Shown: one piece after another, positions 1 to 33,805 of the stretch
Position numbering within the stretch: the stretch's first letter is position 1
How the letters are laid out: every line of letters starts with the position of its first letter
Assembly: GCA_024638225.1 (NCBI GenBank)
Contig: JAHEKR010000065.1
Coordinates: 1-33,805 of the forward strand
DNA: 33,805 nucleotides
Source: Flavobacteriaceae bacterium
GTDB lineage: Bacteria > Bacteroidota > Bacteroidia > Flavobacteriales > Flavobacteriaceae
Direction of reading: 5' to 3'
Notes under the pieces: model-generated
What the model was told of the DNA's origin: nothing
Database searches by the model: none
Seen by the model: only the letters and a program-made list of their open reading frames with translations
Program-made: the position numbers and the translations under genes

Positions 1-805
1 TAATCCCCATTTCAGCAAAAGCTGTCAAAGCACCAATAGCTACTAAATCCGTATTTATAAAAACACCATCTACATCTTTATTATCCTGGAGAAGCTTTTT
101 AGCATTAAACTTGCCCTCTTCAAAACTTGAATCGCCACATTCACATATATATACTAGACTTGAATCATAAATAAAATTATTTTCCTCCAGCGCTTCTTTA
201 TAGCCTAAAAAACGGTCAATTGAATTTTGTGACAACAGTGGACCTCTAAAATGAGCAATTCGTTTGCATCCAGTATCAATCAAGTGCTGCGTAGCATCTT
301 TTGCAGCCTTTCTGTCATCAATTACAACTTTTGAGCACTCCAATATTTTTACAATTTTATCAAACATCACTAATGGTTTTCCTTGTGTGATAACATCGCT
401 TAGATGTGTGAAATTTCTTGTTGTATTAGCGATAGAAATAAGGATCCCATCAACGCGTTGTCTCAACAATAAATCTATTTGCTTTTTTTCCAATTCATAA
501 GATTCATTTGATTGCAATATGATCACGAGATATCCTTTTTTTTCTGCTTGCGCCAAAATCCCTTTAATTACGTTTGAAAAAAAATGATGCACTATAGCAG
601 GAATGATTAATCCAATGGTTTTAGATTCTTTTGTTCTTAGGTTTACAGCAAATGCATTGGGTTGGTAATTTAATGTTTTCGCTAACTCCTTAACAAGCCC
701 TTTGGTTTTATCACTCACATCAGGATAGTCGTTGAGCGCTTTCGAAACAGTTGAAACAGAAATATTTAATTTTTCTGCGATTTGCATAAGTGTTACTTGG
801 CTCAT
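1..805 (-). CDS. LacI-family transcriptional regulator (3' end cut off by the window)
   Basis: Reading the minus strand from ATG at 805 gives an open frame to the window edge (268 residues, no stop). Residues 4-25 form a LacI helix-turn-helix (VTLMQIAEKLNISVSTVSKALN region), followed by the hinge and a periplasmic-binding-protein-like effector domain (TIGLIIPAIVHHFF, then VDGILIS and CKRIAHFRGP). Members of this family are normally repressors released by a sugar or sugar phosphate. The gene is divergent from the TonB receptor of the sugar cluster, and palindromes lie in the 147-base gap, so it is most likely the local repressor of both. By position it matches SuxR of the Xanthomonas sucrose locus. 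The effector is inferred, not seen; the C-terminal ~70 residues are outside the window. Confidence 0.95.
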   Translation of the reverse strand, partial: MSQVTLMQIAEKLNISVSTVSKALNDYPDVSDKTKGLVKELAKTLNYQPNAFAVNLRTKESKTIGLIIPAIVHHFFSNVIKGILAQAEKKGYLVIILQSNESYELEKKQIDLLLRQRVDGILISIANTTRNFTHLSDVITQGKPLVMFDKIVKILECSKVVIDDRKAAKDATQHLIDTGCKRIAHFRGPLLSQNSIDRFLGYKEALEENNFIYDSSLVYICECGDSSFEEGKFNAKKLLQDNKDVDGVFINTDLVAIGALTAFAEMGI

Positions 806-827
806 TTAAATTAAAATTGGATTTTTT

Positions 828-835
828 CAAACTTA
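828..835 (-). promoter_or_regulatory. Promoter -7 box of the lacI-type gene
   Basis: The minus strand reads TAAGTTTG, an exact match to the Bacteroidota -7 consensus TAnnTTTG, 22 bases before the ATG at 805. Its upstream edge touches the palindrome at 834-851, so repressor binding there would block it (autorepression, inferred). Confidence 0.6.
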
Positions 836-870
836 CGAAAACCTTTTCGTAGTTTTCGAAAACGATTTCG
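834..870. promoter_or_regulatory. Cluster of LacI-type palindromic operators
   Basis: Three overlapping or abutting dyads are visible. TACGAAAA-CC-TTTTCGTA (834-851) is a perfect 8-base inverted repeat with a 2-base spacer. GTTTTCGAAAAC (852-863) is a perfect 12-base palindrome. CGAAAACGATTTCG (857-870) is a 12-of-14 palindrome centred on CG, the usual centre of LacI/GalR operators. They occupy the gap between the divergent lacI-type and TonB-receptor genes, next to both candidate promoters. Binding by the adjacent regulator is inferred. Confidence 0.7.
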
Positions 871-880
871 TTTCATATTA

Positions 881-889
881 TAATTTTTG
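881..889 (+). promoter_or_regulatory. Candidate promoter of the TonB receptor and sugar cluster
   Basis: TAATTTTTG resembles TAnnTTTG with one extra T. It lies 63 bases before the receptor ATG and 10 bases after the last operator palindrome, so a bound repressor would cover the region just upstream of the -7 box. The match is imperfect. Confidence 0.4.
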
Positions 890-920
890 TGTTCCTAATA
901 TTATAAAATTCGTAATTAAA

Positions 921-941
921 ATCATTAATCATTAATCATTA
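921..941 (+). repeat. Three tandem ATCATTA repeats in the receptor leader
   Basis: ATCATTA occurs three times without interruption, ending 11 bases before the ATG at 953. It is AT-rich and lies in the expected 5' leader. No Shine-Dalgarno sequence is present, as is usual in this phylum. The tract could vary by slippage, but that is speculation. Confidence 0.8.
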
Positions 942-952
942 AATTAATAATC

Positions 953-3577
953 ATGAAACTATTAAGTAAAATAAGTTTTGCGTATTTATTTGTTTTTTCA
1001 GTAACCGTTGCACATTCGCAATCTTCGGTATCTGGAAAAGTAGCAGATGAAAATGGAGTGCCAATTTCAGGTGCAACTGTTATTGTTGACGGAACGTCAA
1101 CGGGAACAGTAACTGATATGGATGGTGCGTATTCGATTTCAGTTATGTCGGAATCTAATGTTACGCTTACCGCTTCTTATCTAGGATTTAAAACACAATC
1201 CCAAAGTGTTACGCTAAGCGGTATGAGTGCAACTGTTAACTTTTCGTTAGCTGAAGATTTTTCAACTCTAGATGAGATTATCATCACAGGTGTTGTGAAT
1301 CCAAAATCTAAACTAGAATCAAGTGTATCTATTTCTTCATTAGGCGTTAATGCTATTGAGCAAGCTGCTCCAAGAAGTGCTGGGGAATTGTTTAGAAATA
1401 TTCCTGGTATTCGCGCAGAGTCATCTGGGGGTGAAGGAAATGCAAACTTTAATGTAAGAGGTGTTCCTGTTTCTTCAGGTGGATCACGTTACTTTCAAAT
1501 TCAAGAAGATGGTTTGCCACTTAACTTGTTTGGAGATACTTCTTTTGGAAATGCTGATAACTTTCTTAGAATTGATAGTAATATTGGTCGTGTTGAAGCT
1601 ATTCGTGGTGGGTCTGCTTCAACCCAAACATCAAATGGTCCTGCTGGTATCATCAACATGATAAGCAAGACAGGTGACGTTGAAGGGGGGTCTATTATGG
1701 CTACTTATGGCCTAGATTACCAAACAAACAGAATGGATTTTGAATATGGAACGCCACTAGGAAATGGCTTGTCTTATCACATTGGTGGGTTTATGCGCAC
1801 TGGTGAAGGACCACGAAATATTGGTTACCAAGGGAATAAAGGAGGTCAAATAAAAGCCAACATTACTAAGAAGTTTGAGTCAGGGTATGTAAGAACGTAT
1901 TTTAAATACCTAAATGATAAATCGGTAATGTACCTTCCAATGCCAATGTTATTGACAGGTTCAAATGACAATCCTTCATTCGAAAACCTTCCTGGGTTTG
2001 ACATCAACAATGACTCTCCACATTCTGTTAATATGCAACAAAGTGCAGGCACAGATCCTTTTACAGGAGATCGTAAAGTCAATGATGTAAGAAACGGTAA
2101 CAATCCTAAATCACAAGCTATAGGCACTGAGTTTTCTTTCGACTTAGGAAATGATTGGAGTGTTTCTGGAAAAGCACGATACAGTGCTAATTCAGGTGAA
2201 TGGGTGTCGCCATTTACTATGGCAGTTGGAACAGTTTCTGAGATTGAAACTACTGCAAGAGATGCTGTAAATGCAACTGGAAACTTAGTATATGCCGATG
2301 GAGCTAGAGAGGCTTTTAACCCTTCAAATGGCTTAGCTCAAATTATTCACATGTTTGATGTAACTGTAGATGATTTAAGCAATTTCTTTAGCGATGTTAA
2401 ATTGAATAAAAAGGTTAATGACAACCTTGGTCTTACTTTAGGTATGTTTACTGCAACGCAAAACACCAAAATAGGTTGGCAATGGAGCTCTTATATTTCT
2501 GAAATAAAAGGAAATGGAGAGGCTAGACTAGCTGATTTTGATGGATGGTCTAGAAATGGACAATATTCATATGGAACCCCTACTTGGGGCAATTGCTGCC
2601 AACGCAAATACAACACGGTACATAATGTAAATTCTCCTTATGTAGCTGTAGATGCAAATCTTTCTGAAAAATTAAACTTTGATGGTAGTGTTCGCTTTGA
2701 AAACGTTCGTGTAAACGGAAATATTCAAGCTGGACCAACAAGCCAAGGAAGCTATGATTATGACGGTGATGGTATTATCCAAGGAATTGAGCTAGTAGTT
2801 CCTGTAATTGCAGGAAATGCAGGTCAAAATATCAATGACGATTACAATTTTGTATCATACTCATTTGGCTTAAACTACAAAACAAGCGATGACGCTGCAC
2901 TATTTTTACGCACTAGTTTAGGTGCATCTGGAAGAGCTCCGGATAGAAATAATTATGGGTCTAACGGAAGAGGCGATACTCAATTTGATGAAGTAAGCCA
3001 AACGGAACTTGGTTATAAAAGACGTTTTGATAACGGTGTTTTAAATCTTACAGGTTTTATGAGTAACACCAAGGAAGGGTTAAGTAATGAACTTAACAGA
3101 ACCGTTGGAAACCCATTTAAAGCGATGGGTCTAGAAGCAGAAACATCTTTAATGTTAAGCGATAAGTTCGTATTTGTAGGATCTGCAACATGGACAAAAG
3201 CAGAGATTGACGGAGGTGATAACAAAGGAAATACACCTAGAAGACAAGCCGATTTTGTTTACAACTTTACCCCTACTTATATGTACGGAAGTGATAATCA
3301 AAACACACTTGGACTTAGTATTCTTGGTACATCAAAATCCTATGCACAAGATGACAACGCACTTGTCATGCCAGCCTATGCTTATGTAAATCTATTTTCA
3401 GAAATCAAATTGACAAATGCTTTGTCGCTTTGGTTAAACGTAAATAATTTATTTGACGTAGTTGGTATTACAGAAGTTGAAGGAAATGGAGATGGCGCTT
3501 TTAATGGAGATCGCTTGGCTAGAGCACGTTCCATTAGTGGGCGTTCCTCAACCGTTTCACTCCAATTCAACTTTTAA
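953..3577 (+). CDS. TonB-dependent outer-membrane receptor, probably for sucrose
   Basis: The 874-residue protein has a signal peptide (residues 1 to about 22, ending AHSQ), a carboxypeptidase-regulatory-like domain (about 25-97, SGKVADENGVPISGATV), a plug domain (about 110-240, with GELFRNIPGIR and NFNVRGVP) and a C-terminal beta-barrel ending in the aromatic residue F (STVSLQFNF). Such receptors import substrates through the outer membrane using TonB energy. No SusD-like partner follows, so this is a stand-alone receptor as in the Xanthomonas SuxA system rather than a SusC/SusD pair. Substrate is inferred from the downstream SUT-type transporter, kinase and phosphorylase. A Cys-Cys pair (residues 548-549) in the barrel appears to be its only cysteines. 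A hairpin terminator follows at 3616-3648. Confidence 0.93.
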   Translation: MKLLSKISFAYLFVFSVTVAHSQSSVSGKVADENGVPISGATVIVDGTSTGTVTDMDGAYSISVMSESNVTLTASYLGFKTQSQSVTLSGMSATVNFSLAEDFSTLDEIIITGVVNPKSKLESSVSISSLGVNAIEQAAPRSAGELFRNIPGIRAESSGGEGNANFNVRGVPVSSGGSRYFQIQEDGLPLNLFGDTSFGNADNFLRIDSNIGRVEAIRGGSASTQTSNGPAGIINMISKTGDVEGGSIMATYGLDYQTNRMDFEYGTPLGNGLSYHIGGFMRTGEGPRNIGYQGNKGGQIKANITKKFESGYVRTYFKYLNDKSVMYLPMPMLLTGSNDNPSFENLPGFDINNDSPHSVNMQQSAGTDPFTGDRKVNDVRNGNNPKSQAIGTEFSFDLGNDWSVSGKARYSANSGEWVSPFTMAVGTVSEIETTARDAVNATGNLVYADGAREAFNPSNGLAQIIHMFDVTVDDLSNFFSDVKLNKKVNDNLGLTLGMFTATQNTKIGWQWSSYISEIKGNGEARLADFDGWSRNGQYSYGTPTWGNCCQRKYNTVHNVNSPYVAVDANLSEKLNFDGSVRFENVRVNGNIQAGPTSQGSYDYDGDGIIQGIELVVPVIAGNAGQNINDDYNFVSYSFGLNYKTSDDAALFLRTSLGASGRAPDRNNYGSNGRGDTQFDEVSQTELGYKRRFDNGVLNLTGFMSNTKEGLSNELNRTVGNPFKAMGLEAETSLMLSDKFVFVGSATWTKAEIDGGDNKGNTPRRQADFVYNFTPTYMYGSDNQNTLGLSILGTSKSYAQDDNALVMPAYAYVNLFSEIKLTNALSLWLNVNNLFDVVGITEVEGNGDGAFNGDRLARARSISGRSSTVSLQFNF

Positions 3578-3615
3578 TTAATAGTTTTTCATTAGTAGTT
3601 TAGTTTTATTAGATT

Positions 3616-3654
3616 AGGGTTGGTGTTTGTATCACTTTCACCAACCCTTTCTTT
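3616..3654 (+). terminator. Intrinsic-terminator-like hairpin inside the sugar cluster
   Basis: AGGGTTGGTG (3616-3625) and CACCAACCCT (3639-3648) are perfect 10-base inverted repeats around a 13-base loop, followed by a T-rich run (TTTCTTT). The hairpin sits between the receptor and the glutaredoxin-like gene. It would allow high receptor expression with reduced read-through into the transporter and enzymes. It could alternatively protect the 3' end of the receptor mRNA. Confidence 0.75.
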
Positions 3655-3661
3655 AAGGACC

Positions 3662-3997
3662 ATGGTAAAAATAGTTAATACATCCCTAATCATTTTAACT
3701 TGTTTTTTTTGTTTTGCATACACTTCAAGCACCAAAAAACAACAAGAAATAATTGTTTATGGCAGTGATGAGTGCCACTATTGCATAGACACTAAAACCT
3801 TCTTAAATCAAAATAACATCTCATTTACCTACTACGACATTGATATAAGCAAGGATAAAGAACAAGAAATGTTATCAAAATTGAATGGGGCTAAAATTCC
3901 AATTGATAGCTTTCAACTACCTGTTGTTGATAAAAACGGTTCTATTTTTACAAACGGGCAAAACTTCATTGCATTTTTAAAGAAAATAATCGAATAA
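3662..3997 (+). CDS. Secreted glutaredoxin-like thiol-disulfide protein
   Basis: The 111-residue product has a hydrophobic N-terminal segment (residues 8-20), suggesting export or membrane anchoring, then a small thioredoxin-fold domain with the redox motif C38-H-Y-C41 (GSDECHYC), the pattern of glutaredoxins, and a Leu-Pro-Val stretch in the place of the cis-proline loop. I chose ATG 3662 rather than an in-frame start at 3620, because 3620 lies inside the terminator hairpin and AAGGA precedes 3662. The stop codon abuts the ATG of the MFS gene, so the two are probably translationally coupled. Glutaredoxins are normally cytoplasmic, so an exported one within a sugar operon is unusual. A role in handling cysteines of the receptor is a guess. 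Confidence 0.8.
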   Translation: MVKIVNTSLIILTCFFCFAYTSSTKKQQEIIVYGSDECHYCIDTKTFLNQNNISFTYYDIDISKDKEQEMLSKLNGAKIPIDSFQLPVVDKNGSIFTNGQNFIAFLKKIIE

Positions 3998-5299
3998 ATG
4001 CTTAAAAAAATAAAACTTAGTTTTTGGCAAATTGTAAATATGAATGTTGGTTTTTTCGGCATTCAATACAGTTTTGGCTTACAACAAAGTGCCGTAAACC
4101 CCATTTACGATTTTTTAGGCGCAGCTCCCGATCAAATTCCCATTTTAAATTTAGCAGGACCAGTTACAGGTTTGTTGGTACAACCTATTGTTGGCGCATT
4201 AAGTGACAAAACTTGGCACCCAAAATTTGGCAGACGTAAGCCTTATTTCTTTATTGGAGCATTAATATGTAGTATTAGTCTTTTTGCCTTTCCATTCAGC
4301 AGTTCACTTTGGATGGCAGCAGGACTTTTATGGATTCTAGATGCCGGAAACAATATGGCTATGGAACCCTACCGTGCATTTGTTGTTGACACGCTTAAAA
4401 CAGAGCAACAACCTATGGGCTTTCAAATGCAGAGCTTTTTTACGGGCCTTGGACAAACCCTTGCAAACGTATCCTTATTTATATTCCCCATGATCATTAT
4501 TGGTAAAACAGGACATTTGCCAACTTGGGTTTTTGCATCATTCTTTCTGGGAGCAGTTTGTTCCATTGGCACTATCCTGTGGAGTATTAAAACGACAAAA
4601 GAAATACCACCAACTGATGAAGAGCTTGAAAAAATTAGAACTGCCAAAAAAGGTCTTGCCGTGCCTCTTGTTGAAATACTATCTGCTATCAAAAGTATGC
4701 CCAAGGTTATGTGGCAATTAGCTTTGGTATATTTATTTCAATGGTATGCCCTGTTTTGCTATTGGCAAAACTCATCCAAAAGTATTGCTCTTTCTGTTTG
4801 GGATGCAACTCCAAAATCGAATCCAGAGGCCTATGAAAAGGCAGTTAGCTGGACAGGCTTGGTAAACGGATGGTATAATATTGTTACGTTTCTCGTTGCT
4901 TTCCTTTTAGTGGGATATGCCAAAAGATTTGGAGCCAAAAAGGTTCACTTTGTTTGTTTGCTTTTAGCGGGTATAGGTTTTGCCGCATTTCCCCACATTG
5001 CAGATAAAAACCTATTATTTGTTGCCATCACTGGCTTTGGTGTTGGATGGGCTAGTATGATGGGAATTCCATATTTACTAGTCGTTTCGTCTATTCCTAA
5101 AGAAAGATACGGCGTGTACATGGGTATTATCAATATGATGATTGTGATTCCCATGTTGCTTCAAAACCTTTCTTTTGGATATATTCTAAAAAACTTTTTA
5201 AATAACGACCCAAGAAATGCCATCAGTTTTGCAGCAGTTTTACTCTTCTGTGGAGCACTGGCAACCTTACTAATAAAACCTGTTCAAAAAACAGCATAA
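3998..5299 (+). CDS. MFS/GPH-family sugar symporter, probably for sucrose
   Basis: The 433-residue polytopic membrane protein has about 12 hydrophobic segments. Residues 54-84 contain [17 protein letters not shown] followed by KFGRRKPYF. This is very close to the loop signature of plant sucrose/proton symporters of the GPH branch (GP-x-x-G-x-LVQPIVG...SD...FGRR-P). The N-terminal [16 protein letters not shown] is also typical of this branch. It would carry the disaccharide from periplasm to cytoplasm. The ATG directly follows the stop codon of the glutaredoxin-like gene, and the kinase gene begins 10 bases after its own stop. It corresponds in position and role to SuxC of Xanthomonas. A related alpha-glucoside such as maltose cannot be excluded. 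Confidence 0.88.
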
Positions 5300-5309
5300 T
5301 CTTAAATTA

Positions 5310-6224
5310 ATGGACATACTTTGTGTAGGAGAAATACTAGTGGACTTTATTGGGGCGCAATACGGAAAAACTATCGCTACCACTGAAAGTTATAATCGCT
5401 TTTTAGGCGGCTCAACTGCTAATTTAGCTGTTAATGCCAATACAATTGGCTTAGCAGTCGATTTGGTTGCAAGTGTTGGAGATGATGGTCTTGGTCAATA
5501 TATACTTGATGAATTGAATGTTTTTGGCTTGTCAACAGCGCATATAACTAAAATTCCAAACCAGCCTACAAGTTTAATTTTTGTTTCTAGATCAAATGAA
5601 ACGCCCGATTTTGTTCCCGTTCGGGGTGCAGATGCACATATTTTGGATACACAAATAAGTGACGATATTATCAACAAGGTCAAAGTGTTTCACACCTCTT
5701 GCTTCGCTTTAAGTCAAGAACCCGCGAGATCAGTCATTATGCGAAAAGCAAAACAAGCCTTTTCATCAGGATGTAAATTGAGTATAGATATAAATTATGC
5801 TACTGAAATTTGGCCTGACAAAGAACAGGCTGTTGCATTTATAAAAGCGTATTGTACCTTTAATCCTCTTGTCAAGATAAGCGCAGACGATGCCAAAAGA
5901 CTCTTTGGAGACGTTGCTTCTTACAATGATATCTTTACACTTTTCCATAGTTATGGAGCAGATGTTGTTTGTCTTACATTAGGAAGCGAAGGGGTCATGT
6001 TGGCACAAAAAGGAAAAGAAACCGTTCATAAGCCAGCAATTAAAATTGATGAGGTTATTGATGTTACGGGTGCAGGAGATGCTTTTTGGTCAGGATTTTT
6101 ATATGGATATATCAAAAATCACGATTTCGAACAATGCGTATCAAATGGTCTTAAACTTGCCCATATTAAATTGCAACGCGTCGGTCATATTCCAGAATCC
6201 ACTAGCCGAAGTCTAACGCTATAA
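5310..6224 (+). CDS. PfkB-family sugar kinase, probably fructokinase
   Basis: The 304-residue cytoplasmic protein has the ribokinase/PfkB layout: N-terminal GEILVDFIG (7-15), the first signature around RFLGGSTANLAVN (30-42), and the C-terminal signature DVTGAGDAFWSGF (251-263), in which D257 is the catalytic base and GAG forms the anion hole. It would phosphorylate fructose with ATP, and fructose is what sucrose phosphorolysis releases. It lies 10 bases after the transporter gene and 21 bases before the phosphorylase gene. The PfkB family also includes ribokinases and KDG kinases, so the substrate assignment rests on context. Length is normal for the family. Confidence 0.85.
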   Translation: MDILCVGEILVDFIGAQYGKTIATTESYNRFLGGSTANLAVNANTIGLAVDLVASVGDDGLGQYILDELNVFGLSTAHITKIPNQPTSLIFVSRSNETPDFVPVRGADAHILDTQISDDIINKVKVFHTSCFALSQEPARSVIMRKAKQAFSSGCKLSIDINYATEIWPDKEQAVAFIKAYCTFNPLVKISADDAKRLFGDVASYNDIFTLFHSYGADVVCLTLGSEGVMLAQKGKETVHKPAIKIDEVIDVTGAGDAFWSGFLYGYIKNHDFEQCVSNGLKLAHIKLQRVGHIPESTSRSLTL

Positions 6225-6245
6225 TTATTTAGTAACAAAGTATAA

Positions 6246-7964
6246 ATGCAAAAAGGTGTCATACTTAATGCTTACCCTGATAGTATTGGTGAGAACTTAT
6301 CAGGATTAATTTATTTTATTGAGCGCAACAACCTTGAACAGGCCTTTACTCACTTATACATACTTCCAACACTATTTAATAGTGATTTAGATCGAGGGTT
6401 TTCTATTATTGACTATGATTTAAACGAATCGTTAGTCTCCAACGAGGACTTAAATAAATTAACAGATTTAAACATAAAATTAAAACTGGACATTGTATTA
6501 AATCATTTGTCTGTAGCCTCACCACAATTTCAGGATTTATTACAAAGGGGCGACACTTCTGTTTATAAAGATTTTTTTATTGACTGGAACTCGTTTTGGA
6601 AAAACAATGGAACACTTGAAGCAGATGGAATTATACAACCAAAAAAGGAGTATTTAGAAAAACTTTTTATGCGGAAGGATGGGTTGCCCATCCTTGAAGT
6701 TTATTTTCAAGACGGTTCTAAACGACCTTATTGGAATACATTTTATCAAAAAATAACGTTCAATAAAATCTTACCATCAGACTTAGACGGTATTTTAGAC
6801 TCCGAAGCCGAGAAACGGCACATCTCTAAAACAGTAAATGATACAATAGAAAGCGATAAGAATATTCATGAAATCGAATCTTTGAATAATTTAGGGTCAA
6901 GAAATGAAATTCTAAAAATCATCTATCAAAAATCAACGTATTTAGGCCAAATGGATTTAAATGCTCAATCAGAACTGGTTTGGGACTTTTATCAAGATTG
7001 TTTGAAAAAAATCACTTTCTATGGTTGTACTATTTTAAGATTGGATGCTTTTGCTTATTTGCATAAAAGTGTAGGAGAAACAAACTTTTTCAATAAACCA
7101 GGTACTTGGGAGTATTTAGATCGCTTTAGAGAAATGGCTACTGATTTTGATTTAAGATTACTTCCTGAAATTCACGCTGAATACGGCTCTAAAACCCATG
7201 AGGAAGTATCCAACAAAGGATACATGATATATGATTTCTTCCTGCCAGGGTTGATTATCTATAGCATTGAATATGGAAACAATAATCCGTTAGTAAAATG
7301 GATTAGAGAACTTATTGAAAAAAAATACGAGACCATTAATATGCTCGGCTGTCATGATGGTATTCCCGTATTAGACTTAAAAGGAAAAGAAATAGATGGT
7401 GTTTATCAGGAGGGTTTACTTTCAGATAACCAAATTGAAGAAGTTGTTGAACTTATTTTAAATAGAGGTGGAAAAATTAAAAATATCTTTGACGCCAAAG
7501 GAAAAAAAATATCCTACTATCAAGTAAACGCTACATACTATAGTGCTCTTGGAGAAAGCGAAAAAAAGATGTTGTTAGCAAGAGCTATTCAATTATTTGT
7601 ACCTGGAACACCTCAAGTTTGGTATCTCGATTTATTTACAGGGAAAAACGATTACAATGCAGTTGAACTTGCTGGAGCAGGTGGTCACAAAGAGATAAAC
7701 AGAACCAACTTAAGTCTTGACGATATTACTAGTGGAGTTGAAGCACAAATTTTTAAAAAACAGATGAAACTCATTAGTTTACGTAATAGACTTAATGTTT
7801 TTAATGGAAAATTGACACTTAAAAACCCTGACAATAACAAGCTAATCTTTACGTGGAAATTAAGTGATGATTTCGCAAAATTAGAACTAGATCTTTTAAG
7901 CTTAATCTTTTGTGTTTCTTATTCTGAAAATGGCAAACTTTATAGAGAAGTATTTAATGCCTGA
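6246..7964 (+). CDS. GH13_18 sugar phosphorylase, probably sucrose phosphorylase, with a large insertion
   Basis: The 572-residue protein shows the sucrose phosphorylase pattern throughout: FSIIDYDLN and LDIVLNHLS near the N terminus, YKDFFIDWNSFWK (107-119), nucleophile D267 in LRLDAFAY, acid/base E308 in LLPEIHAEY, D371 in CHDGIP, then YYQVNATYYSALG and VPGTPQVWYLDLFTGKND. Several of these match Leuconostoc sucrose phosphorylase as I remember it. The reaction is sucrose plus phosphate to glucose 1-phosphate plus fructose, in the cytoplasm. Known family members are about 490-560 residues. Here about 68 residues (167-234) separate WNTF from QMDLN, where the Leuconostoc enzyme has about three. 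GH13_18 also contains glucosylglycerol, glucosylglycerate and sucrose-6-phosphate phosphorylases. The SUT-type transporter and kinase favour sucrose. It is the last gene of the cluster. Confidence 0.85.
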   Translation: MQKGVILNAYPDSIGENLSGLIYFIERNNLEQAFTHLYILPTLFNSDLDRGFSIIDYDLNESLVSNEDLNKLTDLNIKLKLDIVLNHLSVASPQFQDLLQRGDTSVYKDFFIDWNSFWKNNGTLEADGIIQPKKEYLEKLFMRKDGLPILEVYFQDGSKRPYWNTFYQKITFNKILPSDLDGILDSEAEKRHISKTVNDTIESDKNIHEIESLNNLGSRNEILKIIYQKSTYLGQMDLNAQSELVWDFYQDCLKKITFYGCTILRLDAFAYLHKSVGETNFFNKPGTWEYLDRFREMATDFDLRLLPEIHAEYGSKTHEEVSNKGYMIYDFFLPGLIIYSIEYGNNNPLVKWIRELIEKKYETINMLGCHDGIPVLDLKGKEIDGVYQEGLLSDNQIEEVVELILNRGGKIKNIFDAKGKKISYYQVNATYYSALGESEKKMLLARAIQLFVPGTPQVWYLDLFTGKNDYNAVELAGAGGHKEINRTNLSLDDITSGVEAQIFKKQMKLISLRNRLNVFNGKLTLKNPDNNKLIFTWKLSDDFAKLELDLLSLIFCVSYSENGKLYREVFNA

Positions 7965-8057
7965 AAATTAGAGCAAAACGCACTTAAAATCTTTAAACCA
8001 TTGGATTATTGCTATAAAGTTTATTAAAAAAAATAAAAAATTATTCTTGGGAATAAA

Positions 8058-8101
8058 GTGGAGGCTAGGGGAGTGAAATCGAACTTTTTTAGAGTTGATT
8101 T
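8058..8101 (+). repeat. Left copy of a 44-base imperfect repeat (partner at 10798-10841)
   Basis: Aligned without gaps to 10798-10841, 33 of 44 positions agree, with GTGAAATC as the best-conserved core. It lies in the 249-base gap between the phosphorylase and sulfatase 3' ends. The reverse strand (GTTCGATTTCACTCCCC, then CCTCCAC) loosely resembles the 3' end of a tRNA or tmRNA gene, which would fit an old attachment site. The rest of the gap shows no gene; a weak dyad TTGTTTCCGAAACAA lies at 8161-8175. Confidence 0.5.
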
Positions 8102-8213
8102 GTTTAAAATTGTAAGCAACTTGTCTTAGGCGTTTTGGCTCTACCGTCCGTCTTTTTGGGTTGTTTCCGAAACAATTTTAAATCAATTAAAGTGAAAGAA
8201 ATATATAGTTTCC

Positions 8214-9554
8214 TTATTCTCGAATTCGTAAAGCTTCTTTAAATAAACTATTCCGAACCTCGTTTATTGTTGGCGATGGATTGGTAAGCAAATTGCTTCT
8301 TTCATATGGGTCATTTTTTAAATCATAAACCGACTCTGTCCCATCGGCATCAACGATTAGTTTATACTGCGCATCTCTAACGGTATAACATATATTCCCA
8401 TCTGTTGATTTTTCAGTATAAGCATATGCTCTTGTGTTAACATCTGTTTCCCTAAGCAAAGCGTGGAAACTTTTACTGTTGTATTTTTCTAAAATAACAG
8501 AACCTGCCATTTGCGCAATTGTAGTAAATAAGTCTGTTGATTGAATTAAAGCATCCTCACGCTCCCCTTTTCTTGTTACACCTACTCCAGAGATAACCAT
8601 AGGGACATTTATACCACCTTGAAAAATACTTCCCTTAGCTCTTCTAGTTCGATATGGAGATTGAACAACTTGACTTGGCGTTCCGTTGTCTCCCAAGAAT
8701 ATCACAATAGTGTTCTCAAGACCATTTGGAATTGATTCAATAACTCGACCCAACTCAGTGTCAAGGGCTTCGATTGCAGAAAAATAATACGGCAAGGGGT
8801 TTGCCTCTATCATAGTCTCATCTTCAGACAAATTCCCTTGATTATGTAAGTTCGTTGGGGCAAGATGAAAAGGGGTGTGTGGCGCATTGTATGCGAGCCA
8901 TAAAAACCATGGCTTGGATCTTTGACTAATCCATTGAACTGCCTGATTAGAAAATTCAGTTGTTGTATAAGTGGCCACTCTTTCTCTTTCTCCATTTGTG
9001 ATCCGATTCCAGTTTGTGTATGACGACACACCTCCTCCAATAATGCCAGAGAAATAATCTACTCCCATGGAATTTGGATCAGTAATTGTATTTGATAAAT
9101 GCCATTTGCCGATTAATGCTGTATCATAGTCACCGTTTGTTTTATCTTTCAAAAAGTCGTGTAAAGACTCCTCATTTAATGAAATATCTTGCTCTACTTC
9201 CATTACACCCGAGTGGTACCCCAACTTACCGGTTAATATGGAAGCTCTGGTCGGAGAACAAACAGAATAAGTCCACAAATTATCGAAAGTAATTCCACCA
9301 GCCATTAAGTTATTTAGGGTTGGCAATTGTGGCTTTTCTTGCCCTTCAGGGTAATTTGGAAAAGCATCCTTTCCCATGTCATCTGCAATGACCAATAAAA
9401 TGTTTGGTAAGGTATTTTCAAATTTTTCTGATGCCTCAGAGGAGTTTGCTGGTTGGTTTTCGCAGGAAATAAAAATGATAAGCAGCATAAATATTCTATA
9501 CTGAACTACAAACCTTTTTTTGTAATTTTTGCTACGGTGCTTGATTGGCGTCAT
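8214..9554 (-). CDS. S1-family sulfatase, predicted lipoprotein
   Basis: The 446-residue product has a long basic N-terminus, a hydrophobic stretch and a lipobox-like FISC with C31 as the likely lipidation site. The catalytic domain begins with NILLVIADDMG, whose D58-D59 bind the metal, and carries C99-S-P-T-R (SVCSPTRASILTG), the C-x-P-x-R signature in which Cys is converted to formylglycine. GKWH and GDNGTPS supply further active-site residues. It would remove sulfate esters in the periplasm or at the cell surface; the substrate is unknown, and no glycoside hydrolase or maturase is in the window. I kept the first ATG, three bases after the upstream gene, because AAGGTGGAG precedes it and the basic stretch makes a good signal n-region. 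It is co-transcribed with the YHYH gene. Confidence 0.92.
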   Translation of the reverse strand: MTPIKHRSKNYKKRFVVQYRIFMLLIIFISCENQPANSSEASEKFENTLPNILLVIADDMGKDAFPNYPEGQEKPQLPTLNNLMAGGITFDNLWTYSVCSPTRASILTGKLGYHSGVMEVEQDISLNEESLHDFLKDKTNGDYDTALIGKWHLSNTITDPNSMGVDYFSGIIGGGVSSYTNWNRITNGERERVATYTTTEFSNQAVQWISQRSKPWFLWLAYNAPHTPFHLAPTNLHNQGNLSEDETMIEANPLPYYFSAIEALDTELGRVIESIPNGLENTIVIFLGDNGTPSQVVQSPYRTRRAKGSIFQGGINVPMVISGVGVTRKGEREDALIQSTDLFTTIAQMAGSVILEKYNSKSFHALLRETDVNTRAYAYTEKSTDGNICYTVRDAQYKLIVDADGTESVYDLKNDPYERSNLLTNPSPTINEVRNSLFKEALRIRE

Positions 9555-9557
9555 TTT

Positions 9558-10535
9558 TTAAACTCCACCTTTTAAACAACGTGTAAAGAAAGGAAAATCA
9601 TCGGTAACAACATAGTAGTAAATCCCATTAGGAAATTCATGAGTAACACCAAACCTTCCGTTACATTCGTCTAAATCTCCAAGTCCTTCTACATATTCAT
9701 AGTCTTGCGTAAATGCACCCATTGGAATGGGTTTATTGATATTACTATTTGCGTTTGGCCCACCAAGAATTGCCGTGAGTGTTTTTGGTCGATTTTCATC
9801 AGCTTGAGATTTCAATCGATAGCTAGTTGTTAATGCTTTTAATTGACTTTTTGAATCTTCAGGATTAGCGTAGCCATACCTTGCATAAACGGGAAAGCCA
9901 TCAGATGCCCATCCAATTAGGGTCATGCCGTCGTTATCTCCTAAAAAATCAATAAGTAATTCAGGCATTCCGTGATAATGATAAGCACCATTGGGTTGGA
10001 CATGTGCGTGATTCATATCATCTCCAAAATCAAAGGTATCATGTCCTAAAGCTTCAATATTCCAGTTTCCTTCTCCACGAGCCAAACTACATTCGCCAGC
10101 ATCATTGCACCTACCTGCAGTAGCTGGATCAAATTTTACACTATTTAACGCATACGCAATAGCCATGGCAGGACCAACCACTTCAAGACCACTTTCATAA
10201 ATTATTGAAGGACAAAGTGTAAAACTTTTGCTAACATTTTGCGCACTAATGCTGTTTGGATTATTTGAATTCGGGAAAGTACCTACTTCATGATTTGGAA
10301 TGCCATTTCCGTTCAATATTCTGCTTGTTCCATCTGATGACCACGAATACTTGCTAAGCGCCAAAACAGACTCGTCATCATTATAAATTTCTTCATCAAT
10401 ATTTACCAAAATATTAGCTGTAGAAGTTCCTATTGTACAATTTGTAGCTTCTTCATCAATTTGCGATGAAGACTCATTGTTGTCACATGATATGAATAAC
10501 AATCCAATTAGGATAATTCCAATTTTAAGATTCAT
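9558..10535 (-). CDS. YHYH-domain lipoprotein of unknown function
   Basis: The 325-residue product starts with a clear lipoprotein signal (hydrophobic stretch to LLFISC, C17 lipidated). The mature part has the hallmark motif GAYHYHG (Y185-H-Y-H188) of the YHYH family, a histidine-rich DDMNHAHVQPNGAYHYHG stretch, and GWASDGFPVYARYGY further on. The histidine-rich motif suggests metal binding, but I know of no established reaction for this family. At least six cysteines in the mature part may form disulfides, fitting an exported location. It is the first gene of a two-gene unit with the sulfatase (three bases apart), so a joint role on a sulfated substrate is possible. No clear TAnnTTTG promoter was found in front of it. 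Confidence 0.85.
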   Translation of the reverse strand: MNLKIGIILIGLLFISCDNNESSSQIDEEATNCTIGTSTANILVNIDEEIYNDDESVLALSKYSWSSDGTSRILNGNGIPNHEVGTFPNSNNPNSISAQNVSKSFTLCPSIIYESGLEVVGPAMAIAYALNSVKFDPATAGRCNDAGECSLARGEGNWNIEALGHDTFDFGDDMNHAHVQPNGAYHYHGMPELLIDFLGDNDGMTLIGWASDGFPVYARYGYANPEDSKSQLKALTTSYRLKSQADENRPKTLTAILGGPNANSNINKPIPMGAFTQDYEYVEGLGDLDECNGRFGVTHEFPNGIYYYVVTDDFPFFTRCLKGGV

Positions 10536-10635
10536 TTACTATTGGTTTTATTTTTGTTAGACCTTTAAAAACTAGAATAGTTTTAGATAGATGTAAAATT
10601 ATCTCTAAAAATAAATATTATTTTAAGTAATAAAA

Positions 10636-10660
10636 TGGGAGAAGAAGGGATTAACCTTCG
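10636..10660 (-). repeat. Partial copy of the tRNA-Ala 3' end
   Basis: Bases 10638-10652 (GGAGAAGAAGGGATT on the plus strand) are identical to 10901-10915, the acceptor stem and part of the T arm of tRNA-Ala. Similarity continues with a two-base gap through AACCTTCG against AACCCTCG. Both copies have the same orientation, 263 bases apart. Such partial copies of tRNA 3' ends are typical of integrase attachment sites; no integrase gene is in the window. Confidence 0.65.
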
Positions 10661-10729
10661 GGTTTTCCTCGTGAATCCAGTACTGCAAATGTAACTTCCT
10701 GTCCTTGCAGTCCAGACGTTTTAAACAAC

Positions 10730-10765
10730 AAAGCGCAATCAAGTAAGACTTGTTGCGCTTTTTAT
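10730..10765 (+). terminator. Strong plus-strand hairpin terminator without an upstream gene
   Basis: AAAGCGCAA-T-CAAGT pairs with ACTTG-TTGCGCTTT across an AAG loop: 14 base pairs with one bulged T, followed on the plus strand by TTTT. The nearest plus-strand gene to the left ends at 7964, and all genes between lie on the minus strand. The hairpin may end an unseen short transcript, be a relic of a lost element, or act in the reverse direction. Confidence 0.7.
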
Positions 10766-10797
10766 ATGTTAAAATCCTAACGAAGTTACGCTTGATC

Positions 10798-10841
10798 GTA
10801 GAGCAGAGGGGTGTGAAATCAAACTATTTTGGTGAGGATTT
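10798..10841 (+). repeat. Right copy of the 44-base imperfect repeat (partner at 8058-8101)
   Basis: It is a direct repeat of 8058-8101 (33 of 44 positions by hand alignment). The pair brackets the sulfatase and YHYH genes, and this copy sits 58 bases from the tRNA-Ala 3' end. The divergence suggests an old event. Confidence 0.5.
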
Positions 10842-10899
10842 AACTATTTTACTAAAAAGTTGTTTCCAAGAATAAATTATTATTCCCGAAAATAATTTG

Positions 10900-10973
10900 T
10901 GGAGAAGAAGGGATTCGAACCCTCGACCTCTTGACTGCCAGTCAAGCGCTCTAGCCAACTGAGCTACATCCCC
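10900..10973 (-). tRNA. tRNA-Ala (anticodon GGC)
   Basis: The 74-base minus-strand sequence folds as a cloverleaf. The acceptor is GGGGATG with CTTCTCC, the D arm GCTC/GAGC, the anticodon stem CTTGA/TCAAG with loop CTGGCAG (anticodon GGC), and the T arm GAGGG-TTCGAAT-CCCTT. The G3-U70 wobble pair, the alanine identity element, and discriminator A73 are present. CCA is not encoded. One U-U mismatch at acceptor pair 6-67 is visible. Confidence 0.96.
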
Positions 10974-11015
10974 AAATTTTTCTTTCGCCAACGACGTCCA
11001 ACGGCTGACTCCGCA

Positions 11016-11023
11016 CAAAAATA
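11016..11023 (-). promoter_or_regulatory. Promoter -7 box for tRNA-Ala
   Basis: The minus strand reads TATTTTTG, an exact TAnnTTTG match, 42 bases upstream of the mature tRNA 5' end and just past the stop codon of the HAD gene. Confidence 0.5.
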
Positions 11024-11040
11024 AGCCATTTTCTTTTCTA

Positions 11041-11814
11041 TTACTTCATTAAAGCAGCTAAATAGTTAGGTAAGGCAGCAACAGACGTCAAAATGCCGTC
11101 GGGCGTAATTGGACTTTGTTCCACCAGTGCTTTTCGATACTTACCTGTTTGCACCAATACTGCATGATAGCCCGCATTTTGGGCACCTTCAATATCATTA
11201 ATTAAGTCATCACCCACCATAACTAATTCTTTTGCAGTTGCGTTTAAAAGCGTACTGCCCATCTCAAAAAAAGCAGCGTTGGGTTTGCCCACTAAATGCG
11301 CCTTTTTTCCCGTGGCATGCTCCAGTGCCGCCACAAAAGCACCACTGTCTAGCATCAGTCCTTTGTCGGTTTGAAAATAACGTCCCTTGTGAAGTGCAAT
11401 CAGCTCAGCGCCCTCAAGCAGTTGATTCATTAGGCTATTTAATAAATCGTAATCCCAATCGTTGCCAATATCTCCAATAACTATGGCCTCCAGTTGATCC
11501 GTAACAGTTGGCGGATAGTCGGTTTGCGCAGCCTCAGCCAGCACCAATCTACAACGCGTTAGCCCCATTTTTTGTAACTGCAGGACCCCTGCATAGTTGG
11601 CACTCAACAATTCATTTTCGCTAATGTCAAGACCCAAGTGTTGGAGTTTAGTTACAAGTGCACTTCTAGACAAGGTGGTGTTGTTTGTTACAAAACGATA
11701 TCCAATACCTTTTGCGCGTAGCCATGCAAGGGTTTCGTTTCCGCCAGGAATCAATTTGCCACCCACATAAAACACCCCATCTAAATCAAACAATACGCCT
11801 TTAATGGATTTCAT
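11041..11814 (-). CDS. HAD-superfamily class IIA phosphatase (NagD/LHPP-like)
   Basis: The 257-residue cytoplasmic protein has HAD motif I FDLDGVF (nucleophile D10, acid/base D12), motif II FVTNNTT, the motif III lysine in VGKPN, and motif IV MVGDDLINDIEGAQNAG. The cap between motifs II and III is of the large C2 type, so this is subfamily IIA, with members such as NagD and mammalian LHPP/HDHD2. These remove phosphate from small molecules; the actual substrate cannot be read from sequence. It is divergent from the enoyl-CoA hydratase-like gene, and its promoter box lies at 11861-11868. It marks the start of the more GC-rich housekeeping side, beyond tRNA-Ala. Confidence 0.88.
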   Translation of the reverse strand: MKSIKGVLFDLDGVFYVGGKLIPGGNETLAWLRAKGIGYRFVTNNTTLSRSALVTKLQHLGLDISENELLSANYAGVLQLQKMGLTRCRLVLAEAAQTDYPPTVTDQLEAIVIGDIGNDWDYDLLNSLMNQLLEGAELIALHKGRYFQTDKGLMLDSGAFVAALEHATGKKAHLVGKPNAAFFEMGSTLLNATAKELVMVGDDLINDIEGAQNAGYHAVLVQTGKYRKALVEQSPITPDGILTSVAALPNYLAALMK

Positions 11815-11836
11815 AATTTATCAATCGTTTATTCCG

Positions 11837-11844
11837 TATTTTTG
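11837..11844 (+). promoter_or_regulatory. Promoter -7 box of the hydratase-queD run
   Basis: TATTTTTG matches TAnnTTTG exactly, 23 bases before ATG 11868. A start site near 11850 would leave the in-frame TTG at 11850 without a leader, which supports ATG 11868 as the true start. Confidence 0.6.
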
Positions 11845-11860
11845 CCTCGTTGTCTGAGAA

Positions 11861-11868
11861 CAAAGATA
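11861..11868 (-). promoter_or_regulatory. Promoter -7 box of the HAD phosphatase gene
   Basis: The minus strand reads TATCTTTG, an exact TAnnTTTG match, 46 bases before the HAD ATG. It overlaps the start codon region of the oppositely oriented hydratase gene, so the two promoters face across each other. Confidence 0.55.
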
Positions 11869-12641
11869 TGGGGAATCAACACATAAATGAAGGGGTACAT
11901 GTGCAGAATGTGGCTACTGTAGCTACCATTAGCTTTGCACACCCCAAGCACAATTGTTTTCCTCAAGCACAACTTAAAGCACTTACCGCAGCCATTGACA
12001 CTTGCGCTCAAGACGATACTGTTCGGGTAATATTATTGCAAAGCGATCCCACAAAGGCCTTTTGTGCCGGCGCATCTTTTGATGAACTATTAGCCGTACA
12101 AACACCTCAGCAAGGCAAAAGCTTTTTTATGGGTTTTGCCCATTTAATTAACGCCATGCGTTTATGTACCAAACCCATTGTAGGTCGTATTCATGGGAAA
12201 GCAATCGGTGGAGGTGTGGGCATCGTAGCGGCTTGTGATTACTCCATTGCTACCTCTACTGCTCAAATACGCCTATCAGAACTCGCCATTGGGATTGGCC
12301 CCTTTGTTATTTCTCCTGCAATAACACGAAAAATGGGTGCAGCAGCGCTTGCAGCTTTAGCGCTGCAACCCAAAGAATGGAAATCTGCCGAATGGGCCTT
12401 ATCACAAGGGCTGTATGCAGAAGTACACCCTGATTTTGAAACCGCCAACAGTGCTGCTATTGCCTTGGCAAAACAACTGGCAACCTATGCGACAGATGCC
12501 GTAGCCGAACTCAACAAAACCCTTTGGGCAGATACCGACCATTGGGCCGAACTCTTACCAAATAACGCCAAAATTTCTGGGCAGCTCTTATTGCTTCCAG
12601 AAACACAAGCCACACTGCGAAAACTTAAACCAAACAAATGA
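11868..12641 (+). CDS. Enoyl-CoA hydratase/isomerase (crotonase) family protein
   Basis: The 257-residue protein carries the crotonase fold signatures: AFCAGASFDELL (first oxyanion-hole region), then IVGRIHGKAIGGGVGIVAACDYSIA (second oxyanion-hole loop, given here only as a landmark from about residue 104) and RLSELAIGIGPFVISP with a Glu in the position of a catalytic acid. Such enzymes act on acyl-CoA thioesters, for example in beta-oxidation or leucine degradation (methylglutaconyl-CoA hydratase). The exact substrate is not clear. ATG 11868 is preferred over an in-frame TTG at 11850, which coincides with the predicted transcription start. Its stop overlaps the ATG of the QueD gene (ATGA), so the two are coupled although functionally unrelated. 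Confidence 0.88.
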   Translation: MGNQHINEGVHVQNVATVATISFAHPKHNCFPQAQLKALTAAIDTCAQDDTVRVILLQSDPTKAFCAGASFDELLAVQTPQQGKSFFMGFAHLINAMRLCTKPIVGRIHGKAIGGGVGIVAACDYSIATSTAQIRLSELAIGIGPFVISPAITRKMGAAALAALALQPKEWKSAEWALSQGLYAEVHPDFETANSAAIALAKQLATYATDAVAELNKTLWADTDHWAELLPNNAKISGQLLLLPETQATLRKLKPNK

Positions 12642-13087
12642 GTAAAATCCGCATCACAAAAAGTTTTACATTCGAAACAGGACATGCCTTATACGGATAC
12701 GATGGACTGTGTAAAAATGTCCATGGGCATAGCTATAAATTGGATGTTACGGTTATTGGCACACCTATAAAGGACAGCAACAATGTTAAGTTTGGGATGG
12801 TCATTGACTTTAAAGATTTAAAGAAAATTGTCAAAGAAGAAATCGTTGATGTTTTCGATCATGCCACTGTTTTTAATCAAAATACGCCGCATGTAGAACT
12901 AGCCAAAACCCTAGCGGATAGTGGACATAAAGTTATATTGGTAGACTACCAACCCACTAGCGAAGAAATGATCATCGATTTTGCAACTAAAATAAAGGCA
13001 AAGTTGCCCAATTCCATCCAACTACATCATTTGCGTCTGCAAGAAACGGCCACCTCTTTTGCAGAGTGGTTCGCTGCCGACCAGTAA
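12638..13087 (+). CDS. queD: 6-pyruvoyl-tetrahydropterin synthase / QueD-like enzyme
   Basis: The 149-residue protein matches the PTPS/6-carboxytetrahydropterin synthase family. Zinc ligands H16, H29 and H31 lie in ETGHALYGYDG and NVHGHSY, catalytic C25 in DGLCKN, H-A-T in VFDHATVFN, and the substrate-binding Glu in RLQETATS. In bacteria this family usually converts 7,8-dihydroneopterin triphosphate to 6-carboxytetrahydropterin in the route to queuosine and other 7-deazaguanines. The gene starts within the stop codon of the hydratase gene (ATGA overlap). No other queuosine genes are in the window, so a biopterin-type role cannot be fully excluded. Confidence 0.9.
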   Translation: MSKIRITKSFTFETGHALYGYDGLCKNVHGHSYKLDVTVIGTPIKDSNNVKFGMVIDFKDLKKIVKEEIVDVFDHATVFNQNTPHVELAKTLADSGHKVILVDYQPTSEEMIIDFATKIKAKLPNSIQLHHLRLQETATSFAEWFAADQ

Positions 13088-13091
13088 TTTG

Positions 13092-13099
13092 TACTTTTG
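13092..13099 (+). promoter_or_regulatory. Promoter -7 box directly in front of lpxH
   Basis: TACTTTTG matches TAnnTTTG exactly and ends only four bases before ATG 13104. If used, the transcript would begin at or next to the start codon, giving a leaderless mRNA. Confidence 0.5.
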
Positions 13100-13103
13100 T
13101 AGC

Positions 13104-13862
13104 ATGAATATACCTGAAGGTAAAAAAGTATACTTCGCTTCAGACAACCACCTGGGTGCACCAACACCAGAAAAGAGTCGTGTGCGTGAACGACAGTTTG
13201 TTGCTTGGTTGGATACAATCAAAAAAGATGCAGCTGCCGTTTACCTTATGGGTGATTTGTTTGACGTATGGATTGAGTACAATCGTGTTGTACCTAAAGG
13301 GTTTGTTCGCGTGTTGGGCAAACTGGCAGCGCTTACCGATAGTGGTATTCCCGTTTATTTTTTTGCGGGCAATCACGATATGTGGATGAGCGGATATTTT
13401 GAAGAAGAATTGGGTATTCCTGTGTCTTTTGCTCCTCAAGAGCTGATCTTAAACAACAAGAAATTCCTTATCGGACACGGGGATGGCTTAGGTCCAGGCG
13501 ACCGGGGATACAAGCGTTTAAAAAAGGTATTTTCAAATCGCTTGATGCAGTTCTTATTTCGCTGGATACATCCGGATTTAGGCTTGCGTTTGGCACAATA
13601 TTTATCGCTTAGAAATCGATTAATTTCTGGCGATGAGGATAAGAAATACCAAGGGCCTGAGCAAGAGTGGTTGGTGCAGTACTGCGAGAAAAAATTAGAA
13701 ACAGCAACATTCGATTTCTTTGTCTTTGGTCACCGTCATTTACCTTTAGATATAGAGCTGTCCAAAAATGCGCGCTACATCAATCTAGGCGATTGGATTG
13801 AGTACAATACCTATGCTGTTTTTGATGGCGACACCCTTACGCTGAATACTTGGGATGATTGA
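13104..13862 (+). CDS. lpxH: UDP-2,3-diacylglucosamine diphosphatase (lipid A pathway)
   Basis: The 252-residue protein is a calcineurin-type metallophosphoesterase with all metal-binding motifs in order: SDNHLG (D14, H16), GDLFDVW (D51), GNHD, GHGDG and FGHRH. The FDVW and GDRGYKRLKK stretches are typical of LpxH rather than generic phosphoesterases. It hydrolyses UDP-2,3-diacylglucosamine to lipid X and UMP at the inner membrane surface, an essential step of lipid A synthesis. An in-frame upstream start at 13059 would overlap queD and run through the promoter box, so ATG 13104 is preferred. The 3' end overlaps hflX by eight bases. Confidence 0.9.
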   Translation: MNIPEGKKVYFASDNHLGAPTPEKSRVRERQFVAWLDTIKKDAAAVYLMGDLFDVWIEYNRVVPKGFVRVLGKLAALTDSGIPVYFFAGNHDMWMSGYFEEELGIPVSFAPQELILNNKKFLIGHGDGLGPGDRGYKRLKKVFSNRLMQFLFRWIHPDLGLRLAQYLSLRNRLISGDEDKKYQGPEQEWLVQYCEKKLETATFDFFVFGHRHLPLDIELSKNARYINLGDWIEYNTYAVFDGDTLTLNTWDD

Positions 13863-15066
13863 ACAAAAAAAACACGCCTTTGAATTAGCGGTATTGGTGG
13901 GCATCATCAATCAAGAGCAAAGCGAGCAGCAAGTCAATGATTATATGGACGAGCTGGCTTTTTTGACCCTAACTGCTGGGGGAAAAGTAAAAAAAAGATT
14001 TACCCAAAAACTCGATACCCCAAACCCCAAAACCTTTATTGGAAGTGGAAAAATGGAAGATGTACGTGCTTACGTCAAAACCAACGACATCAGCGCGGTT
14101 GTTTTTGACGATGAGTTAACTCCAGCGCAGCAGGGCAATATCGAAGAGCTTCTAAAGTGTAAGATTTTGGATCGTACGGGACTTATTTTGGACATTTTTG
14201 CTCAGCGCGCCAAGACCAGCTATGCACGTACACAAGTAGAACTTGCGCAATACCAGTATTTACTGCCAAGACTAAAGGGCTTATGGACACACTTAGAACG
14301 ACAGCGTGGAGGTATCGGGATGCGTGGTCCCGGTGAAACGGAAATAGAAACAGACCGTCGAATTGTTCGCGATAAAATCTCTTTGCTAAAAAAGAAATTG
14401 ACAACCATAGATCGACAGATGGCTACTCAGCGTGGGAACAGGGGTTCACTCATCCGCGTTGCTTTGGTAGGATACACCAATGTGGGAAAATCTACCTTGA
14501 TGAATGTATTGAGTAAAAGTGATGTGTTTGCCGAGAACAAGCTCTTTGCTACTCTGGATACAACCGTGCGAAAAGTAGTGGTGGGAAATCTCCCTTTTTT
14601 ATTATCTGACACAGTAGGCTTTATTCGGAAATTACCAACGCAATTGGTTGAAAGTTTTAAAAGTACACTAGACGAGGTACATGAGGCTGATTTGTTGTTG
14701 CATGTGGTAGATATTGCCCACCCACAGTTTGAGGCGCATATAAATGCGGTCAATGAGTTGCTTGCAGAACTGAAAGTTCAAGAAAAGCCTACGCTGATGG
14801 TATTCAATAAAATAGATGCCTATAAAGCCGAAAATTTTGATGAAACCGACTTGATGACCACTCGTGAAAGTAAGCACTTTAGTTTGGAAGAGTGGGAAGA
14901 AACATGGATGGCCAAAACACAAGGAGATGCCGTGTTTGTGTCTGCAGCAAAAAAGGTGAATATGGAAACCTTCCGCAATAAGCTCTATCAAAAAGTGCGT
15001 GCCTTACACGTCACACGCTTTCCGTATAATCACTTTTTGTATCCCGAAATTGTAATTGAAGAGTAA
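13855..15066 (+). CDS. hflX: Ribosome-associated GTPase HflX
   Basis: The 403-residue protein has the HflX N-terminal domain (about 1-150), the glycine-rich linker GGIGMRGPGETEIETDRR (152-169), a helical segment, and a GTPase domain with G1 GYTNVGKST (206-214), G3 DTVGFIRKLP and G4 NKID. HflX binds ribosomes and splits stalled or idle 70S particles under stress. The start overlaps the end of lpxH by eight bases, implying coupled translation. The stop lies only three bases from the stop of the convergent DUF3078 gene, with no terminator hairpin between. Length is normal for the family; the C-terminal NHFLYPEI resembles other Bacteroidota members. Confidence 0.96.
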   Translation: MIEQKKHAFELAVLVGIINQEQSEQQVNDYMDELAFLTLTAGGKVKKRFTQKLDTPNPKTFIGSGKMEDVRAYVKTNDISAVVFDDELTPAQQGNIEELLKCKILDRTGLILDIFAQRAKTSYARTQVELAQYQYLLPRLKGLWTHLERQRGGIGMRGPGETEIETDRRIVRDKISLLKKKLTTIDRQMATQRGNRGSLIRVALVGYTNVGKSTLMNVLSKSDVFAENKLFATLDTTVRKVVVGNLPFLLSDTVGFIRKLPTQLVESFKSTLDEVHEADLLLHVVDIAHPQFEAHINAVNELLAELKVQEKPTLMVFNKIDAYKAENFDETDLMTTRESKHFSLEEWEETWMAKTQGDAVFVSAAKKVNMETFRNKLYQKVRALHVTRFPYNHFLYPEIVIEE

Positions 15067-15069
15067 AGA

Positions 15070-15951
15070 CTAGTCTAATTTCATCCGAAAACCAACACCA
15101 AACACTTCACGCACTTGGAGTCGCTGCACCGCATTATCGTCATAAACCAGCTGGATAATAAGGTCTGTGGTAATTCGTTTGTTAACCTTCATTTTCGCTG
15201 AAATTTGATAATCTAAATCCACATTTTCGGCCTTGTCCAAATAATCGGAATACAGGCCAAGACGTTGCTCAAGGCTTATGTTTTCTAGGGGCGAAAACTT
15301 ATAAAATGCGCTAATGGAGGCACCCAGTTCAAAACGGTGGTTGTCCCCTTTTCGTACACCAAAATATTCTTTTCCTGGCGCTAAATTTGAGGTAAACTGT
15401 CTACTAACCAAAGTTATTCGTTGCGTAAAAGGGGCAATATTTACCCATAAATTATCGGACTCTTTCCAATATAGCCCAACCCCAAGTTGTATGTAAACTG
15501 GCGAGAAAAAATGTGTTCGTAGGGTTCTTGTTTCTTTTCCATTCTCATCTTCACCATAAGTAAATCCACGTGCAAACTGCGTTTTTAAGCCAAATACAGT
15601 TGAGTAACTCCATTGTTCGGAAAAGCTTTTCCCCAACAATGATTGTAGGTCAAAACGGTCATTTGTTTTACGTAAATACTTCGTTCCGCTAATTTTGGTT
15701 AACCCAAAATCACCAAGGAATTTCGTATCCCACTTCCATCCATTTTTTTCAAAACTCCAGTCATAATCCACATGAAAGCTCAAGGCCACACTATTTTCAC
15801 CACCCGACACCCATTCGCTAAAAGACGACTGATTGAACAAAAAGGTAATTTCACCTCCACGTTTCCAATTGTTTTCAGCAGCTGGGATGGTGTCTGATTG
15901 TGCATAAGTAAAAGAGGCTACAAGAAGCAGTAAAATAAGAATTCGATTCAT
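15070..15951 (-). CDS. DUF3078 outer-membrane-type protein
   Basis: The 293-residue product has a signal peptide (NRILILLLLVASFTYAQ, cleaved after about residue 18). The rest alternates hydrophobic and polar residues with many aromatics, as in a beta-barrel, and it has the GGEITFLFNQSSFSEWVSGG stretch that I associate with DUF3078 in Bacteroidota. Function is unknown. ATG 15951 is preferred over an upstream ATG at 15996, because only this start gives a proper signal peptide and it removes an overlap with the DUF2480 gene. It is the last gene of the SUF run (11 bases after DUF2480); a direct role in Fe-S assembly is doubtful for an outer-membrane protein. Confidence 0.82.
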   Translation of the reverse strand: MNRILILLLLVASFTYAQSDTIPAAENNWKRGGEITFLFNQSSFSEWVSGGENSVALSFHVDYDWSFEKNGWKWDTKFLGDFGLTKISGTKYLRKTNDRFDLQSLLGKSFSEQWSYSTVFGLKTQFARGFTYGEDENGKETRTLRTHFFSPVYIQLGVGLYWKESDNLWVNIAPFTQRITLVSRQFTSNLAPGKEYFGVRKGDNHRFELGASISAFYKFSPLENISLEQRLGLYSDYLDKAENVDLDYQISAKMKVNKRITTDLIIQLVYDDNAVQRLQVREVFGVGFRMKLD

Positions 15952-15962
15952 TGTTATAAAAC

Positions 15963-16469
15963 TTAGGAGCGTTTGTACAAAGGTACTGAAGAACAAGCTT
16001 CGCCGTATGATAATTTTTTAACAATAGGGGTTAATTTTCTAGCCAATAAGCCGAGGGCCTGTTCGGGGACGGGTTTGTTTGAGCAGCCTTTAATCATCAC
16101 AAGACCGTCTTGGTAAGGAGTGGTGTCAAAACCAAATAATTTTTCTGCAAAAAGCTGCTGCTCTAACTCCTCAAGGGAACCGACCACAACGGCTTTACAT
16201 TTTGGCTGTAGATAAGTAACAACCAATAAAGAAGCCCATTGTGGAATAATGACATCTTTAGGACAATAAACGGCTACAAAACAGTCCTGATAATCGTCCC
16301 AGTTGTGCTGGATTAACTTTTCTCGAAATGCTTGTTCGTGCAAGACAATACCATCGGTTAAGAAATCAACCACTGCGAAAAGTTTCCTAGGGCCTTCTTG
16401 GTAGAATTCTTCCAAGTCGACAACCTGTAAAGCGCTGTTGGCTACTCTATTGACGATTGGTGTACTCAT
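15963..16469 (-). CDS. DUF2480 family protein
   Basis: The 168-residue protein, without signal peptide or membrane segment, fits the DUF2480 family of Bacteroidota (IVNRVANSALQVVDLEEF, then VDFLTDGIVLHEQAFRE and CPKDVIIPQWASLLV). Function is unknown. It starts on the last base of the SufT-like gene, in a tight overlap, and continues the SUF operon. Three cysteines (in QDCFVAVYC and KGCS) could matter for iron-sulfur work but are not arranged in a known cluster motif. Its association with SUF genes is common in this phylum as I recall, which suggests an accessory role in cluster assembly or delivery. Confidence 0.85.
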   Translation of the reverse strand: MSTPIVNRVANSALQVVDLEEFYQEGPRKLFAVVDFLTDGIVLHEQAFREKLIQHNWDDYQDCFVAVYCPKDVIIPQWASLLVVTYLQPKCKAVVVGSLEELEQQLFAEKLFGFDTTPYQDGLVMIKGCSNKPVPEQALGLLARKLTPIVKKLSYGEACSSVPLYKRS

Positions 16470-16780
16470 TACAAAAACCCAAGTTCTAGTTTTGCCTCCT
16501 CACTCATTAAGTCACGCGTCCATGGCGGGTCAAAAGTGAGCTCTAGCTCCACTTCGTTAACCTCATCTAGCGAGCGTACTTTTTCTTTTACTTCTTGTGG
16601 TAGCGATTCCGCGACAGGGCAGTTAGGAGTGGTAAGCGTCATTAAAATTTTGACATCGTTGTCTTCATTGACAAATACATCGTATATAAGCCCAAGCTCA
16701 TAAATATCCACGGGGATTTCAGGATCAAAAATAGTTTTGAGTGTACGTACAATTTTATCTCCAAGAACAGCTGTATCCAT
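16469..16780 (-). CDS. sufT: SufT-like MIP18/DUF59 Fe-S assembly protein
   Basis: The 103-residue protein is a MIP18 (DUF59) domain alone. It has IFDPEIPVDIYELGLIYD (about 17-34), the TLTTPNCPVAESLP motif with conserved C54, and VELTFDPPWTRDLMSEEAK near the end. Such proteins (SufT, PaaD-like, eukaryotic CIA2) help mature Fe-S proteins, probably at the cluster transfer step. The gene lies between sufE (two bases away) and DUF2480 (overlap of one base), which confirms the SUF assignment. A role in phenylacetate degradation (PaaD) is unlikely here because no paa genes are present. Confidence 0.88.
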   Translation of the reverse strand: MDTAVLGDKIVRTLKTIFDPEIPVDIYELGLIYDVFVNEDNDVKILMTLTTPNCPVAESLPQEVKEKVRSLDEVNEVELELTFDPPWTRDLMSEEAKLELGFL

Positions 16781-16782
16781 AG

Positions 16783-17205
16783 TTATGAAAGTTGTGTTTG
16801 GTACGCAATAGCGTACATTTTAAGTTGTTTGATCATAGACACTAGTCCATTAGCACGTGTAGGGGAAAGGTGCTCTTTTAGTCCAATTTCGTCAATAAAT
16901 GAAGTATTTGCTTCCAAAATATCCTTGGGCTGCTGTTTGGAAAACACACGAATGAGTATGGCAATAATTCCTTTGGTGATAATGGCGTCGCTGTCAGCGG
17001 TAAAAACAACTTTATCTCCATCCAATTCGGCATGCGCCCATACTTTACTTTGGCATCCTTTGATGATGTTGTCCTCCGTCTTGAATTCTGGAGCAATTAA
17101 GGGTAAAGTTTTCCCCAATTCAATCATATACTCATAGCGTTGCATCCAATCGTCAAAAAGGGCAAACTCAGCTACTATTTCTTCTTGTTTTTCAGCAATG
17201 GTCAT
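16783..17205 (-). CDS. sufE: Cysteine desulfuration protein SufE
   Basis: The 140-residue protein is of normal SufE length. Its sulfur-accepting C51 is in IIKGCQSKVW, the family signature, and the C-terminal LSPTRANGLVSMIKQLK is also characteristic. SufE takes persulfide sulfur from SufS and passes it to the SufBCD scaffold. The gene follows sufS by 16 bases in the same operon, matching the partner relation. No frameshift or missing residue is seen. Confidence 0.96.
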   Translation of the reverse strand: MTIAEKQEEIVAEFALFDDWMQRYEYMIELGKTLPLIAPEFKTEDNIIKGCQSKVWAHAELDGDKVVFTADSDAIITKGIIAILIRVFSKQQPKDILEANTSFIDEIGLKEHLSPTRANGLVSMIKQLKMYAIAYQTQLS

Positions 17206-17221
17206 AGGATAAAGATAAGGA

Positions 17222-18448
17222 TTAACGCAACATACCCACGGCTTTTTCTACTCCGGCTATAAATCGTTCTACTTCTTCGTGGGTGTTGTAAAAGGCAAAA
17301 GATGCACGTACCGTACCCGGAATTTTGTAGTGGTCCATAATGGGTTGACAACAGTGGTGTCCGGTGCGGACAGCAATGCCCATTTTATCGAGTAAAGTAC
17401 CCAAATCGTAAGGATGAATTCCAGCTACATTAAAGGAAATCACAGCTACTTTATTAGGGACATCTCCGTAGATACACATCCCATCTATTTTCTTTAACTT
17501 TTCTGTGGCATGAAGCAGTAAATCGTTTTCGTGTGCTGCTAAAGTCTTAAATCCAATACTGTGCATATAGTCAATAGCCGCTCCAAAGCCTACACCACCA
17601 GCAATATTGGGCGTTCCGGCTTCAAATTTATGTGGTAAATCGGCATAAGTTGTCTTTTCAAAACTAACCTGGTCAATCATTTCACCACCACCTTGATATG
17701 GGGGTAGCTTACGCAACCATTCTTCTTTACCATACAGCATTCCGATGCCTGTAGGACCACAAATCTTGTGTGCGGAAGTGGTGTAAAAGTCAGCATCTAG
17801 TCCGCGCACATCAGGCACCATATGCGGTGTGGCCTGCGCTCCGTCAATGAGCACTGCTGCACCAACGGCATGTGCCTCTTTTATGATGTACTCAATGGGG
17901 TTGATGATGCCAAGTGCATTGGAGACGTGGTTGACGAAAACAACTTTGGTTCGTGCATTGAGTAAGTTGCTGTAGGCTTCCATGTCTAAGGTACCGTCCT
18001 GAGTCATGGGAATAACTTTTAGCTTGGCGCCTGTGCGCTCGCAAAGCATTTGCCAAGGGACTATATTCGCATGGTGCTCTAATTCAGAAACGATTAATTC
18101 GTCTCCTTGGTCCAATAAATGACCAAATCCATAAGCTACTAAATTGATGGAATGTGTTGTTCCTGAAGTAATGATTACTTCATGCGTATGGGCCGCATTA
18201 ATGTGTGCTCTGATTTTATCTCTGGCACCCTCAAATTGGTCGGTTGCTTCTTGGCTTAGGCTGTGTACCCCGCGATGAATATTGGCATTGGTGTGTTTGT
18301 AATAATCGCTAATGGCCTCAATAACAGCTAAAGGAGTTTGTGAAGTGGCTGCGTTATCTAGATAGACAAGTGGCTGTCCATTCACCTTACGTGCAAGTAT
18401 GGGAAATTCCGCTCTGATTTTCGCTAAATCAAGAGGAGTACTAAACAT
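17222..18448 (-). CDS. sufS: Cysteine desulfurase SufS
   Basis: The 408-residue PLP enzyme of the class II (SufS/CsdA) group has the PLP-binding lysine K228 in TTSAHKICGPTG and the active-site cysteine C366 in RTGHHCCQP. It removes sulfur from cysteine to give alanine and an enzyme persulfide for SufE. A second cysteine directly follows the catalytic one. I chose ATG 18448 over an in-frame TTG at 18457; the ATG overlaps the sufD stop by eight bases. It is cytoplasmic and lies in the canonical place between sufD and sufE. Confidence 0.96.
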   Translation of the reverse strand: MFSTPLDLAKIRAEFPILARKVNGQPLVYLDNAATSQTPLAVIEAISDYYKHTNANIHRGVHSLSQEATDQFEGARDKIRAHINAAHTHEVIITSGTTHSINLVAYGFGHLLDQGDELIVSELEHHANIVPWQMLCERTGAKLKVIPMTQDGTLDMEAYSNLLNARTKVVFVNHVSNALGIINPIEYIIKEAHAVGAAVLIDGAQATPHMVPDVRGLDADFYTTSAHKICGPTGIGMLYGKEEWLRKLPPYQGGGEMIDQVSFEKTTYADLPHKFEAGTPNIAGGVGFGAAIDYMHSIGFKTLAAHENDLLLHATEKLKKIDGMCIYGDVPNKVAVISFNVAGIHPYDLGTLLDKMGIAVRTGHHCCQPIMDHYKIPGTVRASFAFYNTHEEVERFIAGVEKAVGMLR

Positions 18449-19757
18449 CAAAGCCAATATTTACACCCAATTTGTCCGCAATTAGCTTATTGATGCGCTT
18501 TTTCACTGAGTCGATGTGTACGCTTTGAAGTATATTGTTTGCAAAGGCATAGGTTAGTAAACCACGGGCTTCCTTTTTCGGGATTCCGCGCGCCTGCATA
18601 TAAAACAACGCATTTTCGTCTAATTGCCCAATGGTACAGCCGTGGCTACATTTTACATCATCGGCGAATATTTCCAACTGAGGCTTGGTATTGATGCTTG
18701 CCTTGTCATCCATTAAAATATTATTGTTCTGCTGAAAGGCATTAGTTTTCTGTGCCTCTTTTTCCACAATTATTTTTCCGTTAAAAACCCCAGTAGCTTT
18801 TGCTGCATAAATTCCTTTGTAGTCTTGGTGGCTTTCGCTGTTTGGATGCGCGTGGTGTACCAAGGTGTGATGGTCTACAAATTGGCTTCCTTCAATGAGC
18901 GTAATCCCTTTCATCGTTGAATTTATTTCCGCGTCTTTGTGATAAAAATTTAAGTTGTTTCGGATAAGTTTTCCCCCAAACGAAAAGGTATGTACCTTGG
19001 CATGACTGTGCTTTTGCTGCGCAATATAGGTACTGTCAATTAGCGATGCTGCAGCTTGATCGTTTTGAATTTTGTAATAATCAAGTTGCGCATTTTGTTC
19101 GGTAAATATTTCGGTAACAACATTAGTGAAGGTAGCTCCAGTACTCAAACTTTGATGGCGTTCCACCACTTGTACTTCAGCATTTTTCCCGACAACAATC
19201 AGGTTACGTGGTTGCAGCAACAGCTTTGGGTTTTTATCGGTAGCAAAATGAATGATCTGCACCGGCTTCTCTACTACCTTACCTTCTGGCACATAGATAT
19301 AAGCCCCCTCTTTGGTAAAAGCCGTATTGAGCGCTGTCAAGGAGGCGTCTTTATCGGCAATTTGATTAAAGTACTTTTTGATAACCGGAGCGTATTTAGG
19401 TTTTGTAAGCGCAGCAGAAAGCAAACAAATATCGGCGCCCTCGTGTGTTGTTTCCGACAAATATGCATTGTAGACTCCATCGACAAACACGATTTTATAG
19501 GTATCTACATCTTGTAGTATGTATTGCTTAACGTCCTCGAGCTTGAGGCTAACTTCTGTTTTCGGAAAAACAACGTATTCGTCATTGGTTAGACTCCGCA
19601 AGGTGGTGTATTTCCAATCCTCTAACTTTTTGGTTGGAAATCCTTGCTGTTCAAAAACCTCAATGGCTTCAGCCCGCTGGTCTTGCAATTTTCGCTGCGG
19701 ACCATCTTGAGCATCAAATGCCAAATAGGACGACAATAAGGTTTCTTTTAAATCCAT
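18441..19757 (-). CDS. sufD: Fe-S scaffold complex subunit SufD
   Basis: The 438-residue protein has the SufB/SufD beta-helix core and the conserved C-terminal part, including the VKCSHGCTIGQLDENALFY motif, then YMQARGIPKKEARGLL. SufD pairs with SufB and SufC in the SufBC2D scaffold where clusters are built; it is mainly needed for iron entry. Its ATG overlaps the sufC stop by one base (TAATG), so translation is coupled. The N-terminal 100 residues are helical and more variable, as usual. Confidence 0.95.
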   Translation of the reverse strand: MDLKETLLSSYLAFDAQDGPQRKLQDQRAEAIEVFEQQGFPTKKLEDWKYTTLRSLTNDEYVVFPKTEVSLKLEDVKQYILQDVDTYKIVFVDGVYNAYLSETTHEGADICLLSAALTKPKYAPVIKKYFNQIADKDASLTALNTAFTKEGAYIYVPEGKVVEKPVQIIHFATDKNPKLLLQPRNLIVVGKNAEVQVVERHQSLSTGATFTNVVTEIFTEQNAQLDYYKIQNDQAAASLIDSTYIAQQKHSHAKVHTFSFGGKLIRNNLNFYHKDAEINSTMKGITLIEGSQFVDHHTLVHHAHPNSESHQDYKGIYAAKATGVFNGKIIVEKEAQKTNAFQQNNNILMDDKASINTKPQLEIFADDVKCSHGCTIGQLDENALFYMQARGIPKKEARGLLTYAFANNILQSVHIDSVKKRINKLIADKLGVNIGFDV

Positions 19758-20503
19758 TAGGCGCCTTGTTTAATCCAGTCGTATCCTTTTTCTTCTAACT
19801 CCAAGGCGAGCTCTTTGGTCCCAGACTTCACAATCCTACCTTCGTGTAAGACGTGAACAAAGTCAGGAACAATGTGCTCGAGTAAACGTTGATAGTGCGT
19901 GATAACAACAATCGCCCTATCCTTGCCTCTAAGTTTGTTTACTCCATTTGCGACAATGCGTAGCGCGTCTATATCTAGACCCGAGTCTGTCTCGTCCAAA
20001 ATAGCGAGCTTTGGCTCAAGCATGGCCATTTGAAAAATTTCATTCCGTTTCTTTTCACCGCCCGAAAAACCCTCGTTGAGCGAACGCGACAGAAAGCGCG
20101 AATCTATTTCTAAAAGAGCAGCTTTTTCTCTAATTTTTTTAAGCATCTTGTTGGCAGGCATTTCGTCTAATCCTTGTACTTTGCGCGTTTGGTTGATGGC
20201 CGTCTTGATAAAGTTGGTTACCGTAACACCTGGAATTTCGACAGGATATTGAAACGACAAAAAGATTCCTTTATGGGCACGCTCATCGGCACTTAATTCG
20301 CTGATTTCTTCTCCATCAAACAAGATAGAGCCTTGAGAAATATCGTATTCTTCATGCCCTGCAATTACGGTAGAAAGGGTGCTTTTCCCCGAACCGTTGG
20401 GCCCCATAATGGCGTGCACCTCACCAGGCTTTACGTCAAGATTGATTCCTTGTAAAATGGTTTTGCCTTCACAGCCGGCGTGTAAATTATCAATGCTTAG
20501 CAT
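19757..20503 (-). CDS. sufC: Fe-S assembly ATPase SufC
   Basis: The 248-residue ABC ATPase has Walker A GPNGSGKST (34-42), the signature LNEGFSGGEKKRNEI, Walker B LAILDETDSGLDIDAL and the switch histidine in VVITHYQRLL. The ETDSGLD sequence is specific for SufC among ABC ATPases. It drives conformational change in the SufB-SufD scaffold and is cytoplasmic, not a transporter. It follows a small lipoprotein gene by two bases and overlaps sufD by one base. Confidence 0.97.
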   Translation of the reverse strand: MLSIDNLHAGCEGKTILQGINLDVKPGEVHAIMGPNGSGKSTLSTVIAGHEEYDISQGSILFDGEEISELSADERAHKGIFLSFQYPVEIPGVTVTNFIKTAINQTRKVQGLDEMPANKMLKKIREKAALLEIDSRFLSRSLNEGFSGGEKKRNEIFQMAMLEPKLAILDETDSGLDIDALRIVANGVNKLRGKDRAIVVITHYQRLLEHIVPDFVHVLHEGRIVKSGTKELALELEEKGYDWIKQGA

Positions 20504-20505
20504 AT

Positions 20506-20856
20506 TTAATTGGGTTTGATAATGGAATTATCATTGGGGTTAACCAATGAGTCAATAGAACTTATTTTGATGAGCTTATCCCAACCTTCCTCCTCGGTAT
20601 TGTTGAGTACTTCACCTTTGATATATACGGGGATCATGTCGTACTCGTCACGCTTTACAGTTGTGCATAATTCATTGAGCTTGTGCATGTTTTCGTCAAT
20701 GATGACCCCATAAATCTCACTACCGGTGTTTAGGACAGCAGCATCGGACAAGTATAAAAATTCACCGTAAAATGACGGGTGGTTTTGCTCCTTTTTTGGC
20801 GCTTGATTGCAAGAAAAAATTCCAGCTAAAAAAATAAATAGGATTGTATTTTTCAT
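20506..20856 (-). CDS. Small NlpE-C-like lipoprotein embedded in the suf operon
   Basis: The 116-residue product starts with a lipoprotein signal (KNTILFIFLAGIFSC, C16). The mature part, YGEFLYLSDAAVLNTGSE, then a segment ending IPVYIKGEVL, resembles by eye the C-terminal OB-fold domain of the NlpE copper/surface stress lipoprotein (G-x-F-x-Y-x-ADAA-x-F pattern). That is an inference without a database search. ATG 20856 is chosen over an in-frame start at 20898, which would overlap the end of sufB and destroy the signal peptide. It sits 10 bases after sufB and two bases before sufC, so it must be co-transcribed with the cytoplasmic scaffold genes. The location is odd for an exported lipoprotein. 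Confidence 0.75.
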   Translation of the reverse strand: MKNTILFIFLAGIFSCNQAPKKEQNHPSFYGEFLYLSDAAVLNTGSEIYGVIIDENMHKLNELCTTVKRDEYDMIPVYIKGEVLNNTEEEGWDKLIKISSIDSLVNPNDNSIIKPN

Positions 20857-20866
20857 GATGTAGGAT

Positions 20867-22312
20867 TTATCCAACAGAGCCTTCAAGTGAAATTTCAAGC
20901 AGCTTCTGGGCTTCTACAGCAAACTCCATTGGCAGTTTATTTAACACTTCTTTACTAAAGCCGTTTACGATAAGCGCAATGGCTTTTTCGGTATCTATAC
21001 CACGTTGGTTACAGTAAAATATCTGATCCTCTCCAATTTTACTGGTTGTGGCCTCATGTTCTATTTTGGCCGTTTTACTTTTGGCTTCAATGTACGGAAA
21101 GGTATGTGCACCACACTTGTTTCCCATCAGCAGCGAATCACACTGTGAAAAGTTGCGCGCATTTTTCGCATTAGCTCCTACCTTAACCAACCCACGGTAG
21201 CTGTTTTGAGATTGACCAGCAGAGATACCTTTCGATATTATGGTACTCTTGGTTCGTTTACCAAGGTGAATCATTTTAGTTCCGGTGTCCGCTTGCTGGA
21301 AATTATTCGTCAGGGCAATGGAGTAAAACTCACCAATACTATCGTTTCCTTTGAGGATACACGAGGGATACTTCCAAGTCACTGCAGAGCCTGTCTCAAC
21401 TTGCGTCCACGATATTTTCGAGCGTTCGTGGCAAATACCGCGTTTGGTCACAAAGTTAAATACGCCTCCTTTGCCATCCTTATCTCCAGGGAACCAGTTT
21501 TGAACGGTCGAATATTTGATTTCCGCGTCGTCTAGGGCAACAAGCTCCACCACAGCAGCGTGCAATTGATTTTCATCACGAGCTGGAGCTGTGCAGCCTT
21601 CTAAATAACTCACATAACTACCTTCGTCTGCAATAACGAGTGTCCGTTCAAATTGTCCTGTACCGGCCTGGTTGATACGGAAATAGGTGGACAGTTCCAT
21701 GGGGCAATGCACCCCCTTGGGGATATAGCAAAACGACCCGTCAGAGAATACGGCAGAGTTAAGCGCCGCGTAGTAGTTGTCGGTTCGTGGAATAACAGAA
21801 CCAATGTATTTTTTGACCAATTCGGGATGCTCTTTGATGGCTTCTGAAATGGAGCAGAAAATAATGCCTTTCTCTGCTAGGGTATCTTTAAACGTGGTGG
21901 CAACCGAAACAGAATCCATAACAATATCTACGGCAACACCAGCCAATTTTTTTTGTTCTTCTAGTGAAATACCCAGTTTTTCAAAGGTTTTAAGCAATTC
22001 GGGGTCTACTTCGTCAAGGCTGTCGTATTTGACCTGCGCCTTGGGCGCAGAATAGTACGCAATGCTTTGTAAGTCGGGCTTTTTGTATTTGACATTTGCC
22101 CAATCGGGCTCGTCCATTTGTTGAAATTTCTCAAATGCTTCCAGACGCCATTTGGTCATCCAAGCTGGCTCATTTTTCCGCGCAGAGATGGCCCGAACAA
22201 TTTCTTCGTTGAGCCCAACGGGGAACGTATCGGATTCAATGTCTGTATAAAATCCGTATTCGTACTCTTTAGTTTCGAGCTCTTTTTTTAATTCTTCTTC
22301 TGTATATGCCAT
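20867..22312 (-). CDS. sufB: Fe-S scaffold complex subunit SufB
   Basis: The 481-residue protein matches SufB along its length: [16 protein letters not shown] near the N-terminus, the [19 protein letters not shown] core, [20 protein letters not shown], then [19 protein letters not shown] with cysteines and [20 protein letters not shown] near the end. SufB is the site where the nascent cluster is assembled within SufBC2D. It lies nine bases after the SufA/IscA-like gene. Length and all conserved regions are normal. Confidence 0.97.
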
Positions 22313-22321
22313 AGCATTTTT

Positions 22322-22651
22322 TTAAAGCGAAAAACTTTCTCCACAACCACAGGTTCTGTTGGCGTTTGGGTTATTAAACACAAACCCTTTGCCGTTTAAA
22401 CCACCCGAATATTCGAGTGTAGTTCCAACAAGATACAAAAAGCTTTTTTTGTCTACCACAATGCGGACATCGTTGTCTTCAAACACCTTGTCGGAATCCT
22501 TTAGTGTAGCATCAAATTTTAGCTCATACGACAAACCAGAACATCCGCCACTTTTGACGCCAACGCGTACAAAATGCGTAGCAGTATCTACCCCGTCTTG
22601 TTGCATCATGTGCACAACTTGTTTGCGTGCTTGTGAGGAAACTTTTATCAT
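22322..22651 (-). CDS. sufA: A-type iron-sulfur carrier (SufA/IscA family)
   Basis: The 109-residue protein has the three conserved cysteines of A-type carriers: C37 in SGGCSGLSYE and C101/C103 in the CGCGESF tail. These proteins receive clusters from the scaffold and deliver them to apo-proteins. ATG 22651 was chosen because longer starts run through the promoter box at 22679-22686 and add residues not seen in the family. It is the first gene of the SUF operon, directly before sufB. The family label (SufA, IscA or ErpA) cannot be settled by sequence alone; the symbol reflects the operon. Confidence 0.93.
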   Translation of the reverse strand: MIKVSSQARKQVVHMMQQDGVDTATHFVRVGVKSGGCSGLSYELKFDATLKDSDKVFEDNDVRIVVDKKSFLYLVGTTLEYSGGLNGKGFVFNNPNANRTCGCGESFSL

Positions 22652-22678
22652 AGCTTTATTTGGATTAATTCCAAAGTA

Positions 22679-22686
22679 CAAATATA
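22679..22686 (-). promoter_or_regulatory. Promoter -7 box of the SUF operon
   Basis: The minus strand reads TATATTTG, an exact TAnnTTTG match, 27 bases before the ATG of the first gene. A clear -33 element was not seen. No IscR-like site was recognised. Confidence 0.6.
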
Positions 22687-22795
22687 CCATATTTTTAACT
22701 CTTCTTTGCCTAAGACCATCAGGTTTGCCAATGACCATATATGCCTATTCTATTTTGAAATACGTTTTCCCATCAAAATGCAGTAAGTTTACGCC

Positions 22796-23833
22796 ATGCT
22801 TGAAGACAAAAAACCTGCCAAAACTTCGTTGGATGAATTGGGTGAATTTGCCCTTATCGAACAGTTTGCAAAATCGGCTACTGTGGCTCTGCCCTCAACC
22901 CTTCACGGCATTGGTGACGATGCTGCCGTACTCAACCACGAAGGTAAAACGGTAGTCAGTACAGACATGCTTGTCGAAGGGATTCATTTTGATTTGGGGT
23001 ATATGCCCCTAAAACACCTCGGTTACAAAGCGGTAGTGGTCAACTTGTCCGATATTTACGCCATGGGTGCTCAAGCCACGCAAATATTGGTTTCTGTTGC
23101 TGTTTCCAATCGCTTTACCCTTGAAGCGATGGAAGAACTTTACGCAGGAATTCATTTGGCATGCAAGACCTATGGGGTAGATTTGGTTGGCGGCGATACG
23201 ACTTCATCTCGACAGGGGTTGCAGCTATCCGTAACAGCTGTTGGATCTGCCGCAGAGGCAGCTCCAGTATTGCGCAGCGGAGCTGCTGATAAAGAACTTT
23301 TGGTTGTAACAGGAGATTTAGGTGCAGCCTATATGGGCTTGCAGGTACTGGCTCGGGAGCAAGACGTTTTTAAGGCAAACCCGAACCACAAACCCGACTT
23401 GGAGCCATACACCTTCCTGGTCGAGCGCCAACTCAAGCCCGAGGCACGAAAAGATATTGTTGAACTTTTGCAGGCCTTAGAAGTAACGCCTACTTCTATG
23501 ATTGACATCAGCGATGGCTTGGCTTCGGAAGTTATGCACCTATGCCAAAAAAGCGATGTAGGCTGCCGTATATACGAAGATAAAATCCCCCTTGATCCAC
23601 AACTTATCTCCGTCTGTGAAGAATTTAATGTGGACAGCACCACCATTGCGCTAAGTGGAGGTGAGGACTACGAACTCTTGTTCACCATCAAACAAGAGGA
23701 CTTCGATAAAATCAAAGGAAATCCCAACCTAACGGTTATTGGACATATGACCGAAAAATCTGATGGCGCAAATTTGGTTACTCGTGGCGATGAGGTGATT
23801 CCGCTTAAAGCCCAAGGCTGGAAGGCGTTTTAG
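22796..23833 (+). CDS. thiL: Thiamine-monophosphate kinase
   Basis: The 345-residue protein has the ThiL/AIR-synthase-like motifs in order: GIGDDAAVL (Mg/ATP binding), STDMLVEGIHFDL, GYKAVVVNLSDIYAMGA, LVGGDTTSS, DISDGLASE and SGGEDYELLFT. It phosphorylates thiamine monophosphate to thiamine diphosphate, the last step of cofactor synthesis. It is divergent from the SUF operon and stands alone. Candidate promoter boxes in front (TACGTTTT at 22761, TAAGTTTA at 22784) each miss one consensus base. Its stop codon overlaps that of the convergent aminopeptidase gene. Confidence 0.96.
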   Translation: MLEDKKPAKTSLDELGEFALIEQFAKSATVALPSTLHGIGDDAAVLNHEGKTVVSTDMLVEGIHFDLGYMPLKHLGYKAVVVNLSDIYAMGAQATQILVSVAVSNRFTLEAMEELYAGIHLACKTYGVDLVGGDTTSSRQGLQLSVTAVGSAAEAAPVLRSGAADKELLVVTGDLGAAYMGLQVLAREQDVFKANPNHKPDLEPYTFLVERQLKPEARKDIVELLQALEVTPTSMIDISDGLASEVMHLCQKSDVGCRIYEDKIPLDPQLISVCEEFNVDSTTIALSGGEDYELLFTIKQEDFDKIKGNPNLTVIGHMTEKSDGANLVTRGDEVIPLKAQGWKAF

Positions 23834-25113
23834 CCATTCATCAACCCCTCAATTTCGTCGGGATCTATCGGAATATTGGCCATTAAATTTATAGGTGCGC
23901 CGCTTGCTTGTACGACCACGTCATCCTCCAAGCGGATACCAAACCCTTCTTTTGGAATGTAAATGCCCGGCTCAACAGTAAAGACCATGTTGGGTTGCAT
24001 AGGCTCGTCCAATAGGCCGTAGTCATGTGTGTCTAGACCTAAATGATGTGAGGTTCCATGCATAAAATAGGTTTTGTATGCCTCTGAGTTAGTCAATACA
24101 TCTTTCTTGGTGATCAATTCTAGATCTATAAGGGCACTGCTCATCAGTTTGCCTACTTCTTTATGATAGGCTTTCCACAGTGTTCCAGGTACCAATAGCT
24201 TCGTAGCTTCGTTTTTAACATTTAAAACAGCATTGTATACCGCACGTTGTCGGGTACTAAAACGTCCGGAAACGGGAATAGTACGGGTCATGTCTGAGGC
24301 GTAATTGCCAAACTCTGCGCCCACATCCATAAGCAGTAGCTCTCCGTTCTGACATTGCTGGTTGTTTTCTATGTAGTGCAATACGTTGCTGTTGCTCCCC
24401 GAAGCAATAATGGGCGTATAGGCAAAACCTTTGGACCGATTACGCAAAAACTCGTGAGCGTATTCAGCTTGAATTTCATATTCCCAAACACCAGGTTTGA
24501 CAAACCCTAACACGCGACGAAATCCTTTTTCCGTAATCGAGCACGCATGCTTAATTTGGGCGATTTCTTCTGGAGCCTTTACGGAACGAAGCCGCTGCAA
24601 GATAAAATTACTCTTCTCGTATTTTTGGTAGGGAAAAAGTTCTTTGCACCACTTGATAAAGCGGTCTTCTCGAGTTTCTGTTTCTACTTTAGCTCTGTAG
24701 TGTTCGTTGGTATTGATGTAAATATGTTCACTGTGTCGGGCTAAATCCATAAAAACTTGTTCAAATGTATCAGCCCAGTAAACCGTTTTAATACCGGACA
24801 CCATAGTAGCTTCCTTTGCAGTGAGTTTGTGCCCTTCCCAAACAGCTATTTGTGGATTGGTTTTGCGTACAAACACTATCTCTCGATGCGCAGGATTTTC
24901 GGCATCTGGGTATAGAATTAATGTAGTTTCCTCTTGGTCTATTCCTGTTAAATAGAATATATCCCTGTGTTGTTCAAAGGGATGCGTGCTGTCCGCACTA
25001 ATGGGATAAATGTCGTTTGAATTAAAAACCGCAATGCTGTTGGGCTTGAGTTGTTGCACAAATCGCTTTCGGTTAAATTCAAAGACCGATTGGGAGAGTC
25101 CTGTTTTTTGCAT
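23830..25113 (-). CDS. Xaa-Pro aminopeptidase (M24B, aminopeptidase P)
   Basis: The 427-residue protein has an N-terminal AMP_N domain (about 1-130) and a pita-bread catalytic domain with the five metal ligands visible. Two are Asp in LLMDVGAEFGNYASDMTRT, His in HGTSHHLGLD, Glu in FTVEPGIYIP and Glu in GIRLEDDVVV. It releases the N-terminal residue from peptides with proline in second place, using two Mn ions, in the cytoplasm. ATG 25113 is preferred over an ORF start at 25242, which would run into the divergent propeller gene. The gap to that gene is only 43 bases and must hold both promoters. Confidence 0.93.
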   Translation of the reverse strand: MQKTGLSQSVFEFNRKRFVQQLKPNSIAVFNSNDIYPISADSTHPFEQHRDIFYLTGIDQEETTLILYPDAENPAHREIVFVRKTNPQIAVWEGHKLTAKEATMVSGIKTVYWADTFEQVFMDLARHSEHIYINTNEHYRAKVETETREDRFIKWCKELFPYQKYEKSNFILQRLRSVKAPEEIAQIKHACSITEKGFRRVLGFVKPGVWEYEIQAEYAHEFLRNRSKGFAYTPIIASGSNSNVLHYIENNQQCQNGELLLMDVGAEFGNYASDMTRTIPVSGRFSTRQRAVYNAVLNVKNEATKLLVPGTLWKAYHKEVGKLMSSALIDLELITKKDVLTNSEAYKTYFMHGTSHHLGLDTHDYGLLDEPMQPNMVFTVEPGIYIPKEGFGIRLEDDVVVQASGAPINLMANIPIDPDEIEGLMNG

Positions 25114-25156
25114 ATTGCAAAATAAAAATTTATATTCAAAAAGTAAGACAAGTTTT

Positions 25157-27976
25157 ATGAAACTAGCAAATTTTAAATACATTATAACTTTTGTTTTAAT
25201 TTGTCCCTTGGTTGTTTTCTCAAACAATTTAACAGCATCCAAAGTTATTGCCGATACGCTTGTATCAAAATCGTTGGTTCAGCGATTGCCTCTAACAAAC
25301 ATTGGACCAAGCGTTATGAGTGGTCGTGTAACAGACCTAGCCGTAAACCCCTCCGCAACACATGAGTTCTATGTTGCCTATGCTTCTGGCGGGTTGTGGT
25401 ATACAGACAACAACGGCACTTCTTTTGTGCCCGTACTAGACAACGGACAAACCCAAAATATCGGTGATATCGCTGTACACTGGCCTACACACACCCTTTA
25501 TGTGGGGACTGGCGAAAACAACGCTTCAAGATCTTCCTATGCTGGATTAGGGCTGTTAAAATCTACCGACAGGGGGGCTCATTGGGAACATATTGGACTG
25601 GAGGATGCCCACCATATTGGCAAAATAGAAATTAACCCCAACAATCCTGATGAAGTAGTTGTTGGCGCAACCGGACATTTATATTCACCCAATACCATGA
25701 GAGGAGTTTACAGAACAATGGATGGTGGGGCAACTTGGGAAAATACATTATACATTAATAATACAACAGGCATTATTGAATTAAGCGTTGCCCCAGAAAA
25801 TTTTGCAATTCAATATGCAGCTGCCTGGCAAAAAGAGCGCAAAGCATGGAACTTTACGGGCAGTGGAGCCGCATCGGGTATTTATAAAAGTACTGATGCA
25901 GGAGCAAGCTGGACCCTTATTTCATCATCCTCGAGCGGTTTTCCACAAGGAAAGGGTGTAGGTCGAATAGGTATTGCAGCTTTTGACAGCCAGACACTTT
26001 TCGCGATTTGCGATGTCCAAGACAGACGCCCTAAGGAGCGCAACCATGTAGAAGGCTTAAAAAAAGCAGACTTTGAAGGAATTTCTTTTGAAGCATTTAT
26101 GGCCATAGATTCAAATTTATTGGAACGTTTTTTGCGAGACAATAATTTTCCAAAAAAGCACACAGCATCGAGTGTTCGAGCAGCTGTAAAAAACGGAAAA
26201 CTCAATCCTACAGATATTGCTTTATTTTTGTCAGATGCCAATGCAGCCTTATTTGACACACCCGTTGTTGGCCCTCAAGTTTATCGGTCGAACGATGGTG
26301 GAATAACGTGGACCAAAACGCACGAAAACTATCTAGACGATATCTATTACAGTTACGGTTATTACTTTGGGATGATTCATGTTTCTCCAGTAAACAAAGA
26401 ACGCATCTATATTTATGGGGTACCCATACTTACATCAGCTGACGGCGGAAAAACCTTTTCCTCTATAGATGCCCCAAACGTACATGCAGATCATCATGCA
26501 CTTTGGATTAACCCCAAAAACCCAAAACATTTAGTAAATGGCAATGATGGTGGTGTAAATATCAGTTATGATGGTGGAAAAAATTGGATGAAAGCAAACC
26601 AACCGACAGTTGGCCAGTTTTATACTGTTTATGCGGACAATCAAACACCCTATCACGTATATGGAGGCTTGCAAGATAATGGGGTATGGGAGGCAGTCCA
26701 TACCGCATCGGAGAGTGTGCGTTGGCACCAAAGCGGACACAACCCATGGACGAGTATCATGGGTGGTGATGGGATGCAGATACAGGTCGATTCACGGGAT
26801 GCGAACATTGTATACACAGGCTACCAGTTTGGTAATTACTACCGAATTAATCAAAAAAATGACGAAAGGAAATACATTCAGCCCAAGCATATTTTGGGTG
26901 AAGCTCCCCTGCGATTTAATTGGCAAACACCCATATTACTTTCTCCACACAATAACGATATTCTCTATATGGGGAGTAATAAGGTACACCGTTCACTTAA
27001 TAAGGGTGATGACTGGACAACTATTTCTGGAGACCTAACCGCAGGTGGAAAACCAGGAAATGTTCCCTACGGAACCCTAACTACTGTAGATGAGTCGCCA
27101 AAAATATTTGGCATGTTGGTCGTGGGTTCTGATGACGGCCGCATTCACCTGACTGAGGACAGTGGAGCTAGTTGGAGTTGTATTAGCGATTCGCTTCCTC
27201 AACAACTATGGGTTAGCCGTGTGCAGTTTTCCAAGCATCAGCCCAACCGAATTTATGCTACTTTAAACGGGTACCGTTTGGATGATTTTACCCCTTATGT
27301 TTATGTATCTGATGATTTGGGAGCAAGCTGGCAAAACATCAGCGGCAATTTGGCAGACTCACCAGTAAATGTAATTCGCGAAGATGTAACCAACGAAAAC
27401 ATACTCTTTGTAGGAACCGATAGGGCCCTGTATGTGAGTATTGACCGTGGTGAGAAATGGCATGCTTTTGATGAGGGCTTGCCGGCTGTTGCTGTTCATG
27501 ACTTATATATTCAAAAGCAAGAAAATGACTTACTTGTTGGCACACATGGACGATCGATTTTCAAACTTGAGCTTGAGGAGATACAGCAGCTACCGCAATT
27601 ATCTATAAGGAGTTTTGCTGTGTTGGCACCAGGAGTTGTTAAACACAGTAAGCGTTGGGGACAAAAGCGCCGAATTTGGAGCAAGGCAAACAGCCCAGAT
27701 TTTCATTGGACTATCTTTAGCCAAAAGCCAAGTAGTGGAGTTTGGCAACTTGTTTCTGAAAAGGATATAGTTCTTTTTGAAGATGCTGTTTCCTTGTCTA
27801 GAGGCCTACAACATATAGCCTACGATTTGACAATAGACCCAGCCGCTGTGAATAGATTTGCAAAAAAGCACAAGATAACGCTTGACCCATCTACAGATGG
27901 GAAGTGGTATCTGCCCAAGGGCAGCTATACGTTATTGTGGAATGATGTACCACAAACGACTCTTGTCATTGAGTAG
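25157..27976 (+). CDS. Large secreted Asp-box (sortilin/BNR-like) beta-propeller protein
   Basis: The 939-residue product has a signal peptide (KLANFKYIITFVLICPLVVFS) and about ten Asp-box repeats of the S/T-x-D-x-G-x-x-W type, for example KSTDRGAHW, RTMDGGATW, KSTDAGASW, RSNDGGITW, NISYDGGKNW, HLTEDSGASW, VSDDLGASW and VSIDRGEKW. They form one or two propellers as in sortilin/VPS10 and BNR proteins. These are usually binding or carbohydrate-related folds; I see no catalytic signature that fixes a function. A charged, helix-like stretch (about residues 290-370) breaks the repeat series. No type IX secretion C-terminal domain is obvious. ATG 25157 is chosen for the signal peptide; earlier in-frame codons lie in the divergent aminopeptidase gene. 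Confidence 0.85.
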   Translation: MKLANFKYIITFVLICPLVVFSNNLTASKVIADTLVSKSLVQRLPLTNIGPSVMSGRVTDLAVNPSATHEFYVAYASGGLWYTDNNGTSFVPVLDNGQTQNIGDIAVHWPTHTLYVGTGENNASRSSYAGLGLLKSTDRGAHWEHIGLEDAHHIGKIEINPNNPDEVVVGATGHLYSPNTMRGVYRTMDGGATWENTLYINNTTGIIELSVAPENFAIQYAAAWQKERKAWNFTGSGAASGIYKSTDAGASWTLISSSSSGFPQGKGVGRIGIAAFDSQTLFAICDVQDRRPKERNHVEGLKKADFEGISFEAFMAIDSNLLERFLRDNNFPKKHTASSVRAAVKNGKLNPTDIALFLSDANAALFDTPVVGPQVYRSNDGGITWTKTHENYLDDIYYSYGYYFGMIHVSPVNKERIYIYGVPILTSADGGKTFSSIDAPNVHADHHALWINPKNPKHLVNGNDGGVNISYDGGKNWMKANQPTVGQFYTVYADNQTPYHVYGGLQDNGVWEAVHTASESVRWHQSGHNPWTSIMGGDGMQIQVDSRDANIVYTGYQFGNYYRINQKNDERKYIQPKHILGEAPLRFNWQTPILLSPHNNDILYMGSNKVHRSLNKGDDWTTISGDLTAGGKPGNVPYGTLTTVDESPKIFGMLVVGSDDGRIHLTEDSGASWSCISDSLPQQLWVSRVQFSKHQPNRIYATLNGYRLDDFTPYVYVSDDLGASWQNISGNLADSPVNVIREDVTNENILFVGTDRALYVSIDRGEKWHAFDEGLPAVAVHDLYIQKQENDLLVGTHGRSIFKLELEEIQQLPQLSIRSFAVLAPGVVKHSKRWGQKRRIWSKANSPDFHWTIFSQKPSSGVWQLVSEKDIVLFEDAVSLSRGLQHIAYDLTIDPAAVNRFAKKHKITLDPSTDGKWYLPKGSYTLLWNDVPQTTLVIE

Positions 27977-28048
27977 AAGTCCATTTTTGCTTTGATTTAA
28001 CACATTTTAACGACACGATGTTAGAATTATGCTAAATAGTCCAAAACC

Positions 28049-28080
28049 TTTGGTATTCAGGCAATCAGGATGTAATTTTG
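28049..28080 (+). promoter_or_regulatory. Promoter of the sdh operon
   Basis: TTTG (28049-28052) and TAATTTTG (28073-28080) with a 20-base spacer match both elements of the Bacteroidota housekeeping promoter (TTTG, 19-21 bases, TAnnTTTG). It lies 22 bases before the sdhC ATG. This is the best promoter in the window. Confidence 0.75.
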
Positions 28081-28102
28081 TAGTCCAATTAATCCAAATT
28101 TT

Positions 28103-28762
28103 ATGGGAGCCCTATCGTCTTCAACAATTTTCAGAAAAGTAGCCATGGCTTTGTCTGGTCTTTTCTTGATGATATTTTTACTACAACACTTTTTGATTAA
28201 TATCACTTCTGTGTTTAGCGCTGATGTGTTCAATCAGCTTTCGCACTTTATGGGAACTAACCCACTGGTGCAGTTTGTTCTCCAGCCAATTCTTATTGGC
28301 GGTGTTATTTTTCACTTTTTAATGGGCTTTGTTTTGGAGTGGCAAAACAACAGGGCTCGGGGCACAAAATACGCTGTTTTTAAGGGTAGTGCTAATGCGA
28401 GTTGGATGTCGCGCAACATGCTTATTTCTGGGGCTACAGTGCTTGCTTTTTTAGCCCTTCATTTCTATGATTTTTGGGTTCCTGAAATCAAGCACAAATA
28501 CATCGATTTTTTGCCTGAAGACCCAAACCGTTATCACGCAGAGTTGGTACACAAGTTTGAAGATCTGGTGCGCGTTCTTATTTATGTAGTTTCCTTTTTC
28601 TTTTTGTCCCTACATCTCTTACACGGATTTGCTTCGTCTTTTCAATCGATGGGAATAAACAACAAATACACTCCTTTGATTAAGTCCTTTGGGAAGCTTT
28701 ATGCTGTAGGGATTCCACTCGGCTTTGCGTTTATAGCAATTATTCACTTTTTAAATCATTAA
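28103..28762 (+). CDS. sdhC: Succinate dehydrogenase cytochrome b subunit
   Basis: The 219-residue membrane protein has about five hydrophobic helices with histidines at helix positions ([32 protein letters not shown]). This is the single-subunit diheme cytochrome b type (as in Bacillus Sdh and Wolinella Frd), and no sdhD gene follows. It anchors the complex and carries electrons to quinone. The stop is one base from the sdhA ATG. A consensus promoter precedes it. Confidence 0.93.
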
Positions 28763-28763
28763 T

Positions 28764-30767
28764 ATGGCCCCATTAGATGCTAAAATTCCCCAAGGTCCAA
28801 TAGCCGATAAGTGGACCAATCACAAAAACAATATTCGGTTGGTAAGCCCAGCCAACAAACGCCAAATAGACGTTATCGTGGTAGGCACCGGATTGGCCGG
28901 TGGTTCTGCAGCTGCAACTCTAGCTGAGCTAGGCTATAATGTCAAAGCCTTTTGCTATCAAGACTCACCAAGGCGTGCACACTCCATTGCTGCCCAAGGA
29001 GGTATTAATGCAGCAAAAAATTACCAAGGGGACGGTGATTCTATCTACCGTTTGTTCTACGATACTGTAAAGGGAGGTGACTATCGTTCTCGCGAGGCCA
29101 ATGTGTACCGACTTGCAGAAGTCTCCTCTAACATAATCGACCAATGTGTTGCGCAAGGCGTACCATTCGCTCGTGACTATGGGGGTTTGCTGGACAACCG
29201 TTCGTTTGGTGGGGTTTTGGTTTCCAGAACCTTTTATGCGAAAGGCCAAACCGGACAGCAACTTTTATTGGGGGCTTATTCGGCCATGAACCGACAAATA
29301 GGCCGCGGCAAAATTAAAATGTACAATCGCCATGAAATGCTTGACTTGGTCAAAGTAGAGGGCAAAGCAAGAGGTATCATCACCCGTAATTTGGTTACTG
29401 GAGCAATCGAACGGCATGCTGCTCACGCAGTTGTGATTGCCTCAGGTGGCTATGGAAATTTATTTTATCTCTCCACAAATGCTATGGGAAGTAATGTGAC
29501 CGCAGCATGGAAAATTCACAAGCAGGGGGCACATTTTGCAAATCCTTGTTTCACGCAAATTCACCCAACCTGCATACCAGTTTCTGGTGAACATCAGTCT
29601 AAGTTGACGCTAATGTCCGAGTCGCTGCGAAATGATGGTCGTATTTGGGTACCCAAAAAGAAAGCCGATGCCCAAGCTATTCGTGAAGGGAAACGCAAGC
29701 CCATTGACTTAGCAGAAGAAGACCGAGACTACTATTTGGAGCGGCGCTATCCTGCATTTGGAAATTTAGTGCCTCGTGATGTAGCTTCACGAGCAGCCAA
29801 AGAGCGTTGCGACGAAGGCTATGGCGTTAATAAAACTGGTGAAGCCGTTTTTTTAGACTTTGCTGATGCCATTGTCCGTTACGGAAAAGAAAAAGCCCAC
29901 GTCAAAGGTTTGGATGAAAACGACATGGATCTTGTTCGAAAGCTGGGTAAAGAAATCATCAAGGCGAAGTATGGAAACCTTTTCCAGATGTACGAGAAAA
30001 TTGTAGATCAAAACCCATACGAAACGCCCATGATGATTTATCCTGCGGTGCACTACACCATGGGAGGTGTATGGGTAGATTATAATTTGATGACTTCTAT
30101 TCCAGGTTGTTTTGCCATAGGCGAAGCCAACTTCTCAGATCACGGAGCCAACCGATTGGGTGCCTCTGCACTAATGCAAGGATTGGCAGATGGTTATTTT
30201 GTTTTGCCCTACACCATAGGCGATTATTTAGCAGATGATATTCGAACAGGGGCTATATCAACAGAAACAGCAGAGTTTGAAGCCGCTGAAAAAAATGTTC
30301 GCGCTCAGATAGACGCCTTAATTTCAAATAAAGGAACCAAGACCGTGGATTACTTTCACCGTAAATTGGGAAAAATTATTTGGAATAAGTGCGGAATGTC
30401 ACGCAACGAAAAAGAGCTTAAAGAAGCCATGAAAGAAGTAAAAGCACTTCGTGAAGCATTTTACAAAGAGGTTTTTGTTCCAGGTACACCAGATTCATTC
30501 AACGAGTCACTGGCTAAAGCTTTGAGAGTAGCTGACTTTTTGGAGCTGGGCGAATTGTTTGCTAAAGATGCGCTTCAACGTACGGAGTCGTGCGGGGGAC
30601 ACTTTAGAGAAGAATCTCAATCACCTGAGGGCGAAGCCCTAAGAGATGACGAAAACTTTACCTACGTTTCTGCTTGGGAATACAAGGGAGAACCAAGTAA
30701 AGCCAAATTACACCAAGAACAGCTGAACTACGAAAATATTGAATTGAAAACTAGATCGTATAAGTAG
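28764..30767 (+). CDS. sdhA: Succinate dehydrogenase flavoprotein subunit
   Basis: The 667-residue protein has the FAD-binding start [20 protein letters not shown] (about 36-55), the covalent FAD histidine H73 in [13 protein letters not shown], the active-site regions [14 protein letters not shown] and [13 protein letters not shown], and [12 protein letters not shown]. It oxidises succinate to fumarate in the TCA cycle. The length fits the Bacteroidota/epsilon type with the cytochrome b partner encoded upstream. sdhB would normally follow directly, but here a 0.5-kb four-helix-bundle element lies between. Confidence 0.97.
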
Positions 30768-30769
30768 GA

Positions 30770-31251
30770 TTGTGAACAGGAAATAGTTATTAGTTAATAG
30801 AAAAATAGGTTAATTGTGAACAGTTTGGTAATGAACGATATAAAAACATTTGAGGATTTGGAATGTTGGAAAAAAGCCAGACAACTAAGGTTAAAAATTT
30901 CTGAATTAGTTAAGACATTTCCTAGAGACGAAAAGTATGGACTTACATCACAAATTATCCGAGCGATAAGATCTGTAACACATAATATCGCAGAGGGTTA
31001 TGGTAGATTTCACTTTCGGGAGAATGCACAGTTTTGCAGAACTTCAAGGGGTTCGCTTTACGAAGTTTTAGATCAAGTGATTGTAGCTAATGACGAAGGT
31101 TTTATTAAATTGTATTAAATGATTTGAGAGAAGATATTTTGGAGAATATTAAAATTATTAATGGATATATAAATTATTTGGTCAAAAGTGCAGAGAAAAA
31201 AGATTAACGAATAACCGTTAATATTTAACTGTTAACTTTTCACTATTAACT
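30770..31251. mobile_element. IVS-type (four-helix-bundle) element between sdhA and sdhB
   Basis: About 0.5 kb of AT-rich DNA separates sdhA from sdhB. It begins with two direct copies of TTGTGAACAG (30770-30779, 30814-30823). AGTTAATAG (30792-30800) is inverted exactly as CTATTAACT (31243-31251), and the adjoining A-rich or T-rich bases also pair in part. Inside lies a gene of the family found in 23S rRNA intervening sequences. The edges are my estimate. No transposase is encoded. Confidence 0.55.
30831..31207 (+). pseudogene. Frameshifted four-helix-bundle (23S rRNA IVS-type) protein
   Basis: From ATG 30831 the frame reads 95 residues with the family's typical features: FEDLECWKKARQL, FPRDEKYGLTSQI, RSVTHNIAEGYGR and RGSLYEVLDQVIVANDEGF. 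It stops at 31116-31118. The missing C-terminal helix continues in another frame from 31115: LNDLREDILENIKIINGYIN, then YLVKSAEKKD and a stop at 31205-31207. A single lost T in the TATTAAAT stretch would explain this. Proteins of this family form small four-helix bundles; their function is unknown, and many are spread through Bacteroidota genomes. The truncated 95-residue form may still be made, or the shift may be a sequencing error. Confidence 0.85.
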
Positions 31252-31265
31252 TAACTACTTGGCAT

Positions 31266-32012
31266 ATGAAACTTACACTAATAATTTGGCGACAACAGAA
31301 TGCATCTGCAAAAGGCGGAATGCAAACCTACACTCTAGATGACGTCTCTCCAGACATGTCTTTTTTGGAAATGATGGATGTACTCAACGAACAATTAATG
31401 GGACAAGGGATAGACCCTGTGGCTTTTGATCACGACTGTCGCGAGGGGATTTGCGGGTCTTGCTCTATGTTTATCAATGGTGAAGCGCACGGACCAGATC
31501 GCTTGATTACAACCTGCCAACTCCATATGCGTAAGTTTAAAGACGGGGATACCATTCATATTGAACCTTTCCGTGCCAAGCCTTTCCCTGTTATTAAAGA
31601 TTTGGTAGTTGACCGAACGGCTTTTGACCGAATCCAACACGCAGGAGGCTTTGTGTCTGTAAACACTTCCGGTAATACACAAGATGCCAATTCTCTGCCT
31701 ATTGAAAAACAAGCAGCAGACAAAGCATTTGATGCCGCAGCGTGTATCGGGTGTGGAGCATGTGTAGCCAGTTGTAAAAATGCCTCTGCCATGCTTTTTG
31801 TCTCGGCAAAAGTTTCGCAGTACGCTCTTCTTCCTCAAGGCCAAGTAGAAGCTACGGATCGCGTACTTAATATGGTCAAGCAAATGGACGAGGAAGGCTT
31901 TGGAAACTGTACCAACACCGGAGCTTGTGAGGTGGAATGTCCAAAAGGAATTTCCCTCGAAAACATCGCCCGTATGAACCGTGAATACCTAACGGCAAAC
32001 CTTAAGGGATAA
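31266..32012 (+). CDS. sdhB: Succinate dehydrogenase iron-sulfur subunit
   Basis: The 248-residue protein has the [2Fe-2S] cysteines in [13 protein letters not shown] and ITTCQLH, and the C-terminal ferredoxin-like cysteines in [13 protein letters not shown] and [15 protein letters not shown] for the [4Fe-4S] and [3Fe-4S] clusters. It passes electrons from SdhA to SdhC. Its clusters depend on machinery like the SUF operon in this window. The inserted IVS element moves it 498 bases from sdhA, so it may rely on read-through or on a promoter in the element. It ends 15 bases before the convergent lipoprotein gene. Confidence 0.96.
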
Positions 32013-32027
32013 AAGAAGTCAAATAAA

Positions 32028-33626
32028 CTATTCTAGACGGAATAGCTCTTGCAATTCCCAGTTGGCGCGAACATCAAGTATCGGCTCGTAATGATAAACA
32101 GCTTCTGGTTTTTTCTTTGACAGATAATTTCCTGTGTCCCATTTTCCGTTTTTATTTTCATCCAGTCGTACGCGTATATAATATTTATTGGGGATGAGGT
32201 AATCAAAACGCACTAATCCCTTAGGTTCGACCAAGTAAACAGAGCGTACTATTTCCTCATTTGGATTCAAGACATCTACAAACAGGGGATAGGACGGGAC
32301 ATTTTGCAAGCGCAGGGACAGATTGCCGTAATCAACCCGGCTTTTTGTAGATAGATTCACAAACAAACTGTCGTTGGCAACATCAAAAAAGTCAGTAAGT
32401 GCTCCAGGTAGCATTTCCAATTGATATTTTTCATTCGGGAACACATCAAAATAAAGATGTGCTTCATGCTTGTTGCGAAGATTAACGTTAAAATTGATCA
32501 AGACAGAATCCTTGTCGCGTAATCGGATTGAATCAGGGACTAGTTTTTGGATAGGCGTATTGCTCATAAACTTTATCGTATCTGTAAGGTGCAAAACGCC
32601 ACTAGGGCTAACTTCAACTGCCAGCGAATCGGGGTCTGCATTTCGCAAACGAAAAACGAATTTCTTCTGTAAGCTGTCTTTGTTTACCGAAAAACGAAGT
32701 GTATCTGCTGTAAGGTTTCGATACCAAAAGTATAGGCTGTCCTTTTTTTGGTCAAAGCTAATCACTGAGGCAAAGCTATCCCCCACTTCTTGGTCTAATG
32801 TAATCTGGGCACCCTTGGCATTTCCTTTGTATCCCAATCCAATTCTGTTTTGCCCTGCTTGATAGGCTCTTCCAAAATCAAATGAAACTTTCTCTTGAAA
32901 GAGAGTTAAGTTAAAAAGACTGTCAGTAGGCAGTGTGATTACACGTTCAACCATATCTATTTTATCCACTGACGGATCAAAAAGAAAGTTTTTCCCTGTG
33001 TCTTTTAGTGCTACAAGGGCATAAGTTCCAGCCCTTAGATTTGGTAGGTTAAAGTGAGTTAGGCTGTCCAGTGTATTTGTGTAGTAAAGAGGCTTTTCTT
33101 TGTAAATAATGGAATCTGTGTACGTGCTATCTACAGGATAGAGCATGACCGAAACAAAGGATTCTGGATTTCGATCTAGGGCATCTGAGATATCACCGCG
33201 AATCGATAATGAATCAATTTCGTTTCCTGTAGAAAAGACGTACGAAAAAAAGGAATACGGATTTCCTTCATTGTTGTCGACGACACTTTCCCCAAAATTA
33301 AATGTATAGGTGGTATTTGGCGAAAGGGTATCCAAAAATTCTATTTCAATGTATTTGGCAGCTACACTTTGAGGAGAGATAAGGTATGCAGTCTGCTCCA
33401 AGGGAGGCGAAATAACCAATTGTTCTTGTAATTTATTTAGCTTGATGTATTCGTCAAAATAAATACGTATTTGATCTTCCTTAAAATTCACTGTTTTTTG
33501 TGGAGGTACTGCACGTAGCATCACTGGTGGTGTCACATCTTCAGGTCCTCCGGTAGGCGAACCACGTTTGGCACACTGTGTTAGTAGTGTAGCAAGTAGA
33601 ACGAGAAGTGTAAGCCGTTTAAGCAT
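32028..33626 (-). CDS. Ig-like-domain lipoprotein of Bacteroidota type
   Basis: The 532-residue product has a lipoprotein signal (LTLLVLLATLLTQC, C18) followed by RGSPTGGPEDVTPPV and IRIYFDEYIKL, the start of a bacterial Ig-like (SbsA-type) domain seen in many Bacteroidota lipoproteins. The rest is rich in beta-strand-like segments, and the tail YYIRVRLDENKNGKWDTGNY is typical. The role is unknown; it is probably an envelope-attached protein. It lies 27 bases after the ComF-like gene on the same strand, so the two are probably co-transcribed. Confidence 0.85.
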   Translation of the reverse strand: MLKRLTLLVLLATLLTQCAKRGSPTGGPEDVTPPVMLRAVPPQKTVNFKEDQIRIYFDEYIKLNKLQEQLVISPPLEQTAYLISPQSVAAKYIEIEFLDTLSPNTTYTFNFGESVVDNNEGNPYSFFSYVFSTGNEIDSLSIRGDISDALDRNPESFVSVMLYPVDSTYTDSIIYKEKPLYYTNTLDSLTHFNLPNLRAGTYALVALKDTGKNFLFDPSVDKIDMVERVITLPTDSLFNLTLFQEKVSFDFGRAYQAGQNRIGLGYKGNAKGAQITLDQEVGDSFASVISFDQKKDSLYFWYRNLTADTLRFSVNKDSLQKKFVFRLRNADPDSLAVEVSPSGVLHLTDTIKFMSNTPIQKLVPDSIRLRDKDSVLINFNVNLRNKHEAHLYFDVFPNEKYQLEMLPGALTDFFDVANDSLFVNLSTKSRVDYGNLSLRLQNVPSYPLFVDVLNPNEEIVRSVYLVEPKGLVRFDYLIPNKYYIRVRLDENKNGKWDTGNYLSKKKPEAVYHYEPILDVRANWELQELFRLE

Positions 33627-33653
33627 ACAACAAATTAACGATTATTTTCTCGC

Positions 33654-33805
33654 TTACGGAAGCAGTTGGTAGGCATGTGCGATTGCCATTACAGACAGTT
33701 TTTTCACATTTCCTTTTAAGAGCGTTTGCCCGCATGCTGTCAGTGTAGCAGCAGTAGTAATGACATCGTCCACCAGAAGAATATGTGGATAGTTATGACT
33801 GCCCA
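33654..33805 (-). CDS. ComF-like phosphoribosyltransferase (C-terminal end only)
   Basis: The last 50 residues of a minus-strand gene are visible, entering from the right edge. HILLVDDVITTAATLTACG is the PRPP-binding motif of the type I phosphoribosyltransferases as seen in ComF family proteins, and it is followed by VKKLSVMAIAHAYQLLP and the stop. ComF proteins are linked to DNA uptake or purine-related metabolism. The zinc-finger N-terminus that would confirm ComF is outside the window. In the motif an Ala replaces the usual Gly (TTAATL instead of TTGATL). Confidence 0.8.
   Translation of the reverse strand, partial: GSHNYPHILLVDDVITTAATLTACGQTLLKGNVKKLSVMAIAHAYQLLP

Follow-up and report, generated by a model that had tools for sequence, protein, structure and literature searches.

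The window, by which we mean the whole stretch of 33,805 nucleotides from a marine-type bacterium that was analysed, carries at its left end a divergent regulator, two operator-like sites and a run of five genes on the other strand, as follows.

2 to 805, minus strand: divergent LacI-family regulator (PF00356 and PF00532), C-terminus lost at the contig end, 268 aa seen
836 to 849, no strand assigned: putative operator, first copy, CGAAAACCTTTTCG, differing at one position from the conserved palindrome CGAAAACGTTTTCG
857 to 870, no strand assigned: putative operator, second copy, CGAAAACGATTTCG, 21 bp downstream of the first
953 to 3577, plus strand: stand-alone TonB-dependent receptor with a CarboxypepD_reg domain, without a SusD partner (PF13715, PF07715, PF00593)
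3662 to 3997, plus strand: glutaredoxin-like protein with a CHYC motif (PF00462, 3.7e-09)
3998 to 5299, plus strand: SUT/GPH-type MFS symporter (TIGR01301, 93.8 bits; best solved match SUC1, 8bb6, 4.5e-18)
5310 to 6224, plus strand: PfkB kinase, proposed sucrose 6F-kinase, Ala164 in place of the fructokinase Arg (PF00294, residue comparison, co-occurrence)
6246 to 7964, plus strand: GH13_18 phosphorylase, predicted strict sucrose 6F-phosphate phosphorylase (SPP; 627 bits to IcSPP, 6s9u)

The genes for the receptor, the glutaredoxin-like protein, the SUT-type MFS, PfkB and GH13_18 form a same-strand unit (953 to 7964, plus strand), the gap between the glutaredoxin-like and SUT genes being 0 bp and those further along 10 and 21 bp. 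An earlier note on this DNA had placed a five-gene unit in the same interval; four of its genes do lie there on the plus strand, but LacI is outside it (2 to 805, minus strand) and the glutaredoxin-like gene at 3662 to 3997 was missed. The search for the gene order in relatives which that note had suggested recovered the same order in many related genomes. A tandem palindrome precedes the receptor gene, and two putative operator copies 20-21 bp apart (at most two mismatches) were present in 27 of 28 LacI-receptor gaps, against none of the 28 for the reversed pattern used as control. As both the gene order and the tandem palindrome recur, they signify more than chance, and the sucrose operon including its LacI gene is real and conserved. 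The evidence for the putative operator is its conserved place and spacing, not genome-wide scarcity: at no more than one mismatch the two copies are the only site in the assembly, but the reversed pattern is commoner in the same genome (eight forward matches against two for the pattern itself), so scarcity proves little. Shuffling the window 100 times gave at least two operator matches in two shuffles. In the close relative L031 the LacI gene is complete (341 aa, 99% identity across the aligned part).

With a LacI-type regulator, a TonB receptor, an inner-membrane permease and a sugar enzyme in one unit, the locus has the composition of the sux/Scr-type systems. The Pfam scan of the 29 window proteins detected no SusD family at E <= 0.001, which agrees with what had been said of the window before, and a SusC/SusD polysaccharide utilisation locus was dropped as a reading because no SusD stands beside the receptor. 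The receptor scored 100.9 bits against the SusC/RagA model TIGR04056, far under its cut-off of 368.25, and its role is presumed to be outer-membrane sucrose uptake. The symporter also stays below its model cut-off (93.8 against 511 bits for TIGR01301), which makes it a relative of the SUT/GPH sucrose-proton symporters and not a member by model; proton-sucrose symport is its presumed activity. The glutaredoxin-like reading frame opens at TTG 3620 with its first ATG at 3662, and by eye its product begins with a signal-like stretch. Among loci that hold the receptor, its gene was found in 14 of 18 with SPP and 7 of 10 with a GH100-like invertase, and it was absent from all receptor-less loci examined.

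The nearest solved relative of the GH13_18 enzyme is IcSPP (6s9u), at 627 bits against 260 for the runner-up. The catalytic Asp, Glu and Asp are present (D267, E308, D371), loop A reads K421-I-S-Y-Y-Q426, a KXXYYQ motif and not the N(L/V)D(I/L/V)YQ of sucrose phosphorylase (EC 2.4.1.7), and the F6P-binding Arg152, Lys364 and Lys434 of IcSPP correspond to R143, K412 and K482; R143, K412, K421, Y424, Y425, Q426 and K482 are thus all conserved with respect to IcSPP. The catalytic, loop-A and F6P-binding residues were kept in the window enzyme and in 45 of 45 Flavobacteriales SPP rows, with at least three of the rows coming from a genome already represented (L129 and L038, L139 and L044, and L141 and L062 have identical kinases). 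Loop A reads NLDLYQ in all 8 rows of the family's true sucrose phosphorylases, which differ from IcSPP at R152, K373, Y376 and K434 in every row and at K364 in seven; these rows take in G227 (L112) and leave out G150 (L117), whose phosphorylase is in pieces. Sixty other SPP-like rows were less uniform, K373 being R, Q or H in three and missing in two, K434 being R in two and missing in two, and Y376 being V in one. Among the Flavobacteriales rows, L140 and L058 share an identical layout.

The window enzyme scored 316 bits against the NCBIfam sucrose phosphorylase model TIGR03852 (cut-off 334.4), and its predicted structure (pLDDT 88.5) contains a helical insertion of about 58 residues (approximately 171-228) where IcSPP has about 5. 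IcSPP is reported to be active on sucrose 6F-phosphate only, and its paper assigns Flavobacteriia to the clade of this enzyme (PMC6720575). Both characterised enzymes of the KXXYYQ clade, IcSPP and RgSPP, are described as strict for sucrose 6F-phosphate and inactive on sucrose. A plain sucrose phosphorylase was dropped for the window since loop A and the phosphate-binding residues are of SPP type, and judged by these residues the enzyme is probably a strict SPP.

Membership of the kinase in the PfkB superfamily is indicated by PF00294 (154 bits) together with the catalytic D257, G34 of the GG pair and the Asn at N38. Its nearest solved relative, 3hj6, is called a fructokinase; a fold search with the predicted structure (pLDDT 83.7) was uninformative on specificity, all 50 matches listed having Z > 30 (2qcv 34.6, 5eyn 31.8, 3hj6 31.5). 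The kinase falls under the cut-off of the NCBIfam fructokinase model PRK09434 (108 against 450 bits), which is weak evidence because a second type of PfkB in the family, that of L124, fails likewise (91.9 bits); its best NCBIfam score is to the IolC-type TIGR04382 (173 bits, cut-off 300). In sucrose it is the O2' of fructose to which glucose is attached. In VcFRK this O2' is bound by R176, which also touches the gamma-phosphate mimic (PMC6240065), so that loss of the Arg need not concern O2'. The R176 position is Ala164 in the window and Ser, Ala, Thr or Asp in all 66 window-like kinases, the GH100-linked ones included; all 23 second-type kinases, some of which lie beside GH32, have Arg there. 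At the A46 position the second-type kinases have Ala (23/23) and the window-like ones Ser (66/66), as does the H. orenii fructokinase; the alignment was unclear at the lid Phe residues 113 and 115, and the VcFRK fragment compared did not extend to D26 and D30.

The distribution of the kinase was followed in 299 genomes of one family, taken as Flavobacteriaceae because named records hold identical kinases. SPP was encoded in 29 genomes, all of which encode the window-like PfkB (adjacent in 27), and a GH100-like invertase was found in the other 26 genomes with this PfkB, so that one or the other enzyme accompanies this kinase in 55 genomes; none of the 55 carries both. The kinase was absent from all 8 genomes with sucrose phosphorylase only, a class that includes G150 and is made up of the nine sucrose phosphorylase genomes minus G227, the carrier of both. 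Weaker GH13 matches in eight genomes (52-75 bits) were counted as neither; L118-L120, the three of them that were inspected, have a different loop. For the GH100-like enzyme the cut was placed at 217 bits once the gap between 217 and 112 bits had been seen, and the exclusivity of SPP and GH100 leaves out 24 matches under this cut, most of them in reading frames of about 690 aa and ten in SPP genomes. In 9 of 25 loci the GH100-like gene has only 35-38% identity to L154 and is separated from the kinase by some genes. In the kinase tree, built after three duplicates were dropped, SPP-linked and GH100-linked labels cluster (6 changes for the SPP label against 22.1 in shuffles), but the two clades that had been expected were not seen: no bootstrap tree (0%) separates the SPP group by a single branch, half of the inner branches (31 of 62) are open, and the starred branches taken by themselves require just one change for SPP and four for GH100.

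The second-type PfkB is carried by 23 of the 29 SPP genomes and by 13 of the 23 GH100-like genomes tested, a tally that omits G012, G118 and G194 from the 26; the PfkB search found none in G000, G165 and four more SPP genomes. GH32 was absent at all 28 window-like kinase loci L148-L175 and was present, within the stretch fetched, in 7 of 20 second-type kinase loci. Only one SPP locus of the family has GH32, namely L044, which lies in the genome of L139; there the GH32 gene overlaps a separate second-type kinase and the window-like PfkB abuts SPP. Several related loci hold SPP with trehalase and other MFS genes.

Since the phosphorylase seems made for sucrose that carries a phosphate, the neighbouring kinase may be suggested to phosphorylate sucrose and not fructose. 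We therefore propose, as the probable reading of these sequences, a PTS-independent scavenging route in which the kinase acts first. The SPP-type residues and the closeness to IcSPP, the kinase or SPS neighbours of SPP in other loci, the PfkB in 29 of 29 SPP genomes against 0 of 8 with sucrose phosphorylase only, the lack of PTS_EIIC in 40 of 40 SPP-positive Bacteroidota genomes, the replaced O2' Arg and the lack of GH32 at window-like kinase loci speak for it. Sucrose would pass the outer membrane through the TonB receptor and the inner membrane through the SUT-type symporter, as family and context suggest; PfkB would use ATP to phosphorylate the fructosyl 6-OH, giving sucrose 6F-phosphate, which SPP would split with phosphate into glucose 1-phosphate and fructose 6-phosphate, a step predicted from the conserved residues and the two characterised clade members. 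Each sucrose would cost one ATP net, no more and no less than with sucrose phosphorylase and fructokinase, but no free fructose would arise and the sugar would be trapped as soon as it is imported. What had been proposed of a SusD-free, LacI-linked operon of sucrose-scavenging type, whose bond energy should be conserved as glucose 1-phosphate, is retained. In sister operons the GH100-like enzyme takes the place of the phosphorylase. We put at even chances the stronger form, in which PfkB without the anomeric Arg is a dedicated ATP-dependent sucrose 6F-kinase and the short GH100-like protein a sucrose 6F-phosphate hydrolase, giving two interchangeable endings.

Against the kinase acting first stand the 26 genomes that pair a window-like kinase with the GH100-like invertase. 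Known GH100 enzymes take free sucrose as substrate. If the GH100-like enzyme does so too, the kinase would be a fructokinase there, unless it accepts both sugars or the phosphorylated sugar is what the GH100-like enzyme cleaves, and this partner keeps the fructokinase reading in play. Also counting against the kinase-first route are the kinase tree, which does not divide the SPP-linked and GH100-linked kinases into two clades, the fructokinase name of 3hj6, the contact of R176 with the gamma-phosphate mimic, the six SPP genomes in which no second-type kinase was found, the 16 of 78 named SPP loci without a phosphorylating neighbour, and the four SPP-positive Bacteroidota genomes, plus that of the fragment L107, with neither PfkB nor SK. 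A dual-use PfkB, acting on the fructofuranosyl 6-OH of sucrose beside SPP to give sucrose 6F-phosphate and on that of fructose beside the GH100-like invertase to give fructose 6-phosphate, overlaps the kinase-first route and is a tentative, rather unlikely alternative; it would account for one kinase family serving two splitting enzymes that were not found together and for the six SPP genomes, G000 among them, without a kinase of the second type, but the Arg is absent from the GH100-linked kinases too, and most of the SPP genomes (23/29) and 13 of 23 tested GH100-like ones already have a second-type PfkB.

Less probable still is the order given in the earlier note, in which GH13_18 splits free sucrose into glucose 1-phosphate and fructose and an ordinary fructokinase acts last. 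The resemblance to 3hj6 and the GH100-like pairing in 26 genomes speak for it, as does Shewanella, where, in the accessible part of the report, this order was reconstructed and the permease with the phosphorylase gave E. coli growth on sucrose (PMC2996990). However, the strictness of the two characterised KXXYYQ members, the phosphate-binding residues kept in 45 of 45 rows, the lack of this PfkB beside true sucrose phosphorylases (0/8) and the loss of the O2'-binding Arg in 66 of 66 window-like kinases argue against it, and neither the sucrose phosphorylase role, given the strict SPP marks, nor the fructokinase role assigned there was upheld by the sequence; that note had, however, named sucrose 6-phosphate as one of the substrates for assay. 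It is very improbable that SPP is fed by intracellular sucrose 6F-phosphate from a sucrose-phosphate synthase (SPS) while the transporters serve another alpha-glucoside: SPP does occur with SPS and/or phosphatase in Gammaproteobacteria and some other phyla, 11 of the 40 Bacteroidota genomes with SPP encode SPS-like proteins, and trehalase and other MFS genes accompany SPP in several related loci, but no SPS-like protein was found in the genome itself or in its congener G165 (both incomplete), the phosphorylase shares its operon with the receptor and the symporter, and a sucrose transporter is the symporter's best solved match.

Among 78 named SPP-type loci, an SK-type kinase was adjacent in 27 and fused in 12, and sucrose-phosphate synthase and/or phosphatase was present in 13 (52 of the 78 with one of these beside or fused to SPP); this PfkB was found in 10, and 16, including the acidimicrobial L059, sole record of the class of IcSPP, had no phosphorylating neighbour within 3 kb. 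The SK label (AgaSK-type, putative sucrose kinase) derives from synteny in papers and a weak P-loop match (PF00485, 22.7 bits). A link between SPP and kinase genes was noted earlier in fewer genomes, as far as the accessible text of PMC6521584 goes. Among the 40 SPP-positive Bacteroidota genomes PTS_EIIC was not detected (control: match in 7 of 14), and PTS was dropped as the source of phosphorylated substrate there; SK was likewise dropped but for one genome of the 40, that of L074. SPS is a possible supplier in the 11 genomes with SPS-like proteins, some of which may be other glycosyltransferases as identity is only 29-33%. Four SPP-positive Bacteroidota genomes and that of the SPP fragment L107 lack both PfkB and SK.

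In this PTS_EIIC-free setting, the PfkB found in every SPP genome sampled within the family is the obvious candidate source of the SPP substrate, and one residue sharpens the prediction, an Arg for the free anomeric oxygen of fructose being replaced by a small residue. If true, it would correct the annotation of this kinase, whose closest solved relative bears the name fructokinase, in 55 of 299 genomes of one family; a dedicated sucrose 6F-kinase would supply strict SPPs without PTS and make the operon a phosphorylated-sucrose module. The view of the layout as uncommon was too strong, given these 55 genomes and the Shewanella set already described in the accessible portion of PMC2996990. A search of openly licensed PubMed Central papers returned no publication on a PfkB sucrose kinase or such a flavobacterial operon, which is not proof of absence.

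With IcSPP (Ilumatobacter coccineus) and RgSPP (Ruminococcus gnavus; EC 2.4.1.329) the window enzyme shares the KXXYYQ loop, the catalytic triad and the F6P-binding residues of IcSPP; the window enzyme differs in its helical insertion, about 58 residues long against about 5 in IcSPP, and in having PfkB, SUT symporter and TonB receptor as neighbours. Strict SPPs have already been assayed and crystallised. The substrate source of the known SPPs is left open or ascribed to PTS in the available parts of PMC7178133 and PMC6521584. The kinase has the fold, catalytic Asp, GG and Asn sugar-site residues in common with the Vibrio cholerae and H. orenii FRK, but in window-like kinases the Arg for fructose O2' of these PfkB fructokinases is replaced by Ala or Ser. 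R. gnavus Rgaga1 (AgaSK and SPP) likewise places an ATP-dependent sucrose kinase beside SPP, but it has an ABC transporter and its kinase is reported to phosphorylate glucose C6, according to the accessible sections of PMC6521584 and PMC7688924; judging from SK neighbours in the surveyed loci, AgaSK would not be of PfkB type. The sux locus of Xanthomonas campestris also combines a LacI-type repressor, a TonB receptor and an inner-membrane transporter for sucrose scavenging, but with an amylosucrase-type hydrolase and, in the portion of PMC1790865 available, neither kinase nor phosphorylase. Shewanella Scr (ScrR-II, Omp-Scr, ScrT-II, ScrP, ScrK), compared by its description in the accessible text, also has LacI, TonB receptor, permease, phosphorylase and kinase; its gene order differs, its enzymes are named sucrose phosphorylase and fructokinase, and its transporter and phosphorylase were validated together (PMC2996990).

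The five plus-strand genes of the sucrose operon, from the receptor to the GH13_18 enzyme, are tightly packed, and the window that carries them is contig C19 of an assembly of 1.48 Mb in 65 contigs (completeness 80.5%). The features are:

2-805, divergent: LacI-family regulator, truncated by the contig end
953-3577, +: TonB-dependent receptor
3662-3997, +: glutaredoxin-like small protein (ORF starts with TTG at 3620)
3998-5299, +: SUT/GPH-type MFS symporter
5310-6224, +: PfkB kinase
6246-7964, +: GH13_18 enzyme

The operon described in the earlier note stands, except that its coordinates left LacI outside and the glutaredoxin-like gene was overlooked; its absence of SusD also holds, with no SusD family match among the 29 window proteins scanned. 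The same six genes, with LacI complete, are found in a close relative (L031; GH13 protein 93% identical). A sulfatase and a YHYH-domain protein (8214-10535, minus strand) are the next genes after the operon and lie outside the unit, and the LacI-PfkB-phosphorylase genes of a Cellulophaga locus (L043) are likewise flanked by a sulfatase, 46% identical to that of the window. The G+C content of the operon (34-37%, noted for region 1-9000) against the remaining window (39-45%) may hint at horizontal acquisition.

Among solved structures, the GH13_18 enzyme was closest to the sucrose 6F-phosphate phosphorylase (SPP) of Ilumatobacter coccineus (IcSPP, 6s9u; 627 bits, next 260). Of the compounds tested, IcSPP is described as active on sucrose 6F-phosphate alone, its clade includes Clostridia, Flavobacteriia and Acidimicrobiia, and its phosphate contacts are Arg152, Lys364 and Lys434 (PMC6720575); according to a review, strict SPPs are recognised by KXXYYQ and sucrose phosphorylases by N(L/V)D(I/L/V)YQ (PMC7178133). 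The window enzyme carries R143, K412 and K482 at the contacts and K421, Y424, Y425 and Q426 at the KXXYYQ motif. The ten sites checked were invariant in all 45 Flavobacteriales rows (at least three of which repeat a genome) and nearly invariant in 60 rows from outside Flavobacteriales. In same-family sucrose phosphorylases R152, K373, Y376 and K434 are replaced by Pro, Asn, Leu and Arg (8/8) and K364 by Arg or Leu (7/8), and the NCBIfam sucrose phosphorylase model scores the window enzyme at 316, under its cut-off of 334.4. Judged by sequence, the enzyme is an SPP, in agreement with those strict-SPP tests that can be run, and the plain sucrose phosphorylase proposed earlier fails on the loop motif, the contact residues and the NCBIfam cut-off. 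The window enzyme has, near residues 171-228, a helical insertion that IcSPP lacks and that is modelled with good confidence (pLDDT 82-93).

In sucrose, the atom carrying glucose is O2' of fructose. In the Vibrio cholerae fructokinase (VcFRK) this O2' binds R176, and the fructose-binding residues are called 'stubbornly conserved' across the family (PMC6240065). The window kinase has Ala164 at this position, and the 66 window-like kinases have Ser (33), Ala (31), Thr (1) or Asp (1), whether their partner is SPP or the GH100-like protein that replaces it in sister operons. Arg is kept in 23 of 23 PfkB kinases of a second type, in the H. orenii fructokinase and, by eye, at the motif in solved relatives with printed alignments (3hj6, 3ewm/3gbu, 2v78, 2qcv, 2qhp, 1wye and VcFRK). 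By this residue test the window PfkB is not the canonical fructokinase assumed before, although R176 also touches the gamma-phosphate mimic (PMC6240065), so its substitution could have another reason. A GH32 gene lies near the second-type kinase in 7 of 20 fetched loci, and in L110 a sucrose phosphorylase lies two genes away from that kinase; the window-like kinase loci L148-L175 have no GH32 (0/28). Among the SPP loci of the family, GH32 occurs solely in L044 and its copy L139, a single locus with two PfkBs, in the order GH32 overlapping the second-type kinase by 4 bp, LysE-type gene, window-like PfkB and SPP.

Across 299 sampled genomes, named Flavobacteriaceae through identity with named records, SPP was encoded in 29, all with the window-type PfkB, which adjoins SPP in 27 (Fisher P = 2e-25, the relatedness of the genomes overstating independence). 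The remaining 26 PfkB genomes all encode the GH100-like protein at 217 bits or more, and no PfkB genome has both partners at that score; four GH100-like genomes are without this kinase. Ten SPP genomes have a weaker GH100-domain protein elsewhere (91-112 bits, ~690 aa). When 28 loci were fetched around PfkBs without adjoining SPP, 25 had the GH100-like gene within the stretch, the exceptions being L157 (GH100-like on another contig) and genomes G206 and G167 (SPP elsewhere). The kinase was absent from all eight genomes having true sucrose phosphorylase but no SPP.

The GH100-like protein (~390 aa) is weakly similar to alkaline invertases and stands in place of SPP in the 26 same-kinase genomes (L148-L175; in L154, for example, at 8520-9695 on the minus strand), where it is frequently accompanied by the receptor and operator of the SPP operons. 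The glutaredoxin-like protein, whose N-terminus looks like a signal sequence, is kept between receptor and symporter in 14 of 18 SPP and 7 of 10 GH100-like receptor-bearing loci, and was absent from the examined loci that lack the receptor. Modules with sucrose phosphorylase (L111, L112), SPP (L121, L142) and GH100-like protein (L152, L154) share one place on the chromosome, with queG (often ruvB) ahead of them and a malic-enzyme gene and ruvA behind; this position therefore looks like one where sucrose modules are exchanged.

The operator was surveyed in the window and 27 other loci, which gave 28 gaps between LacI and receptor genes after two repeats were dropped. In 27 gaps the palindrome CGAAAACGTTTTCG (at most two mismatches) occurs twice, at a spacing of 20 or 21 bp, and 20 gaps have at least one exact copy; the reversed control pattern was found in none of the 28. 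The window copies (836-849 and 857-870, one mismatch each) are its sole matches at up to two mismatches (0.18 expected), and two matches were reached in 2 of 100 shuffles. With one mismatch allowed, the whole assembly has no copies beyond these two; the reversed control gives eight forward matches there, so operator rarity alone means little. The operator is common to SPP-type and GH100-type operons and points to one local regulon.

Sucrose would be imported by the receptor and then the symporter, phosphorylated by PfkB with ATP to sucrose 6F-phosphate, and cleaved by SPP with Pi to glucose 1-phosphate and fructose 6-phosphate, at the same cost per sucrose as with phosphorolysis first and a fructokinase last. 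Gene order, conservation, residue identity, co-occurrence and the operator were computed; every substrate in the route is inferred. The GH100-like partner is a serious difficulty for a sucrose kinase. Known GH100 enzymes act on free sucrose; if the GH100-like protein does too, PfkB would see fructose in those operons, and would be either a dual-use kinase or the fructose kinase of the earlier note. The second-type kinase is additionally present in 23 of 29 SPP genomes. Among the PfkB types compared, the other six genomes, the window's own included, have only the window-like kinase, which also leaves room for dual use on sucrose and fructose. The kinase tree, with many weak branches, does not split SPP-linked and GH100-linked kinases into two clades, which fits, short of proof, one activity with both partners and hence a shared phosphorylated intermediate.

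For the sucrose kinase reading, the source of sucrose 6F-phosphate elsewhere is relevant, which has been left open or attributed to a PTS (PMC6521584, PMC7178133). Of 40 Bacteroidota genomes with SPP, none has PTS_EIIC (control positive in 7/14), one has an AgaSK-type sucrose kinase (SK), and 11, the window's own genome not among them, have proteins like sucrose-phosphate synthase (SPS). Among 11 named SPP genomes without PfkB beside SPP, five have PfkB elsewhere, one has SK and five have neither. Within 3 kb of SPP in 78 named loci, an SK-type P-loop kinase adjoins in 27, SPS and/or sucrose-phosphate phosphatase is nearby in 13, window-type PfkB in 10, and none of these in 16. In the other 12 loci SK is fused N-terminally to the phosphorylase (L068, L069, L071, L072, L081-L083, L085, L089, L091, L094 and L095), 11 of them actinobacterial records. 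As SPP sits with SPS and/or sucrose-phosphate phosphatase in Gammaproteobacteria and in a small number of further phyla (L042, L045-L047, L050-L052, L054-L057, L060 and L098), it may there reclaim the cell's own sucrose 6F-phosphate. In L176, L177 and L184, loci of SPP-positive genomes, an SPS-like glycosyltransferase adjoins a GH100-domain protein (complete copies have ~690 aa), and L184 has a second-type PfkB next to it as well; this is perhaps a separate sucrose-turnover module.

A search of openly licensed PubMed Central literature found no PfkB sucrose kinase; SPP and a kinase gene in one cluster were earlier remarked by Tauzin et al. (PMC6521584). The fusion of SK to SPP suggests that SK itself makes sucrose 6F-phosphate, beside which the glucose-C6 phosphorylation reported for the R. 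gnavus kinase AgaSK sits oddly (PMC7688924). As a sugar locus with a TonB receptor, the operon resembles Xanthomonas sux (PMC1790865) and Shewanella Scr (PMC2996990).
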